Shown here one piece after another: positions 1 through 64,000 of a DNA stretch of 64,000 bases. The DNA comes from an uncultured Bacteroidales bacterium (GTDB taxonomy: Bacteria > Bacteroidota > Bacteroidia > Bacteroidales > UBA932), in assembly GCA_900316795.1 (NCBI GenBank), contig ONEF01000003.1:124001-188000 (forward strand). The letters run 5' to 3'. Each line of letters opens with the position of its first letter. Position 1 is the first letter of the stretch. Both the position numbers and the translations under genes were made by a program. Below the pieces are notes generated by a model. The model was not told the origin of the DNA. It was given only the letters and a program-made list of their open reading frames with translations, and made no database searches.

Positions 1-2250
1 GTTTATAGCTACGGTAACACCGGCCATTACTATAGAAACCATACTCATCAGCTTTATAAGGATGTTAAGTGACGGGCCGCTGGTATCCTTGAACGGATCT
101 CCAACAGTGTCTCCCACTACCGTAGCCTTGTGGGCGTACGAACCCTTGCCTCCGTAATGGCCTTCTTCCACATATTTCTTGGCGTTGTCCCAGGCTCCAC
201 CGGAATTAGCCATGAACACAGCCAGGACAAAACCAGCACCAAGACCTCCGGCAAGAAGCCCCAAAACGCCTGAAACACCGAGCAATATGCCAACTATGAC
301 AGGAGCTGCAATAGCCAGCAAGGAAGATCCTATCATTTCCCGCTGTGCACTCCTGGTGGAAATCTCAACGCAACGGGCGTAATCAGGAGTTGACGTTCCA
401 TCCAGGATTCCCTTGTCTGAAGAGAACTGTCGCCTTACTTCCTCCACCATCTTCTGGGCTGCCCTTCCGACTGAACCCATGGTCAGTCCGCAGAACAGGA
501 ACGCCAGCATTGAACCGATGAAAACTCCGACGAGGACTTTCGGGTTCATGAGATTCACGTCGAACCACGTCATGAAATCAGCAAAGCCGGCACTGTGGAG
601 AGCTTCTTTGCTGTCCACAGCAAGAGTCTGTGTGTTAAGGCTCCTTATGGCGGCTTCGAGACCGGATGTGTCTGCAACCCTCAGAAGCGCAATCTTTATC
701 TCCTCTATATATGAAGCCAGCAGTGCAAGAGCTGTAAGAGCTGCAGAACCGATGGCAAAGCCCTTGCCGGTTGCAGCTGTCGTGTTTCCAAGGGCATCGA
801 GAACATCGGTGCGGTCTCTGACCTCAGGTTCAAGGCCGCTCATCTGGGCATTTCCTCCGGCATTGTCAGCTATAGGACCATAAGCATCTGTCGCCAAGGT
901 GATTCCCAGAGTGGAAAGCATTCCTACGGCAGCTATTCCTATGCCGTAAAGGCCGAATGAAAGGTTCTCCTTGGAGAGAAGGTCTGAGGAAAACTCTGTA
1001 GCGCAAAGGTATGCCAGTATAATCGCCGCACCTATCGTGACCACCGGAATGGCAGTTGAAATCATACCGGTACCTACACCGGAGATGATGACTGTGGCCG
1101 GGCCGGTCTGGGCGCTCTCGGCGATTTTCTTGGTCGGCTTGTATGAATGAGATGTATAATATTCGGTTGTCTTACCTATTATAATACCTGCCAGAAGCCC
1201 TGTCAGAACTGAGAAGGATATACCCAGCCAGTGAGAAAGCCCCAGGGCATACAATATAACAAAGGAGAATATCGCGATAAGGACAGAAGATACATTAACC
1301 CCAAAATTCAGCGATTTGAGCAGCTGGCCCATACCGGCATTCTCTTTGGTCTTTACAAGGAAAACACCGATAACAGACAGGAAAACTCCCACCGCGGCTA
1401 TCAGCATAGGAGCAAAGACAGCCTTTATCTGCATGCCGCCCTGGCCTATGAAAGCGCTGGCACCCAGAGCGGCCGTAGCCAGAACACTTCCGCAATAAGA
1501 CTCATAGAGGTCTGCTCCCATTCCGGCAACATCACCTACATTGTCTCCTACATTGTCTGCAATGGTTGCAGGATTCCTCGGGTCGTCTTCAGGTATGCCT
1601 GCCTCCGTCTTGCCTACCAGGTCCGCTCCCACATCCGCAGCCTTGGTGTAGATGCCGCCGCCCACCCTGGCAAACAGAGCCTGTGTGGAAGCACCCATAC
1701 CGAATGTCAGCATAGTGGTCGTGATAATGGTAAGTTTCTGGGTTGCGTCTGAAGGATTGATGAAATAGTCCAGCACCATATACCATATAGATATATCAAG
1801 CAGACCGAGCCCTACAACCGTAAGCCCCATCACCGCACCGCTCCTGAATGCAACCTTCAGACCTTTGTTCAACGATGAGCGGGCTGCATTTGCTGTACGA
1901 GCCGAAGCATAGGTGGCAGTCTTCATCCCGATGAAGCCTGCAAGACCGCTGAAAAAACCTCCGGTCAAAAAAGCGAAAGGAACCCAGCCGTTCTGGATCC
2001 CAAGGCCATAAGCAAGGAAGGCAAACACCGCAGCCAAAACCAGAAATACAACGATGACCACTTTGTACTGCTGCTTAAGATAAGCCATAGCCCCCTGCCG
2101 TACATAGGAAGCTATCTCCTTCATCTTAGGAGTTCCCTCATCCTGACGAAGCATCTGCCTGTAGAAAATGTAGGCAAAAGCCAAAGCTGTCAATGAAGCT
2201 GCCGGGACAAGATAAAACAAATAAGCCGTCAAGTCCATATCCATAATCAT
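1..2250 (-). CDS. hppA: membrane-bound ion-pumping pyrophosphatase, C-terminus cut by window edge
   Basis: Couples hydrolysis of cytosolic PPi to pumping of H+ and/or Na+ across the inner membrane. The reverse complement shows the family signature GIPEDDPRNPATIADNVGDN followed by VGDVAGMGADLYE (about 1500-1600), preceded by ARVGGGIYTKAADVGADLVG; these build the Mg-PPi site. A second site near 760-795 reads LGNTTAATGKG. The alanine where potassium-independent enzymes carry lysine points to a K+-dependent type. Whether it moves H+, Na+ or both cannot be told here. Multiple hydrophobic helices run throughout. The start is ATG at 2250, with in-frame ATGs at 2244 and 2238. It begins 17 bases after the murI stop, so the two are probably co-transcribed. 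The 3' end lies beyond base 1. Confidence 0.93.
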   Translation of the reverse strand, partial: MIMDMDLTAYLFYLVPAASLTALAFAYIFYRQMLRQDEGTPKMKEIASYVRQGAMAYLKQQYKVVIVVFLVLAAVFAFLAYGLGIQNGWVPFAFLTGGFFSGLAGFIGMKTATYASARTANAARSSLNKGLKVAFRSGAVMGLTVVGLGLLDISIWYMVLDYFINPSDATQKLTIITTTMLTFGMGASTQALFARVGGGIYTKAADVGADLVGKTEAGIPEDDPRNPATIADNVGDNVGDVAGMGADLYESYCGSVLATAALGASAFIGQGGMQIKAVFAPMLIAAVGVFLSVIGVFLVKTKENAGMGQLLKSLNFGVNVSSVLIAIFSFVILYALGLSHWLGISFSVLTGLLAGIIIGKTTEYYTSHSYKPTKKIAESAQTGPATVIISGVGTGMISTAIPVVTIGAAIILAYLCATEFSSDLLSKENLSFGLYGIGIAAVGMLSTLGITLATDAYGPIADNAGGNAQMSGLEPEVRDRTDVLDALGNTTAATGKGFAIGSAALTALALLASYIEEIKIALLRVADTSGLEAAIRSLNTQTLAVDSKEALHSAGFADFMTWFDVNLMNPKVLVGVFIGSMLAFLFCGLTMGSVGRAAQKMVEEVRRQFSSDKGILDGTSTPDYARCVEISTRSAQREMIGSSLLAIAAPVIVGILLGVSGVLGLLAGGLGAGFVLAVFMANSGGAWDNAKKYVEEGHYGGKGSYAHKATVVGDTVGDPFKDTSGPSLNILIKLMSMVSIVMAGVTVAIN

Positions 2251-2266
2251 TAGTAAACAATTCAAA

Positions 2267-3127
2267 TTATATATCCAAAGATACAAAATTTTTCTTTCTC
2301 AAACCCAAGATTTGGCTTTCATTTAGTAAGCAACTGGCCTCAATTTCATCCACCACAGTCTCAGCAAGCTTCTTTAAAACATCTGATTTAGAGCCTGTTG
2401 TAGCAATCGTTATCTTGGGCTCGCGAGTTAGGCAAGACGTGCCTGACGTCCCATGACCATCGTTTGTACGGGTCTGGCGCAAAAGCATACCAGCTCTTTT
2501 TGCCACAGCCGGTGCCGGATTGATAATATTGAAATTTTCAGGCGCAAAGCGTCTTATCAGCTTCTCAAGGAACGGATAATGGGTACATCCCAAAACCACA
2601 CAGTCTGCTCCGGCCTCCAGCATAGGGTCAATATACTTTTTTACAAGTCTTTCTGCCTCAGGAGAATCGGTATTCCCAGACTCTACCAGTTCCACAAGTC
2701 CTTCCCCTACACGCTCAATGATCTTCACTTGTTTTTTGCGCGCGTATTTTTCAGAAGTTGCAAGATAAAGGCTGCCTTTGAAAGTGCCCTGCGTTGCAAG
2801 CACCCCTATTACCCCAGTCTTGGTCATTGCAGCTGCCGGTTTAACAGCAGGCTCCATTCCAACAAACGGAATATCAAACGTTTGGCGCAAATATTCAATT
2901 GCAGCTGCAGTTGCCGTGTTGCAGGCCACAACTATTATTTCCGCCTTCCTTTCAATAAGAAATCTTGAAATAGAGACTGCTCTTTTAATTATCATTTCCT
3001 TACTTTTAGGACCATAAGGACAATATGCCGCATCAGAAATATAGTAGTAATCTTCTGAGGGCATTAACTTTACAAGCTCCTTCCAAACTGAAAGGCCTCC
3101 AGCTCCTGAATCAAAAATACCAATCAT
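2267..3127 (-). CDS. murI: glutamate racemase
   Basis: Interconverts L- and D-glutamate in the cytosol for peptidoglycan synthesis. The start is placed at the ATG before IGIFDSGAGGLSV, the invariant N-terminus of the family; a longer in-frame extension of 21 codons upstream would cover the promoter and is rejected. Both catalytic cysteines are present, in VVACNTATA (about C69) and VLGCTHYPF (about C181). At 286 residues the length is normal. It is followed closely by the membrane pyrophosphatase gene. A TATATTTG promoter element lies about 40 bases upstream. Confidence 0.93.
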   Translation of the reverse strand: MIGIFDSGAGGLSVWKELVKLMPSEDYYYISDAAYCPYGPKSKEMIIKRAVSISRFLIERKAEIIVVACNTATAAAIEYLRQTFDIPFVGMEPAVKPAAAMTKTGVIGVLATQGTFKGSLYLATSEKYARKKQVKIIERVGEGLVELVESGNTDSPEAERLVKKYIDPMLEAGADCVVLGCTHYPFLEKLIRRFAPENFNIINPAPAVAKRAGMLLRQTRTNDGHGTSGTSCLTREPKITIATTGSKSDVLKKLAETVVDEIEASCLLNESQILGLRKKNFVSLDI

Positions 3128-3167
3128 TAAAACCGCGTTTAAGAGGGTCCAATTCCCATTGTCTGCA

Positions 3168-3175
3168 CAAATATA
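3168..3175 (-). promoter_or_regulatory. -7 promoter element for murI
   Basis: On the minus strand this reads TATATTTG, a full match to the Bacteroidetes -7 consensus TAnnTTTG. I see no good -33 TTTG at the expected distance. It would give a leader of about 35 bases. Confidence 0.55.
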
Positions 3176-3348
3176 ACAAAAATGTTGCATTTTTAATTAA
3201 CGATTCTAACCGCTATGACAAAAACTTCCTCAGTTATTTGGTTTTTGGGAAAAATATGTGTAGCTTGCAACCCAGAACTAAAGCCAACCTGACCAATAAT
3301 TATTAACAAATAAACAACACTACTTAAAATTAACTAAAAATCAACCAA

Positions 3349-6300
3349 ATGAAACGAATTACATTTGTTTTGGCGTTACTTTTGTTATGTGTTGGGCAAC
3401 TTGCTTATGCACAGACAATAAAAGTGACAGGAACCGTTTCCGATGCGGCTGATAACGAGCCTTTAATCGGTGCGGGTGTTATGGTAAAAGGTACCACGAA
3501 TGGTGTTGCTACTGATGCTAACGGACAGTTCGTCATCAACGTAAGGAGAGACGCTGTTCTCGTTTTCACCTATCAGGGTTATGCAACTCAGGAGGTTGCC
3601 GTAAACGGCAGGTCCGTAATCAATGTAGCTCTTCAGAATGAGGCAACTACTCTGGAAGATGTCATCATTGTCGGTTACGGTACAGGTAGAAAAATCTCCA
3701 CAGTGGTAGGTTCAGCCCAGACAGTAAAGGCCAAGGCCCTCAAGGACAAACCGGTTATCAATGCCGCCGATGCTCTTCAGGGACAGGTTGCCGGTCTGCA
3801 GGTTTACACCTCTTCAGGAGACCCTTCAGCCACTGTATCAATGCGAATCAGAGGTGTGAACTCTCTCCAGGCTTCAACTACTCCTCTGTTCGTTCTGGAT
3901 GGTACTCCAGTTCTTTCAGACATCTTCAACACACTGAACCCTAACGACATCGAGAGCGTTACCATCCTTAAGGACGCTTCTTCAACCTCTATCTACGGTT
4001 CACGTGCCGCCAACGGAGTTGTTTACATCACAACCAAGAAAGGTTCCAGCGAGAAGCCTGTAGTAAAGCTTTCTGCAAACTACGGTATTTCCAACCTTGC
4101 AAGAAACCCTATCAAGCGCGTCAACGCTGAGGAATGGTTCCGCCTGGCTGAAATGGTTAACCCTGATTATCTGACAGACGCTGACTTCCAGGCAAACAAG
4201 AAGTTCAGACTTGAAAACAAGATTGAGACAGACTGGATGAAATGGTCTTTGAACCATAACATCCCTACTATGGGAGGTGACTTCTCCATTTCCGGTAGAA
4301 CTAAGGCTCTTGACTACTACATCTCTTTGGCTGCCAACAGAATGGAAGGTATTGAGCCTCTGACTGCACACAACCGCTATGCTGCACGTGTCAACATGAA
4401 CGTTACTGCTACAGACTGGTTCAAGTTCGGTATATCAATGGGTGTCGGCTACCAGCAGTCAAGACTCAACCCTTACAACTCAGACTACTCTTCAGGCAAC
4501 CGTAACAACTGGAACAACCCTGTGAACTTCGCTTTGTGGGCACCAACCTGGTGGACTCCATACGAGATTCTCACAGACGGTTCCGGAAACTTCATCGGCT
4601 ATGGCGAAGAGACTCCTTTCATGGATGACTTCGGAGCATACAGCCCTAAGTACCGTTACAAATATCTGAAGGTAAAGGAAAACAATGTAAGGTTCAACGG
4701 CAATATCTACGAGCAGATAACTCCTCTGAAGGGCCTGACAATCAAGTTTGCCCAGGGCCTTGAGGGTTATGACTACAGGTTTACAAGAAGAGATATGCAG
4801 GATCCTGAGGACTGGATTCATATTTACCATGCTGACGGTCCTTATGCAGAACAGAGCTTCAGAAGATATTGGAGGGCTACTTCAACCAACACAATTGAGT
4901 ACAAGTTCCAGGTTGCAGAGAACCACAACTTTACAGCCCTGGTTGGTCAGGAGGCTATCATCAACAACTCTACAGGTTTCGGCGCAAGCGGAAGCGGTAT
5001 GTCTGATGGTCGTCTGACCACTTTGTCAAATGCAAGTGACGACAAGCCTAAAACCATATCAGAGAGCTGGTCTCAGTACAAGTTCAACTCTATTTTCTCA
5101 AGAGTTTCCTACGACTACAAAGGCAAGTATTATATAGATGCCTCTTTCCGTCGTGACGGTTCCTCATTGTTCGGTTTCAACAACAAGTATGCAAACTTCT
5201 GGTCTGCCGGTGCAATGTGGAACATCAAGGCTGAGAACTTCCTCAAGGATGTTTCCTGGATTGACAAACTGCAGCTTTCTGCAAACTACGGTACTGTAGG
5301 TAACTCAGGTATCGACAACTACCTTGCTCACGCTCTTGTAAGACAAGGTACTGAGTACAAGGGTACTACATATTATATCGCCAGCCCTGGTAACGAAAAC
5401 CTTACCTGGGAAACAGTGGAGAGTTTGAACGTTGCTCTCGATTTCCGCCTCTGGAACAGACTTGAGGCTAAGGTAGAGTGGTACAGGAAGATGACAAAGG
5501 ATATGCTCCTTGACATTCCTTGGTCTTATGCAACAGGATTCTCCGGCGGTGCCGGCAACATCGGTAACATGAAGAACACCGGTGTGGAGGCTACCATCAC
5601 ATACGACTGGGTTCGCAACGAGAACATGTTCCTGCAGACAAGCCTGAACATTTCTTACAACAAGGACAAGATCACCAAGCTGTTTGACGGACGTGACTCC
5701 TTCGAGCTTCCTGACTATGGTCTTAACTACTGTGTAGGCCACTCAGCAGGTGAACTCTGGTACGTCAAGAGCGCAGGTATCGACCCTGCAACCGGACGTC
5801 CTCTGTGGTATGACAAGGATGGCAACATCACAGACGTTTACTCAGGTGACAACCGCGTTCTCCTCGGCAAGTCAAGATATGCTCCTTGGTCAACCGGTCT
5901 CCAGATCGACTTCCAGTACAAGAACTTCGCTCTCCAGGCACAGTTCTCCGGTATCTTCGGCAAGTATCTGATCAACAATGACCGTTACTTCTACACCAAC
6001 TCCAACTTTGCAGACAATCGTCTTGCAAGTGAGCTCCTTACCAAGATGTGGCAGACTCCTGGCCAGAAGGCCAAGTATCCTAACCCACTCTACGTTGTAA
6101 ATGACGAGTGCTTCGACTCCCGTCTGGTTGAGAACGCTTCATTCGTAAGACTCAAGGGTGTTACCCTTTCTTACTCTCTCGGCAAGAACGCCATCAACAA
6201 GCTGGGTGGTGTGCTTACAGGCGTAAGATTCTTCGTAACAGGACGTAACCTTCTTACTTGGACAAAGTACACAGGTTGGGATCCTGAGCAGAATATTAAC

Positions 6301-6363
6301 CTTCAGCTCGCTGTTTACCCTAACACTAAACAGTATGCAGCAGGTGTTGAGTTAACTTTCTAA
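3349..6363 (+). CDS. SusC/RagA-family TonB-dependent outer membrane transporter
   Basis: Outer-membrane beta-barrel that imports large ligands (glycans or peptides) with TonB energy and a SusD lid. A signal peptide ends at AYA (residue 21). It is followed by a carboxypeptidase-regulatory-like domain (about 25-100, with VTGTVSDAADNEPLIGAGV), a TonB-box-like segment LEDVIIVGYGTG (about 102-113), a plug with the SusC hallmark RIRGVNSL and SIYGSRAANGVV, and a long barrel ending in phenylalanine (ELTF). At 1004 residues it is typical. susD follows after 12 bases. The 220 bases upstream contain no clear TAnnTTTG element. No CAZyme or sigma/anti-sigma gene sits nearby, so the substrate is not evident; the M64 peptidase downstream hints at peptide or glycoprotein use (inference). 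Confidence 0.95.
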   Translation: MKRITFVLALLLLCVGQLAYAQTIKVTGTVSDAADNEPLIGAGVMVKGTTNGVATDANGQFVINVRRDAVLVFTYQGYATQEVAVNGRSVINVALQNEATTLEDVIIVGYGTGRKISTVVGSAQTVKAKALKDKPVINAADALQGQVAGLQVYTSSGDPSATVSMRIRGVNSLQASTTPLFVLDGTPVLSDIFNTLNPNDIESVTILKDASSTSIYGSRAANGVVYITTKKGSSEKPVVKLSANYGISNLARNPIKRVNAEEWFRLAEMVNPDYLTDADFQANKKFRLENKIETDWMKWSLNHNIPTMGGDFSISGRTKALDYYISLAANRMEGIEPLTAHNRYAARVNMNVTATDWFKFGISMGVGYQQSRLNPYNSDYSSGNRNNWNNPVNFALWAPTWWTPYEILTDGSGNFIGYGEETPFMDDFGAYSPKYRYKYLKVKENNVRFNGNIYEQITPLKGLTIKFAQGLEGYDYRFTRRDMQDPEDWIHIYHADGPYAEQSFRRYWRATSTNTIEYKFQVAENHNFTALVGQEAIINNSTGFGASGSGMSDGRLTTLSNASDDKPKTISESWSQYKFNSIFSRVSYDYKGKYYIDASFRRDGSSLFGFNNKYANFWSAGAMWNIKAENFLKDVSWIDKLQLSANYGTVGNSGIDNYLAHALVRQGTEYKGTTYYIASPGNENLTWETVESLNVALDFRLWNRLEAKVEWYRKMTKDMLLDIPWSYATGFSGGAGNIGNMKNTGVEATITYDWVRNENMFLQTSLNISYNKDKITKLFDGRDSFELPDYGLNYCVGHSAGELWYVKSAGIDPATGRPLWYDKDGNITDVYSGDNRVLLGKSRYAPWSTGLQIDFQYKNFALQAQFSGIFGKYLINNDRYFYTNSNFADNRLASELLTKMWQTPGQKAKYPNPLYVVNDECFDSRLVENASFVRLKGVTLSYSLGKNAINKLGGVLTGVRFFVTGRNLLTWTKYTGWDPEQNINLQLAVYPNTKQYAAGVELTF

Positions 6364-6375
6364 ATAATTGAGAAT

Positions 6376-7890
6376 ATGAAAAAGATTATATTATCACTTG
6401 CAGTTTTAGCTCTCTTGGTTACAAGTTGCAACCTTGATGAACAGCCACAGGGAGTTCTTCCTAGAGAAGGTTCAGCTTCTACTTTGGAGATGATTGAAGG
6501 CTGGGCTAAATATGAGTATATTTATATGAGAGCTTATACAGCCGGTTCATATATCTATACTCAGGAAATTGCTTCTGACTTCTTCAACCCTTCAATAGAC
6601 TATGGTAACCGTGAAGGTGCCGAGTACAGATGGGACTGGAACTCCGGTGCTCCTTTCGTTGACCTCTGGGGTGGAGCTTACAGCGGTATAAACCACGCTT
6701 GTTTCCTCATCGAGGAGGCTGGGAAGATTGACAAATCTGAATTTGACGCAAGCCAGCTCAAACGCTTCAACAGAGTTCTTGCAGTGGCTCACTTTACCAA
6801 GGCTTACCTTGGTCTGAAGCTCCTGGAATTCTATGCACCTGTTTACAATTCTGCAAACAAAGACAAGTATGGCATCATGCTGGTTGATTTGCACCGTCCT
6901 ACTGGCAACATCGAAGAGTATCCTGGAAGAAGTTCTGTTGAAGATTCATACAACTGGGTTCTCAATGAATCTAAAGAAGCTGAATCTCTTATTTCCGGTT
7001 TTGCCGGTGAAGAAGGCGCTGACGAACTTAACATAGATATCGTCCACGCTTTCCAGGCAAGACTGGCCCTTTATATGGGTAACTGGGATGAGGCTATTGC
7101 CAAATCAACTGCTCTGGTTGACGGAGGCAAATACAACCTCTGCAAAGATCAGGCTGAGATGACTGAACTTTGGAAGAATGACTCTGGTCAGGAGTGCATC
7201 ATGCAGCTTTGGGCTTCCATAGATTCAAGACCTAGCAGCAATGACCCTTCTTACTTCGGATACAACCCGACCAACGACCAGTACAGACCGGACTGGATTC
7301 CTAACAAGTGGGTGGCTTCTGGCCTCTATGGAACAGGAGACCTCAGATTCTCCACATGGTTCTCTACCGGACTTAAAGTCACTACTTCCATTGGAACTGC
7401 CTCAGGAATGACCCTTATGAACAAGTTCCCTGGAAACTCTACTTTGGCTGAGAGCGCAACCGCACACCTTAACAAGATTAAACCTTTCCGTCTTGCTGAA
7501 CAGATTCTTATCGCTGCCGAGGCATTTGCAAACAAGGGCGGCGCTGATGCAGTAGCATGCCAGTATCTTGACAAACTCGGATCAAAGAGAATTGCTTCTT
7601 ACCATGAAGTATCCCTTACCGGCGATGCCCTTAAGGATTACATCAAGGAAGAATGGGCAAGAGAGTTCATCGGTGAAGGTTTCAGATGGTTCTGCCTCAA
7701 GAGATGGGGTGAGGGAATGTCTGCAAGACCAGATCCTCAGCTTGCTCCGCTCATCCACACCGGTGGATCCAACGGACCAGCTCTTAACCTCGCAGTTTCT
7801 GCTTCTGACCACCGTTGGGTAGCTCCTATCCCAGTTGATGAGCTCGCTGCCAACCCTCAGATCAGAGATCAGCAGAATCCTGGTTATTAA
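6376..7890 (+). CDS. SusD/RagB-family surface nutrient-binding lipoprotein
   Basis: Partner lid of the SusC transporter, anchored to the outer leaflet of the outer membrane. The N-terminus is a lipoprotein signal, MKKIILSLAVLALLVTSC, with the lipobox cysteine at residue 18. The body has the alpha-helical TPR-like organisation of SusD. The C-terminal third carries the family pattern AWAREFIGEGFRWFCLKRW, seen here as KEEWAREFIGEGFRWFCLKR, and the ending IRDQQNPGY is typical of SusD proteins. It is 504 residues long and is translated 12 bases after susC, so the pair is one operon. The ligand is unknown. Confidence 0.95.
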   Translation: MKKIILSLAVLALLVTSCNLDEQPQGVLPREGSASTLEMIEGWAKYEYIYMRAYTAGSYIYTQEIASDFFNPSIDYGNREGAEYRWDWNSGAPFVDLWGGAYSGINHACFLIEEAGKIDKSEFDASQLKRFNRVLAVAHFTKAYLGLKLLEFYAPVYNSANKDKYGIMLVDLHRPTGNIEEYPGRSSVEDSYNWVLNESKEAESLISGFAGEEGADELNIDIVHAFQARLALYMGNWDEAIAKSTALVDGGKYNLCKDQAEMTELWKNDSGQECIMQLWASIDSRPSSNDPSYFGYNPTNDQYRPDWIPNKWVASGLYGTGDLRFSTWFSTGLKVTTSIGTASGMTLMNKFPGNSTLAESATAHLNKIKPFRLAEQILIAAEAFANKGGADAVACQYLDKLGSKRIASYHEVSLTGDALKDYIKEEWAREFIGEGFRWFCLKRWGEGMSARPDPQLAPLIHTGGSNGPALNLAVSASDHRWVAPIPVDELAANPQIRDQQNPGY

Positions 7891-7923
7891 CAGATAAACA
7901 AGTAATATTACTTAAAAAAAAAG

Positions 7924-8805
7924 ATGAATATGAAACTTATTAAATACGGATTTGGGTTATTGCTTTCTGTATTGTTCGTTACATCTTGTGCCACAAAATT
8001 TCCAGAGTACAAGGTTGTAAACGAGGATGTTTCCTGGGAGATGGGTGCCTTTGGATTTGGTATGGATGAAGCAGAAACTCCTATTGTTATCACTATACAG
8101 AGAGGCGTTGCTACCGAGGCCTTGGAAGTTCCAATTACCTTGACCGATGAATATGGTGTATATACCGTTTCTACCTCCAAAGTCAGTTTTGCCGCAGGTG
8201 AGTATTCAAAGCAAGTCACTCTTACCTATGACTATTCAGCTCTGACCCCTGGTGTTGAGTATATCTTCAAGTTGAGTTTCAACGACAATCTGGCCGGTGC
8301 CGGCTGCTTCAGCTCAATTGAAGGCAACGGAAAGATGCTCCTTCAGTATGAGGACTACAAGCAAGGTTATTATTCAGGGAGCTGGCAGGTAGATTTGAAT
8401 GCCATGGCATTCAAATGGGTTGACGGACCTATCATCCCAGATCTTGACAGCGACGAGTGGACTCTCCAGAGAGCCAAAGGTACAACAGCTTATTACAAGA
8501 TGGTGTTGTATGATGGTTTGGCTTCAATAGAGTTCAAGAATATCGGTGACGGAACTATGTTGGTTGACAAGTATCCTGGCTACAATGATTTTGCTACAAG
8601 ATGGTCTGCAGGTAGACTTGAGTGGGCTTTCACTCATAAGGGAAATGTTTATTCCTTCACTACCAGAGTGGCCAATAGCGAGGTTTCTTGCTCAGGCGAG
8701 GATCTTGTAAGCGGAGACTCTATCGAGCTTGAAGGGTGGACATACAAGAATGGTGGTAACTTGGTTAACCAGTACAACATGTATGTAGATTACGACATTC
8801 TGTAG
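7924..8805 (+). CDS. SusD-associated surface lipoprotein, function unknown
   Basis: A 293-residue lipoprotein with signal ending LLSVLFVTSC (cysteine about residue 22; a second ATG two codons in gives nearly the same protein). The first half is rich in beta-strand with a Calx-beta or DUF-like pattern (TPIVITIQRG, EVPITLTDEYG, VSFAAGEYSKQVTLTYD). The second half has alternating aromatic beta segments. Its place directly after susD, before a strong terminator, is that of the SusE/SusF-type accessory ligand-binding lipoproteins. That role is inferred from position and lipidation; I do not recognise the exact family. Confidence 0.8.
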   Translation: MNMKLIKYGFGLLLSVLFVTSCATKFPEYKVVNEDVSWEMGAFGFGMDEAETPIVITIQRGVATEALEVPITLTDEYGVYTVSTSKVSFAAGEYSKQVTLTYDYSALTPGVEYIFKLSFNDNLAGAGCFSSIEGNGKMLLQYEDYKQGYYSGSWQVDLNAMAFKWVDGPIIPDLDSDEWTLQRAKGTTAYYKMVLYDGLASIEFKNIGDGTMLVDKYPGYNDFATRWSAGRLEWAFTHKGNVYSFTTRVANSEVSCSGEDLVSGDSIELEGWTYKNGGNLVNQYNMYVDYDIL

Positions 8806-8826
8806 TATTACTGCTTTACCGAAGTT

Positions 8827-8856
8827 AAAGGCTGACCGGAAGGTCAGCCTTTTTCT
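8827..8856 (+). terminator. intrinsic terminator of the susCD operon
   Basis: A perfect 11-bp stem (AAAGGCTGACC / GGTCAGCCTTT) with a GGAA loop runs into TTTTCTTTT. It lies about 20 bases after the lipoprotein stop codon. Confidence 0.9.
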
Positions 8857-8887
8857 TTTGATTTGGGAACAATTATTGCTATATTTG
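8857..8887 (+). promoter_or_regulatory. promoter of the M64 peptidase gene
   Basis: TTTG at 8857-8860 and TATATTTG at 8880-8887 are separated by 19 bases, a full match to the Bacteroidetes promoter. With the terminator just upstream, the peptidase is a separate transcription unit with a leader of about 45 bases. Confidence 0.75.
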
Positions 8888-8938
8888 TTTTTACATTGAG
8901 TTTAGACCATTGATTCAGAAAACTAAAACCGTAACTAT

Positions 8939-11077
8939 ATGAGAACATTATTCAGACAGCCACGCATTTTTGCCCTGATGGCATCTCTTGGAATAGTTTC
9001 CTTGCTTGCAATATCTTGCGGAGGAGAAGGTAAAGACAAACCGGGACCTAACAGCGGAGGCGGCGGAGGAGGAACCACGACAGAAACTCTGAGCGTAAGC
9101 CCAACTACCCTTTCCCTGGCTGCAGGAGCATCCGGAACCATAAGCATCACATCCAATGTAGCATGGACTGTAAGTGCCCCAAGCGGATATACAGCAACTC
9201 CTACTTCAGGCAGCAACAATGGTTCAGTAAAGGTTACCGCCGGTTCTACGGCAGCCGGTGGCACTCTTACAATCAAGGGCGGCAGCAAATCCGTAAGCGT
9301 GACCTTGAGCGCTCCTGCTGCTGCAGCTGTCACTGTCTTACCTGAAAGCGTTTCTATTCCTGCAACTGCGGGGACCGCAACTTTCCAGATAAACTGTGCT
9401 GGTTCCTGGACCGTTACTCTTCCAAGCCCTAAACCGGCGTGGCTTACTTCTGTAACTCCCGCTTCCGGAACCGGAAATGCAACCGTTACAATCAATACTG
9501 GCAACTATACCGAAAAGACAAAGGCTTCTTCCTTCCTGACCGTCAAAAGCGGTTCCAACACCAAGTACGTGACAATCACCAAGGAAGCTGCAAGCAACAC
9601 AGCACCTACCAAGCCTTCAGGCCTGAAACCGAGCGGCAGCGGAATTGAGACCATAACCGAATTCTCCTGGAATGCATCAACAGACACGGACGGAGATGCT
9701 CTCAAATACACAGTAATGCTCTCAAAGGACAACAATACCTGGACATCCTTTGACCCTACCGACAAGACTACTGTTTTGAACAAGGAGGAGATGGAAAAGA
9801 ATACCACCTACTACTACAAGGTTGTCGCCGATGACGGCTACGACGGAGGAAAAGTGGAAAGTGACGTGACAACTTTCACAACGGGAAGCACCAAATCTTA
9901 CTGGGCAGATGGAGAGGCAAGGCTGTATGAAGTCAATTCAGACGGCTCCATAACCGAAGTATCTTCTACTTCCAGACCTTTCAAACTTGTATATACCGGA
10001 GACGGTTACACCCAGGACCTGTACAAGTACGGCGGGCAGTTTGACCAGGAAGTTGATGCAGGTATCAAGGCCTTGTTTGAAATCCAGCCTTACCGGTACT
10101 ATTACAATTACTTTGCAGTCTATAAGGTTGCTGCATACTCCAATGAAGCCGGCATGAGTCAAGGCGCTACCGAATGGGACAATGCCCATACCAAGGTTGA
10201 CACCAAGTTCAAATGTTCCTGGGCAGGCGGAAATTCCACAGGCATCGGTTGCAGCACTGCCACTGTAATATCATTTGTAGCAGACAATGTTCCTGGAATG
10301 AAGGGAGCTTCAGACTATGAAACCAGGACAAACATAAGCAAGTCCCCTATCAGCATCGTCATAAATGCCAACCAGTATGCAGGAACCAATATCTGGACTT
10401 CAGGAAACATGAGCAGCGAGATAGGAATGATCTCCATAGCGCAGACTCCTGCAAGACACCCTGCTTCAGGTTCTTATGGAGGATTTGCATATACCCTCAG
10501 GCATGAATACGGCGGACACGGAATCGGACTTCTTGGAGATGAATATGTTTATTCAAGCTCTTCTCCATATCCAAAAGACAATGAGTCCACATTCCGTTAT
10601 TGGCAGAATCTTGGTGCATACTGCAACACTTACCTTCCTCAGTGGAACACTACCACCAGCGCATGGTATTCAGATTATGAGAACTGCAACATTTCACTTA
10701 CTCCAAAAGTACAGGGAGAAAACTGGAAGAGTTTTGCAGACAGGCCTGAATACAGTGCCTGCAACATCAGCCTTCACGCAGGAAGCGCCACTTACGGTGT
10801 AGGAATCTACCGCTCTGAGAACAGCAGCTGCATGATCAACAACATTCCTCACTTCAACACCATAAGCCGCTGGAAGATCTACTGCAGAATCAAGCTTACC
10901 GCAGGTGAGACACCTGACATTGAAGACTTCATAGCCCACGATTATGACAAGACCAACAGTTATGGTTCAGCAGCTCCGGCAACCAAGTCTGCGGCTGCGG
11001 CAACCGTTTCTGGCCATAGATGCGAGGGCCCTATGCTGATTGACCCTTACCACAAGAAACCTTACTTCCTGAAGTAA
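8939..11077 (+). CDS. lipoprotein metallopeptidase, BACON domains plus M64 (IgA peptidase family)
   Basis: A 712-residue exported zinc peptidase. The lipoprotein signal ends LLAISCGGEG (cysteine about residue 27) and is followed by a Gly-rich linker. Two BACON-like beta domains come next (about 50-125 and 128-215; TLSVSPTTLSLAAGASG and the SWTVTLPSPKPAWL pattern), then a fibronectin-III-like domain (about 222-315). The M64 catalytic domain occupies the rest. The zinc motif HEYGGHGIGLLGDEY starts at residue 522: H522, E523 and H527, with D534 and E535 in the position typical of M64. BACON domains usually bind glycans or mucin, so a mucosal glycoprotein target is plausible but inferred. It lies next to susCD but has its own promoter and terminator. 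Confidence 0.87.
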   Translation: MRTLFRQPRIFALMASLGIVSLLAISCGGEGKDKPGPNSGGGGGGTTTETLSVSPTTLSLAAGASGTISITSNVAWTVSAPSGYTATPTSGSNNGSVKVTAGSTAAGGTLTIKGGSKSVSVTLSAPAAAAVTVLPESVSIPATAGTATFQINCAGSWTVTLPSPKPAWLTSVTPASGTGNATVTINTGNYTEKTKASSFLTVKSGSNTKYVTITKEAASNTAPTKPSGLKPSGSGIETITEFSWNASTDTDGDALKYTVMLSKDNNTWTSFDPTDKTTVLNKEEMEKNTTYYYKVVADDGYDGGKVESDVTTFTTGSTKSYWADGEARLYEVNSDGSITEVSSTSRPFKLVYTGDGYTQDLYKYGGQFDQEVDAGIKALFEIQPYRYYYNYFAVYKVAAYSNEAGMSQGATEWDNAHTKVDTKFKCSWAGGNSTGIGCSTATVISFVADNVPGMKGASDYETRTNISKSPISIVINANQYAGTNIWTSGNMSSEIGMISIAQTPARHPASGSYGGFAYTLRHEYGGHGIGLLGDEYVYSSSSPYPKDNESTFRYWQNLGAYCNTYLPQWNTTTSAWYSDYENCNISLTPKVQGENWKSFADRPEYSACNISLHAGSATYGVGIYRSENSSCMINNIPHFNTISRWKIYCRIKLTAGETPDIEDFIAHDYDKTNSYGSAAPATKSAAAATVSGHRCEGPMLIDPYHKKPYFLK

Positions 11078-11098
11078 TATCTGGCAACATAAAAAGTC

Positions 11099-11132
11099 AA
11101 GGAGAGGCTCAGCGATGGACCTCTCCTTTTTT
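11099..11132 (+). terminator. intrinsic terminator of the M64 peptidase gene
   Basis: AAGGAGAGG and CCTCTCCTT pair across a loop of about 12 bases and are followed by TTTT. It lies about 20 bases after the stop codon. Confidence 0.8.
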
Positions 11133-11205
11133 GTAATAAGGCACGAAGTGCCCGGATGAAAGGCGGCACACCCCTGATGGATACTCACTGAGTGAGAAGA
11201 GTGAC

Positions 11206-11235
11206 AAAAAAAAAGGGGATGCGATTGCATCCCCT
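11206..11235 (-). terminator. intrinsic terminator of gdhA
   Basis: On minus, AGGGGATGC pairs with GCATCCCCT across a 4-base loop and is followed by nine T. It lies 24 bases past the gdhA stop codon. Confidence 0.9.
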
Positions 11236-11258
11236 ATAATTACTTAATTTCCCAGAAA

Positions 11259-12602
11259 TTAAATAATACCCTGCTCCAGCATAGCGGTAGCAACCTTCAT
11301 GAAGCCGGCGATGTTGGCACCCTTTACATAGTCAACATGACCATCTGGCTGAGTACCGTATTTAACGCACTGCTCGTGGATGCTCTCCATGATGAAGTGA
11401 AGCTTATCGTCAACTTCCTTTGCAGACCAGCTGATATGGCTTGCGTTCTGGGTCATTTCCAGACCTGAAGTAGCAACACCACCAGCGTTTACAGCCTTAC
11501 CAGGAGCGAAGAGGATACCGTTGTTCTGGAAATAGTGGATAGCGCCTGGCTGGCAACCCATGTTGGATACCTCGCAGCAGCACCAGCAACCATTCTTCTG
11601 AAGCTCCTTGGCGTCGTCCTCAGAAAGCTCGTTCTGGAAAGCGCAAGGGAGAGCGATGTCGCAAGGAATGCTCCAAGCCTTCTTGCCTGCAGTGAACTTA
11701 GCCTGTCCAGGGAACTTGGTAGCCATATCCTCAACCTTGTTGCGGTTGGAAGCACGCATTTCAAGCATATAAGCAATCATCTCGTCGGTAATGCCATCCG
11801 GAATCTCGCATACTCCATCAGGACCGGAGATGGCAACTACCTTGGCACCAAGCTGCTTTGCCTTTGTAGCGGCACCCCAAGCAACGTTACCGAAACCTGA
11901 GAGAGCAACCTTCTTGCCCTGGATGTCCTTTCCAGCCTTGTGGAGAAGATGCTGGGTGAAGTACAGAGCGCCGAAACCGGTAGCCTCTGGACGAAGGATA
12001 GAACCTCCCCAAGTAGCTCCCTTTCCGGTGAGAACTCCTGTGTTGTACTCTCTAGCAAGCTTCTTGTACATTCCGTAGAGATAACCGATCTCGCGGCCAC
12101 CTACTCCTACGTCACCTGCAGGGATATCCTGATCAGGGCCGATGCACTGCCAAAGTTCAGTCATGAAGGCCTGGCAGAAACGCATGATCTCGTCGTTTGA
12201 CTTTCCTACCGGATCAAAGTCAGAACCACCCTTTGCACCACCCATAGGGAGGGTAGTCAGAGCGTTTTTGAAAGTCTGCTCAAAACCGAGGAACTTAAGC
12301 ATTGAAGGAACAACTGCCTTGTGGAAACGAAGACCTCCCTTGTAAGGGCCTATGGCGCTGTTGAACTGGATACGATAACCGAGGTTAGTCTGAACTTCTC
12401 CCTTGTCGTCAACCCAAGTTACACGGAAAGTGAAGATACGGTCTGGCTCGACCATTCTTTCAACGATTTTTGCCTTTTCGAATTCAGGATGCTGGTTATA
12501 AACCTCCTCGATGCTTTCGAGAACTTCCTGAACGGCCTGAAGGTACTCATTCTCACCAGGATGCTTAGCAGCCAGGTTAGCCATAATTTCAGCTGTTTTC
12601 AT
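11259..12602 (-). CDS. gdhA: NADP-specific glutamate dehydrogenase
   Basis: Cytosolic reductive amination of 2-oxoglutarate with ammonia to L-glutamate, the main ammonia-assimilation route in Bacteroidales. The substrate domain has GGLRFHKAV and the lysine motif PMGGAKGGSDFDP. The Rossmann domain has VALSGFGNVAWGAATKA. At 447 residues it matches the hexameric small GDH class, and the GNVAWG type with an adjacent SGPDG is usual for NADP enzymes. It lies downstream of the genes for 2-oxoglutarate:ferredoxin oxidoreductase, which uses the same keto acid; 70 bases separate it from korB, so co-transcription is uncertain. I see no TAnnTTTG element in that gap. Confidence 0.95.
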   Translation of the reverse strand: MKTAEIMANLAAKHPGENEYLQAVQEVLESIEEVYNQHPEFEKAKIVERMVEPDRIFTFRVTWVDDKGEVQTNLGYRIQFNSAIGPYKGGLRFHKAVVPSMLKFLGFEQTFKNALTTLPMGGAKGGSDFDPVGKSNDEIMRFCQAFMTELWQCIGPDQDIPAGDVGVGGREIGYLYGMYKKLAREYNTGVLTGKGATWGGSILRPEATGFGALYFTQHLLHKAGKDIQGKKVALSGFGNVAWGAATKAKQLGAKVVAISGPDGVCEIPDGITDEMIAYMLEMRASNRNKVEDMATKFPGQAKFTAGKKAWSIPCDIALPCAFQNELSEDDAKELQKNGCWCCCEVSNMGCQPGAIHYFQNNGILFAPGKAVNAGGVATSGLEMTQNASHISWSAKEVDDKLHFIMESIHEQCVKYGTQPDGHVDYVKGANIAGFMKVATAMLEQGII

Positions 12603-12672
12603 ATTAGATTATGATTTAAAAAATTGGTTTTGTTATAATGTGTGTGTATAAAATTCATTTATTCTCAGCGAC

Positions 12673-13689
12673 TTATTCTACAGTCCACGTCGCACCGCTG
12701 TGGAGCAGCTCGTCCATGTTGTGGATCTTGGCCTTGGCTTTGACTTCATCCATCTGATAGTAGATGCTGTCGTCGTAGGTCTTGTCTGCAACATCTCGGA
12801 TAACACCCAAAGCCACAGGGAAGTCAGGGCCTTTCATGTCAACAAGCATAGAGTGGATTCCGAAATTGTCCTCCTTGGAATTATGAACCAGGAGGTCTTT
12901 CTCGGTGATTCCGTTTTCTCCAAGCTTTACAACCTTGAGCTTCAGGCCGTCAAGGATGATTCCCTTGTCACGGTCCTTGCCGAAGATCATAGGCTCCCCG
13001 TCGCGGAGGATGATGGTGCGGTCTGCCCTTACTGCGCGGTCAGAAATGTCTGCATGGGTTCCGTTGTTGTAAATCATGCAGTTGACAAGCATCTCCATCA
13101 CTGAAGTTCCGTCATGCATTGCCGCCCTGACCATAATCTCCTGGTTGAGGGCGAGCTCGCTGTCGAGGCTCCTTGCAAAGAATGTACCCCTTGCCCCAAG
13201 AACAAGTTCACCCGGGGTGAAAGGATACTCTATGGTTCCGTAAGGAGAAGTTTTGGTTACCATTCCGAACCTCGAAGTTGGAGAATACTGGCCTTTGGTA
13301 AGACCGTATATGCGGTTGTTGAACAGGATGATGTTGACGTCTATGTTACGGCGGATCTCGTGGATGAAATGGTTACCTCCAATTGCCAGGGCGTCTCCGT
13401 CTCCGGTCATCTGCCAGACAGAAAGTTTAGGGTTTGCCACCTTCATTCCTGTTGCCAGGGCACCAGCCCTGCCGTGGATGCCGTGGAACCCGTAAGTGTT
13501 CATATAGTAAGGGAAGCGGCTTGAGCATCCGATTCCTGACACAAAGACAAACTGCTCTTTGGTATATCCCCTCTTCTCGCAGATCTCAGGCATCGCCCTG
13601 AGTACTGCCGCAAGAATGGCGTGGTCTCCGCAACCCGGGCACCACTTTACTATCTGGTCGCTCTTGAAATCTTGCTGTGTATATTTCAT
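12673..13689 (-). CDS. korB: 2-oxoglutarate:ferredoxin oxidoreductase, beta subunit
   Basis: Thiamine-diphosphate-binding subunit of the enzyme that oxidatively decarboxylates 2-oxoglutarate to succinyl-CoA with ferredoxin as electron acceptor, or runs in reverse. Visible features are the N-terminal KWCPGCGDHAIL, the cysteine VSGIGCSSRFPYY, and the ThDP/Mg motif TGDGDALAIGG followed by NIILFNNRIYGLTKGQYSPT. The SPTS tail after the GQ motif and the pairing with a fused gamma-alpha subunit favour 2-oxoacid (2-oxoglutarate) over pyruvate specificity, but this is not proof. It starts 17 bases after korA. Confidence 0.9.
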   Translation of the reverse strand: MKYTQQDFKSDQIVKWCPGCGDHAILAAVLRAMPEICEKRGYTKEQFVFVSGIGCSSRFPYYMNTYGFHGIHGRAGALATGMKVANPKLSVWQMTGDGDALAIGGNHFIHEIRRNIDVNIILFNNRIYGLTKGQYSPTSRFGMVTKTSPYGTIEYPFTPGELVLGARGTFFARSLDSELALNQEIMVRAAMHDGTSVMEMLVNCMIYNNGTHADISDRAVRADRTIILRDGEPMIFGKDRDKGIILDGLKLKVVKLGENGITEKDLLVHNSKEDNFGIHSMLVDMKGPDFPVALGVIRDVADKTYDDSIYYQMDEVKAKAKIHNMDELLHSGATWTVE

Positions 13690-13706
13690 AACTTTTCCTC
13701 CGATGG

Positions 13707-15536
13707 TTAAAGTGCCTTTACTGCGTCCACAATCTCGTGAACCATAAATGGCTGGCCCTGTACTTTATTGAGCTGCAGATACTTGAACTGAGGAAGCTTT
13801 GCCCTCAGGTAGTCTGCAAACTGTCCGCTGTTGAGCTCGCATACAAGAATCTTCTTGTAGTGGCTGAATACCTCGGCGGTGTTCTTAGGCAGCGGGTTGA
13901 TATAGTCAAACTGGGCAAATCCCACACTCTTTCCTTCCTCCAGAAGCTGTGAGGTTGCAGTGTAGAGATGGCCGTATGTTCCGCCCCAACCTACAAGCAG
14001 AACGTCTGCTTCCTTCTGCCCGTAAACTTCAAGTTCCGGAATGCAGTCTGCAACCTTTGCCAGTTTGGTGGCGCGGTTGCGTACCATCATCTCGTGAACC
14101 TCAGGATCTGAAGACACGGCCCCGGCAGGAGTCTTCTCCAGACCTCCGACCCTATGCTCCAAGCCTGGTGTTCCAGGTATGGCCCACTTCCTTACAAATG
14201 TCTGAGGATCTCTCTCGAACGGCTTGAACTTGCCTTCACATTCGGTTATGATCGGAGGGTTGATAGAAGGATAGTCACTCATTGAAGGAATCTTCCAAGG
14301 CTCGCTTCCGTTGCCGAGGTAGCCCTCTGAAAGGAAGACTACAGGCATCATGTGCTCCATAGCGTACTTTGCCGCATAGAAGGCAGCCCTGAAGCAGTCT
14401 GATGGAGTTCTGGCTGCCATTACCATAACAGGGCACTCGCCGTTTCTTCCGTAGAGAGCCTGACCGAGGTCGGTCTGCTCTGTCTTGGTAGGGATACCAG
14501 TGGAAGGACCGCTCCTCTGAACATCCACAACTACAAGCGGGAGCTCAGCGATGCAGGCAAGTCCCAAAGCCTCGCTCTTGAGGGAAAGACCAGGACCGGA
14601 AGTAGTGGTAACTGCCATGTTACCGGCATAAGCCGCTCCGATGGAAGTGCAGATACCGGAAATCTCGTCCTCACACTGCATTGTCTTGACTCCCAGATTC
14701 TTGTGAATAGCAAGCTCTTCCAGGATTGCAGTTGCCGGAGTTATAGGATAAGAACCTACGAACATAGGCCTTCCGCTCTTTTCTGAAGCGGCTATAAGGC
14801 CCCATGCAGTTGCCTGGTTTCCGTTGATGCTGCGGTAAACACCCTTCTCCAGCTTGGCCGGTTCAATGGTGTAGGTGTTGCCTATAGCGTGAGTATTGTG
14901 GGCGTAATTGTAACCATCGTTGAGAACCTTTATATTAGGTTCTATCAGATCTGGCTTCTTGGCAAACTTCTTCCTCAGATAAGCTTCTGTAAAATGAAGA
15001 GGACGGTTGAACATGAAATAGCACATTCCCAATGTGAAAATGTTCTTGCACCTGACGATGGACTTGAGGTCCATTCCGCTGTCCTTCAGACTTTCCTTGG
15101 TAAGAGAAGTGATAGGAGCCCAAATGATGTTATAATCCTGAAGATTGAGTTCCTCAACAGGATCAAGTGTCTTGAATCCTGCCTTTTCCAAGCCCTGCTT
15201 GTCAAAAGAATCCTCATCAAGAATAATGCTTCCGCCAGGTTTTGCAAACTTGGCGTTAGCCATAAGTGCAGCCGGGTTCATAGATACCAGAACATCTGCA
15301 AGATCTCCAGGAGTCTTGACATCGCCCTGGCCTATATGCACTTGAAAACCGGAAACACCGGAAACGGTGCCCTGAGGAGCCCTGATTTCAGCTGGATAGT
15401 CCGGGAAGGTAGATATCTCATTTCCGTACAGTGCAGATGCATCTGCGAACAAAGTACCTGTGAGCTGCATTCCATCTCCGGAGTCTCCAGTAAAACGGAT
15501 TACCACATCCTTAACGTCAACCACTTTACGTTCCAT
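13707..15536 (-). CDS. korA: 2-oxoglutarate:ferredoxin oxidoreductase, fused gamma-alpha subunit
   Basis: A 609-residue fusion. The N-terminal gamma domain (about 10-180) has RFTGDSGDGMQLTG and binds the CoA side. The alpha pyrimidine-binding domain (about 215-600) has GSYPITPATAILEELA, QCEDEISGICTSIGAAYAG, TTTSGPGLSLKSEALG and QRSGPSTGIPTKTEQTDL. This gamma-alpha fusion is the common KorA form. It is the first gene of korAB. A TATATTTG element with TTG 20 bases upstream lies about 50 bases before the ATG at 15536. Confidence 0.92.
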   Translation of the reverse strand: MERKVVDVKDVVIRFTGDSGDGMQLTGTLFADASALYGNEISTFPDYPAEIRAPQGTVSGVSGFQVHIGQGDVKTPGDLADVLVSMNPAALMANAKFAKPGGSIILDEDSFDKQGLEKAGFKTLDPVEELNLQDYNIIWAPITSLTKESLKDSGMDLKSIVRCKNIFTLGMCYFMFNRPLHFTEAYLRKKFAKKPDLIEPNIKVLNDGYNYAHNTHAIGNTYTIEPAKLEKGVYRSINGNQATAWGLIAASEKSGRPMFVGSYPITPATAILEELAIHKNLGVKTMQCEDEISGICTSIGAAYAGNMAVTTTSGPGLSLKSEALGLACIAELPLVVVDVQRSGPSTGIPTKTEQTDLGQALYGRNGECPVMVMAARTPSDCFRAAFYAAKYAMEHMMPVVFLSEGYLGNGSEPWKIPSMSDYPSINPPIITECEGKFKPFERDPQTFVRKWAIPGTPGLEHRVGGLEKTPAGAVSSDPEVHEMMVRNRATKLAKVADCIPELEVYGQKEADVLLVGWGGTYGHLYTATSQLLEEGKSVGFAQFDYINPLPKNTAEVFSHYKKILVCELNSGQFADYLRAKLPQFKYLQLNKVQGQPFMVHEIVDAVKAL

Positions 15537-15587
15537 AATAAAAGATTCGCGTATAGAAATACTTTCAATTAATCATTAAAATATTTC

Positions 15588-15618
15588 CAAATATAGACAA
15601 TCTTTCAACTCCGGACAA
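15588..15618 (-). promoter_or_regulatory. promoter of korAB
   Basis: On minus, TATATTTG (15595-15588) is preceded by TTG (15618-15616) with a 20-base spacer. Confidence 0.6.
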
Positions 15619-15658
15619 CAAAAATGCTATAATTTTTAAACAAACCTTTCAACACCGC

Positions 15659-15710
15659 CCTCCAATGATGCAGGATGGAGGTTGCCGGGCAAAGTTCAGG
15701 AACCTCCCGG
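15659..15710. other. overlapping inverted repeats between ompH terminator and korA promoter
   Basis: Three pairings share arms: CCTCCA (15659-15664) with TGGAGG (15676-15681), GGAGGTT (15677-15683) with AACCTCC (15701-15707), and CCGGG (15685-15689) with CCCGG (15706-15710). They exclude each other. The segment lies outside both flanking transcription units as I read them. No function is assigned. Confidence 0.4.
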
Positions 15711-15721
15711 ATGTTTTACAA

Positions 15722-15757
15722 AAAACGCCCGTATCCCATCTGGAATACGGGCGTTTT
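15722..15757 (-). terminator. terminator of the bamA-ompH operon
   Basis: AAAACGCCCGTAT and ATACGGGCGTTTT form a perfect 13-bp stem about a 10-base loop, with A-run and T-run ends that allow function on either strand. It starts 18 bases after the ompH stop codon. Confidence 0.9.
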
Positions 15758-15774
15758 ATATCTTTAAAAACAAT

Positions 15775-16326
15775 TTACTGAATCTGTGTAGGCTGAGTCT
15801 TGCTTGCAGGGATTCCGAGTTCTGCCTTTACCAAAGGAAGAAGATTTACGGAAGTTGTCTCATCGTGGTAGATGATGGCACCGGTTGCAAGATCGAAAAC
15901 ATAAGTCAGACCCTGAGCCTTGGCTACCTTGTCTATCGCCTCCTGGGCTTTCTTTACGACAGGAGTCATGAGGGTTTCCTGACGAGCGGCGAAGTCCTGC
16001 TCGGCCTGCTCCTGGAACTGGCGCACCCTCTGGATTATGCTGTTGATTTCATCTTCTTTGGTTTTCTTGATAGACTCGTTCCAGGTAGAGACTTTCTCAT
16101 TGTACTCCTGCATCTTGGTCTGGTAATCTGTCTGCATGGAGTTGATTGTCTCCTGAAGCTCCTTGCCGAACGCCTGAAGCTTTGTCAAAGCCTCATCTCT
16201 TTCAGGCATGAGAGCCACTATTTCCTGAGAATTGATGTGACCGAACTTCTGTGCAGAAGCTTTGGTCGGCATAAGGGCTGCACCAGCCAAAAGGGCTGCA
16301 ACCACAAACATGATTGTCTTCTTCAT
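15775..16326 (-). CDS. OmpH/Skp-family periplasmic chaperone (second copy)
   Basis: Periplasmic holdase for unfolded outer-membrane proteins delivered to BamA. It has a signal peptide ending TKASAQ (about residue 26), then FGHINSQEIVALMPE, the start of the Skp body, then a long charged coiled coil (about 50-115) and a small C-terminal beta segment (YVFDLATGAIIYHD). It is 183 residues, normal for the family. It is last in the operon nadK-uppS-bamA-ompH-ompH and is followed by a strong terminator. It is a diverged tandem copy of the gene just upstream. Confidence 0.88.
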   Translation of the reverse strand: MKKTIMFVVAALLAGAALMPTKASAQKFGHINSQEIVALMPERDEALTKLQAFGKELQETINSMQTDYQTKMQEYNEKVSTWNESIKKTKEDEINSIIQRVRQFQEQAEQDFAARQETLMTPVVKKAQEAIDKVAKAQGLTYVFDLATGAIIYHDETTSVNLLPLVKAELGIPASKTQPTQIQ

Positions 16327-16374
16327 AATCGTATTGCTGATTTTAATTATTTATTTGTTTCTCAAATCTATGGA

Positions 16375-16902
16375 TTACTTTATGGTAGGATAGAGCCTGA
16401 TAACCTGGTCGCTGAGGTCAGCAGAAGAGTCTGCATACACAACGCCCTGGGTTGTCGCGATATCTATTATGAGCAGATATCCTCCCTTTTCAGCTACAAT
16501 GTCAATGGCCTTCTGCACCCTTTCTTTTATCGGGTCCACAAGCTCCTGGGTCTTTTTCTGCATGACTCCGTCCTGCCCGAAATAAGACTGCTGCTTCTGT
16601 TTTGCAGCCTTTTCCTTGGAAATAATCTCTTCCTCCTTAGCCTGCCTCTGCGATGCACTCAAGGAAGCCTTCTGCTTCTGATAGGTGTTGTAGAGTTTTT
16701 CAATCTCAGAAAAATCTTTTTTGACCAGTTCCTGGTACTGGTTTCCCAAAGCCTCCAGTTTTTCAGTGGCAACTTTATATTCTGGTATAGCCGAAAGTAT
16801 TGTTTCGGTATTCACATAGCCACATTTCTGCGGAACATTCTGCGCTGAAGCCTGAAGGCATACAAACATAGATGCAACTGCCAGAACCAATAATTTCTTC
16901 AT
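16375..16902 (-). CDS. OmpH/Skp-family periplasmic chaperone (first copy)
   Basis: Same family as the next gene. The signal peptide MKKLLVLAVASMFVCLQASA is followed by QNVPQKCGYVNTETILSAIP, then a Lys/Glu/Gln-rich coiled coil, and a C-terminal strand GYLLIIDIATTQGVVYAD. It is 175 residues long. It lies 51 bases after bamA, the usual bamA-skp order, which supports a role in barrel assembly. The two copies share the layout but only modest sequence, so they are old duplicates and may serve different clients or form mixed trimers (inference). Confidence 0.9.
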   Translation of the reverse strand: MKKLLVLAVASMFVCLQASAQNVPQKCGYVNTETILSAIPEYKVATEKLEALGNQYQELVKKDFSEIEKLYNTYQKQKASLSASQRQAKEEEIISKEKAAKQKQQSYFGQDGVMQKKTQELVDPIKERVQKAIDIVAEKGGYLLIIDIATTQGVVYADSSADLSDQVIRLYPTIK

Positions 16903-16953
16903 GATGTTTCCTCCTTATATAAAATTGAACATTATCCGGTCTTGAACAAAGGA

Positions 16954-19452
16954 TCAGAACTGCTGGCCGATCACGAAGTGGAACTGGCTGCCTCCTCTCT
17001 TCTTCCCCTCTGAAGGAACAGGGTCAAATCCATATCCCCAGTCAATACCCATCAGACCTACCATAGGGAGCATGATTCTCACTCCTACACCGGCACTTCT
17101 CTTGATCTCGAACGGATTGAATCCGTTGATCTCACTCCAGCAGTTTCCTCCTTCGAGGAATGCAAGAGCAAATATCGTGCTTGAAGGCTGAAGTATCAGA
17201 GGATATCTGAGTTCCAGCGTGAATTTGTCATAAACGTGGCCTACATAAGCACCGTTCTCGATTGGGGTCAGGGAGTAGTTAGGATAACCCCTGAGCGAAA
17301 TGATGTCAGAGCCATAAGTATTGTAGCCGCTCATACCGTCACCGCCGACTTCAAAGCCCTCGAACGGAGAATAGCCCAGAGACTTCTTGTAGTATCCCAG
17401 ATAGCCCCAGTTGGCGGAAGCCCTGAAGACCAGGTTATCCACGATATTCATATAAACATCTCCCTTGAACTGCCACTTGTGGTACTCGATCCACTTGTAC
17501 TTTTCCGGATCTGACATGTGCTTGTAATCACGATGACCTCTCATCAGAGAGTATGGAGGAGTAAGTGAAAGCGTCAGGGAGAAATCAGATCCGCCTCTCG
17601 GGAAGATAGGCTGGTCCGTGGAATTCCTCTGCAAACCTATGGTGTAGCTTATGTTGTGGCTCTTTCCTGTATCGAAAAGGAAATTGTAATGCCAGTTGTT
17701 GAGCTTGTATGTCTGCCAGCTCAGGGCATGGAACAGTACAAAGTAATTGTCTGGCCACGAAAGCCTTGAACCAAGACTTGCACTCACGCCGTAAACCTCC
17801 ATGTACTGGTCTGAATGGCGGTAGAAATATGTGGAATTGGTCTGCCTTGTGAAATAAGTGGAGACGCTCAGGCTCACTGGTTTGTTTCCGAGAAGCCAAG
17901 GCTCAGCGAATGATGCGGACAGAGCTGTATAGTAAGTACCGCTGGTCTGGAACCTGATGGAGAGGTTCTGGCCGTCGCCGAGCGGAACCGGTCTCCAGGC
18001 TTTTTTCTTGAACACGCGCTTGATTGCAAAGTTGTTGAAGCTCAGTCCCAATGTTCCGACAAAGGTGTTGCCGCCCCATCCTCCGGAAAGTTCCACGTGG
18101 CTGTCAGGTTTTTCCTCAAGATTGTATGCGATGTCAACAGTGTTTTTGTTGGCATCAGGAATAACGCTGTAACCGGCACCGGTCTGGAAAACTTCAGGAT
18201 TGAAATGTCCTATGGAAGAAAGTTCCCTTACAGATCTCTCGAAATCGGTCTGGGAGTAAAGGTAACCAGGCTTGGTAAACAGAGCCCTTCTGGCAATCTT
18301 TTCTGCCGTGATATTGTTTCCGTTGATTATCACCTTGTTGAATGTAGCTGGCTTGCCCTCGTACATTCTCATCTCGACATCCACAGAATCGTTCTGGATA
18401 GCCTTCTCTACTGGCATTATATTGAAGAAGAGATAACCGTTGTCCGTGTACATCTTCTTTACGTCCGGCTCCATCTGCTTAGGGTCTCCGTTAAGCCTCT
18501 TGTCCATAGTGACAAGATCATAGACATCACCCTTCTTTATTCTGAGAACACTGTTGAGCTGGTCGGCGGAATAAATGCTGTTTCCTGTCCAGGTAATGTC
18601 CCTGAAATAGTAGCGGTCACCCTCCTCCAGGTCAAAATCTATCTGAAGGCGGTTATCAGCGATATAGTACATCGTGTCCTTCAGGATTCTGGCATCGCGG
18701 TAACCCTGCTCGTTGAAGGCTGCAATCAGATTACTCTTGTCTTCTGTATATTCCTTCTGCTTGAACCTCTTGGACTTGAAGAAATTCTGGAGTCTCATGT
18801 CTCTGGTGTGCTTCATGGACTTGACCAGCTTCCTTTCCGTCAGGTTATGGTTTCCGTTGAAGGTGATCTTGCCGATCTTCACTCTCGGCCCCCTGTTTAT
18901 GTCAAAGGTAACCCTCACCGCATTCTGAACAACAGGATCTTCTTCCTGCAGAACCTTGACCTCGCACTTGAGAAAGCCTTTTTCGTGGAAATATTTCTTG
19001 ATTATGTTGGTAGAGGATTCAATGATGTAGTCAGAAAGTTCAGAACCTCTTTTCAGTTTCAGTCTTTCTGTCAGGTCTGATTTCTGGCCGCTTCTGATTC
19101 CGCTGAAGGACCATCTTGAAACCCTTGGCCTTTCCTGAAGGTGCAGACCCAGCCAGACGGTATCCCTGTTCTGGGAAAGGGAGTCGATGAAGAATCCGGC
19201 GTCGGAGAAATATCTCTGCGCCCACACTCTTTTCAGGATGTCTGAAAGTTCCAAGCTCGGGATGGTAATCTTTTCACCTTTCGTAAGGCCCGTCACAGAA
19301 AGTATCTGCTCTTCACTCAGATACTTGATTCCGGATACCCTAACCCCGCCTATCACGTATGTTTTCGGACTCGAATAATCCACATCCTGGGCGGATATGG
19401 ACAAAGGCAGGATCAACAACGCGGCCACAGCCAACAGCTTAGTTATTCTCAT
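16954..19452 (-). CDS. bamA: outer membrane protein assembly factor BamA
   Basis: Core of the BAM complex that inserts beta-barrels into the outer membrane. It is 832 residues. A signal peptide ends LSISAQD, followed by five POTRA repeats (about 30-430; for example YVIGGVRVSGIKYLSEEQIL and KIGKITFNGNHNLTERKLV) and an Omp85 barrel (about 450-832) ending in QFHFVIGQQF with the terminal phenylalanine. The ATG at 19452 is preferred over the TTG one codon upstream. It lies 19 bases after uppS. Confidence 0.96.
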   Translation of the reverse strand: MRITKLLAVAALLILPLSISAQDVDYSSPKTYVIGGVRVSGIKYLSEEQILSVTGLTKGEKITIPSLELSDILKRVWAQRYFSDAGFFIDSLSQNRDTVWLGLHLQERPRVSRWSFSGIRSGQKSDLTERLKLKRGSELSDYIIESSTNIIKKYFHEKGFLKCEVKVLQEEDPVVQNAVRVTFDINRGPRVKIGKITFNGNHNLTERKLVKSMKHTRDMRLQNFFKSKRFKQKEYTEDKSNLIAAFNEQGYRDARILKDTMYYIADNRLQIDFDLEEGDRYYFRDITWTGNSIYSADQLNSVLRIKKGDVYDLVTMDKRLNGDPKQMEPDVKKMYTDNGYLFFNIMPVEKAIQNDSVDVEMRMYEGKPATFNKVIINGNNITAEKIARRALFTKPGYLYSQTDFERSVRELSSIGHFNPEVFQTGAGYSVIPDANKNTVDIAYNLEEKPDSHVELSGGWGGNTFVGTLGLSFNNFAIKRVFKKKAWRPVPLGDGQNLSIRFQTSGTYYTALSASFAEPWLLGNKPVSLSVSTYFTRQTNSTYFYRHSDQYMEVYGVSASLGSRLSWPDNYFVLFHALSWQTYKLNNWHYNFLFDTGKSHNISYTIGLQRNSTDQPIFPRGGSDFSLTLSLTPPYSLMRGHRDYKHMSDPEKYKWIEYHKWQFKGDVYMNIVDNLVFRASANWGYLGYYKKSLGYSPFEGFEVGGDGMSGYNTYGSDIISLRGYPNYSLTPIENGAYVGHVYDKFTLELRYPLILQPSSTIFALAFLEGGNCWSEINGFNPFEIKRSAGVGVRIMLPMVGLMGIDWGYGFDPVPSEGKKRGGSQFHFVIGQQF

Positions 19453-19471
19453 CAATCTAACAGTTTCTTAA

Positions 19472-20167
19472 TTATACTTTGCCGAATCTCCTCTCTCTCT
19501 TGGAAAAAGCCTCCAGCGCAAGACGAAACTCAGGTTTGCGAAAATCGGGCCAAAGGATATCGGTGAAATAAAACTCGGTATATGCGGTCTGCCAAAGCAT
19601 GTAGTTGCTGATTCTCTCCTCACCGCTTGTCCGTATAAGCAGGTCAGGATCAGGAATTCCGGATGTCACCAGATACTTGTCCATATCTTCCCGTTCCATA
19701 GTCTTTCCCGGATTCTCGGCAAAGAACCTGTTGGCAGCCTGGACTATGTCCCATTTACCGCTGTAGTTAAGCATCAGCACCAAGGTTGTTCCGGTACAGG
19801 AAGCGGTTGCCTTCATGCAGTCTCTGACAGCTATTCTGAGATATTCAGGAAGCTGCTCCAAATTACCGAGAACCATGAAGCGGACATGGTTCTTGAGCAT
19901 GTTTGAGGTTTCATTGACCACGGACTTGAGCATAAGGCTCCACAGGCCGTGAATCTCTTCGTCCGGCCGCCCCCAGTTCTCAGTGGAAAAAGCGAACAGG
20001 CTCAGATACTTGATTTTCATCTCCACTGCCAGTTCAAGGCAAGCCCTTACACTCTCGGCCCCTTCCTTATGCCCCTCAATCCTCTCCTTGCCCAGAGACT
20101 TGGCCCAACGGCCGTTGCCATCCATGATAATGGACACATGCTGCGGTATTTTCAGATTATCTCCCAT
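19472..20167 (-). CDS. uppS: isoprenyl transferase (undecaprenyl diphosphate synthase)
   Basis: Makes the C55 lipid carrier for peptidoglycan and O-antigen by cis-prenyl condensation of IPP onto FPP, in the cytosol at the membrane. The signature HVSIIMDGNGRWAK is at residues about 9-22 with the catalytic aspartate in MDGNG. LSLFAFSTENWGRP and the C-terminal PDPDLLIRTSGEERISNYM plus the FTDILWPDF motif are all present. The start is set at the ATG before GDNLKIP; 34 extra in-frame codons upstream overlap nadK and are not family-like. It is 231 residues, slightly short but complete. Confidence 0.94.
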   Translation of the reverse strand: MGDNLKIPQHVSIIMDGNGRWAKSLGKERIEGHKEGAESVRACLELAVEMKIKYLSLFAFSTENWGRPDEEIHGLWSLMLKSVVNETSNMLKNHVRFMVLGNLEQLPEYLRIAVRDCMKATASCTGTTLVLMLNYSGKWDIVQAANRFFAENPGKTMEREDMDKYLVTSGIPDPDLLIRTSGEERISNYMLWQTAYTEFYFTDILWPDFRKPEFRLALEAFSKRERRFGKV

Positions 20168-20198
20168 AAAAAATCTACAGACTACAAATATAGCAAAA

Positions 20199-21071
20199 TT
20201 ATGAGTTCCTCCAATCGGCTCCCCAGTAAAGCTTGCTGCTGAGAGCTTGCATGAAGTCGTTGTCGGCACTGACGAGCTCTATGCCGGCATCCGAACTGGT
20301 GAATGTGGCGCTGGCACCGTCAGGTAAAGAAAAGCTGCGGTTGTCCGCTGAAAGGGTAGCATCCTTGTACCTGGTGGAAAAACTGACTTCTATAGAAGAT
20401 GTGTCAGACACTACCAGAGGCCTGATATTCAGGTTATGAGGAGCAATAGGCACTATTATGAGAGTCTTGCATCCGGGCATCACGACAGGCCCCCCCGCAC
20501 TCAGGGAATATGCTGTGGAACCGGTGGCCGAGGCAACAAGTACACCGTCCGCCATATATCTCGGGATAGGAGTTCCGTTAACTTTCAGGTCCAGCTCCAG
20601 CACAGCCGGACCTTTTCTCTGGACTGCAAACTCGTTGAGCGCGTATGGGTAGAATCCGTCAGGAAGGTTTTTCGTATCTACCTTCAGCAGAGGCCGTTTC
20701 TCTGTAGTGAACTCTCCTCTCAGAAGGGCTGAAACCTTGTCTGCACCGGAAGTTGTGAGGAAACCAAGCCTCCCGAAATTGATGCCGGCCACAGGAATTT
20801 TCTTGTCCCTGACCAGAGGGACGCTGCTCAGAAGCGTTCCGTCACCTCCAAGGGAAAGGAACAGCCCGGTATCGTCCGGAAGGTCTGAGGTTGAGGAGAA
20901 GAAAGACGCTCTCTCTATCCTCAGCGACGGGAAATGCTCCGCCAGATATTCATAAAAAGGCCCGTAGAACACAGGCTGCACGGAAGTGTCGTTTACTATG
21001 AGATCCAACAGTTCTCCCAGTCTCTGGTGGCTGTTCTTGTCTATAGTCCTTCCGAAAACCGCTACTTTCAT
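20199..21071 (-). CDS. nadK: NAD kinase
   Basis: Phosphorylates NAD to NADP in the cytosol. The catalytic GGDGT motif appears in LFLSLGGDGTLLSSV, and the NE/D motif in PYALNEFAVQ. Next come MADGVLVASATGSTAYSLSAGG and a glycine-rich C-terminal segment. The protein is 290 residues from the ATG at 21071; a TTG three codons earlier is less likely. It heads the nadK-uppS-bamA-ompH-ompH operon and is divergent from pdxJ across 49 bases. Confidence 0.94.
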   Translation of the reverse strand: MKVAVFGRTIDKNSHQRLGELLDLIVNDTSVQPVFYGPFYEYLAEHFPSLRIERASFFSSTSDLPDDTGLFLSLGGDGTLLSSVPLVRDKKIPVAGINFGRLGFLTTSGADKVSALLRGEFTTEKRPLLKVDTKNLPDGFYPYALNEFAVQRKGPAVLELDLKVNGTPIPRYMADGVLVASATGSTAYSLSAGGPVVMPGCKTLIIVPIAPHNLNIRPLVVSDTSSIEVSFSTRYKDATLSADNRSFSLPDGASATFTSSDAGIELVSADNDFMQALSSKLYWGADWRNS

Positions 21072-21106
21072 GTTTTCCAATTTTTCGCAAGTTAGGTATT
21101 ATTTTA

Positions 21107-21114
21107 TAAATTTG
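21107..21114 (+). promoter_or_regulatory. -7 promoter element for pdxJ, implying a leaderless mRNA
   Basis: TAAATTTG matches TAnnTTTG and ends only 6 bases before the pdxJ ATG. There is no room for a ribosome binding site. Confidence 0.5.
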
Positions 21115-21120
21115 TAACCT

Positions 21121-21837
21121 ATGAATACAAGACTGAGCGTAAATATAAACAAGATTGCCACCCTGCGCAATGCCAGGGGAGGCAATATGCCGGATGTGGT
21201 AAAGTGCGCGCTGGACTGTGAAAAGTTCGGGGCACAGGGCATTACCGTCCACCCAAGACCGGATGAAAGACATATCAAAAGGCAGGATGTACTGGATCTC
21301 AAACCCCTGCTTACTACTGAATTCAACATTGAGGGCAACCCCAAGGAACCTTTCAACAATCTGGTCCTTGGAGTGCTGCCGGCACAGGTGACCCTGGTCC
21401 CCGATGCTGAAAACGCCATTACCTCCAATGCCGGATGGGATACCGTAAGGAACAAGGAGTTCCTCAAGTCTGTCTGCAAAAGATTCAAGGATGCCGGGAT
21501 AAGGGTTTCCATCTTTGTGGATCCTGTCGAGGAGATGGTTAAAAACGCCGCCGACTGCGGTTGCGACAGAGTGGAACTATATACTGAAGCTTACGCCAAG
21601 AACTACAGCACCAACAGGGAACAAGCCATAGAGCCTTACTACAAGGCTGCAGTCGCCGCCCAGAAGTGCGGACTCGGACTCAATGCCGGGCACGACCTCA
21701 ACCTGGACAATCTCAGATATTTCGCCCAGACAATCCCCGGTCTGCTGGAAGTTTCCATCGGACACGCCCTGATCTGCGACGCCCTCTACCTCGGACTGGA
21801 AAACACCATCCAGGCCTACAGAAGAGAGCTAAGATAA
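21121..21837 (+). CDS. pdxJ: pyridoxine 5'-phosphate synthase
   Basis: Final ring-forming step of DXP-dependent vitamin B6 synthesis: condenses 1-deoxyxylulose 5-phosphate with 3-amino-2-oxopropyl phosphate. The N-terminus [18 protein letters not shown], the catalytic histidine region [19 protein letters not shown], and the C-terminal [15 protein letters not shown] and EVSIGHALI are family hallmarks. The protein is 238 residues, full length. The start codon is fixed by homology, which makes the very close promoter element notable. Confidence 0.95.
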
Positions 21838-21859
21838 TGCTGTGCGGACCGATTTTTTG

Positions 21860-21867
21860 TATATTTG
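21860..21867 (+). promoter_or_regulatory. -7 promoter element for the OmpH-like lipoprotein gene
   Basis: TATATTTG, full consensus, 41 bases before the ATG. No convincing -33 element. Confidence 0.5.
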
Positions 21868-21908
21868 CCGACTGTTGAAAGATATTATAAACGTAACATA
21901 ATTTAAAG

Positions 21909-22535
21909 ATGAAACAAATCAAGTCATTCCTTTGCTTAGCTCTTGCATTGGCATTTGCTGCTTCCTGCAACCAGAACAACAACACAACAGCTCCAAACGG
22001 AGAAAGTTCATCTCCCGTAGCAGGAAGTATCGTATATATCCAGCTGGATTCCATCGTCAGCAAATACGATATGTACAACACCCTGAAAAGCGAGCTCGAA
22101 ATCAAAGTCCAGAAAATCCAGAACGATCTCCAGGCAAGGGGAAGAGCTCTCGAGAACGAGCAGAAAGATTTCAGCAACAAGATGAACAAGGGCCTGATGA
22201 CACAGGCAGAGGCTGAAGAAAAGTACCGCGTCCTCAACAACAAGATGTCAGACTACCAGAATCTTGGAGCACGCAAAGAAGCTGAAATCCAGGAAGAAAA
22301 CGCAGTAATGATGAACAAGGTGATGGATGCCATCGAGCAGTACATCAAGAAGTATAATGACGAGAAGAAGTACGCTCTCATTCTCACCGGCGTTTTTGAA
22401 GGTGACCCTAAACTCGACATCACAAACGATATCATCGAAGGTCTCAACGATGAGTATGTGAAGAACAAGAAGAAGGGAACCCAAACTGAAGAAGCAGCCG
22501 CAGAAGAAAGCGCACCGGAGGCTGAAAAGAAATAG
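21909..22535 (+). CDS. OmpH/Skp-like lipoprotein
   Basis: A 208-residue lipoprotein: the signal MKQIKSFLCLALALAFAASC has its lipobox cysteine at about residue 20. A low-complexity Asn/Ser/Thr linker follows, then a Skp-like body (IVYIQLDSIVSKYDMY, a coiled coil about 60-125, the C-terminal strand KKYALILTGVFEG). It ends in an acidic Ala/Glu tail. Unlike the two soluble Skp copies downstream of bamA, this one would be membrane-anchored. A glycosyltransferase gene starts 6 bases later, so they are probably co-transcribed. The exact role is unknown. Confidence 0.82.
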   Translation: MKQIKSFLCLALALAFAASCNQNNNTTAPNGESSSPVAGSIVYIQLDSIVSKYDMYNTLKSELEIKVQKIQNDLQARGRALENEQKDFSNKMNKGLMTQAEAEEKYRVLNNKMSDYQNLGARKEAEIQEENAVMMNKVMDAIEQYIKKYNDEKKYALILTGVFEGDPKLDITNDIIEGLNDEYVKNKKKGTQTEEAAAEESAPEAEKK

Positions 22536-22541
22536 TCCCCG

Positions 22542-23711
22542 ATGAGAATTGCAATTCTTTCTTGCTTCTACCCTTTCAGGGGAGGGATATCGCAGTTCAA
22601 CACTTACCTGCTCAAGGAGCTGTCCAAAAAGCACGATGTAAAGGCGTTCAACTTCAAAAGGCAATATCCCGGAATCCTCTTTCCCGGCAAGACGCAGAAG
22701 GTTGCACAAGATGATGACGCTCTTCCGGTAGAGAGCATCTCCGTATTGGATACGGCAAATCCGCTTACTTACGGCAAAACTGCCAAAGTCATCGCTGAGT
22801 ACGGGCCCGATCTTCTCATAACCAGATACTGGATGAGTTACTTCGCCCCTTCCCTCGGAAGCGTGACATCCAAAGTAGCTTCTATCCTGAAAAAGAAGGG
22901 CAAGAGCGGCTTCAAGGCAGTAGCCATCGCAGACAACATCATACCGCACGAAAAGCATTTCTTCGACATCCCGCTCGCCCGATTTTTTGTAAGAAGGCAG
23001 AGCGGGATCGTTACACTCAGCCACTCCGTGGAGCAGGAACTTCATCAGATCTGCCCGGAAGCCAAAAGCCTGACCATTCCTCACCCGCTCTACTCAAACT
23101 TCGGGGAGAGGACAGATACCCTTGAAGCCAGGAAAAAGCTGGGCATGAGGGGGTCTGATGAGGAAATCCTCAGCCGCAAGGTACTGCTATTCTTCGGGCT
23201 CATAAGAGATTACAAAGGACTCGACCTGCTTCTTGAAGCCATGCCTCTGCTGGATGGTTCCTACACCCTGGTAGTTGCCGGAGAAAACTACGGAAGCTTT
23301 GAAAAATACAGCCAGATCATAAATTCCGAACGATTTGCCCCCGTCAGGAACAATCTCATACTCGTAAACAGGTACATACCGGACGGTGAGGTAAAAGTGT
23401 TTTTCAGCGCGGCGGATGTAAGTGTGCTCCCTTACCGCTCTGCAACCCAAAGCGGTATCAGTTCCATTTCCTGGAACTTTGACGTGCCTCTGATAACCAC
23501 GCCGGTAGGAGGGCTGGTGGAAAGCGTCGGTCAGGCCGGAACAGGAATGCTTACAGAATCCGTCTCCGCAAAGGGAGTTGCCGACGCCGTGAAAAAATAC
23601 TTTGCAGAAAACAAGAAAGAAGAGTATCTTTACAACATATCCCGCCTCAAGAGAGAACTCAGTTGGGAAACTTTCGCCGATAAACTTGAAACTTTTGTAA
23701 ACACATTATAA
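22542..23711 (+). CDS. GT4-family glycosyltransferase
   Basis: A 389-residue GT-B enzyme that transfers a sugar from a nucleotide donor; the acceptor is unknown. The N-terminal Rossmann half starts [19 protein letters not shown] (acceptor side, with the glycine-rich loop). The C-terminal half has [51 protein letters not shown] and an [21 protein letters not shown] donor-binding stretch of GT4 type. No signal or membrane helix. It lies between an OmpH-like lipoprotein gene and purC, not in a polysaccharide cluster. Its start is 6 bases after the lipoprotein stop and purC begins 4 bases after its own stop. Confidence 0.87.
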
Positions 23712-23715
23712 CAAT

Positions 23716-24669
23716 ATGGATTCCATAGTAAAAACCGATTTCGATTTCAGTGGCCTTACCGGAAAGTACACAGGAAAGGTCAGAGATGTTTACTTCATCA
23801 AAGAGAAGTATATGGTTATGGTTGCAACGGACAGGATTTCAGCCTTTGATGTTGTACTTCCCCGTGGAATACCGTACAAAGGGCAGGTTCTCAACCAGAT
23901 TGCCTCAAAATTCCTGGACTCTACCCAAGACATAGTCCGCAACTGGAAGATCGCATGCCCGGATCCGATGGTCACTGTAGGTTACAAGTGCCAGCCTCTG
24001 CCGGTAGAAATGATAGTAAGAGGCTACCTTACAGGAAGTTCCTGGAGGAGTTACAAGGCAGGAGCCAGACAGATTTGCGGAGTGGACATACCGGACGGGA
24101 TGAGAGAACACCAGAAGTTTGACCATCCTATAGTAACTCCTACTACCAAGGCTGAAATCGGAGGCCATGACCAGGACATATCCAAAGAAGAAATAATAGC
24201 CAAGGGTCTGATTCCTGCAGACATTTACGAAAAAGTAGAGCAGGCGGCCCTCAAGCTCTTTGAAAGAGGAACAGAAATCGCCAGGCAGAAAGGCCTGATA
24301 CTTGTAGATACAAAGTATGAGTTCGGCCTTCTTGACGGTGACATCTGTCTGATGGACGAAATCCACACCCCTGATTCCTCAAGATATTTTTATCTGGACG
24401 GGTACCAGGAGAGATTCGACCGGGGAGAAAACCAGAGGCAGCTCTCCAAGGAGTTCGTAAGGGAATGGCTGATGGACAACGGCTTCCAGGGTCAGAAAGG
24501 ACAGAAGGTGCCGGAAATGACAGACCAGATTGTATCTGGCATTTCTGACAGATACATAGAACTTTACGAAGCTGTTACAGGAGAAAGGTTCTCCAAGCGT
24601 CCGTACGGGGAGAACATTTTTGAAAGCATGGAGGAAAACATAAAGAACATGCTTGCAAGACTTCTCTGA
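23716..24669 (+). CDS. purC: phosphoribosylaminoimidazole-succinocarboxamide synthase
   Basis: Purine synthesis, ATP-dependent joining of CAIR and aspartate to SAICAR in the cytosol. Visible motifs are [67 protein letters not shown] and the catalytic/binding stretch [10 protein letters not shown]. It is 317 residues, the longer form found in Bacteroidetes. purE lies 27 kb away, so the pathway genes are dispersed. Confidence 0.95.
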
Positions 24670-24707
24670 CGCTTCCGGATATATTTTTGAACTTTAGACA
24701 ACTTGTT

Positions 24708-26474
24708 ATGAAAAACTATCTGAGATATTTCTGCCTCCGCCTTGTTGCCGCCGCTTTCCTGGCATCAGTTCCGGCCTATGCCTTTTCGCAGGTAAAGATC
24801 ACTGTATCAGACCAGATCGTAAGTGTCAAAGGGGAGAAAATGTATGTCCACAACGTAAAGAAAGGAGAAACCATATATTCCATCTGCAAGGCCTACAAGA
24901 TTACCGCGGATGAACTTCAGAGACACAACACCGTCATCAGCGCAGGACTGAAAGAGGGCCAGATTCTTTATATACCGGTATCAGGCCTACGGAAGTCAGA
25001 TGGACAGGACTCAGAAAAACAGCAGGTTGCACCATCAGGCAATGAAAACCGGCAAGTCGTTCCGGCAGGGAATGAAAACCAGCCTTCAGAGATCCTTAAA
25101 AAATATGACACGGACAACTACATCAGTCACAAGGTGAGACTGCTGGAAAACCTGGACGACATCGCTGAGAAATATGGAGTGGAAAAAGAGGCTATAATGG
25201 CTTTCAACGGCCTCAAATCAGAGAAACTGAGGAAAATCAAATGGCTGAATATCCCGATGAGAAAATCCGCTTCACCTTATACCATTGTTTCTGAGAACAA
25301 TCCGGATACCTTGGATAACAACCGGATATTCACTCAAACGGATACGGTCCTCTCTGCCTCCAGCGACTCTTCAGACACAGCACCTTTCAGGAACTATACG
25401 ATGCCTGAGATAGACCGCTCCAAAACCAGAGTGGTTGCCTTGCTTCTTCCTCTTAACAACAACGGCAAGGCAAACGCCAACTACATGGATTTCTACAGCG
25501 GAGCTTTGATGGCTCTGGAGCAGATAAAATTGTCAGGAGGGAACATAAAGCTCAATGTCCTGGATTATGGAGACAACATTTCTTCAATTGCCCTCAGCGA
25601 AAAGATAGAAGAGGCTGACCTTGTCATCGGCCCTATCAGATACGAAGCCCTTAAGGAGATTGTTCCGGTTGCAAACAGGCTGAAGATACCGGTCGTCTCC
25701 CCTTTGGACGCCGCTGCTGATTCTCTTCTTCCAGAGTGTCCTTATCTTTTCCAGGCTGCCCTTTCTCCAAGAAGGCAGATGGAAGCTCTGGCGGATATGG
25801 TAATCCAGGAATCAGCCAAGGCTCCAAACCCAAACATAATAATAGTTTACAGCCCATCCAGCAAAGACGCGCCAGGAGCGGAGATGCTGAAGGAGATTCT
25901 GGAAGAAAAAGGAGCCAGTATAACTTCCTGCGGCGGAACCGCTTCTCTTTCCGCCATCAGGAACAATATGGACAACATAGTCATTGTCCAGTCCTACACC
26001 GAAGGGCTTACTGCAGAGATCCTCAGACAGATAGACATCAAGATGGTTCCGCCTGAGAGGATGACCCTTTTCGGAACTCCTAAATGGAAAGGTTTCGAGG
26101 CTCTGGACATGAACCTGTATTTCAAGTACAACACCAAGATTTGCATGCCTTACAACGTGGACCTCAACAGAGAAGATGTAAGGCAGTTCATCCGTGCCTA
26201 CAGGTCTTTGTACGGTTGTGAGCCAAGAGCCAACGCATTCAGCGGCTACGACATAGTCTATTTCTTCTGCAAGAGCGCTATAGGAGGCCTGAGGGAATGT
26301 GCCGAGTATCCGGACAACAACATAGCAACCGGCTATATGGAACAAAATCTGCTGCAACTGGACTTGCTGCAGCAGAAATTCAAATTTGTCCGCAACCCTG
26401 AAGGAGGTTATGTAAACACTGCGGCTACAAAGATTTCCTTCAATCCGGACTATACGGTGACAACGGAAAACTAA
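24708..26474 (+). CDS. LysM protein fused to a periplasmic-binding-protein-like domain
   Basis: A 588-residue exported protein. The ATG at 24708 gives a signal peptide ending AYAFSQ; a TTG seven codons upstream is not preferred. The first LysM is at about residues 45-92 ([20 protein letters not shown]), and a weaker second LysM-like repeat at about 140-185 ([20 protein letters not shown]). From about 240 on there is a type-I periplasmic-binding fold like that of branched amino-acid ABC receptors ([77 protein letters not shown]). There is no ABC transporter nearby. A wall-bound sensor or scaffold is more likely than solute uptake, but this is inference. Its 3' end overlaps nagB by 4 bases, tail to tail. 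Confidence 0.85.
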
Positions 26475-27262
26475 AATTCTCCCCTTTCTATATCCTTGAA
26501 ATAGTTTACGGTTCCGACCTTCAGCTCAACGGTTGCGGCATCGTCACATACTATTATGCCCTTCTTGTGCATCTGAAGTATGCTTACAGTCCACATCTGG
26601 CTGATTCCTTCCTCAATGGCATGGCGCAGAGCCCTTGCCTTGTTGTGACCGTTTACAAGAATCATGACTTCCTGGGCATCCATGATTGTTCCCACGCCAA
26701 CTGTAAGAGCGGTCTTAGGGACAAGGTTGATGTCGTTGTTGAAGAATCTGGAATTGGCTATGATCGTGTCAGTGGTCAGATATTTCAGACGGGTACGGGA
26801 AGTCAGGGAAGAACCAGGCTCGTTGAAAGCAATGTGGCCGTCCGGTCCTATACCGCCCATGAACAGGTTGATTCCACCGTAAGACTTGATCTTGTCCTCA
26901 TACCTCTGACATTCAGCCAGAAGATCCTTGGCGTTCCCGTCCAGGATGTTTATGTTCTCGGCAGGAATGTCTATGTGGCGGAAAAAATTCTCCCTCATGA
27001 AAGTATGATAACTTTCAGGATGGTTTTCAGGGATGCCGACATATTCATCCATGTTGAAAGTGACTACATTCTTGAAAGAGATCTTGCCTTCCCTGTACAA
27101 GTTTACAAGTTCCTTGTAAGTGCCGATTGGAGTTGATCCGGTAGGAAGTCCCAATACAAACGGACGTTCTTCTGTAGGTTTGAAGTCTGTGATCCTTTTC
27201 AAAATCAGAGACGCAGCCCATTTGGACATGTCCGCATAAGATTTCTGAATAATCAATCTCAT
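26471..27262 (-). CDS. nagB: glucosamine-6-phosphate deaminase
   Basis: Converts glucosamine-6-phosphate to fructose-6-phosphate and ammonia, feeding amino sugars (mucin, peptidoglycan) into glycolysis. Motifs: [18 protein letters not shown] (phosphate loop), [11 protein letters not shown] with the catalytic aspartate, [20 protein letters not shown] with the catalytic histidine and glutamate, and SRTRLKYLT. The protein is 263 residues, as in E. coli NagB. Confidence 0.95.
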
Positions 27263-27284
27263 AATATATCAGTTTTAAAAAATT

Positions 27285-28904
27285 TCAGTTTTTGGTATCA
27301 AGCAGAACCTTTGCGTTCTCTATAGCCTGAGCCGTGGTCTTCTCGCCACTCAAAAGACGGGCTATCTCCATAATCCTTTGTTCATGGTCCAGGAATTTCA
27401 AGTGGACCGTATTGCGGCCATCCGCTCCCATCCCCTTGAACACAAGCAGGTGCGCGTTCCCCTTGCTTGCAACTTGTGGAAGATGGGTTATAGCTATTAC
27501 CTGCATATTCTTCCCCATTTTCATAATCTGCTCTCCCATTTTATGGGCCACGCTGCCGGACACTCCTACATCAATCTCATCAAAGAACATCGTAGGCATC
27601 TTCATGTAAGATGCCATAAGGCTTTTGATGCAAAGCATGATGCGAGATTGTTCACCGCCGCTTGCAACTTTGTGAAGTTCCACCATCTTTTCCCTCGGAT
27701 TGGCAGAAAACATCAGCTGCGGATTGTCGGCCCCGTCAGGTGTAAAGTCTCCAGACGCCACCACTTCCACAGAGAGCTGAGCCTGAGGCATCTCGAGGTT
27801 TCGTATGCTGGAAATGAGAACCTTTTGGATTTTCTTGCAGGCTTCTGCCCTCTTTCTTGAAAGTTCAGAAGCTATCTCCCCTCTTTTGTTTTTGTGCTCA
27901 GCGATGCTCTTTTCTATCTTGCCTTTCCTTTCAACAAGGCCCTCTACACCCGCTACAGATGTCTTAAGTTCGTCCCTCAGAGATATGAGGGAAGATATAT
28001 CGCGGAGAGAAAATCTCCTCATCAGAGAATACAGAAGGTCCAAGCGTTCTTCTATCTGTCTGAGCCTCTGCGGAGAAGAAGATATGTTCTCTGAATAACG
28101 CTGAAGGTCAGAGGCAATGTCGCGACATTCTATCCTGCAACTTTCCAGCCTTGATGCCAGACTGTCGAAACCAGGCACTATCGACGATATCTTTTCTGCG
28201 CAACGGGAAGCTTCCCTTAAATCGTGGGCTGCAGAACCTTCATCTCCGTCCAGCAAAGAAACTGCATTAAGCGCTGTTTCCTTGAGCAACTGAGCGTTTT
28301 CCAGCTGTTTCTGTTCTTGTTCAAGCTCCTCAAGCTCTCCTTCTTTCAAAGAAGCTTCTTCAAGTTTCCTGAAATCTTCAGATTTTGAAGAAGCCTCACT
28401 TTCGGCTTTGCTTATTTCCCGGATAATGTCTTCAAGTTCAGACTCAGCTTCATTTACAGCTTCATGTTCAGCCTTATAGAGAGAAAGAAGGTCTGAATTT
28501 GAACAGTAACCGTCTATCATTCCCAACTGGAAATTCCGGTTTCCCAGAAGAAGGTTGCTGTTCTGGGCATGGATATCCAGAAGCTGCAACGCCAACTCCC
28601 CCATCCTGGCAGCGGGAACAGGCTCATCATCAATGAAGAAACGGGAACGCAAAGAAGGAGATATCACCCTCCTTAAAATTGTTTGACCGCATTCAGACGA
28701 GAATACGGCCTCAACTACACAGTTCTTTTTGTCATCGCGGAGGACTGACGGTTCGACCTTGCCTCCTGACAAAAGAGAAACGGCGCCAAGCAAAATGGAT
28801 TTACCGGCACCTGTCTCTCCTGTTATGATTACCAGGCCATCGGGGAATTCGATGTCCAGGTTCTCTATGAGAGCATAATTCTGTATAGTTAACCTTTCAA
28901 GCAC
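27285..28904 (-). CDS. recN: DNA repair protein RecN
   Basis: SMC-like ATPase for double-strand break repair. The N-terminal Walker A is IITGETGAGKSILLGA. A long Glu-rich coiled coil spans about residues 150-370. The C-terminal lobe has KVASGGEQSRIMLCIKSL (signature) and TMFFDEIDVGVSG (Walker B), then VIAITHLPQVASKG. It is 539 residues. The start is GTG and overlaps the rpoZ stop by one base (TAGTG), a translationally coupled arrangement. Confidence 0.94.
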   Translation of the reverse strand: MLERLTIQNYALIENLDIEFPDGLVIITGETGAGKSILLGAVSLLSGGKVEPSVLRDDKKNCVVEAVFSSECGQTILRRVISPSLRSRFFIDDEPVPAARMGELALQLLDIHAQNSNLLLGNRNFQLGMIDGYCSNSDLLSLYKAEHEAVNEAESELEDIIREISKAESEASSKSEDFRKLEEASLKEGELEELEQEQKQLENAQLLKETALNAVSLLDGDEGSAAHDLREASRCAEKISSIVPGFDSLASRLESCRIECRDIASDLQRYSENISSSPQRLRQIEERLDLLYSLMRRFSLRDISSLISLRDELKTSVAGVEGLVERKGKIEKSIAEHKNKRGEIASELSRKRAEACKKIQKVLISSIRNLEMPQAQLSVEVVASGDFTPDGADNPQLMFSANPREKMVELHKVASGGEQSRIMLCIKSLMASYMKMPTMFFDEIDVGVSGSVAHKMGEQIMKMGKNMQVIAITHLPQVASKGNAHLLVFKGMGADGRNTVHLKFLDHEQRIMEIARLLSGEKTTAQAIENAKVLLDTKN

Positions 28905-29230
28905 TAAGATTCAATCTTGCGCCAATATATTTCACCGTCCTGGAATTCCTTGATGGCGGTCAGGGTAGGTTTTGGAAGTTTCTCGTAGTGGCGGGAAATT
29001 TCTATCTGCTCCCTGTTCTCATAAGTCTCCTCAAGGGTGTCGGCTACGTTGCTCTGTGAAAATTCCTCAAGCTTGTCTGAAAGTTCCTTCTTCAGGGCGG
29101 CTGCTATCTGGTTGGCTCTCTTGGCAATTATAACGACGGATTCGTAAATGTTTCCTGTCGGCTCGGACAGTTTGATGATGTCTCTTGTGATTGTGTTGTC
29201 CGGAACCTTTGTCATTTTCTTCTCTTCCAT
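28904..29230 (-). CDS. rpoZ: RNA polymerase omega subunit, Bacteroidetes type
   Basis: A 108-residue RNA polymerase assembly subunit of the Rpb6/omega fold. The core helix pattern is TRDIIKLSEPTGNIYESVVI and AKRANQIAAALKKELSDKL, matching the omega motif in which IAKRANQI pairs with beta prime. It sits between bamD and recN, the standard order in Bacteroidales. It begins 7 bases after bamD. Confidence 0.85.
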   Translation of the reverse strand: MEEKKMTKVPDNTITRDIIKLSEPTGNIYESVVIIAKRANQIAAALKKELSDKLEEFSQSNVADTLEETYENREQIEISRHYEKLPKPTLTAIKEFQDGEIYWRKIES

Positions 29231-29237
29231 ATATGAT

Positions 29238-30368
29238 TTATTGATTTTTGTTATCGTCCTGTTTCTTTTCCTTTTCTTCCTTGGCTTTTGCCTTGGCCTG
29301 CTCGTAGATCTTCATGGCCTCAGCCCTTTCCTGACGTTCCTTGCGCCTCTGGTTCTGTTTCTGGGTACCGGAAGTCTCTTCATTGACCTTCCTTGCCACG
29401 GCACTGCGGCTCTCAGCTTCTTTGACAGCCTTCTTGGCTTCCTTTATAGCGCGTTTGGTGTTCTTCCTGTCTGCCCTTATATTCTTCTTGCTCGCAGCCC
29501 CGTCGGGAGTCACCGCATCTATCTTGGCCACTTCAGCGGCAGCTGCCACTTGAGCGGAATCCAAACCTCCCTTCAGACCTACATACTTCTGCGCCCTTAT
29601 GAACATCTGGTCAAGCTCCTTGCGTTCACTTACCCTCGGATACTCACCGATGAAATTGTAATAATCGTCGATGAAGGTCATGTATCTTTCCTTCTGTTTC
29701 TCCCTGATACTGTTGAAAGCATATTTGTAGGATGACATCGCTGTGTAATACAGGATTTCCTCACGGTACCTGTTGTCTGAATTGTCTCTGAGCACGGACT
29801 TCAGGGCATAATGTGAAGACTTGTAGTCTTTCATCGTATAGTAGAGCTTTGCGCTTTCATAAGCCTTGCGGTCCAGCCTTTCGCCAAATTCGTCCATCAT
29901 AGCCTTGCAGACATCATAGTACTCGCTGCTTGGATTGTCATACATGAATTCGGCAATGGTAGCCATGGCTTTCTGAGTAGGAACCTGATCCAGTTCCCAG
30001 CGGTAGGTTCCCTCATACAGACACTTGATCCTCAAGAATTTTGCCTCTTCGCTCATTGCGCTTCTAGGGAAAACTTCCAGGAACTTGTTGAAGTTAGCCT
30101 CGGCGGTTATGTAGTCCCCGTAACGGTAATTGCTCATGGCGTTGTAGAACTGAACGCTGTCCTCCTTGTCTGTCCCCTGTGAAAGGAAAAGCATGCTCTC
30201 AAAAAGAGATGCAGCCTTGCGGAATTTGCCGTTGTTGTAAAAATACATGGCTCCTCTGAACCTTTCTTCCAGATCCTGTGTACGGAACAAAGATTCGTAG
30301 TAGCTCTTGCAAGCGGAAAGCGCAAAAACCAACAGAAACAAAACTGCTGTAACTTTTATTTTTTTCAT
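29238..30368 (-). CDS. bamD: outer membrane assembly lipoprotein BamD, with charged C-terminal extension
   Basis: BAM complex lipoprotein. The signal MKKIKVTAVLFLLVFALSAC has its cysteine at about residue 20. TPR-like helices follow (RGAMYFYNNGKFRKAASLFESM, MSNYRYGDYITAEANFNKFL, EEAKFLRIKCLY) through about residue 265. The last 90 residues are very rich in Lys, Glu, Ala and Arg, an extension beyond typical BamD of about 245-280 residues, predicted helical. That tail is seen in some Bacteroidetes and its role is not known to me. Confidence 0.9.
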   Translation of the reverse strand: MKKIKVTAVLFLLVFALSACKSYYESLFRTQDLEERFRGAMYFYNNGKFRKAASLFESMLFLSQGTDKEDSVQFYNAMSNYRYGDYITAEANFNKFLEVFPRSAMSEEAKFLRIKCLYEGTYRWELDQVPTQKAMATIAEFMYDNPSSEYYDVCKAMMDEFGERLDRKAYESAKLYYTMKDYKSSHYALKSVLRDNSDNRYREEILYYTAMSSYKYAFNSIREKQKERYMTFIDDYYNFIGEYPRVSERKELDQMFIRAQKYVGLKGGLDSAQVAAAAEVAKIDAVTPDGAASKKNIRADRKNTKRAIKEAKKAVKEAESRSAVARKVNEETSGTQKQNQRRKERQERAEAMKIYEQAKAKAKEEKEKKQDDNKNQ

Positions 30369-30377
30369 CCTCTTCTT

Positions 30378-31304
30378 TTATTGGCCTTGCAGGAAACGGT
30401 CTGCCTCAATGGCAGCCCTGCAACCTGATGCAGCGGCCGTAATAGCTTGTTTATAATGTACATCCATGACATCGCCTGCAGCAAAAACGCCAGGGATATT
30501 GGTTCTTGGAGAGTCCGGTTCTGTAATTATGTAACCGTCCTTGTCTGTCTTTACCCAAGGAGCAAACACTTCTGAATTCGGATGGTGACCTACGGCAAGG
30601 AACACTCCTGAAACAGGAACCGTCCTAATATCTCCGCTGATCTTATCTTCAATCTTTATGCCACTGACTCCCTTCAGGTCACCGACAACTTCCTTCGGAA
30701 GGCTGTTCCAGAGAACTTCTATGTTTTCTTTTGAGGCAACTTTCTGCTGCATTGCCTTTGAAGCCCTCATCTGGTCCCTGCGGACAATCATATAAACCTT
30801 GCGGCACATTCCTGCCAGGTAAACCGCCTCTTCGCAGGCTGTGTCACCTCCGCCGATAACAGCAACATCCTGTTTGCGGTAAAAGAAACCGTCACAGGTT
30901 GCGCATGCACTTACACCGCTCCCCCTTAATTCCTGTTCCCCAGGTATTCCGAGGTACTTGGCACTGGCACCTGTTGCAATTATCAAAGTATCAGCCTCCA
31001 CGGTGAGATTACCGTCTATAGTGGCTTTGAACGGGCGGGAAGAAAGGTCGCAGGAAGTAATTGTTCCTGTACGGATCTCGGCCCCTACCCTCTCAGCCTG
31101 CCTGCGCATGTTGTCAACCAGTACGGTCCCGTCTATCCCCTCAGGAAATCCCGGGAAATTCTCCACCACGGTAGTTGTCGTAAGCTGCCCGCCAAGCTCC
31201 ATCCCGCTGTAAATGACAGGAGCCTGGTTTGCCCTTGCGGCATAAATCGCTGCCGTATAACCGGCCGGACCGCTACCGGCAATAAGAACCTTGATTCTCT
31301 CCAT
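30378..31304 (-). CDS. trxB: thioredoxin reductase
   Basis: NADPH- and FAD-dependent reductase for thioredoxin, cytosolic. The FAD motif is VLIAGSGPAGYTAAIYAARA, the redox pair is SACATCDGFFYR, the NADPH motif is VAVIGGGDTACEEAVYLA, and the C-terminal FAD contact is GVFAAGDVMD. The start at the ATG before ERIKVLIAG gives 308 residues; 26 further in-frame codons upstream overlap the neighbouring gene and are rejected. It lies 9 bases before bamD. Confidence 0.95.
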   Translation of the reverse strand: MERIKVLIAGSGPAGYTAAIYAARANQAPVIYSGMELGGQLTTTTVVENFPGFPEGIDGTVLVDNMRRQAERVGAEIRTGTITSCDLSSRPFKATIDGNLTVEADTLIIATGASAKYLGIPGEQELRGSGVSACATCDGFFYRKQDVAVIGGGDTACEEAVYLAGMCRKVYMIVRRDQMRASKAMQQKVASKENIEVLWNSLPKEVVGDLKGVSGIKIEDKISGDIRTVPVSGVFLAVGHHPNSEVFAPWVKTDKDGYIITEPDSPRTNIPGVFAAGDVMDVHYKQAITAAASGCRAAIEADRFLQGQ

Positions 31305-31320
31305 AATCCTCCGAATATAG

Positions 31321-32325
31321 TTAGCTTGCAAATTTAGTAAATCTGTCGCGAATATGAAACACCAGTCTCTGCATCCATACAAGCAGAAGGGACAAAGCCC
31401 ATCTTGAAAGCAGGATCACCCACCATATCCCGCCCACAGAAACAAACAGGACCAGGTCTTCTATATTGCTGTGGGAAATGCAGATATGTGTATTGAGCAG
31501 CTGGATGTCCCGATCTGAAATCCTGCCTTTTTCCTTCTCCTGGAACATTACGGCGGCTCCGTACGCAAGGCCCAATGTGTTGGCCACAATCCAAAGGAAA
31601 GACGTGTCTGAAGGCAGCCCGAAAAGCTTGAGCGGCCAGCGGATGACATCCGTCAGGACCTTCATTATCCCGAACTCGTTGAGTATCTGCTGGATGACGG
31701 AAAGAAGAAGAATCAGAACGCTCATCTTCAGGCAAAGCTTCAGCAGAGAAAGAGCCCAAGGGCCTATGCTGGAGGCCAGGGTAATCTGCTCGGCCTCCAC
31801 CTGTCCGATTGTTCCCTGCGCCTCGTAGGGAAGTATCCTGTTCAGCACAAAAGCCAGCAGCAGCCCCCCGAAAGTCCTTTCCAGGACTATCCACACGGCA
31901 GACGAACCGGTTTTTTTCTGGACAGCCGTCTCCACTATCATGTTGTGGGAACAAAGGACCAGCACTGCCAGGATTGTCACGCTCCTTGCGCTCAAGTTCA
32001 ACGATGCAGAAGCCGCTATCGCTGAATAGACATTTACAAAATAACCGCTCACATAAGCAAGCGAAGCTTCTCCCGGCAGGCCGATGAAACTCATCACGGG
32101 CTCAAGGCTGCGGCTGATCCAGGGAAGAGCCCCCGTCAGACGCAGGATGTAAATGACAACAGAAACCGTGGCAGTGATCCTTATCACCCACCACATAGTT
32201 TTCAACGCCCCGGGAAGGGCTTCTTTAACACAAGAGGAAAGCCTCCCGCCGAAACTTTTGGCAGATGGCTTTCCGGGAACTTTTTCTTCCAATGGAATAT
32301 CAGGTTTTCGCCGGCGCACGGTCAA
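31321..32325 (-). CDS. Gate-domain (nucleoside recognition) inner membrane protein
   Basis: A 334-residue polytopic membrane protein with two repeated Gate domains as in SpmA/SpmB and YjiH. It shows helices such as ATVSVVIYILRLTGALPWI, YVSGYFVNVYSAIAASASLN and SVTILAVLVLCSHNMIVETAV in the first half and WALSLLKLCLKMSVLILLLS in the second. The substrate is unknown. The start is uncertain: the reading frame opens just after a stop with TTG at 32325 and GTG at 32319. The first ATG is 43 codons in, inside the first membrane segment, so an unusual start codon is likely. It lies between rubrerythrin (upstream) and trxB. Confidence 0.8.
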   Translation of the reverse strand: MTVRRRKPDIPLEEKVPGKPSAKSFGGRLSSCVKEALPGALKTMWWVIRITATVSVVIYILRLTGALPWISRSLEPVMSFIGLPGEASLAYVSGYFVNVYSAIAASASLNLSARSVTILAVLVLCSHNMIVETAVQKKTGSSAVWIVLERTFGGLLLAFVLNRILPYEAQGTIGQVEAEQITLASSIGPWALSLLKLCLKMSVLILLLSVIQQILNEFGIMKVLTDVIRWPLKLFGLPSDTSFLWIVANTLGLAYGAAVMFQEKEKGRISDRDIQLLNTHICISHSNIEDLVLFVSVGGIWWVILLSRWALSLLLVWMQRLVFHIRDRFTKFAS

Positions 32326-32366
32326 ATGCCTTCAGGCCTCTTGTCCTGATGCCGGCAACTCTGGTT

Positions 32367-32942
32367 TCAATAATTTTCTCCTTTAACCTCAAAGTAGGCC
32401 TGAGGATGCTGGCAGGCAGGGCACTCCTTTGGAGCGTTCTTTCCGCGGAACACATATCCGCAGTTGCGGCACTTCCATACGACAACCTCGTCTTTTTCAA
32501 ACACCTTGCCGCTCTTGAGGTTCTTCAGAAGGGCACGGTATCTCTTCTCGTGAGCCTTCTCGGCGACGGCTATCTCCTTGAAGCACTTTGCTATCTCAGG
32601 AAAGCCCTCTTCCTTTGCAACAGCTGCGAATTCAGGATATACCGTCTTCCACTCCTCGAGTTCTCCGTCTGCTGCAGCCTTAAGGTTGTCAGCTGTCGAG
32701 CCGATGACTCCGGCAGGGAAAGATGCTGTGATCTCAACCATTCCTCCCTCCAGGAACTTGAAGAATTTCTTGGCGTGCTCCTTCTCGTTGTCAGCAGTCT
32801 CGGTGAAGAATGCGCTGATCTGCTCATAACCCTCTTTCTTTGCGGCACTTGCAAAGAAGGTATAACGGTTTCTGGCCTGGCTCTCGCCCGCGAAAGCGCA
32901 GAGCAGGTTCTTTTCAGTCTTGGTACCTTTCAAACTTTTCAT
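32367..32942 (-). CDS. rbr: rubrerythrin
   Basis: Di-iron peroxidase that removes hydrogen peroxide in anaerobes. The N-terminal ferritin-like four-helix domain has CAFAGESQARNRYTFFA and ETADNEKEHAKKFFKF, then ELEEWKTVYPEFAAVAKEEG and AVAEKAHEKRYRALL (Glu and His iron ligands). The C-terminal rubredoxin-like domain has two CxxC pairs, KCRNCGYVFRG and ECPACQHP. It is 191 residues, full length. The leader carries an inverted repeat. Confidence 0.96.
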   Translation of the reverse strand: MKSLKGTKTEKNLLCAFAGESQARNRYTFFASAAKKEGYEQISAFFTETADNEKEHAKKFFKFLEGGMVEITASFPAGVIGSTADNLKAAADGELEEWKTVYPEFAAVAKEEGFPEIAKCFKEIAVAEKAHEKRYRALLKNLKSGKVFEKDEVVVWKCRNCGYVFRGKNAPKECPACQHPQAYFEVKGENY

Positions 32943-32981
32943 AAGTGTATTGTTGTAAAAAAATTCTCAGCGATAAAACCA

Positions 32982-33039
32982 TACTTGAGCCCCTCTTCCG
33001 GTACATATTCACCCTTCTCTCAAGTACCGTGCAAATTTA
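32982..33039 (-). promoter_or_regulatory. rubrerythrin promoter and structured leader
   Basis: On minus, TAAATTTG (33039-33032) matches the -7 consensus. About 6 bases later an 8-bp inverted repeat begins: TACTTGAG (33026-33019) with CTCAAGTA (32989-32982), 29-base loop, within an 80-90-base leader. It could be an RNA stem or an operator. Confidence 0.5.
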
Positions 33040-33073
33040 TGAAAAACTACACAATGAGTGCGCATTTTTGCCC

Positions 33074-33976
33074 TTAAACGCTACTGACCTCTTCATTTTT
33101 TCTTGGTCGGGAGCAGAGAATGATTATGAACACCGCGGCAAAAACCAGCAGCATCCCGGTCAGGGAATTCAGGGTGAACCTCTCGCCGAAGAAAACCACG
33201 CCGTTGAGAACGGCCACCAAAGGTTCCATGCAGCCAAGGATTGCAGTGATTGTGGAACCTGCCATCTGGATGGCATAGATCAGGGCAAAGTCGCTGACCA
33301 ATGTAGGGATAATTGCAAGTGCCAGAGCATAAGCCCACTGCTGCCCCGTAGCAAGAGGAGTGAAGTGCGCCCCCTTGACCAGCACATTCACAAAGAATAT
33401 CACGGCCGAGAAGAAAAGTACCAGGAAAGTCTGCTTCATCCCGTTCATTTTCATCACGACCGGAGTACGGTTCACTCCAACTATGTATGTCGGGTAAGTT
33501 ATGACAGTCACCATAACAAGCAGGAAGCCCGTCAGGGAGATCTTTTCTCCCGACACTCCTCCCGACAGGAAGAAAACTCCGGCAATTCCTGCCATTATCG
33601 CGATGATCTTCCACAATGAAACCTTCTCCTTGAAAAGCAGTATCATGGCAAGAGCCACCACCACCGGATAGAAGAAATGGATGGTTGTTGCCGTACCGCT
33701 TGAGATGTATTTATAAGATGCTGTAAGGAAGAAACTTGTGGCAGCATAGAATATGGACAGCAGCCCCATTGCAAGAATTTCCTTTCCGGTACATCTGAGA
33801 CTCACGCCCTTGATCTTGCATATTATCCACATGAAGAAAGAAGCCAGGGCAAAGCGGTAGAAGCACAGGCTGTCCAGCTCTATTCCGCTCCCCAGAAGCG
33901 GAATGGAAAACAGCGGTATGAAACCGAACGTCGCGCTTGCCAGCATAGCCAGCAGAAGACCCTTGAATTTCTTCAT
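33074..33976 (-). CDS. EamA/DMT-family transporter
   Basis: A 300-residue inner-membrane exporter with ten predicted helices in two EamA repeats. The first repeat opens LLLAMLASATFGFIPLFSIP and contains TASYKYISSGTATTIHFFYPVVVALAMILLF. The second has VVMKMNGMKQTFLVLFFSAV and QMAGSTITAILGCMEPLVAVLNGVVFFGE, the last being the EamA end motif. The substrate cannot be read from sequence. The ATG at 33976 is preferred over the GTG one codon earlier. It is divergent from an Asp/Glu racemase gene. Confidence 0.9.
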   Translation of the reverse strand: MKKFKGLLLAMLASATFGFIPLFSIPLLGSGIELDSLCFYRFALASFFMWIICKIKGVSLRCTGKEILAMGLLSIFYAATSFFLTASYKYISSGTATTIHFFYPVVVALAMILLFKEKVSLWKIIAIMAGIAGVFFLSGGVSGEKISLTGFLLVMVTVITYPTYIVGVNRTPVVMKMNGMKQTFLVLFFSAVIFFVNVLVKGAHFTPLATGQQWAYALALAIIPTLVSDFALIYAIQMAGSTITAILGCMEPLVAVLNGVVFFGERFTLNSLTGMLLVFAAVFIIILCSRPRKNEEVSSV

Positions 33977-33995
33977 CACCTAAAATTTGAGAGCG

Positions 33996-34023
33996 CAAAT
34001 ATAGCCGATTCTGAGTATATTTG
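33996..34023. promoter_or_regulatory. divergent -7 promoter elements for the EamA gene and the racemase operon
   Basis: CAAATATA at 33996-34003 (TATATTTG on minus) and TATATTTG at 34016-34023 (plus) lie back to back, 12 bases apart, in the 69-base divergent gap. Confidence 0.6.
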
Positions 34024-34045
34024 TTTTTTGTAAAACTCAAAAAAA

Positions 34046-34750
34046 ATGAAGACAGACAAGACACTTGGAGTATTGGGCGGTATGGGCCCCGCCGCTACAG
34101 CTGATTTTCTTATGCTGCTGGCTAAGAAAGACCCTGCAGAATGCGATCAGGAGCATCCGAGAATGATTGTATATGAATATACTGAAACTCCGGACAGGAC
34201 AACCTACCTCCTTGGCAAAGGCCCGGATCCACGCCGTTACCTAAGGGAAGGCCTCGAGACCCTGATCGGCTGGGGAGCAGACTACCTGTGCGTAACCTGC
34301 AACACGGCCCATTATTTCATAGACGAATTCCGCAGCGAACTTTCAAAGCCCGTAATCCATATAATTGACGAGACCATCCGCAAAGTCAGCAAGGTATCTC
34401 CAAACGGAGCCTGGCTGACGGCCACCCTGGGCACGATGAAAACCGGCCTGTACCAAAGACACGCCAAAGACAGCGGTTACAACTTTGACATAGCGGACTA
34501 CCAGACACAGGTGGATATCCACGACGTGACGGACCTTGTGAAGGCAGGAAAGATCGAGGAAGCCGGAAAGAAGTTCCGCCCTATCATAGAAGGTCTGTGG
34601 AAGATAAAGGAGCAGCCTATAGTTGGAGCCTGCACCGAGATTCCTATCGCCTATGCCGCCACAGGACTGGATCCAAAGATGCACATAAGCAGCCTGGATG
34701 CCTTGGCAGACGGCTGCGTAAGAGAACTTTACGGAGTGGAGTTGTACTAA
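34046..34750 (+). CDS. aspartate/glutamate racemase family protein
   Basis: A 234-residue PLP-independent racemase of the Asp/Glu/hydantoin racemase superfamily. The N-terminal LGVLGGMGPAATADFL is the aspartate-racemase type. The two catalytic cysteines are in LCVTCNTAHYF (C85) and VGACTEIPIAY (about C196), both with the usual neighbours. Substrate specificity (Asp or Glu) is not certain; the GGMGP start and the CTEI motif favour aspartate. A DAACS symporter gene starts 15 bases later, so uptake and racemisation of acidic amino acids may be linked (inference). Confidence 0.88.
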   Translation: MKTDKTLGVLGGMGPAATADFLMLLAKKDPAECDQEHPRMIVYEYTETPDRTTYLLGKGPDPRRYLREGLETLIGWGADYLCVTCNTAHYFIDEFRSELSKPVIHIIDETIRKVSKVSPNGAWLTATLGTMKTGLYQRHAKDSGYNFDIADYQTQVDIHDVTDLVKAGKIEEAGKKFRPIIEGLWKIKEQPIVGACTEIPIAYAATGLDPKMHISSLDALADGCVRELYGVELY

Positions 34751-34765
34751 AAGACTGTTATCGCG

Positions 34766-36001
34766 ATGAAAAAAATTAAGATTGCTCTTCCTTGGCAGAT
34801 ACTCATAGGTCTTCTGCTCGGTGCAATGTTCGGGATTACCCTTCCGCAATATGCAGGATACATAGACTGGGCCGGACAGATTTTCCTCAGGGCCCTGAAG
34901 ATGATCATCATACCTCTGGTATTCACGTCCCTGGTGGTGGGTGTCGCCAGCATCAACTCCTCCAAAGACCTTGGCCGAATAGCAGGAAAGACCATGCTCT
35001 ACTACCTGGCCACCACAGCCATAGCAATAGCTATAGGCCTGGTGCTCGTGAACCTTGTCAGGCCCGGAGTAGGAGCCAACCTGCCTATGCCGGAGAACGT
35101 TGACCTTTCCACTGTGGGCAAGAGCCAGACCTCCTTCATGGACCAGATCATCCACATAGTTCCGGACAACATCTTCAAGGAGATGAGCGCAGGCAACATC
35201 CTCCCTGTCATTTTCTTCGCGATAATCTTCGGCTTCTTCATTACAAGGAGCGCTGAAAAGACCAAGACCACCCTGCTGGACCTCTGCAACTCCATTAACG
35301 AGGTGATAATGAAGATCACGATGTTCATAATCAAGCTGGCCCCTTATGGAGTTTTCGCTATCGTTTCCAACATGCTTGCCAAGCAGATAAACGCTGGAAA
35401 CGATATTCTCGACCTGGTGCAGTCTCTCGGCATCTATCTGCTTGTGGTATGGGCCGGAATGTTGATTCAGTTCTTCGGAGTGCTGCCGGCAGGAGTGTTC
35501 TTCCTCGGAAGAGAGCATCCTTACCGCCACATGAAGAAGATGTCCACCGCCATACTGACAGCCTTTTCCACCTGCTCTTCCGGAGCCGCCCTTCCTATTT
35601 CTATGAGAGACAGTGAGGCCAAATGCGGCATCTCAAACAAGATAACGAGCTTCGTGCTTCCTCTGGGAGCCACTGTCAACATGAACGGAACTGCCCTTTA
35701 TGAAGGAGTTACCGTACTTTTCATAGCACAGGTTTATGGTATAGAAATGTCTATTGTACAGCAACTGATTGTGCTTGGGACAGTTATGCTTTCTGCAATA
35801 GGCACGGCCGGCATTCCTATGGCCGGATTCGTGATGCTGTCCATAGCCCTGAGCGTGGCAGGACTTCCTCTTGAGGCGATGGGCCTGGTTCTTGCAATAG
35901 ACCAGCTGTGCGATATGCCGAGGACAGCTACCAATTCCTACGGAGATGCTTGCGGAGCGGTAATCATAGCCAAGAGCGAAGGCGAGAAACTGACAATATA
36001 A
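34766..36001 (+). CDS. dicarboxylate/amino acid:cation symporter (DAACS)
   Basis: A 411-residue inner-membrane symporter of the GltP/GltT/DctA family for glutamate, aspartate or C4-dicarboxylates. The N-terminus IALPWQILIGLLLGAMFGI is followed by the usual eight helices and re-entrant loops. The HP1 serine-rich motif appears in AFSTCSSGAALPISM, TM7 in VLPLGATVNMNGTALYEG (NMDGT class, here NMNGT), and HP2 in AIGTAGIPMAGFVML. The start ATG overlaps a TTATCGCGAT palindrome copy (34758-34767). It lies between the racemase and a histidine phosphatase. Confidence 0.93.
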   Translation: MKKIKIALPWQILIGLLLGAMFGITLPQYAGYIDWAGQIFLRALKMIIIPLVFTSLVVGVASINSSKDLGRIAGKTMLYYLATTAIAIAIGLVLVNLVRPGVGANLPMPENVDLSTVGKSQTSFMDQIIHIVPDNIFKEMSAGNILPVIFFAIIFGFFITRSAEKTKTTLLDLCNSINEVIMKITMFIIKLAPYGVFAIVSNMLAKQINAGNDILDLVQSLGIYLLVVWAGMLIQFFGVLPAGVFFLGREHPYRHMKKMSTAILTAFSTCSSGAALPISMRDSEAKCGISNKITSFVLPLGATVNMNGTALYEGVTVLFIAQVYGIEMSIVQQLIVLGTVMLSAIGTAGIPMAGFVMLSIALSVAGLPLEAMGLVLAIDQLCDMPRTATNSYGDACGAVIIAKSEGEKLTI

Positions 36002-36014
36002 GATTAAGCGATAT

Positions 36015-37427
36015 ATGAAAAGACTGTTTGCAGCGGCTGCGCTAGTACTGGCAGCATCGCTGAGCCTCCTGGGCCAGCCATACACCGGCCCTCAGACCAG
36101 CAAGGTCTATTCCGTCTCTGACTGGGAGCAGGTGCAAGCCAACCCTGACCTGGTGCTCTCCGATTACCAGCCATACCCCATCCTGGACCAGAACCCCGCC
36201 TCCATACCGGCTCTGACCAAAGCTCCAAAAGGCTACAGGCCGTTCTACATCAGCCACTACGGAAGACACGGCTCAAGGTGGCTCATCAGCACTGCCACAT
36301 ACACAAGACCGGTAGCCTTCCTGAAGAAGGCAAAGACGGAGGGCAAACTCACTCCTCTGGGAGAAGACGTGCTCGCAAGGCTGGAGAAAGTTGAACTGGC
36401 AGTCAGAGGCCGCTACGGAGAACTCACCAGTCTGGGAGCGGAGCAGCATCGCCAGATTGCCGGGAGGATGTTCAGAAACTTTCCCCGAGTGTTCAAGGGA
36501 GATGTGGAGATAGACGCAAAGTCCACGGTAATAATCCGCTGCATACTCAGCATGGAGTCTTTCTGCATGAGACTCAAGGAACTGAATCCGAGGCTCCGTA
36601 TAACCAACGATGCCTCCAACCACGATATGTACTACATGAACAACCAGGACCCTGACAAGTTCTTCAGCAACATAACATCAGACCCAAAGAACGCGGAGAT
36701 TCTGGAGGAATACAAGAACAGGATATTCAAGACAGACCGCCTTGTTACATCTTTGGTCAAGGACACCTCCTGGTTCAAAACCTACAACGAGAAATTTGCT
36801 TTCAAGGACAACCCTGAGAAACTTCCGAAGTACACTGCATCAGGACTGTTCTACGATGTAACTGAACTTTGCATCAGCCTGCCTAACACAGACCTGGATG
36901 TCAGCCTGATGGATGTGGTATCCCTCGAAGACATGCACCAGCTCAACCTCTACCGCAATCTGGGCTCCTACAGATATGCCGGTTTCTGCGATATGGGTCA
37001 AAAAGTCACTCCTTACCGTCAGACCTACCTTCTGAAGAACATTCTCGAGACGGCAGACCGGCAAATTGCCAAGGTCGGAACAGATGGAAAGAAGAGCGCC
37101 GGAGCCACTCTGCGATTCGGGCACGACTCCAACCTGATGCCGCTGTGCTCCCTGATGGACATAGACGGAGCCGGAGTCTATGAGCCGGACAATGACAATG
37201 TTGCCAATGTCTGGAACATGGAGCATTACATTCCGAAGGCAGGAAACCTGCAATTCGTCTTCTACGGCAAGAAAGGCTCTCCTGTGCTGGTCAAGGTCCT
37301 TCTCAACGAGCATGAGGCAACACTCCCCGTAGAAACGGACAAGTTTCCATATTATGAGTGGAACAAGGTCAAAGCCTTCTACCAGAACATTCTCGACAAT
37401 TCACCTATAAAGGAAAGATTCCAGTAG
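36015..37427 (+). CDS. exported histidine-type phosphatase
   Basis: A 470-residue histidine phosphatase of clan 2 (acid phosphatase, phytase or MINPP-like). The signal peptide ends SLLGQ (about residue 21). The catalytic motif is SHYGRHGSRW with RHGSR at residues 84-88, and the C-terminal proton-donor motif is RFGHDSNLMPL. The body is of the length and layout of Bacteroidetes MINPP/phytases, which release phosphate from inositol phosphates outside the cytosol; the actual substrate is inferred. It follows the symporter by 13 bases. Confidence 0.88.
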   Translation: MKRLFAAAALVLAASLSLLGQPYTGPQTSKVYSVSDWEQVQANPDLVLSDYQPYPILDQNPASIPALTKAPKGYRPFYISHYGRHGSRWLISTATYTRPVAFLKKAKTEGKLTPLGEDVLARLEKVELAVRGRYGELTSLGAEQHRQIAGRMFRNFPRVFKGDVEIDAKSTVIIRCILSMESFCMRLKELNPRLRITNDASNHDMYYMNNQDPDKFFSNITSDPKNAEILEEYKNRIFKTDRLVTSLVKDTSWFKTYNEKFAFKDNPEKLPKYTASGLFYDVTELCISLPNTDLDVSLMDVVSLEDMHQLNLYRNLGSYRYAGFCDMGQKVTPYRQTYLLKNILETADRQIAKVGTDGKKSAGATLRFGHDSNLMPLCSLMDIDGAGVYEPDNDNVANVWNMEHYIPKAGNLQFVFYGKKGSPVLVKVLLNEHEATLPVETDKFPYYEWNKVKAFYQNILDNSPIKERFQ

Positions 37428-37447
37428 AATCTGGAGGAAACCTAAAC

Positions 37448-37461
37448 TTTATCGCGATAAA
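37448..37461. repeat. copy of the dispersed palindrome TTTATCGCGATAAA
   Basis: A perfect 14-bp palindrome in the 46-base gap before the next start codon. The core TTATCGCGAT also occurs at 33595-33604, 34758-34767, 43651-43660 and 54714-54723, and inverted at 1271-1280. Confidence 0.6.
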
Positions 37462-37473
37462 AAAACAAATGTC

Positions 37474-38562
37474 ATGAAAAGGATTATTGCAACAATTGCC
37501 CTCACGCTCTCCATAAGTTGGTGGAGCATCGCCCTTGCCCAGGAGAACACTACTGAAACCAATGCCCCCAAGGACACGCTGAACATAAATTTCCTCAAGC
37601 ATACCGACCCTGGAGATATCCTGCCTTTCAAGTACATCTACCAGAGAGCCAAGATCAGCACGGACACAACCATAACCTGCGCCGTTTCCAAGGACATAGA
37701 GATGGAAATCCTGGAAAACAACAAAGAAGACGAATATGTGGTTGCCAAAATCACCCAGTCCGGCTACAAAAAAAACGGGAAAGAAAGCCTGTCTCCTGAT
37801 TATTACAGGGTGAATTATGTTGCAGAGTCTCTGCCTGTAGAAATTACCATCGACTATGACGGGACCATGTATGGAGCATCAGACTCTTTGGTTTCCAGAG
37901 CTATACGCAACCTGCACTTTGTTTCTGACACCCTCAGCAAAAGCCCGGCTAACGTCAATGGAGCTTCCAGGGAAGAAATCTTTGAAGCTTTTTCATACAT
38001 TGCAGACACAGCCTATGTGATGAGAGACTTTGTCACGGACCTTTCCAACCTCTTCTTCGCCGGAATTTACCAATTGGCCGAAAACGAAAGCTACTCAACA
38101 ACAGACAGTCTGCTCTGCAATATAGACAACAAGAAACACCCGGTCATAACAACCTTCGGATGGGATCAGGAGGCGTCCGAGGAAAACGACCAGCTCAAGC
38201 CGTTTTATGTGATAAGGTTATTCAGCGCCAAGGATCCTATGCTCTTCATAGAGGAATTTGATTCCGAAGTCAGTGAAGATGATGCCAAGAAGCTGATTGA
38301 AAAATACGGCAGGAGACTGCTCCACGTCAGTGAGACCACTATACTGGCAGACAAGGCGATGGGAATCCCTGTCATGGTAGAGACCGATATCGTTGACGGA
38401 TTCTACGAGAAACTAGGAGACGACTACATAAGCCTGGCCAAAATCATAATAGCCCTGGACTACGAAAAGCTGATGGCTATGCAAGACGGGGACGAAGATG
38501 AGGAAGACGAGGATGACGGCGAAACCCGATACGATGACTACGGCTTCATAAAAGTCAAGTAG
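37474..38562 (+). CDS. exported protein of unknown function with acidic tail
   Basis: A 362-residue protein not recognised. A signal peptide MKRIIATIALTLSISWWSIALAQ is visible; there are no further membrane segments. The body mixes beta and alpha stretches with no cysteine pairs or metal motifs. The last 35 residues include an Asp/Glu run (GDEDEEDEDDGE) and end GFIKVK. It is the last gene of a run with the racemase, symporter and histidine phosphatase, before a strong terminator. A periplasmic location is inferred; the function is unknown. Confidence 0.75.
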   Translation: MKRIIATIALTLSISWWSIALAQENTTETNAPKDTLNINFLKHTDPGDILPFKYIYQRAKISTDTTITCAVSKDIEMEILENNKEDEYVVAKITQSGYKKNGKESLSPDYYRVNYVAESLPVEITIDYDGTMYGASDSLVSRAIRNLHFVSDTLSKSPANVNGASREEIFEAFSYIADTAYVMRDFVTDLSNLFFAGIYQLAENESYSTTDSLLCNIDNKKHPVITTFGWDQEASEENDQLKPFYVIRLFSAKDPMLFIEEFDSEVSEDDAKKLIEKYGRRLLHVSETTILADKAMGIPVMVETDIVDGFYEKLGDDYISLAKIIIALDYEKLMAMQDGDEDEEDEDDGETRYDDYGFIKVK

Positions 38563-38570
38563 GCAGGAAC

Positions 38571-38602
38571 AAAAAAAGAGACTCGTTTGAGTCTCTTTTT
38601 TT
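38571..38602. terminator. bidirectional intrinsic terminator
   Basis: GAGACTC and GAGTCTC pair about a GTTT loop, flanked by seven A and seven T. It ends both the plus-strand operon and the minus-strand tRNA transcript. Confidence 0.9.
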
Positions 38603-38603
38603 G

Positions 38604-38676
38604 TGGTGTCACCGGGAATCGAACCAGGGACACAAGGATTTTCAGTCCTTTGCTCTACCAACTGAGCTATGACACC
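38604..38676 (-). tRNA. tRNA-Phe (GAA)
   Basis: A 73-base cloverleaf: acceptor GGTGTCA/TGACACC with discriminator A, D-arm AGCTCAGTTGGTAGAGC, anticodon stem-loop GGACTGAAAATCC with anticodon GAA at 38641-38643, and T-arm CTGGTTCGATTCCCGG. The CCA end is not encoded. Confidence 0.96.
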
Positions 38677-38691
38677 ATCGGTTTGGGAGTG

Positions 38692-38721
38692 CAAATATAG
38701 AGAATATTTTTAATTTTGCAA
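38692..38721 (-). promoter_or_regulatory. promoter of tRNA-Phe
   Basis: On minus, TTG (38721-38719), a 19-base spacer and TATATTTG (38699-38692) lie about 16 bases before the mature 5' end. Confidence 0.6.
38711..38718 (+). promoter_or_regulatory. -7 promoter element for priA, implying a leaderless mRNA
   Basis: TAATTTTG fits TAnnTTTG and ends 5 bases before the priA ATG. Confidence 0.45.
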
Positions 38722-38723
38722 CT

Positions 38724-40850
38724 ATGGAAGGGCAATTTGTTTTTTATGCTTCTGTCATTATCCCGATAAAGTTCGAGGAGGAGATATTCTATGGCGTAAC
38801 GGAGGGGATGAGAGAGGTTTCTGCAGGAAGCTGGGTAGAAGTGGATTTTGGGCAGAAATCTTTTCAGGGGGTTGTGAAAAGATGCGTCTCCTGGGCCCAG
38901 ATGCCTCCCAAAAGCAGGGCTATGGAACTTAAACCCCTGAAAAAAGCCCTGGACAAAAAGCCGGTCCTGCTTTCTGAAATCCGTTTCTGGGAAACGATTG
39001 CCAGATATTATCTCTGCACTACGGGTGAGGTGTTCAAGGCCGCATACCCAATCCTTACCATAAGGCAGCAGGAAGTTTCTTCCCACAAAAAAGCCGAAGA
39101 CGTAATAAAAGCCATAAAAGAAGAGGAGCAAGAGAGACTCAAGCTCAGGAGCGGCGGAGAAGAAGACCTGATCCTTTTGTCCGAAGCCCAGAAAAAAGCC
39201 TATGAAGAAATCTTGGAAAAGATTGAAACCAAGACCATCCTGCTGGAAGGAGTTACCGGGAGCGGGAAGACTGAAATCTACATAAAGCTTATAGACAAAT
39301 ACCTTTCTCTGGGAAAAGACGTGCTTTACCTTGTGCCGGAAATAGCTATGGGGAACCATCTGCACCAAAGGCTCAAAAACCGTTACGGAGAACAGCTTCT
39401 GGTCTTCCATTCTTCGGTAACCCAGGCGAACAAGAAACTTGTGAGAGATGTATTGACATACAACAATCCGGAAGGCGGGAAAAGGCCGCCCGTGGTCGTG
39501 CTCGGAACAAGGTCTTCAGTGTTCCTCCCGATGGAAAACCTTGGACTGGTGGTAATTGACGAGGAACACGACCCAAGTTTCAAGCAGGATGACCCTGCCC
39601 CGCGTTACAACGGCAGAGACGCGGCCTCCCTGCTTGCCCAGATGCTTGGGGCCAAAGTCCTGATGGGCAGTGCAACTCCTTCATTTGAAAGTCTATATAA
39701 CTGCTTTACAAGAAAGTTTGCCAGAGTCGCTCTGTCAGAAAAGTATTTCAAGGCCCCGCCTCCTGAAGTTACCGTGATAGATACCATCTGGACAAGGAAA
39801 AGCCACCAGATGAAAGGCAGTTTCTCCCAGCAGTTGATAAATCTGATAGAAAAGACTGTCGCTGAGAAAAAACAGGTGCTTGTATTCCGCAACATACGTT
39901 CCTATTCTCCTGTGGTCCAATGCTCCAGCTGCGGTGAGCCTCTCAGGTGCCCTCACTGCAACGTGCCTCTGAGCTACCACCGCTATGACAATTCCCTAAG
40001 GTGCCACTGGTGCGAGTACAAGGCCCCCTATTCTCCCGTATGCCCATCCTGCAAGGAACAGGCGCTGGAACTAAAAGGAGCCGGCACCGAAAAAATCGAG
40101 GAGGAACTCAAGGAACTGTTCCCTTCTGCCTCAATAGCGCGCTATGATGCAGACATAGCCCAAAGCAAGAAAGAGAGCCAAAAGGTCCTCAGCGATTTTG
40201 CCTCCGGCAAGACAGACATACTGGTAGGCACGCAGATGACGAGCAAAGGGTTTGACTTTGAAAACCTTGCCCTTGTGGCCGTAATCCAGGCAGACACCAT
40301 ACTGTCACAGCAGGATTTCAGGGCTGACGAAAAATCCATGCAACTTTTCATACAGCTTCTGGGAAGGAGCGGAAGGAGAACCACCAAAGGACACCTTGTC
40401 ATACAGACCAACCAGAAAAACCATCCTGTCATAAAGGAAATTGAAGAGATGGCCAAAAGGCTGGCCTGGGAATACGAGACAGGGACTCCTAACGCAGCCA
40501 ACTCCGACGAGAGACCTGAAGGAAACATGATGGCTGAAAGGAGCATGTACTGTTTCCCTCCATTCGTGCGGCTTGTGAACATCACTCTCAGGCACAAGAA
40601 CTACCACAGGCTGGAAACTGCCTCAAACTCCCTGGCCCATGTACTGAAGAATTCCCGTTCTTTCTCGGCGATAGAGATAAGCGGCCCCTTCCCTCCAAGG
40701 ATGGAAAAACTCCGCGATGAATACCAGATGTGCATTTCCGTCAAGTTTGCAAAGGACAAAAACCTCCAGGCAAACAAGGACGCCTTGAAGAAAGTGATTG
40801 ATCTTGTGAAAGTACCTGTGCAGGTGATCTTAGATGTCGATCCCGCCTGA
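38724..40850 (+). CDS. priA: primosomal protein N' (replication restart helicase)
   Basis: A 708-residue DEAH-type helicase that reloads the replisome at stalled forks. It shows an N-terminal DNA-binding domain (FYASVIIPIKFEEEIFYGV), Walker A GVTGSGKTEIY, the Walker B-type VVIDEEHDPSFKQ, and GSATPSFES. The zinc module has CSSCGEPLRCPHC and LRCHWCEYKAPYSPVCPSC (eight cysteines). The helicase motifs DADIAQSKKES and VGTQMTSKGFDFENL, plus QLLGRSGRR, follow. Full length. Its 3' end overlaps that of the convergent lipid kinase gene by 21 bases. Confidence 0.95.
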   Translation: MEGQFVFYASVIIPIKFEEEIFYGVTEGMREVSAGSWVEVDFGQKSFQGVVKRCVSWAQMPPKSRAMELKPLKKALDKKPVLLSEIRFWETIARYYLCTTGEVFKAAYPILTIRQQEVSSHKKAEDVIKAIKEEEQERLKLRSGGEEDLILLSEAQKKAYEEILEKIETKTILLEGVTGSGKTEIYIKLIDKYLSLGKDVLYLVPEIAMGNHLHQRLKNRYGEQLLVFHSSVTQANKKLVRDVLTYNNPEGGKRPPVVVLGTRSSVFLPMENLGLVVIDEEHDPSFKQDDPAPRYNGRDAASLLAQMLGAKVLMGSATPSFESLYNCFTRKFARVALSEKYFKAPPPEVTVIDTIWTRKSHQMKGSFSQQLINLIEKTVAEKKQVLVFRNIRSYSPVVQCSSCGEPLRCPHCNVPLSYHRYDNSLRCHWCEYKAPYSPVCPSCKEQALELKGAGTEKIEEELKELFPSASIARYDADIAQSKKESQKVLSDFASGKTDILVGTQMTSKGFDFENLALVAVIQADTILSQQDFRADEKSMQLFIQLLGRSGRRTTKGHLVIQTNQKNHPVIKEIEEMAKRLAWEYETGTPNAANSDERPEGNMMAERSMYCFPPFVRLVNITLRHKNYHRLETASNSLAHVLKNSRSFSAIEISGPFPPRMEKLRDEYQMCISVKFAKDKNLQANKDALKKVIDLVKVPVQVILDVDPA

Positions 40851-41792
40851 CATCTTATAAGAGGACCCCACAACTACCTTTATGCTCTTCGGAACCAAGG
40901 CGAACTTGAACGGAGAAGTACCTACCGCCTCTCCGTCTATCTCGATCCTGGTTTCAGGATTTGTGGTTATCTCTATCGTACGGCACTGGGTGTAATCCAC
41001 CTCGGGAAGAGTGTATATCTTGCCTGAATACAGCAACTTGAAATTCCGGATGACTTTCAGTTTAGGTATGTCCTTAATGATTGTAAGGTCCAGAAGGCCG
41101 TCGTCAATGGCAGCGTTAGGTGTCTGCTGCATACCTCCTCCGTTGAACCTTCCGATACCGACTGCCCCGGAAAAGACCATTCCGCTATAGAAGGGTTTCC
41201 CGTCCACCTTTATGTCAAAGTGATTGTTCCTGAATCTCAGAAGGGTGTTGAAAGTACTTCTCAAATAGAGGTTCTTGCTGTACTTGCCCTCATCTTTGAG
41301 ATTGTTGTACTTGAGGTTCACTATGGCGTCAAAGCCAAGGCCTGCCACATTTGCCATGTACCTTACATGCGGCACCCTGGTCTCCAGAAACTCTACCCGC
41401 CCAACATCCTGAAGCACAGTACGTTTCTGCACGAGAGCTTCAACGGCCTCTGAATAAGTGGAAGAAATTCCGTACATCCTTATCCAGTCATTTCCTGTTC
41501 CGGTCGGAATCACGGCCAGGAAAATATCTGTCGTAGGCACGGCTTTCTGTATGAAAATGCCGTTCACCACCTCGTGGATGGTTCCGTCTCCACCTACAGC
41601 AACTATGTGACGGTAGCCTTTGTTTATGGCACTGACAGTCAGTTCTATTGCATGAAACTTATGCTCAGTGAACACACAGGTAAACTTCAAACCGCTGTTG
41701 TACATCTGGTTCGAAATCACGGGCCAGTCTTTGAGACCTTTCCCGCTTCCCGCCTTGGGATTCACTATCACCATCCAGCTTTCTGTAGTCAT
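40830..41792 (-). CDS. diacylglycerol/lipid kinase family protein
   Basis: A 320-residue soluble lipid kinase of the DagK/YegS family. The nucleotide-binding motif is VAVGGDGTIHEVVNG and the second glycine-rich motif is AVIPTGTGNDWIRMYGI. A C-terminal beta-sandwich carries FSGAVGIGRFNGGGMQQTP and IEIDGEAVGTSPF. The N-terminus WMVIVNPKAGSGKG is typical. The lipid substrate is unknown. A TATTTTTG element on minus at 41808-41801 lies close upstream. Confidence 0.9.
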   Translation of the reverse strand: MTTESWMVIVNPKAGSGKGLKDWPVISNQMYNSGLKFTCVFTEHKFHAIELTVSAINKGYRHIVAVGGDGTIHEVVNGIFIQKAVPTTDIFLAVIPTGTGNDWIRMYGISSTYSEAVEALVQKRTVLQDVGRVEFLETRVPHVRYMANVAGLGFDAIVNLKYNNLKDEGKYSKNLYLRSTFNTLLRFRNNHFDIKVDGKPFYSGMVFSGAVGIGRFNGGGMQQTPNAAIDDGLLDLTIIKDIPKLKVIRNFKLLYSGKIYTLPEVDYTQCRTIEITTNPETRIEIDGEAVGTSPFKFALVPKSIKVVVGSSYKMSGGIDI

Positions 41793-41896
41793 AACGGGTA
41801 CAAAAATAATTCTTTTGTTCTACAAATTAAACTATCTTAAGCACTGAACAGAGCTTTGTGTAAATAAACAAATAACCAGTAATCTGATTTTTTTGC

Positions 41897-41904
41897 TATT
41901 TTTG
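41897..41904 (+). promoter_or_regulatory. -7 promoter element for parAB
   Basis: TATTTTTG, matching TAnnTTTG. It lies 19 bases before the preferred parA start, leaving a very short leader. Confidence 0.5.
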
Positions 41905-41923
41905 TTGGGTTATGCAAAATAAT

Positions 41924-42703
41924 ATGGGAAAAGTTATTTCTATAGCAAATCAGAAAGGCGGAGTGGGCAAGACCACAACCGCAATAAACCTGGCTGCATC
42001 GCTGGCCGTGCTGGAGAAGAAGACGCTGCTGATAGATGCGGATCCTCAGGCAAATGCCACTTCCGGACTGAACTTCAATCCCAATTCCACAGATAAGAAA
42101 ACAATTTATGAAGTACTTGTAGGAATAAGGGATATTGAAGAAATACTGCTCGAGACAGAGATCAAGAACCTCAGCGTGGCTCCGTCTCACATCAACCTTG
42201 CCGGAGCCGAAATAGAGCTCGTGGAAAACATAGACTCAATTGAAGAGAGGGCAAAGCAGCTCAAGAAAGCCATTTCAGGCATCAGAGAGAAGTTTGATTA
42301 CATAATCATAGACTGCGCGCCATCCCTGGCTACCGTAACCATCAATGCCTTGGTGGCTTCAGATTCGGTGATCATTCCTATCCAGAGCGAGTTCTTTGCA
42401 CTGGAAGGTCTGGGCAAACTGCTCAACAACATCAAACTTATCCAGGGAGAGCTGAATCCCGACCTTACAATAGAGGGTTTCCTTCTCACGATGTTCGACT
42501 CCAGGCTCAGACTGGCAAACCAGGTTGCAGAAGAAGTCAGACGGCACTTCGGAGCTATGGTTTTTGAAACAATCATCAACCGCAACGTAAGGCTCAGCGA
42601 AGCTCCAAGCCACGGAAAGCCTGTCATACTGTATGATGCAATGAGCAATGGCTCTAACAACTACTTAAACCTGGCCAAGGAGGTCATAGCAAAGAACCAG
42701 TAA
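41924..42703 (+). CDS. parA: chromosome-partitioning ATPase ParA (Soj)
   Basis: Deviant Walker A ATPase that moves ParB-bound origins. GKVISIANQKGGVGKTTTAI carries the deviant Walker A (KGGVGKTT), then LLIDADPQANATSGL, DYIIIDCAPSLATVTINAL (Walker B) and VIIPIQSEFFALEGLGKLL. It is 259 residues from the ATG at 41924. An ATG four codons upstream (41912) is possible but leaves almost no leader after the promoter element. parB follows after one base. Confidence 0.95.
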   Translation: MGKVISIANQKGGVGKTTTAINLAASLAVLEKKTLLIDADPQANATSGLNFNPNSTDKKTIYEVLVGIRDIEEILLETEIKNLSVAPSHINLAGAEIELVENIDSIEERAKQLKKAISGIREKFDYIIIDCAPSLATVTINALVASDSVIIPIQSEFFALEGLGKLLNNIKLIQGELNPDLTIEGFLLTMFDSRLRLANQVAEEVRRHFGAMVFETIINRNVRLSEAPSHGKPVILYDAMSNGSNNYLNLAKEVIAKNQ

Positions 42704-42704
42704 T

Positions 42705-43607
42705 ATGTCCAACAAGAACCAGAACAAAGGATTGGGCAGAGGCCTGGATGCCTTGCTTTCAAATGCAGGACAGGACTCCGGCATAAGGCACGACAACTCG
42801 TCTTCTCCTCTTACCTCGATAAAAGAAATAGAACTTTCACAGATAATCCCCAACCCGTTCCAGCCTCGCAGCGAATTTGACAGGCAAAAGCTTCAGGAAC
42901 TGGCGGACTCTATTAAACAGCTGGGTGTAATCCAGCCTATTACGGTCAAGAAGATTTCTGTGGGGCGGTACCAGATCATAAGCGGAGAAAGAAGATTCAG
43001 GGCAAGCGGAATCGCAGGCCTGTCCACAATTCCGGCATACGTGAAGGAGGTGGACGAAGACTCCATGCTTGAGATGGCCCTGGTTGAGAATATACAGAGG
43101 GAAGACCTGGATGCAATAGACATAGCCATAAGTTTCCAGAGGCTTATAGACGAATGCCATCTTACCCAGGAGGCTCTGAGTCCGAGAGTCGGAAAGAACA
43201 GGGCCACAATAGCCAATTACCTGAGACTGCTGAAGCTTCCTCCGAAAATCCAGATGGCTATCAAGAGCGGCGCCTTGACTATGGGCCATGCCAAGGCCAT
43301 ACTGTCAATGGATAAGGAAGATGCCCAAATACGTTTGGCTGAGAGAGTTGTATCTGAAGGACTCTCCGTAAGGGAGACAGAAGCCCTCGCCCAGAAACCA
43401 GCCGCCGCAACTCCTAAGAAAGAATCACAACCGGCAGTGGCCGTGCCTCAAGCGGCTCAGTCTGTGGGAGACATATTCGGGAAGTATTTCAGCGGAAAAA
43501 TATCTGTCAAGCCAAAGCGGAACGGAGGAGACATCGTCCTGCACTATAAAAACCTTGAACAGCTCAACGTTCTCCTGAAAGCCTTAAAGGAACACAATTT
43601 GCAGTAA
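42705..43607 (+). CDS. parB: chromosome-partitioning protein ParB (Spo0J)
   Basis: Binds parS centromere sites and acts as a CTP-dependent clamp with ParA. It is 300 residues. The N-terminus GLGRGLDALLS is followed by the ParB/Srx domain (IIPNPFQPRSEFDRQKLQEL, YQIISGERRFRASGIAGL, MALVENIQREDLDAIDIA). The helix-turn-helix region is LSPRVGKNRATIANYLRLL, and a C-terminal dimer domain (about 240-300) completes it. No canonical parS-like GTTTCACGTGAAAC is seen in the window. Confidence 0.95.
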   Translation: MSNKNQNKGLGRGLDALLSNAGQDSGIRHDNSSSPLTSIKEIELSQIIPNPFQPRSEFDRQKLQELADSIKQLGVIQPITVKKISVGRYQIISGERRFRASGIAGLSTIPAYVKEVDEDSMLEMALVENIQREDLDAIDIAISFQRLIDECHLTQEALSPRVGKNRATIANYLRLLKLPPKIQMAIKSGALTMGHAKAILSMDKEDAQIRLAERVVSEGLSVRETEALAQKPAAATPKKESQPAVAVPQAAQSVGDIFGKYFSGKISVKPKRNGGDIVLHYKNLEQLNVLLKALKEHNLQ

Positions 43608-43622
43608 ATCTTGCTTGTTAAA

Positions 43623-44567
43623 GTGAAAATCAGGTTAATCTACATATCAGTTATCGCGATAATTCTTGCAGCCATGCTGCCGGAAAGGGCCGGTGCGCAG
43701 TTCCGGGACAACAACAATGCGGCCGGCACGATGAAATCTGCTCTGGACAATATCACAGACACAACTGAATATGAAGTGGACAGCACCTACAGAAGATTTA
43801 CCATCGGGAGGTTCTTCAAAGGCCTCAAGCATGAAGACACATTGACCATTTCCAATGTGTTTTTCCCTGCAATGATCCTGCCCGGAACCGGTCAGATCTA
43901 CAATGGAGACTACTGGAAGCTCCCTATAGTCTATGGAACACTTGGAGGATGCATAGGAGGAGCCGCATTGTTCAACAAAAAATGGAAGAAAGACGGCAAG
44001 TCTTCTGACAAGAACATACGCAACGTGTTCATCTGGGGGGCTGTGGCCAGTTACTGGGGGCAGCTTACAGACCTTACCGTATCTTTCAAAAGCGACCAGA
44101 AACCTCTCCCCGGAAGGGCTTCTTTCTTCTCTTCCCTGGTTCCCGGACTCGGACAGGCCTACAACGGAGATTACTGGCACATCCCTATCTACTACGGAGG
44201 GTTCATGATCAGCGGCTACTGCTGGGCCTTCAACCAAAAGCAGTACAAACGCTACCGCAAGATTTACAGAGAGATAGGAGAAGGCACTTACACCGGACAC
44301 GTGACCGCTGAAAATGCCGTCTGGTTCAGAGACTACTACAGGAGAAACAGAGACTACTCCGTTCTTGCCACAACTTTGATTTACATACTGAATGTCATAG
44401 ACGCCAATGTGTTTGCACATTTCGCCCACTTCGACATCTCAGATGACATAACTTTCAATGTCCAGCCGGCAGTAATAACCCCGGAAATGCCGCAAACCGG
44501 GCTTTACACTTACAACCCGACATACAATTCGGCAAAGTTGGGCTTTGCCATGGACATTACTTTTTAG
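43623..44567 (+). CDS. DUF5683 family exported/membrane protein
   Basis: A protein of 314 residues from a GTG start at 43623 (a TTG four codons earlier is the alternative); there is no ATG before the signal peptide IRLIYISVIAIILAAM...RAGAQ. The body has the DUF5683 pattern repeated twice: FFPAMILPGTGQIYNGDYWKLPIVYGTLGG and SSLVPGLGQAYNGDYWHIPIYYGG, each with a hydrophobic segment. The function is unknown. Its place after parAB and before mltD is common in Bacteroidetes. The signal-peptide codons contain a TTATCGCGATAA palindrome. Confidence 0.85.
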   Translation: MKIRLIYISVIAIILAAMLPERAGAQFRDNNNAAGTMKSALDNITDTTEYEVDSTYRRFTIGRFFKGLKHEDTLTISNVFFPAMILPGTGQIYNGDYWKLPIVYGTLGGCIGGAALFNKKWKKDGKSSDKNIRNVFIWGAVASYWGQLTDLTVSFKSDQKPLPGRASFFSSLVPGLGQAYNGDYWHIPIYYGGFMISGYCWAFNQKQYKRYRKIYREIGEGTYTGHVTAENAVWFRDYYRRNRDYSVLATTLIYILNVIDANVFAHFAHFDISDDITFNVQPAVITPEMPQTGLYTYNPTYNSAKLGFAMDITF

Positions 44568-44590
44568 GAATATAACAGGAAAAAAGTGAT

Positions 44591-46213
44591 ATGGAAAAAA
44601 TGAGAAAGCTCGGATTCTTGGTTATGACGGCTGCTTTTTGTGTGGTTGCCACTTGTCAAGTATCATATTCGCAGACCCGTAAAGAACTTCTCAGAGAGAA
44701 CCAGAAGCTCAGAAGAGCAATTGACTCCCTCCAGAACCTCATCGGTGAGGAAATAGAAATTTCAGATACTACCACAGCCGGGGACACCATCAATCCAGGC
44801 AACATGGGCTTTCTCAATGCTGAACTCTATGACAACCTCACCCCTGGAGACAATCAGGACAGCCTTCTCAGCATATACTATATGCAAAGGCAGATGGCCA
44901 ACGCTCCGATGCCAGGTGCTGAAGATGTTGAAAACGCTAACTACACTTCAGACATCCCGGATGAAGTTTACATAGAGAACCTCAAGAAGATGAACTCTTT
45001 CATCTCTCTCCCTTACAACAACGTGGTCAAGAATTACATCATTCTCTACACGGAGAGAATGAAAAAAAGAGCACCAACCATTTTGGCTCTTTCTTCTTAC
45101 TACCTGCCTATTTTCGAGAACATATTTGATTCTTACGGACTGCCTAAAGAACTGGCAGCCATGGCAATCATCGAATCTGCGCTGAATCCGTTCGCCGTTT
45201 CCAGCGCTAACGCCAAAGGCATGTGGCAATTCATCTATTCGGCTGCAAAACAGTACAACCTCCAGGTGGATTCCTATATCGACGAGAGGTTTGACCCGGA
45301 AAAGAGCTGCGACGCTGCGGCGAGATTCCTCAAGGACTCATACACCATCTTCGGAGACTGGGCGCTTGCCATATCTTCATACAACTGTGGCCCGGGCAAT
45401 GTGAACAAGGCCATAAAGAGAGCCGGAAGCAGGGAGTTCTGGGACATCTACCCTTATCTGCCAAAGGAAACAAGAGGGTACATGCCTTCATTCGTCGGCG
45501 CTCTCTATATGCTCAAATATTACCAGAACTACAACATAGTTCCTGACAAGCCTTCAATGCCTGCCCACGTGGATACGTTCATGATTCACAAGAACCTCCA
45601 CTTTGAGCAGATTTCAGAAGTCATTGGAATTCCTGTCCAGGAAATCCGTGAGCTCAACCCACAGTACCTGCACGATATTATCCCTGGCAACAGCAGCGGG
45701 ATGATCCTTCGTCTTCCATACAACTACACCGCCTCTTTCATAGACAACGAAAAGACTATCTACAACTACAAAGACAGCATTTTCTTCAATCCTATAGTCT
45801 ATAACCGCTACAAGGCCAACGAAGATGGCGGCAGCAGGATCTACCACAAGGTAAGAAAAGGGCAGACGCTTTCTTCCATAGCCAAGAGATATGGAGTAAC
45901 CGTCTCACAGATAAAAGACTGGAACAACATGTCCGCCAAGACAAAGACAGTAAAGACCGGACGCACGCTGATAATTTACAAGAGTGCAGCCGCTTCTGCG
46001 TCACAATCTTCTTCCAAGAGTTCCTCCGGCACAAAGACGGCCTCTTCTTCAGGCAAGAGTTCAGGCGGAACCAGGACATATACCGTAAAGAAGGGCGACA
46101 CCCTTTATGGCATCGCGAAAAAGAACAATATGAGTCTCAACGAACTGCTAAAAATGAACGGGCTTACCGCAAAGTCCACCATTCACGCCGGCAAGAAACT
46201 AAAAGTTAAATAG
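44591..46213 (+). CDS. mltD: membrane-bound lytic murein transglycosylase D with LysM repeats
   Basis: Cleaves peptidoglycan glycan strands to 1,6-anhydro products in the periplasm. It is 540 residues. The signal ends SYSQ (about residue 28). The SLT domain spans about 175-310 with YGLPKELAAMAIIESALNPF (catalytic glutamate in IES), AKGMWQFIYSAAKQY and AISSYNCGPGNVNKAI. Two LysM modules end the protein (about 415-460, KVRKGQTLSSIAKRYGV; about 495-540, YTVKKGDTLYGIAKKNNM), joined by a Ser-rich linker. A further LysM-like stretch around 335-375 is weaker. Confidence 0.93.
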   Translation: MEKMRKLGFLVMTAAFCVVATCQVSYSQTRKELLRENQKLRRAIDSLQNLIGEEIEISDTTTAGDTINPGNMGFLNAELYDNLTPGDNQDSLLSIYYMQRQMANAPMPGAEDVENANYTSDIPDEVYIENLKKMNSFISLPYNNVVKNYIILYTERMKKRAPTILALSSYYLPIFENIFDSYGLPKELAAMAIIESALNPFAVSSANAKGMWQFIYSAAKQYNLQVDSYIDERFDPEKSCDAAARFLKDSYTIFGDWALAISSYNCGPGNVNKAIKRAGSREFWDIYPYLPKETRGYMPSFVGALYMLKYYQNYNIVPDKPSMPAHVDTFMIHKNLHFEQISEVIGIPVQEIRELNPQYLHDIIPGNSSGMILRLPYNYTASFIDNEKTIYNYKDSIFFNPIVYNRYKANEDGGSRIYHKVRKGQTLSSIAKRYGVTVSQIKDWNNMSAKTKTVKTGRTLIIYKSAAASASQSSSKSSSGTKTASSSGKSSGGTRTYTVKKGDTLYGIAKKNNMSLNELLKMNGLTAKSTIHAGKKLKVK

Positions 46214-46236
46214 AAACAACAGGAAATATTTGAAAC

Positions 46237-46270
46237 AAATCCCGTCTTTTCTGCAAGGCGGGATTTTTTC
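46237..46270 (+). terminator. intrinsic terminator of mltD
   Basis: AATCCCGTC pairs with GGCGGGATT (one G-U) across a loop of about 10 bases, followed by a T-run. Confidence 0.75.
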
Positions 46271-46320
46271 TTTTGCGTATATTTACAACCTAAAACATAC
46301 ACACACATACAATTACACTT

Positions 46321-47838
46321 ATGCTGAGAAAAATCAGAGTGACTCTCGCCGTCATCTTCTTCATCCTGATCACACTCTTGTTCCTGGACTTTACAGGTCT
46401 GGCCCACAAGTATCTGGGATGGATGGCAAAAATCCAGTTTCTCCCGGCGGTACTTAGCCTCAATGTCATTATCATCTGCGCTTTGGTACTGCTTACCATT
46501 GTTTTCGGACGCATCTACTGCTCTGTCATCTGCCCGCTGGGCGTAATGCAAGACATCTTCGGATGGATGGGCAAGAAGGCTAAAAAGAACCGCTACACCT
46601 ATTCCAAAGCCAAGAACTGGCTCAGGTACACAGTGCTGGGCATATTCATACTGGCTCTTGTTCTGGGCATAGCATCACTTGTCGCCCTGCTTGCACCTTA
46701 TAGTTCATACGGCAGAATCGCCCAAAACCTGCTCTCCCCGATCTATCTCTGGGGCAACAACGCACTCGCCTACTTCGCCGAAAGGGCAGACAGTTACACA
46801 TTCTATCACAAAGACGTATGGATAAGGTCCCTGCCTACTTTCATAGTGGCTGTCGCCTCCATCGTGATACTCTTTGTCCTTGCTTTCAGGAACGGCAGGA
46901 CTTACTGCAACACAATCTGCCCTGTCGGAACCGTATTGGGTACCCTGTCAAGGTTCTCCATCTTCCGCCCTGCAATAGACAAGAGCAAATGCGTAAACTG
47001 CAGCCTTTGCGTCAAAAACTGCAAGGCTTCCTGCATAGACATCAAGAACCACAAGATAGACTATTCCAGATGTGTGGTCTGCGGAGACTGCATATCCAAG
47101 TGCAAGAAAGATGCAATTTCTTATACTTCAAAAAGATATGCGGAGAATGGCATAAATGAAGGCCAGGAAAAAAGGACCGCAAATACTGAAAAAGTTTCAG
47201 AGGAGGGAATGGGCAGAAGGTCATTCATCGCCACGGCATCAGTCCTCGCCGCGTCAGCTGCCGTGGCCAAGGCCCAGGACAAACTCACTGACGGAGGTTT
47301 TGCCCCGATTGTACCCAAAGAGGTTATCAAGAGGGAAACAGAAATAGTTCCTCCCGGAGCCGTCGGCCTCGGACATCTAACAAGCCATTGCACAGGATGC
47401 CAGCTTTGCGTTGCAGCTTGCCCGAACAAAGTGCTCAGACCATCTTCTGACCTGATGACTCTGATGCAGCCTCGCTCATCCTATGAAAGCGGATTCTGCC
47501 GCCCGGAATGCACCAAGTGTTCCGAGGTTTGCCCGGCAGGCGCCATAAAGAAAATAGGACGGGAAGAAAAGTCTTCCATACAGATCGGACACGCCGTATG
47601 GGACGCCAGCCTGTGCCTCCCTATGGTGGACAATGTAACATGCGGAAACTGCGGCAGACACTGCCCTACCGGAGCCATTGAAATGGTAGCCGTAGATCCT
47701 GACAATGAAAAAGGACCTCAGTTCCCGGTAGTGGACGAAAGCAAATGCATCGGCTGCGGAGCCTGCGAATATGTTTGTCCGGCCCGCCCATTGAGCGCGA
47801 TATATGTAGAAGGTCACCAGCAACATAAACTTATCTAG
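46321..47838 (+). CDS. NapH-like membrane polyferredoxin with internal twin-arginine segment
   Basis: A 505-residue 4Fe-4S protein. The N-terminal half (about 1-215) has four to five membrane helices with the paired CSVICPLG and CNTICPVG motifs of NapH/MauN quinol-oxidising proteins. Two ferredoxin clusters follow (CVNCSLCVKNCKASC and CVVCGDCISKCKKDA). At about residues 297-320 there is MGRRSFIATASVLAASAAVAK, a twin-arginine signal-like segment in the middle of the protein. Four more cysteine clusters come after it (CTGCQLCVAACPN, CRPECTKCSEVCPAG, CGNCGRHCPTG, CIGCGACEYVCPA). It reads as a NapH-like protein fused to a Tat-exported ferredoxin. Electron partner of the next gene, 10 bases downstream (inference). 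Confidence 0.87.
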   Translation: MLRKIRVTLAVIFFILITLLFLDFTGLAHKYLGWMAKIQFLPAVLSLNVIIICALVLLTIVFGRIYCSVICPLGVMQDIFGWMGKKAKKNRYTYSKAKNWLRYTVLGIFILALVLGIASLVALLAPYSSYGRIAQNLLSPIYLWGNNALAYFAERADSYTFYHKDVWIRSLPTFIVAVASIVILFVLAFRNGRTYCNTICPVGTVLGTLSRFSIFRPAIDKSKCVNCSLCVKNCKASCIDIKNHKIDYSRCVVCGDCISKCKKDAISYTSKRYAENGINEGQEKRTANTEKVSEEGMGRRSFIATASVLAASAAVAKAQDKLTDGGFAPIVPKEVIKRETEIVPPGAVGLGHLTSHCTGCQLCVAACPNKVLRPSSDLMTLMQPRSSYESGFCRPECTKCSEVCPAGAIKKIGREEKSSIQIGHAVWDASLCLPMVDNVTCGNCGRHCPTGAIEMVAVDPDNEKGPQFPVVDESKCIGCGACEYVCPARPLSAIYVEGHQQHKLI

Positions 47839-47848
47839 AGCCAACATT

Positions 47849-49264
47849 ATGAAAGACAACAAGATTACCAGAAGAAGCTTTGTAAAGAAGGCTGGACTTG
47901 GCTCAGCGATAATAGGAGCCGCAGCTGTTACCGGAGGACTTGCCGGCTGTTCTTCAAAAAAGACTGAAAAGGTGGAAAGCGGCCCGCTCGGCCCGATTCC
48001 GACAGACAAGATGACTTACCGCACCAATCCCAAGACAGGAGAGAAAGTATCCCTGCTGGGATATGGCTGCATGAGAATACCAAGCATAGACAACACCAGC
48101 ACCAGGGAATCCGACAGCGCCATCGACCAGGAAATGTGGAACAAGCTGGTAGATTATGCCATAGAGCATGGGGTAACTTACTTTGACACGTCCCCTGCTT
48201 ACTGCAAGGGCCAGAGCGAGAAAGCTACAGGAATAGCCCTTTCCAGACACAAGAGAGAGGAATACACCATAGCCACCAAACTTTCCAACTTCGCCCCGCA
48301 GACCTGGAGCCGGGAAGAGTCAATAAAGATGTACCGCAATTCCTTCAAAGAACTGCAGGTAGATTACATAGACTACTACCTCCTCCACAGCGTAGGCAAC
48401 GGCGGAATGGAGACTTTCGAAAACCGTTACCTCAAGAACGGCATGCTCGACTTCCTTGTCAAGGAAAGAGAGGCCGGCAGAATACGCAATCTCGGATTCT
48501 CCTATCACGGAGATGTTTCCGTATTCAACTACCTTCTTGAGAATCACGACAAATACAAATGGGACTTTGTACAGATCCAGATGAACTATCTGGACTGGAA
48601 GCACGCCAATGAGCTCAACAAGAGGAACCAGGATGCAGAATACCTGTACGGGGAACTTCAGAAAAGAGGAATCCCGGCTGTAATAATGGAGCCGCTTCTT
48701 GGCGGAAGACTGTCAAATGTCCACGAGCATGTGGCCGAAACCCTCAAAAGGCGTAAACCTCAAAACAGCGTGGCATCCTGGGCTTTCAGATGGGTAGGCT
48801 CTTTCCCCGGAGTCTTGACCGTCCTCAGCGGAATGACCTATATGGAGCACCTCCAGGACAACCTGCGGTCTTACTGTCCGCTTGAACCTGTTACAGAAGA
48901 AGATATGGAATTTCTGGAGGAGACCGCCCAGATGCTTCTCAAGTATCCGACCATCCCTTGCAACGACTGCAAGTACTGCATGCCTTGCCCATACGGAATA
49001 GACATTCCGGGGAACCTGCTGCATTTCAACAAGTGCATCAACGAGGGCAACATGCCTTCATCCAAGCAGGATCCTGAATACCGCAAGGCCAGAAAAGCTT
49101 TCCTGGTGGGATATGCCCGCAAACTTGCCCCGGAAAGAATGGCGGACCATTGCGTGGGTTGCCGCCACTGTGTGCCGCACTGCCCGCAGAACATCGACAT
49201 TCCGGCCCAGTTGCAGAGAGTTGACCAGTACTACGAAAAACTGATGAGAGGAGAGGAACTTTAA
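47849..49264 (+). CDS. Tat-exported aldo/keto reductase with C-terminal 4Fe-4S domain
   Basis: A 471-residue protein. The N-terminus KITRRSFVKKAG is a twin-arginine motif, followed by a hydrophobic stretch and a lipobox GGLAGC, so export by Tat and lipidation are predicted. The aldo/keto reductase barrel spans about 60-350 (LLGYGCMRIPS, TYFDTSPAYCKGQSE with Asp and Tyr, YTIATKLSN with Lys, DYIDYYLLHS with His). The C-terminal domain has two iron-sulfur clusters, CNDCKYCMPCPYG and CVGCRHCVPHCPQ. The substrate is unknown. With the upstream polyferredoxin it looks like a quinol-linked reductase module outside the cytosol (inference). Confidence 0.88.
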   Translation: MKDNKITRRSFVKKAGLGSAIIGAAAVTGGLAGCSSKKTEKVESGPLGPIPTDKMTYRTNPKTGEKVSLLGYGCMRIPSIDNTSTRESDSAIDQEMWNKLVDYAIEHGVTYFDTSPAYCKGQSEKATGIALSRHKREEYTIATKLSNFAPQTWSREESIKMYRNSFKELQVDYIDYYLLHSVGNGGMETFENRYLKNGMLDFLVKEREAGRIRNLGFSYHGDVSVFNYLLENHDKYKWDFVQIQMNYLDWKHANELNKRNQDAEYLYGELQKRGIPAVIMEPLLGGRLSNVHEHVAETLKRRKPQNSVASWAFRWVGSFPGVLTVLSGMTYMEHLQDNLRSYCPLEPVTEEDMEFLEETAQMLLKYPTIPCNDCKYCMPCPYGIDIPGNLLHFNKCINEGNMPSSKQDPEYRKARKAFLVGYARKLAPERMADHCVGCRHCVPHCPQNIDIPAQLQRVDQYYEKLMRGEEL

Positions 49265-49293
49265 CGGTTCCGAAATGCTGCAACCGGCTCAAG

Positions 49294-51141
49294 TCAAAGC
49301 TCCAAGGACAAAGCTCCTTTAAGGAGATTCTTCCCCCGGTTGTACTGATATTTCAGATAAAGGCTCAGTCTATGGCTGAGCCTTGTCTTTACCAGCGCCC
49401 AGACGTCAGTTCCCCTGCCGTACAGAAGCGTGGAAGAAAATGAATATGGAAGATCAGACTGGGGAAAATATATCCTGCCGTCCCAATCAGGCACATTGTA
49501 GAATATGAGGCCCGATGAAACAGACAACATCCTCCTTATGAAACTCCCTTTGATGGATATTGACAAGGCTTTCCCTACCGCTCTATCCGAAATTGCACCT
49601 GAGTTTTCTTCTGAACTTCCCCAAGAGCTTCCCCCAGAGTTTTCTTCAGAACTGCCCTCAGAGTTTTCTTCCTGTGAAATCCTCATGTTGATTTCTGCAC
49701 GGGACTGCAGGGAAAGATGCCGCCCCAGACAAAGCAGACCGCCTGCCTTCAGGCTATAGATGGCTGCCCTTTTCAAAGGATCCGAATACTGCAAGTCATG
49801 TTTTAATTGCCCTTTGACCCACAATTGGTTACGCGCCTGTGTCCCGAAGCCGGAATCATCAAGAGTTATCTTAATGTAACTTTTCATGGTAAGGGAAGGA
49901 TATTTCACATGGTACCGCGGTTCGGGATAACCCGTATAGTCAACTCCCAAGGCAAAACGGGCTTTCTTGTACACCGGCCCTGTAATCCTCAGCGATACGC
50001 CTTTCTGGTTCCCTATTTTTGAAATCGATGAATATGCTCCTCCCGAAGGAGAGGAAAAACTATCCTGGTACAGCCTTCCCATAAGGTGGAAGGAAAAGCT
50101 TCCGGCATCGCAGGAAACGCCCCCGAGAAACGCCCAACCTTGGGCAACCTTTCCGTCATCCTGTCTTTTGAGACTCCTTGCCCCTTCCCCGAAAAGGACA
50201 AAACCCTTCCCGCCATAGAACAGATCCACGGCCAGGACATTGTTTTCCGCTCCAATTGAGACGAAAGACAGTCCATATCTGGTCCTGCGGCCCAGATAGG
50301 ACAATCTGGCCAATGAAGAACTGTTCCTGAAAGAGTAGCCGGCGCTTAAAGCCAGTTTCCCGAAAGAAACGCTTGCCGCCACTCCCCTCAAAAGCTTGGA
50401 AGTATCAGAACTTGTGTAAAGAGAAACAGGCTCCGCAATCCTTGTAAATCCGCTGCCCTCAGCCACGGCTGGAAATGAAAAACCGTTCCACAAAGAAAGC
50501 CCCTGGCCGAACCTTGCGTAAAAGTCTCCGGCAACCAGATGTTCAATCTCGACTTTCCCCAGTTTCAGACCTGAGACAGCCGCGCCCCCTGTAGCAAAAG
50601 ACTCTGAAGAAACAGTACTGGACTTCCCCTTGTAAACAAGGGAAGCGTCCACCTTGTCAAGATAAGAAAACCGGGACCGCACCAGATGCTGTTCGGACTG
50701 AGGGTCAAAACCTCTCTGGTACCGGGCAAACACGCTAGTGCTCTGGTCCTTGGCAAAGCCTTGCCTAAGGCTGGACTGGGGCCCCAACACAAAATACGGG
50801 CGGATGCGTTCCACTTCCCTTTCATTGAATCCATAAAGCAGGGAGAGCTCCGCAAAAGACAGGATGGCCCCGCTGCGATTCAAGTGGTCAAGAATAGATT
50901 CTATCTGGAAATCCGTAAGGAGCATCGTTGAGGCAAGTTCTTTTCTTGAGGCAGAATTAAGATTCAAGGGCCTGCTCCTCAACTTCTGAAGGTGAGCTAT
51001 CACATCTTCACCAGATTCCTCCAAAGAAGAAAACTCCTCAACCATATTGTCCATTATTTCTTCCTCCACATCCGCTTCCAGCACCTGGGAGTGACAAACC
51101 CCGCAGCAGCAAACTGCAAGGACCAACATCAAATTCTTCAT
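49294..51141 (-). CDS. helix-hairpin-helix domain outer membrane protein, Bacteroidetes type
   Basis: A 615-residue protein. The start at ATG 51141 gives a signal MKNLMLVLAVCCCGVCHSQ; longer in-frame forms lack one. Residues about 45-105 hold two ComEA-like HhH motifs (RPLNLNSASRKELASTMLLT and LSFAELSLLYGFNEREVERI). The remainder is rich in alternating Ser/Gly/aromatic beta strands, suggesting a barrel, and ends LSLEL. A low-complexity Glu/Ser/Gly insert (about residues 508-535) repeats EENSGGSSWGSSEENSG. The function is unknown; similar proteins occur widely in the phylum. It is convergent with the aldo/keto reductase gene. Confidence 0.8.
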   Translation of the reverse strand: MKNLMLVLAVCCCGVCHSQVLEADVEEEIMDNMVEEFSSLEESGEDVIAHLQKLRSRPLNLNSASRKELASTMLLTDFQIESILDHLNRSGAILSFAELSLLYGFNEREVERIRPYFVLGPQSSLRQGFAKDQSTSVFARYQRGFDPQSEQHLVRSRFSYLDKVDASLVYKGKSSTVSSESFATGGAAVSGLKLGKVEIEHLVAGDFYARFGQGLSLWNGFSFPAVAEGSGFTRIAEPVSLYTSSDTSKLLRGVAASVSFGKLALSAGYSFRNSSSLARLSYLGRRTRYGLSFVSIGAENNVLAVDLFYGGKGFVLFGEGARSLKRQDDGKVAQGWAFLGGVSCDAGSFSFHLMGRLYQDSFSSPSGGAYSSISKIGNQKGVSLRITGPVYKKARFALGVDYTGYPEPRYHVKYPSLTMKSYIKITLDDSGFGTQARNQLWVKGQLKHDLQYSDPLKRAAIYSLKAGGLLCLGRHLSLQSRAEINMRISQEENSEGSSEENSGGSSWGSSEENSGAISDRAVGKALSISIKGSFIRRMLSVSSGLIFYNVPDWDGRIYFPQSDLPYSFSSTLLYGRGTDVWALVKTRLSHRLSLYLKYQYNRGKNLLKGALSLEL

Positions 51142-51257
51142 ACTCCGCTCCTGATGGAAACAAAAATAGCACCCTGCTGACAAAGCAGGATGCCAAAAGG
51201 TAAAATGTACCCAGTCCTTAAAGCGGACAAGGGCGGACAAAAAACTCCGGAATTGTA

Positions 51258-51773
51258 TTATCCGTTTACCCTATACTTGAATTCCAGAGACTTAAGCTCT
51301 TTATTGGCCTTGGTAATCTTGTCTGAAAGCTCGCTCTTGAATTTTTCTGAACGCTCCTTTATCTGAGGGTCTGAAAGGCTCAGTATCTGGAGAGCGAATA
51401 TCGCGGCGTTCTTGGCCCCGTCCAGCGCCATTGTGGCAACAGGTATCCCGGACGGCATCTGAAGTATGGACAATATGGAATCCAGACCCTCAATGGAGTT
51501 GGAAGACCTGATCGGGACTCCTATCACAGGCAGGTTGGTTGATGCGGCTATGACTCCCGGAAGATGTGCAGCGCCGCCGGCACCAGCTATAATGACCTTT
51601 ATTCCCCGTTCTGCAGCACCTTTTGCAAATTCCGCCACCATTTCCGGAGTGCGGTGAGCGGAAAGCGCGTTGATTTCAAACGGAACTTCCATCTCTTCAA
51701 GGAACTTTGCCGCAGCCTCCATAACCTTCAGGTCTGAGGTGCTGCCCATTATGATGCTTACCAAGGGTTTCAT
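51258..51773 (-). CDS. purE: N5-carboxyaminoimidazole ribonucleotide mutase
   Basis: Purine synthesis, rearranging N5-CAIR to CAIR. The signature VSIIMGSTSDLKVMEAAAKF is at the N-terminus, followed by ALSAHRTPEMVAEFA and IAGAGGAAHLPGVIAASTNLPVIGVPI. It is 171 residues, a class I PurE. A TATTTTTG promoter element (minus, 51807-51800) lies 27 bases upstream, giving about a 20-base leader. Confidence 0.95.
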   Translation of the reverse strand: MKPLVSIIMGSTSDLKVMEAAAKFLEEMEVPFEINALSAHRTPEMVAEFAKGAAERGIKVIIAGAGGAAHLPGVIAASTNLPVIGVPIRSSNSIEGLDSILSILQMPSGIPVATMALDGAKNAAIFALQILSLSDPQIKERSEKFKSELSDKITKANKELKSLEFKYRVNG

Positions 51774-51799
51774 ATCTGAATTTTGTTAGGTTTATAGTG

Positions 51800-51817
51800 C
51801 AAAAATACCTAAATTTG
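51800..51817. promoter_or_regulatory. overlapping divergent promoter elements for purE and hpt
   Basis: TATTTTTG on minus (51807-51800) and TAAATTTG on plus (51810-51817) are 2 bases apart, so polymerase could not bind both at once. Both flanking genes serve purine nucleotide supply (de novo and salvage). Confidence 0.55.
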
Positions 51818-51838
51818 GTCCTCAAACAACACACTGCC

Positions 51839-52414
51839 ATGAAAAACGTTCAACTGTACGACAAGAGTTTCAAACTCTACCTCACATACGATGAGATTCA
51901 GAAAGCGGTAGATGATGTCGCTGAGAAAATCAACAGAGATTATGACCAGGAAGACACTCCTCTGTTCCTTGGAGTGCTGACAGGGTCCTTCATGTTCTAT
52001 GCAGATCTTATGAAGCGCATAGATTTTCCTTGCGAGATGTGTTTCATACGCCTTGCATCCTACGAGGGAACTTCCACAACCGGAGCCGTGAAGCAGATGT
52101 TGGGGCTGACCAAGAGCGTACGCGGCCGCAATGTCATTGTTGTTGAAGACATTGTAGATACAGGCACTACCATTATGGAACTGGACCAGATACTCAAAGA
52201 CGGGGGTGCAAGAAGCATAAAGTACTCGGCGCTCCTCCTCAAGCCAGGAAACTACAAAGGCTCCATAAAGATAGATTACCCTGCTTTCAGCATTCCTAAT
52301 GATTTCATTGTAGGTTACGGCCTGGATTATGACCAGCTCGGACGCAACCTCAAAGACATCTATGTTCTTGACGAGGAAGAGACAGAACGCCGCAAAGGCA
52401 TTAATATAAAATAA
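51839..52414 (+). CDS. hpt: hypoxanthine/purine phosphoribosyltransferase
   Basis: Salvages hypoxanthine or guanine with PRPP to IMP or GMP. It is 191 residues from the ATG at 51839 (14 earlier in-frame codons lie over the promoter). The PRPP loop is NVIVVEDIVDTGTTIMEL. The N-terminal LGVLTGSFMFYADLMKRI and C-terminal NDFIVGYGLDYDQLGRNL are of HPRT type. It is divergent from purE. Confidence 0.93.
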   Translation: MKNVQLYDKSFKLYLTYDEIQKAVDDVAEKINRDYDQEDTPLFLGVLTGSFMFYADLMKRIDFPCEMCFIRLASYEGTSTTGAVKQMLGLTKSVRGRNVIVVEDIVDTGTTIMELDQILKDGGARSIKYSALLLKPGNYKGSIKIDYPAFSIPNDFIVGYGLDYDQLGRNLKDIYVLDEEETERRKGINIK

Positions 52415-52461
52415 TTACCGGAACAAAATCCAGAAAGATTTGACAAAAGGGAAACTCTGAA

Positions 52462-53028
52462 ATGAAATACTACATTCTTTTCGGGCCTCCGGGTGCCGGC
52501 AAAGGCACTCAGGCCAAATTCATAGTTGAGAAATTCAACCTGATGCACATATCCACCGGAGACCTTCTCCGCAAGGAAATGGCAGCCGGAACCCCTCTGG
52601 GACTCCAGGCCAAGCAGCTTATTGAGGGCGGCAACCTCGTTCCTGATGAAGTCGTCGTAGGTATGATAAAAAGTACATTTGCCTCAAACAAAGATGTGAA
52701 CGGCTTCCTGCTGGACGGATTTCCACGCACCATAGCCCAGGCTGAAAAGCTGGACCAGATGCTCGGGGAGCAGGGAGAAAAGGTGGACAAAGTCATCTCA
52801 CTTGCCATCAAGGACGAGACCATCTTCAAAAGGATTGCAAACCGCGCTCTCATAGAAGGCAGGAAGGATGACGCCGACCCTGCGACAATACAGAACAGGA
52901 TAGACACCTACCACCAGAAAACAGAACCCCTGATCGGATATTACAAGGAAAAGGGAAACTATTGCGAAATCCCGGGAGAACAGACCATTGAAGAAGTTTT
53001 CAGCTGCATTTGCAAAGAACTTGAATAA
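52462..53028 (+). CDS. adk: adenylate kinase
   Basis: ATP + AMP to 2 ADP. P-loop FGPPGAGKGTQAKF at the N-terminus, AMP-binding LMHISTGDLLRKEMAAGTPLG, GFLLDGFPRTIAQAEKLDQML and the LID-region IANRALIEGRKDDADP. It is 188 residues with a short LID lacking the zinc cysteines, as usual in Bacteroidetes. It is 47 bases after hpt and 22 bases before obgE. Confidence 0.95.
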   Translation: MKYYILFGPPGAGKGTQAKFIVEKFNLMHISTGDLLRKEMAAGTPLGLQAKQLIEGGNLVPDEVVVGMIKSTFASNKDVNGFLLDGFPRTIAQAEKLDQMLGEQGEKVDKVISLAIKDETIFKRIANRALIEGRKDDADPATIQNRIDTYHQKTEPLIGYYKEKGNYCEIPGEQTIEEVFSCICKELE

Positions 53029-53050
53029 CTATTGACAACACATTTGGAAT

Positions 53051-54049
53051 ATGCCCAACACAGATTTTGTAGATTATGTGAAACTCCACCTCACTTCCGG
53101 CAACGGAGGGAACGGCTCCATGCACCTGCATAGGGAAAAGTTCATAGACAAAGGCGGACCTGACGGCGGGGACGGCGGAAAGGGAGGAAGTGTCATAATG
53201 CAGGGCGACAGCCAGATGTGGACTCTCATCAGTCTCAAATACCGCAAACACATCTCCGCAGAAAACGGAGAAAACGGCAGCGGCAACCTCTGCACGGGAG
53301 CAGACGCCAAAGATGTCATCCTGAAAGTTCCTCTGGGAACAGTTGCCAAAAACGCCGAAACCGGAGAAATCCTGGGAGAAGTAACTGAACACGGGCAGAG
53401 ATGCATCCTGCTCAAAGGCGGAAGAGGCGGCAAGGGTAACGCCTTCTTCAAGACAGCAACCCGCCAGACTCCGAAGTTCGCCCAGGAAGGAGAGAGTGGA
53501 AGCGAAGGCTGGTTCATACTGGAGATGAAAGTGCTCGCCGATGTAGGTCTGGTCGGGTTCCCCAATGCCGGAAAATCCACCCTCCTTTCCACGGTGTCTG
53601 CAGCCCACCCAAAGATTGCAGACTATGCCTTCACCACTCTTGAACCAAGCATTGGAATAGTCCGCTATTACGATGACCAGTCTTTCGTCATGGCAGATAT
53701 ACCTGGCATCATAGAAGGCGCCCACGAAGGCCGTGGACTGGGGCACAGGTTCCTCCGCCACATAGAGAGAAACTCCATACTTCTGTTTCTGGTTTCAGCT
53801 GAAAATCTGGAAATTGCAAAGGAATATAAAATACTCCTCAACGAGCTCAAGATGTACAACCCGGAACTGTTGGACAAGCAGAGGATACTGGCAGTCACCA
53901 AATGCGACCTCCTTGGAGCAGACAAGGACCTTATCTCATCGCTGAAGAGAAAAGTGCCCAAGAAGATCCCTTATGTCTTCATCTCTTCCGTAACTGGAGA
54001 AGGGATAAAAGAACTCAAGGACCTCATCTGGGAAACGCTCCACAAATAA
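53051..54049 (+). CDS. obgE: GTPase ObgE/CgtA
   Basis: Essential GTPase in 50S ribosome maturation. The N-terminal Obg fold (about 1-158) is glycine-rich (LHLTSGNGGNGSMHLHREKF, DGGDGGKGGSVIMQ, GGRGGKGNAFFKTAT). The G domain has G1 GFPNAGKSTLLS, G3 MADIPGIIEGAHEGRGLG and G4 VTKCDLL. The protein is 332 residues and lacks the optional C-terminal OCT domain. Confidence 0.95.
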   Translation: MPNTDFVDYVKLHLTSGNGGNGSMHLHREKFIDKGGPDGGDGGKGGSVIMQGDSQMWTLISLKYRKHISAENGENGSGNLCTGADAKDVILKVPLGTVAKNAETGEILGEVTEHGQRCILLKGGRGGKGNAFFKTATRQTPKFAQEGESGSEGWFILEMKVLADVGLVGFPNAGKSTLLSTVSAAHPKIADYAFTTLEPSIGIVRYYDDQSFVMADIPGIIEGAHEGRGLGHRFLRHIERNSILLFLVSAENLEIAKEYKILLNELKMYNPELLDKQRILAVTKCDLLGADKDLISSLKRKVPKKIPYVFISSVTGEGIKELKDLIWETLHK

Positions 54050-54091
54050 ACCTGCAACAGTCCAAACAACCCTCCCTAAAAAACATCCCCC

Positions 54092-54712
54092 ATGACAGAA
54101 AATCTTATCAATCTGGACAGAAACCTGACGGTTGCAATCAACAGCTGGCACTCTCCTTTTCTGGATTCGGTGATGATGTTCTTCTCCGACAAGTACTTTC
54201 TGATACCTCTTTACGTGATGGTATTCCTGTATATCGTTTCCAGAAGGAGATTCTCCATAAGAAGGAAGGAGTACTACAATTCCTGGAAGATCATTCTTGT
54301 CATAGTACTGACCTGCCTGGCATGCTTTGCATTTGCCGACAACTTCGGGCATGAAGTGATAAAGCCTTATTTCCACCGCCTTAGACCAGGCTATGATTTC
54401 TATACCTGGGATCTTGTCCGCACACCAGACGGCAAAGGCGGGGCCTGGAGCTTCGTATCCAACCACGCCTTCAACATAGTGAGTTTTGCCACTGTCATCA
54501 CCCTCTTTGCAAAGCGCGGCTGGTTCAGCCTGCTTGTCTTTCTGGTGGCGTTTATGGTCTGCTACAGCAGAGTTTACCTTGCCCGCCATTTCCTCGGCGA
54601 TGTTGTCTGCGGTGCAGCTGCAGGTTTCATCACAGGTGCCATCTTCTATATGATCGGTGCCTGGATTATCCGGGCAATGGGAAGGAAAGGCAGCGTCAGA
54701 GAATGTCGTTAG
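54092..54712 (+). CDS. PAP2-family membrane phosphatase
   Basis: A 206-residue polytopic membrane phosphatase of the type-2 phosphatidic acid phosphatase superfamily, acting on lipid phosphates or undecaprenyl diphosphate. All three motifs are seen: KPYFHRLRPGYD (C1, usually KxxxxxxRP), FVSNHAFNIVSF (C2, PSGH-like but with SNHA), and RVYLARHFLGDVVCG (C3, SRxxxxxHxxxD). Five or six helices. The specific lipid is unknown. lplA starts 9 bases later. Confidence 0.9.
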   Translation: MTENLINLDRNLTVAINSWHSPFLDSVMMFFSDKYFLIPLYVMVFLYIVSRRRFSIRRKEYYNSWKIILVIVLTCLACFAFADNFGHEVIKPYFHRLRPGYDFYTWDLVRTPDGKGGAWSFVSNHAFNIVSFATVITLFAKRGWFSLLVFLVAFMVCYSRVYLARHFLGDVVCGAAAGFITGAIFYMIGAWIIRAMGRKGSVRECR

Positions 54713-54721
54713 CTTATCGCG

Positions 54722-55864
54722 ATGCTCTATATATCAGACACTTCCACCAACCCCTACTTCAACTTGGCCGAAGAGGAATTCCTGCTCAAGAATATGCAGG
54801 AAGACATCTTCCGCCTCTGGAGGAACTCCCCGTCCATAATTGTGGGAAGATACCAGAACACAATCGCCGAGATAGATACTGAATACACACAGACACACCA
54901 CATTCCGGTTGTCAGAAGGCTTACAGGAGGCGGGGCGGTCTTCCACGATCTGGGAAACCTGAACTTCACCTTCATCCAGAATATGGACTCCCCGAAAAAC
55001 GCTTCTGGAACAGACAACACCGATGCTCACGGAGCGGACAAGAAGGCACTGCACGGATCTTCTTTTGCAGATACGTCTGAAATGTTCCGCACATTCACAG
55101 CCCCTATCATAGAAGCCCTAAGGAGCATTGGCATAAACGCCTGTCTGCAAGGGAGAAACGACCTTTCAATAGACGGGCTCAAATTCTCCGGCAATGCCAT
55201 CTGCATCCACAAGCAGAGGCTCCTGATGCACGGAACACTTATGTTTGATGTAAGCAAGACAGACCTTTCAAAAGCCCTGAAGCCAAGGCCTGAGAAATTC
55301 ATCGGCAAAGCCGTCAAAAGCAACGTCAAAAGAGTGACCAACATAAAAGAGCACCTCACTGAAGAAGGCATACTCAGCAACCCTCTTGCGACAAGGCTCC
55401 TGCAAGAAAGAGAAAAGCAATCCACCGGCAAAAAAGCCCCGGAGCAGGCGACAGACACATTGTGGCTCAAACAGTTCCTCGGCGATTACATCTGTTCCCA
55501 TACACCAGGCATCACACCATACACATTCTCAGAAGAACAGCTTCAAGAAATCGGAGAACTCGAGCAAACCCGCTACAGGTCAGACAGCTGGAACTTCGGA
55601 AAAAGTCCGGAATACGCCTTCAGCAACATCCGGAAATTCCCGTCAGGAATCATAGAACTGTATTTCAATGTCCGCAGCGGAAAGATCACAGACCTCAACA
55701 TACAAGGCGACTACTTCTTCACCCGCCCTACCGAAGAGTTCATACGCCAGATAGAAGGCACGCTTCATACCAGAGAATCGCTGAGAAAAAAAACAGGCAC
55801 CCTGGAAGTGGGCGCCTATTTTGCGGGTATTTCTTCAGAAGATGTCGTAAACCTGTTCTTCTGA
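54722..55864 (+). CDS. lplA: lipoate-protein ligase
   Basis: Attaches lipoate to E2 and H proteins using ATP. It is 380 residues. Motifs: YFNLAEEEFLLKN, NSPSIIVGRYQNTIAEI, VVRRLTGGGAVFHDLGNLNF (the RRxxGGGxVxHD signature) and GRNDLSIDGLKFSGNAI with HGTLMFDV. A C-terminal accessory domain (about 260-380) is present. An insertion of about 25 residues near 90-115 (ASGTDNTDAHGADKKALHG) is unusual. The ATG overlaps a TTATCGCGAT palindrome copy at 54714-54723. Confidence 0.93.
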   Translation: MLYISDTSTNPYFNLAEEEFLLKNMQEDIFRLWRNSPSIIVGRYQNTIAEIDTEYTQTHHIPVVRRLTGGGAVFHDLGNLNFTFIQNMDSPKNASGTDNTDAHGADKKALHGSSFADTSEMFRTFTAPIIEALRSIGINACLQGRNDLSIDGLKFSGNAICIHKQRLLMHGTLMFDVSKTDLSKALKPRPEKFIGKAVKSNVKRVTNIKEHLTEEGILSNPLATRLLQEREKQSTGKKAPEQATDTLWLKQFLGDYICSHTPGITPYTFSEEQLQEIGELEQTRYRSDSWNFGKSPEYAFSNIRKFPSGIIELYFNVRSGKITDLNIQGDYFFTRPTEEFIRQIEGTLHTRESLRKKTGTLEVGAYFAGISSEDVVNLFF

Positions 55865-55873
55865 CAGGTTTAC
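55847..55873. terminator. hairpin between convergent lplA and hpf
   Basis: GTAAACCTGT and ACAGGTTTAC form a perfect 10-bp stem with a 7-base loop, and the stem overlaps the lplA stop codon. There is no clear T-run on either side, so termination is a guess. Confidence 0.4.
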
Positions 55874-55875
55874 TC

Positions 55876-56169
55876 TTATCTGCCGAACTTCTTTTCCTTT
55901 AGCTTAACCAGCTGACCTTTAAGCACATCTACACAATCTACAACAGCATCCTCAAAGCTTTTTGCATTCCTTGTAACGATGATGTCATCGGTAGGAACCT
56001 GCAGTTTCACCTTGCATTCCTTGTTCAACTGATCCGGAAGCAAACTCAGAGTTACGTCTGCCTCCATAAAGCCATCGAAGAACTTTTCCAGTTTCTCAAC
56101 CTTCTTCTCTACAAATGCAAGAAGCTTCTCATCTGCATCAAACTTAACTGATTGGATTCTAATTTCCAT
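55876..56169 (-). CDS. hpf: ribosome hibernation-promoting factor, short form
   Basis: Binds the 30S subunit and silences ribosomes in stationary phase. It is 97 residues from the ATG before EIRIQSVKFDADEKLLAF; a further 38 in-frame codons upstream cover the promoter. The S30AE/HPF fold shows FVEKKVEKLEKFFDGF, VTLSLLPDQLNKECKVKLQV, DIIVTRNAKSFEDAVVDCV and a basic C-terminus LVKLKEKKFGR. It is the short form, lacking the C-terminal dimerisation domain. A complete promoter lies upstream. Confidence 0.9.
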   Translation of the reverse strand: MEIRIQSVKFDADEKLLAFVEKKVEKLEKFFDGFMEADVTLSLLPDQLNKECKVKLQVPTDDIIVTRNAKSFEDAVVDCVDVLKGQLVKLKEKKFGR

Positions 56170-56246
56170 AATCAACCTCCTATTTAATTGGTTAAACTGT
56201 CTCGTCAAAAGTTCCAAAAGTTCATCCGAACCCGGATACCACATAC

Positions 56247-56278
56247 CAAATATACAAAAAACAAGCCTGAAAAACAAA
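56247..56278 (-). promoter_or_regulatory. promoter of hpf
   Basis: On minus, TTTG (56278-56275), exactly 20 bases, then TATATTTG (56254-56247): a full Bacteroidetes promoter. The leader is about 75 bases. Confidence 0.8.
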
Positions 56279-56365
56279 GCCACCCTACAAAATTCCTGGA
56301 ATGTGCACAGTTTTCAATCTTCCACAGCTCCCACTATGTTCACTCCACTTCAAAATAACTCCCGA

Positions 56366-56821
56366 CATCCACCCAAAGTACCCCCAACATTCCCAAAGTG
56401 TTCCCAACGTCCCTTATTTTGGGACGATAGCCACACTTTCCATACCCAAACGCTTCCACCGTCCCTGTTTTTGGGACGGAAGGCGCACTTTCCATACCTA
56501 AACGCTCCCAGCATTCCAGAAGAGCTCCCAACTTCCCAGAAATGCTCCCAGCATCCAATTAAAACGCCCCCAACATTCCCAAAGTGTTCCCAACGTCCCT
56601 AATTTCGGGACGATAGCCACACTTTCCCCACCTAAATGCTCCCAACGTCCCTGATTTTGGGACGATAGCCACACTTTCCATACCTAAACGCTCCCACCGT
56701 CCCTGTTTTTGGGACGGAAGGCGCACTTTCCATACCTAAATGCTCCCACCGTCCCTGTTTTTGGGACGATAGCCACACTTCCCATACCCAAACGCTCCCA
56801 CCGTCCTGTTTACAGGACAGG
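56366..56821. repeat. 52-bp degenerate tandem repeat field with a hairpin in each unit
   Basis: The 3' hairpin arm GGGACG (or its variant) occurs at 56421, 56473, 56607, 56659, 56711, 56763 and 56815. Successive distances are 52 bases except one gap of 134 (two degenerate units plus 30). Each unit has CGTCCC, a 7-base T-rich loop and GGGACG, then a spacer of type A (ATAGCCACACTT) or B (GAAGGCGCACTT) and a TCCATACC..AAACGCTCCCA linker. The last unit changes to GTCCTG/CAGGAC, keeping the pairing. 52 is not a multiple of 3 and no gene is seen. Confidence 0.85.
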
Positions 56822-56867
56822 CCGGATATGTGAGAAATTATGCTTGTCAAGTGAAACAAAAAACACA

Positions 56868-56934
56868 ACTTGTAAACAACTCGTATAGACTCGCAACTAC
56901 TTGCTGCAAGTTGATCACAACTTGCACAAACTTG
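56868..56934. repeat. helically phased ACTTG motif cluster with palindrome
   Basis: ACTTG or ACTCG begins at 56868, 56879, 56889, 56899, 56920 and 56930, and an inverted copy (CAAGT) lies near 56907-56911. Spacing is 10-11 bases or twice that. Within it, GCAAGTTG (56906-56913) and CAACTTGC (56918-56925) form a palindrome about ATCA. No gene is seen. Confidence 0.55.
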
Positions 56935-56946
56935 TTTCAAAATAGC

Positions 56947-56982
56947 AATACGTACTTTACAGGCTTACCATCAAACCACAAC
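56947..56982 (-). repeat. decayed terminal CRISPR repeat
   Basis: In exact 66-base register with the array. The 14 bases CATCAAACCACAAC at one end are identical to the repeat and the rest has diverged. It marks the old (trailer) end of the array. Confidence 0.8.
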
Positions 56983-57012
56983 TCGGCTCAATTGAACATT
57001 CTGCCAAAGAAA

Positions 57013-59488
57013 GTTGTCTATTATCAGGATTCTACATCAAACCACAACTAAATTGCAAGAATTGATTAACCAATTATAGTTGTCTATTATCAGGATTCTA
57101 CATCAAACCACAACTCTCCTGCCTCATCATCTATCAGGATATGTGTTGTCTATTATCAGGATTCTACATCAAACCACAACTATGCTTCTGGCCATGCTCC
57201 AGTATATTTGTTGTCTATTATCAGGATTCTACATCAAACCACAACATGATCGTAAGAGTAAGTTCGATAGCTATAGTTGTCTATTATCAGGATTCTACAT
57301 CAAACCACAACGCCTCCGGCATATCGGCCTCCGATACAAAAGTTGTCTATTATCAGGATTCTACATCAAACCACAACGGCCCTGAATATGATTTCTTCCA
57401 GAAGAAGTTGTCTATTATCAGGATTCTACATCAAACCACAACGCTAAAGAAAAAACAATGATTGCCCCGGCGGTTGTCTATTATCAGGATTCTACATCAA
57501 ACCACAACTCACAGTGTCTGCATCTGGCAATAAGGTGAGTTGTCTATTATCAGGATTCTACATCAAACCACAACTATTTTCCAGCCGTTTTTACTCTGAA
57601 AATGTTGTCTATTATCAGGATTCTACATCAAACCACAACATTTAGTCAAAAGGGAAAGGACAAACGCGGGTTGTCTATTATCAGGATTCTACATCAAACC
57701 ACAACAACTTATATCGCGAATATCTTTACACATCGTTGTCTATTATCAGGATTCTACATCAAACCACAACCGGCACATTCTTCAATTGCCATATCAATTT
57801 GTTGTCTATTATCAGGATTCTACATCAAACCACAACATGGCAGATTACCAGATATTGAAAGAAGCGTTGTCTATTATCAGGATTCTACATCAAACCACAA
57901 CACGACGCTTGCGTTACCGTATCAAGTGCCGTTGTCTATTATCAGGATTCTACATCAAACCACAACCAATAATGTCGGATTTATAGTAAATGTGACGTTG
58001 TCTATTATCAGGATTCTACATCAAACCACAACTGCGCTCCAGTCTGATGTTCTGATTTTTTTGTTGTCTATTATCAGGATTCTACATCAAACCACAACCC
58101 GCAGATTATAGCAGGCAAACGGGACTATGTTGTCTATTATCAGGATTCTACATCAAACCACAACCAGATCACTGCCTATCCTCTGCAGGATATAGTTGTC
58201 TATTATCAGGATTCTACATCAAACCACAACCGTTATAGAAGTCGTACAATTCAACCCAAAGTTGTCTATTATCAGGATTCTACATCAAACCACAACTAAC
58301 CTTGTTCCCATCCCACAACGTTCATTGTTGTCTATTATCAGGATTCTACATCAAACCACAACCCGGCCGAAATTCAAAGCGTTACCGACATTGTTGTCTA
58401 TTATCAGGATTCTACATCAAACCACAACCACAACAGATGTTCCAAACCGACATCGCCCGTTAAAGTTGTCTATTATCAGGATTCTACATCAAACCACAAC
58501 TCCAATCCATCTTACATTTCACAATTTGAAGTTGTCTATTATCAGGATTCTACATCAAACCACAACTCGTCCATTGCAGACCATCCAACGTTATCGTTGT
58601 CTATTATCAGGATTCTACATCAAACCACAACGGTACGGCATATTGTTCTTTGTCTTCGGTTGTTGTCTATTATCAGGATTCTACATCAAACCACAACTGT
58701 TACTGGCTATCGTCCGAAATCGATTCAGTTGTCTATTATCAGGATTCTACATCAAACCACAACCAACCATCAGTTCGGCAAACTAAAATTGAAGTTGTCT
58801 ATTATCAGGATTCTACATCAAACCACAACTCCTCACAGCAAGGTCTCCCTCTCCTCCCTGTTGTCTATTATCAGGATTCTACATCAAACCACAACTAGGC
58901 CATAATATCAACTTTAGGGTCTACTGTTGTCTATTATCAGGATTCTACATCAAACCACAACCTGGCTCTCTTGTAAATGGTACTTTGTCATGTTGTCTAT
59001 TATCAGGATTCTACATCAAACCACAACTCCTCCACCGGCAATGGTAAGAAGATCCTGGTTGTCTATTATCAGGATTCTACATCAAACCACAACTTGGGAG
59101 GCCTATATTATTCCAGGTGATGGGTTGTCTATTATCAGGATTCTACATCAAACCACAACTCTGAACGCCACCAGAGGAAGAGGCCCCCTGTTGTCTATTA
59201 TCAGGATTCTACATCAAACCACAACTATCTGAGCATGGAACTTGTGAAGCATCCAGTTGTCTATTATCAGGATTCTACATCAAACCACAACTGCTCGTCT
59301 GCGTACCTCATCCGCACCTCGTTGTCTATTATCAGGATTCTACATCAAACCACAACTGCTCGTCAGCATACCTCATACGCACCTCAGTTGTCTATTATCA
59401 GGATTCTACATCAAACCACAACCGTTCCGCTGATGGTTTCCTCAATCCATCCGTTGTCTATTATCAGGATTCTACATCAAACCACAAC
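57013..59488 (-). CRISPR. type II-C CRISPR array, 38 identical 36-nt repeats
   Basis: Thirty-eight repeats, all identical as read, begin GTTGTCTATTATCAGG and end CATCAAACCACAAC on plus. The ends are inverted (GTTGT/ACAAC), typical of type II. Of 37 spacers, 28 are 30 nt, eight are 29 and one is 36 (58429-58464); a further 30-nt spacer lies before the decayed repeat. Sense is set to minus because the minus reading GTTGTGGTTTGATG resembles known II-C crRNA repeats, pairs with the tracrRNA candidate, and matches cas gene direction. The leader end is then at 59488, next to cas2. Spacers 35 and 36 (59292-59320 and 59357-59386) are near-identical. Confidence 0.98.
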
Positions 59489-59507
59489 GTAGGTTGATTT
59501 TTGGTCT

Positions 59508-59604
59508 AAAAAACAGCCATTTAGAGGCGCTGCCAAAGCAAAAAAAAACACCATCTCAAGCCCTACGAAGTAAAATTTGATGTCAGAATTTCCATCCAAA
59601 TATA
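59508..59604 (-). ncRNA. probable tracrRNA with its own promoter
   Basis: Between the cas2 stop and the array. On minus, TATATTTG (59604-59597) is a full -7 element. It is followed after about 4 bases by GGAAATTCTGACATCAAA (from 59593), an anti-repeat: ACAUCAAA pairs with UUUGAUGU of the crRNA repeat, then one bulged G, then AUUCU with AGAAU, and G-U pairs extend toward the spacer side. A small UAC-UUC-GUA hairpin follows. There is a first T9 run (59548-59540), then a weak hairpin CAGC..GCUG and T6 (59513-59508). The length would be about 86 bases, or about 50 if it ends at the first T-run. Confidence 0.6.
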
Positions 59605-59605
59605 G

Positions 59606-59944
59606 CTAAAATAACTCTAACTGTTGAGACTCTGCATTCTTCAGCCCCTCTATCTTACCCCAATAATTATGCATATCACCATATTGTTTGTCAGTCACGC
59701 TCAGTAAACTGATACTCCCACTAGGAGGTAAAATACCTTTTACTCTTTTTGTATGGACCTGCAAGCTTTCATAGGAAGCGCAATTGCGGACATACACGGA
59801 AAACTGCATCATCGAGAAACCGTCACGCATAAGCAATGTGCGGAACTTTGCTGCATTACGGCGTTCGGTTTTCGTGTTTGTCGGCAAATCAAAGAAGACA
59901 AACAACCACATTATTCTATATTCGTTCAAGCGAATCTCGCTCAT
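59606..59944 (-). CDS. cas2: CRISPR-associated endonuclease Cas2
   Basis: Partner of Cas1 in spacer integration. It is 112 residues from the ATG at 59944, which overlaps the cas1 stop as ATGA. The core begins MWLFVFFDLPTNTKTERRN with the conserved aspartate of the first beta strand (FFDLP), then FRTLLMRDGFSMMQFSVYVR and KQYGDMHNYWG. The type II form of this length is usual. A start at the internal methionine (59911) is possible. Confidence 0.93.
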   Translation of the reverse strand: MSEIRLNEYRIMWLFVFFDLPTNTKTERRNAAKFRTLLMRDGFSMMQFSVYVRNCASYESLQVHTKRVKGILPPSGSISLLSVTDKQYGDMHNYWGKIEGLKNAESQQLELF

Positions 59945-60828
59945 ATTGACGGATATACTATTGACTTTACCTCTCCAGAAAAACACTTGACAAGAGAAGC
60001 TGTAGTCATAGACAAAGCAACATCCAACGGACGTTTCATTTTAGGGAAATATGTGTCGCAAAACAAAACTTTCACCAATTCACTCTTTACTTTAGTGTTC
60101 AGTTCACATTCCCCTAATGTCATAATGTTATAGACACATTCATCAACAAAAGGACGGTAGGGCTCCATTATGTCATCTGCCAAAGGAAACGCATTATAAC
60201 GATTCCTGTGAAATATGCCGAATGCCGGAGAAAGTCCAGAACCCATCAAAGCCCTTGCTACAGCTGCACGCAAGATCGCATAACCATAATTCAAGACAGC
60301 ATTAGGATCACCACCCTCCCTATTTCGGATGAAATCCTCCCCAAACAATTGTTTCCAGTAAATCCGGGCCGCTGCACCTTCCTTATTATCTGAATCTCCG
60401 CTCTTCACATTTCTATAGTAAGGGGCTAGCAGATTACCATCTTTCCCCAACTTATTAAGCAATTTCGACTGATTCTTAATCTTTGCTTCTATTATCTGTT
60501 TCCAAAGATTCTTCTTAAGAGGAAGGCTTGCTTCTATCTGCGCACGGTAAACCTCAGCCTGAACAGTATTGGCCTCAAGCGGTTGAAGCATACAATGAGG
60601 CATCTGGTTATTGCCACATATAATCAAAGATGTATTGTTATCAACCAATGCATTCATCAATGGAATGGTCAGAGATATTTGATTGTTGACAATTATCACA
60701 TAACCAAGATCCTCAATTGGAACGGACCGATTGGGTGCATCAGTATCCCTATACTCAACAATCAGCTGGTTGTTCTTCAGCGACAGTTTCGCAGGATTAG
60801 AGAAGTAAACCGCTTTCTTCAACATCAT
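59941..60828 (-). CDS. cas1: CRISPR-associated endonuclease Cas1, type II
   Basis: Integrase for new spacers, acting with Cas2. It is 295 residues. The metal-binding residues are E150 in NKEGAAARIYWKQLFG, H207 in PAFGIFHRNRYNAFPLADD and D219 in LADDIMEPYRP. The N-terminal beta domain has SVPIEDLGYVIIVNNQISL. Its start is one base after the cas9 stop, and it overlaps cas2 by four bases, so cas9-cas1-cas2 is one operon. There is no csn2 or cas4, which fits subtype II-C. Confidence 0.96.
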   Translation of the reverse strand: MMLKKAVYFSNPAKLSLKNNQLIVEYRDTDAPNRSVPIEDLGYVIIVNNQISLTIPLMNALVDNNTSLIICGNNQMPHCMLQPLEANTVQAEVYRAQIEASLPLKKNLWKQIIEAKIKNQSKLLNKLGKDGNLLAPYYRNVKSGDSDNKEGAAARIYWKQLFGEDFIRNREGGDPNAVLNYGYAILRAAVARALMGSGLSPAFGIFHRNRYNAFPLADDIMEPYRPFVDECVYNIMTLGECELNTKVKSELVKVLFCDTYFPKMKRPLDVALSMTTASLVKCFSGEVKSIVYPSI

Positions 60829-60829
60829 A

Positions 60830-63800
60830 CTATCTTCTTATGAAACGAATCTTTCCAGAAGGAGAAAGAGTAAAATCGAAGCCTTCAACCAATGCATTTA
60901 ACTGTGTGTGATAATTCATGATAGCCGCTCGTATATCTTCTCCTCTAATAAACGCACCATTAATTGTTTTTACCTCCTTCGCTGGTCGGGATTCTTGATT
61001 GTACCAAAGATTCACCCTTCCATAATCACGGTTAGACAGACTTAAAACAGACAGTCCAACAACCTTATACAATCTTCTGGTCAACTCTTCCTGGTTGGCC
61101 TCATAGATTTCATCAGGAGTGTTTTCATAGAGAAGAACCATTGTGCCAATCTTCAGAACATACCTGAGTTTGAAACCATTGCTGTCTTCAACAGGAACCA
61201 TATTGGAAGAAACACCCTCATTGACAGCGCCGACAGCATTAAGATTATTTACCAGCTTGAAAGAGCGTTTAACCTTACCTTTCTTGTCAGTTCCTTCGTA
61301 AATACCCATGCAATAGTTTCTGTCATTTGCAACATTGAGTTGCTGCTTGTACTCAAAACGAGATTTGTCTCGCAAATCTTTCAGATGGATAGGATTGGTA
61401 ACGGAAGGGGTAAATATTCTGACCTTCTTGATTTGTATTCCCTTCTGCTCGTTCATCCAAATAGTGCCAGCCATCGCTTCTTTGAAGCCTTTCTCTTCTA
61501 TAGCCTGCTCAACCTTTTGACGGACAACATCATCAACAATCTTTGTTATATCGGTTTTCTCCAGGGATGAAAGAGGCTTTCTGACAACATATTTGATTTC
61601 ATCGTCTCTTTGTATGGCTCCGTAGAAGGTTTCAAGGTGAAGAGCGCCACGAGCAGTATCTCCCTTTGTCATCAATGGCTTACCATCCGGACCTTTCTGG
61701 ATTTCACCTCGCTTTCTCAACAATTTATATGTACGCTTCTTCAGGTTATCTGGTGTATAGTGAGAGACAAGGACCTCTTTGCTGATGTTTTGAACATCTT
61801 CAGTAAAGGTTGCCCAAGGTTTAGGCATTGTCGGACGATTCTTTCCGAACCATCTGAACTCTTCGTCGGCTTTGTAATAGTGAGCCATCTCGGAGTATTC
61901 CTTAGGACCGATGCAGGCTATTACGATTGCATCTACCGTATGATTGAGGAAAGTGCTACGGTCTTTCTTTTCGTCCTCCTGGAGGCCCCACATCTTGCGG
62001 AACTGTGATGTGGTCAAACCCTTGACTGTGTATATGTGAGTAAAGATGGTTCTCAAATAAGGACGTGCATACTTAGATATAATGCTGTTGTCAACATCCT
62101 GATTCTTTCTATAGTCGGAAGGAACCTCCTTCATAAGGAATTTGCCGTACTTGTCAGAAAGATAATTCCTTTCATATTCCAGAAGCCTGCGCTTTTGAAT
62201 AATAGCGTCTCGCACCTCTTTGGTTGCAGCACTGCCACCCTTCAGTTTTTCTATCTGTTTCCTAAGCTCCTCAATCCTTTCTTTTACTGGTTCAAGCCGG
62301 ATAAGAATTTCCTGATAATTTGACAATTGAGAAGGAATCTTGTTTTTCTTTACATCTCTGTTAAACTTGTTGTTACAAAGAGTTTTGTTTTCCAAAGCGT
62401 CTTCTCCGCCCAAGCTTCTTGGAATAGTATGCTCAATGTCGTATTGCGGATTAGAGCCAAGGAACTGAGAAAGAGCTATTCTCTCTCCTGTGTAAATACA
62501 TATATGCCCTTGCTCTTCCCATAAACGATACTTTTCAATATCCGTCAGTGTCGGTTGCGCATCAATGCCATGTTCACGGAAATGTTTAATAATCTCTTCT
62601 CTGAACTCGTTGTTCTTCTTCTCCCTATCTCGCTGATATCTTTCAAGAGCTTTGCGCCTATTGGCATCATTAAGAGAGCGGCTATATTCAATGTGGATTT
62701 TAGTGTCTTTGTCTATCTCGCCATTCTTTATCAAATCGTTCACAAGAGCCCTTAACCTAAACAGAGCCCTCATAGCCATAGGATTCTTGAAAGAGTTCGT
62801 TCTCGGAGAGCCTAGGAAACCTGTGTTAGATTTAGCATAAACATCAATCATAGAAGGATGATAGAGCCTCTCATAATGAGCAGCGCCCAAATCAAAGTTG
62901 TCCATCAGGAATTCTTTGATCCTCTGCTCTATTGTTTCTTTTGTAGGCGAAGGATTATCAACGATAACACCTATCTCTCGTTCTATGATTTTACGATTTT
63001 CGGGGTTGGAAATAATTTCTTTAGGAACAATGCTCGAGATATTGGCCAAAAAGACTGCATGAGAATATTTGAATCCCCTACGCAAGAACACTAATATCTT
63101 ATTGATGGCATTTAGGCTAAGTGAAGAGTAATCATTCCCGATAGAGATCTTGCTGAATTTTAGAGCCTCTTCTTCAGATAACTGTAGTTTTTCCTTTGCC
63201 CAGGCTCTAAGTTTTTCATCATCGCTGAAGAAAAACAAAGAATGCCATACATCATTAACAATTTGCTCTTTGGTCTTTTGCTTTTTATCTGTGTATCTAG
63301 AAATAATGCCCTCTTCCCAATTGTCTCCAAAGATTTCTTTTAAACCGGCAATCACAGGACAACCTGAAACAGAAGTAAACATCTTGTAGTTGAAACGGTA
63401 CGGCTTTTCATCAGGGTCTTTGTAAAAAGCATACTGCCCTCTAGCAGACAAGGCTTTGGCTATATCCTCAAACGGGAATTGTTTCTTGCTCTTGCGGAAG
63501 AAAAGAGGAAGGATCTTAATTATTTCCTCCCCATTCAACGGACGCATATCCTCCTCATATGGAGTCTTGACTTTGATGTTGTTGAGGAAAGACCACATAC
63601 GGAATTCCTCAAATCGAGGATGAGAAACAGGGCATCTGGTTTTCTTAGTCTCAAACTTGCAATGGCCGACAGAGCCCTTCTGCGATTTCAGAGGTCTTTG
63701 GAAGAAGATTGCCCTTTCGAGTTGTTTCTTGATTGAGTCAGAAATTCCTTGAATTTTGCAAATGGCATCAAATTCATCTTTGTAGTGTTGTCTAGAAGTA

Positions 63801-64000
63801 TAGTGAGCACGAATCCTTTCTTTTCCGTAGATAGTATAGAAATACTCACCGATATACTTGCAGCCACTTTCTTCAAGAGCTTTATTCAAAGCGGATATGT
63901 CATCTTTAACCTTGCCATTAGATTCTTTTGTATTCTCTTTTCTATTGCTAAGGAAGCCCCTTCGCTGAGAAAGATGATACATAACACGGCCTAAGATGTA
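60830..64000 (-). CDS. cas9: Cas9 endonuclease, type II-C, N-terminus cut by window edge
   Basis: About 1057 residues are visible; RuvC-I and the true start lie beyond base 64000. The visible part opens inside the bridge helix, YILGRVMYHLSQRRGF (arginine-rich). The REC lobe follows. RuvC-II is in TKIHIEYSRSLNDANRR (about 62670-62705), with the conserved glutamate. The HNH nuclease is YDIEHTIPRSLGGEDALENK (about 62395-62450) with its catalytic histidine and the later NKFNR. RuvC-III is FLNHTVDAIVIACIG (about 61916-61955) with the conserved aspartate. The C-terminal wedge/PAM-interacting part ends SGKIRFIRR. All visible nuclease motifs are intact. The gene is more A/T-rich than the core genes to its left, suggesting transfer. 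Confidence 0.97.
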   Translation of the reverse strand, partial: YILGRVMYHLSQRRGFLSNRKENTKESNGKVKDDISALNKALEESGCKYIGEYFYTIYGKERIRAHYTSRQHYKDEFDAICKIQGISDSIKKQLERAIFFQRPLKSQKGSVGHCKFETKKTRCPVSHPRFEEFRMWSFLNNIKVKTPYEEDMRPLNGEEIIKILPLFFRKSKKQFPFEDIAKALSARGQYAFYKDPDEKPYRFNYKMFTSVSGCPVIAGLKEIFGDNWEEGIISRYTDKKQKTKEQIVNDVWHSLFFFSDDEKLRAWAKEKLQLSEEEALKFSKISIGNDYSSLSLNAINKILVFLRRGFKYSHAVFLANISSIVPKEIISNPENRKIIEREIGVIVDNPSPTKETIEQRIKEFLMDNFDLGAAHYERLYHPSMIDVYAKSNTGFLGSPRTNSFKNPMAMRALFRLRALVNDLIKNGEIDKDTKIHIEYSRSLNDANRRKALERYQRDREKKNNEFREEIIKHFREHGIDAQPTLTDIEKYRLWEEQGHICIYTGERIALSQFLGSNPQYDIEHTIPRSLGGEDALENKTLCNNKFNRDVKKNKIPSQLSNYQEILIRLEPVKERIEELRKQIEKLKGGSAATKEVRDAIIQKRRLLEYERNYLSDKYGKFLMKEVPSDYRKNQDVDNSIISKYARPYLRTIFTHIYTVKGLTTSQFRKMWGLQEDEKKDRSTFLNHTVDAIVIACIGPKEYSEMAHYYKADEEFRWFGKNRPTMPKPWATFTEDVQNISKEVLVSHYTPDNLKKRTYKLLRKRGEIQKGPDGKPLMTKGDTARGALHLETFYGAIQRDDEIKYVVRKPLSSLEKTDITKIVDDVVRQKVEQAIEEKGFKEAMAGTIWMNEQKGIQIKKVRIFTPSVTNPIHLKDLRDKSRFEYKQQLNVANDRNYCMGIYEGTDKKGKVKRSFKLVNNLNAVGAVNEGVSSNMVPVEDSNGFKLRYVLKIGTMVLLYENTPDEIYEANQEELTRRLYKVVGLSVLSLSNRDYGRVNLWYNQESRPAKEVKTINGAFIRGEDIRAAIMNYHTQLNALVEGFDFTLSPSGKIRFIRR

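Follow-up and report, generated by a model that had tools for sequence, protein, structure and literature searches.

How does a single CRISPR array come to hold two neighbouring spacers that are almost, but not exactly, alike? The question is raised by a locus at the end of the window, by which we mean the whole 64,000-nucleotide stretch of Bacteroidales DNA that was analyzed. Two spacers of this locus, A and B (Table 1), are identical at 26 of 29 positions on the same strand; counted from the PAM end, their three differences lie at 9, 12 and 21 nt. Recomputation returned exactly the coordinates, lengths and three differences reported in the initial annotation. A and B are flush at the PAM-proximal (low-coordinate) end, and B is one base longer at the PAM-distal end. 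They form the sole near-identical pair among the 37 spacers of the window, the next best pair agreeing at 18 of 30 positions. As set out below, A and B very probably derive from a homologous site that was acquired twice, once from each of two diverged relatives of the same phage or mobile element.

Table 1. Features of the CRISPR-Cas locus in window coordinates.
Feature	Position	Strand	Details
Degenerate terminal repeat	56947..56982	-	leader-distal end; CATCAAACCACAAC end kept, 66-nt register with array
CRISPR array	57013..59488	-	38 identical 36-nt repeats, 37 spacers
Spacer A	59292..59320	-	29 nt, third from leader, probably the older of the pair
Spacer B	59357..59386	-	30 nt, second from leader, probably the newer of the pair
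Putative leader, cas2 side	59489..59550	-	...CAACCTAC adjoining first repeat
cas2	59606..59986	-	TIGR01573, 1.1e-19
cas1, type II	59941..60828	-	TIGR03639, 2.8e-89
cas9, cut by window edge	60830..64000	-	TIGR01865, 2.9e-104

Organization of the CRISPR-Cas locus

The locus, on the minus strand, is assigned to type II-C CRISPR-Cas; cas9, cas1 and cas2 stand in direct succession before the array, and neither csn2 nor cas4 intervenes between them. The full cas9 frame spans 60830-64426 in window numbering, encodes 1198 aa and scores 350 bits with TIGR01865 (cut-off 100); cas1 and cas2 both exceed their family cut-offs as well. The full frame contains DLGTNSIGW and DIEHTIPRS, which we take to be the RuvC-I and HNH motifs, respectively. 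Named close relatives of this Cas9 include ruminant records, at 93% for yak and goat and 90% for water buffalo.

The array repeat, searched with up to three mismatches, has 38 matches in the window's genome, all of them within the array. Most spacers measure 30 nt (n=28), eight measure 29 nt and one measures 36 nt. The 36-nt spacer (58429-58464) starts with CACAAC, the same six bases that end the repeat, and therefore looks like a 30-nt spacer with a six-base duplication of the repeat end. Between the far end of the array and the neighbouring genes lie 52-nt tandem repeats (56402-56510 and 56588-56806).

Orientation of the array and order of the two spacers

A tracrRNA-like element is located just beyond the window (L009:7999-8080). 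Counting G-U pairs, 19 of 22 positions of its anti-repeat pair with the minus-strand repeat; a nexus-like hairpin and a terminator hairpin follow (z = -4.77). Because of this pairing, the crRNA strand is taken to be the minus strand. Cas9 recognizes a PAM at the 3' side of the protospacer, which together with the minus crRNA strand places the PAM-proximal end of each spacer at its low-coordinate end.

The side of the leader was judged by comparison with related loci. The 45 nt beside the first repeat show an in-register identity of 0.60-0.80 between the window, L012, L014 and L017. Furthermore, in L015, L017, L018, L020, L022 and L058 the terminal repeat carries 3-8 mismatches and the first repeat none. 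On the 3' side, the weight of this comparison is carried chiefly by L014, L017 and the terminal repeats, since what flanks the L012 and L013 arrays there is probably a spacer left incomplete by the contig end. These observations support a leader on the cas2 side of the window array, which would lie at the crRNA 5' side. The placement of the two spacers as second and third from the leader agrees with this, given the cas2-side flank conserved in sister species and the partial terminal repeat at the far end, whose register was worked out by hand. New spacers are usually inserted at the leader end. If this was the case here, spacer B was acquired later and spacer A earlier, because the leader appears to be on the cas2 side.

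Near-identical spacers in other cas9-linked arrays

We surveyed cas9-linked arrays at the levels of family, order, class and phylum, using collections in which each species is represented by a single genome. The survey comprised 80 loci with a total of 57 distinct arrays, 1,408 spacers and 25,003 within-array pairs. The first 65 loci yielded 43 arrays (L059 and L069 repeat other arrays, L093 was set aside as non-CRISPR and 19 loci yielded none), and a second set of 15 loci yielded 14. One record, L022, is titled Lachnospiraceae, and the surveyed arrays are therefore not all certain to be from Bacteroidota. Outside the window, strand assignment rests on the GTTGTGG repeat start only.

In a cross-array control of 965,525 same-strand comparisons, no pair showed six or fewer differences, while seven differences occurred twice and eight differences 15 times. 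Within arrays, 22 exact duplicate pairs were found among the 57 arrays, all of equal length, and not one of the 25,003 pairs showed exactly one difference. Nine same-strand pairs, the window pair included, showed 2-5 differences (Table 2). The clean cross-array control, combined with the other within-array near pairs, indicates that the near-identity of A and B is real and belongs to a recurring class. The earlier statement that independent sampling of the same site is unlikely by chance thus holds for unrelated sequences, as measured by this control, but not for re-sampling of one site, which recurs in other arrays.

Table 2. Same-strand spacer pairs with 2-5 differences within one array (W, window; L numbers, surveyed loci).
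Array	Spacers	Differences	Ends
W	2/3	3	unequal length, PAM-side flush
L018	6/23	2	flush at both ends
L070	10/14	3	unequal length, PAM-side flush
L080	25/30	3	unequal length, PAM-side flush
L084	22/31	3	shifted one base at both ends
L086	2/6	5	flush at both ends
L114	8/14	4	unequal length, PAM-side flush (by hand)
L120	49/53	4	fifth unequal-length pair, strand tie
L125	43/53	3	shifted one base at both ends

All four unequal-length pairs with a repeat-assigned strand (W, L070, L080 and L114) are flush on the PAM side. For L120 and L125, the repeat scores are tied between the two strands, and no strand was assigned; L120 was therefore left out of the flush count. As oriented by the script, the L120 pair is flush at the other end and would count against the PAM-side rule, and three of its four differences are located at the last three bases. 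The eight same-strand pairs other than the window pair have 3-16 spacers in between. In addition, an opposite-strand near pair was found in L113, where spacer 44 differs from the duplicated spacer 11/20 at 5 positions over 28. A further opposite-strand pair, in L076, which matches at 18 of 22 positions, was dropped as chance.

Two of the exact duplications are of note in their own right. In L080 (11430-15278), nine consecutive spacers form an exact tandem block duplication, and in the sister species locus L017 (13493-14639) one adjacent spacer is exactly duplicated, an example of in-array duplication.

From pairs of this kind one can read which viral sites are taken more than once and how far the target had diverged from one encounter to the next, with no need for the virus itself. 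With nine same-strand examples and a chance control, PAM-anchored re-sampling becomes measurable in natural type II-C arrays.

Codon phase of the differences

Two reading frames, EVRMRYADE on the minus strand and CSSAYLIRT on the plus strand, are open in both A and B and unchanged between them. The shared peptides of the initial annotation are thereby retained as open and synonymous, except that the plus peptide had been given as CSSAYLIRTS, as the 29-nt spacer A encodes CSSAYLIRT plus two bases. In 8.3% of simulations (0.083), at least one open frame survives three random substitutions of these kinds unaltered, so that the synonymous pattern of A and B by itself is suggestive rather than strong. 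Codon use modestly favours the minus reading (density 0.36 vs 0.075), presuming that the codons of the target resemble those of the window's genome.

A stronger case of a synonymous near pair is found in L086 (2/6), where all five differences fall in one codon phase and all are synonymous (GNAATVTTN), with a one-phase chance of 0.007. In L125 (43/53), all three differences likewise share one phase and leave QDGNASLHD unchanged. Over ten pairs, 26 of 35 differences lie in the commonest phase of their pair (p = 0.003). This becomes 23 of 32 when the window pair is left out (p = 0.013) and 17 of 23 when L120 and L113 are left out as well (p = 0.028). Wholly one-phase pairs number three of ten (p = 0.032), and two of nine without the window pair, which is not significant (p = 0.15). 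Seven of the ten near pairs are not confined to a single codon phase, which counts against the coding-site reading. As a whole, the codon-phase data are best accommodated if homologous coding sites were acquired independently from related elements. The claim that the target of A and B is very likely a coding gene under purifying selection is too strong when drawn from three differences, but it gains from the concentration of differences in one phase, which extends to the nine other pairs.

Search for protospacers

The protospacer search proposed earlier for A and B returned no source in viral contigs or in 398 family genomes, nor, with spacer B only, in phages or plasmids. More specifically, viral contigs contained no protospacer for the exact two-allele pattern, and none for either peptide reading with third-position wobble, the plus reading leaving aside the alternative codons for Ser, Leu and Arg. 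In the viral contigs, one half-spacer pattern gave a single match with 8 mismatches and a second gave twelve with 7-11 mismatches, none of them a protospacer. The single match of the first pattern, in L025, happens to read MRYADEQ at an ATG; it was rejected because a few such chance matches are expected by a rough estimate. Spacer B gave two 16-base matches in phages, neither a protospacer, and zero matches in plasmids. Among the 398 family genomes, which include the window's own, only the array itself matched with up to three mismatches, so that no self-target was found in this 92.75% complete genome.

For the L086 pair, the search gave no protospacer and two weak matches at E = 0.6 (H3 and H4); H3 has 6 mismatches and is located in what reads as an acyltransferase-like frame. 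Protospacers for the L018 and L070 pairs were likewise not found. Absence from the searched collections decides nothing on the protospacer or its PAM.

Origin of the near-identical pair

Sampling of the same site from two related elements, as put forward in the initial annotation, is the best-supported reading of the pair, as the near-identity is beyond chance and recurs elsewhere. On both occasions, the type II-C machinery would take the site at one and the same PAM-defined position, and reuse of this position would let the PAM-proximal ends coincide while the PAM-distal end differs by one base. The two source elements would then share a PAM. Measured from the PAM end, spacer A, the older of the two, would have mismatches to element B at 9, 12 and 21 nt, two of them in or near the seed. 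We infer reduced cross-protection between A and B, such that recording B would have given new protection. Counting against this reading are the one-base shifts in L084 and L125, the opposite-strand pair of L113 and the lack of a protospacer for A or B in the collections searched. The observation is confirmed, and the mechanism is ordinary CRISPR biology.

It is very unlikely that one spacer was duplicated within the array and one copy then mutated. The 22 exact pairs, including the nine-spacer block of L080 and the adjacent pair of L017, show that duplication takes place, and A and B are adjacent. However, decay of a duplicate should pass through one difference, where no pair was found, and for the class as a whole it is unlikely because the exact and diverged groups separate with nothing in between. 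In the window itself, all 38 repeats are unmutated, yet the spacers differ at 3 of 29 positions; A and B differ in length by one, whereas 22 of 22 exact pairs are of equal length; and none of the three changes alters the peptide of an open frame, at the simulated chance given above. Adjacency would also suit a single element, carrying one gene or domain in two diverged copies, as the source of both spacers, since consecutive spacers can stem from one infection. Such an origin requires a special source, and the spacing of the other eight same-strand pairs fits separate encounters better, making it, too, a very unlikely account. An assembly artefact, in which a single array was pieced together from strains with different versions of one spacer, is extremely improbable, even for an incomplete genome of 27 contigs whose sister records suggest a metagenome source: both units are in normal register with intact repeats on a 269-kb contig, and joined variants would usually replace rather than follow one another.

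A stronger version of separate acquisition from two relatives, and one compatible with it, holds that spacer A, mismatched to a variant or escape phage, directed re-acquisition at the same site in a guide-directed, priming-like manner. We regard this as unlikely. Spacer A does match the target of spacer B partially, with three mismatches, and is the older of the two if insertion was at the leader end. Across six pairs, 12 of 19 differences fall in the 12 nt nearest the PAM end (uncorrected p = 0.046; three pairs found later are not in this test), but cut-offs of 8, 10 and 14 nt give no significant clustering (p = 0.43, 0.17 and 0.14). The nine pairs are closer in their arrays than random (p = 0.030), but p rises to 0.117 when the window pair is left out. 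Considering the window array alone, the probability of adjacency is 0.054. Among nine pairs, at least one adjacent pair has a probability of 0.43, so that adjacency needs no priming, and the priming-like recruitment or escape capture raised in the initial annotation is not required. Priming has been reported for type II-A (PMC8265633), but in the portion of that work drawn on here 61 of 111 new protospacers lie within 2.5 kb of the partly matched site, and same-site re-acquisition is not described. As a general scheme for Bacteroidota type II-C, a mismatched crRNA would guide Cas9-Cas1-Cas2 to the same PAM site, and the next spacer would be the variant's version. Such in-place updating is possible but not supported, and we consider it quite unlikely.

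Comparison with known systems

Population studies of other systems have dealt with variant spacers that target a single site. In a narrow phrase search, the open-licence literature gave no passage on a type II-C array that carries the same site in two diverged versions, and we make no claim of a first description for pairs like A and B.

The type II-C system of Flavobacterium columnare (PMC8092290) resembles the window locus in its 36-bp repeats with a GTTGT end, in acquisition by Cas1/Cas2 and in a PAM downstream of the protospacer, and its spacers are similarly drawn from a limited, unevenly spread protospacer pool. Bacteroides fragilis (PMC9367070) offers a parallel in many spacers against one mobile element, for which the authors leave priming or independent acquisition open. 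Unlike those, the two spacers in the window concern the same homologous site in two sequence versions. In Streptococcus mutans type II-A (PMC8265633), a native spacer partly matches a phage from which new spacers are then taken, a similar situation to that of A and B; there, however, protospacers are described by their distance from the old one, whereas the window presents the same site, seen in sequence data alone.

Protospacer variants also arise in F. columnare phages facing spacers (PMC5524643). Four changes in protospacers of C2, the second locus, are non-synonymous in that report, in contrast to the synonymous differences of the window pair, which fit standing divergence between relatives better than fresh escape. 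In Flavobacterium metagenomes (PMC4814470), spacers with up to five substitutions were clustered as biologically similar, and 1-3% were self-complementary spacers from the same protospacer. Those spacers are pooled amplicons, for which clustering partly removes sequencing error, and do not represent two versions in one array.

Finally, the side of the leader relative to the crRNA strand appears to flip within the Bacteroidota type II-C systems, in a comparison in which strand was assigned by repeat start only. In the window's clade, repeats at the crRNA 3' end are degenerate and the 5' flank is conserved. The leader of this clade, at the crRNA 5' side, differs from that of F. columnare, in which, according to the relevant part of the report (PMC8092290), crRNA transcription runs toward the leader and the PAM ends face it. 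In L085, L092, L101, L113, L114 and L116, it is the first repeat that carries mismatches (1-13), and 3' flank agreement is 0.71 for L085/L101 and L103/L108, as expected from that part of the F. columnare report.
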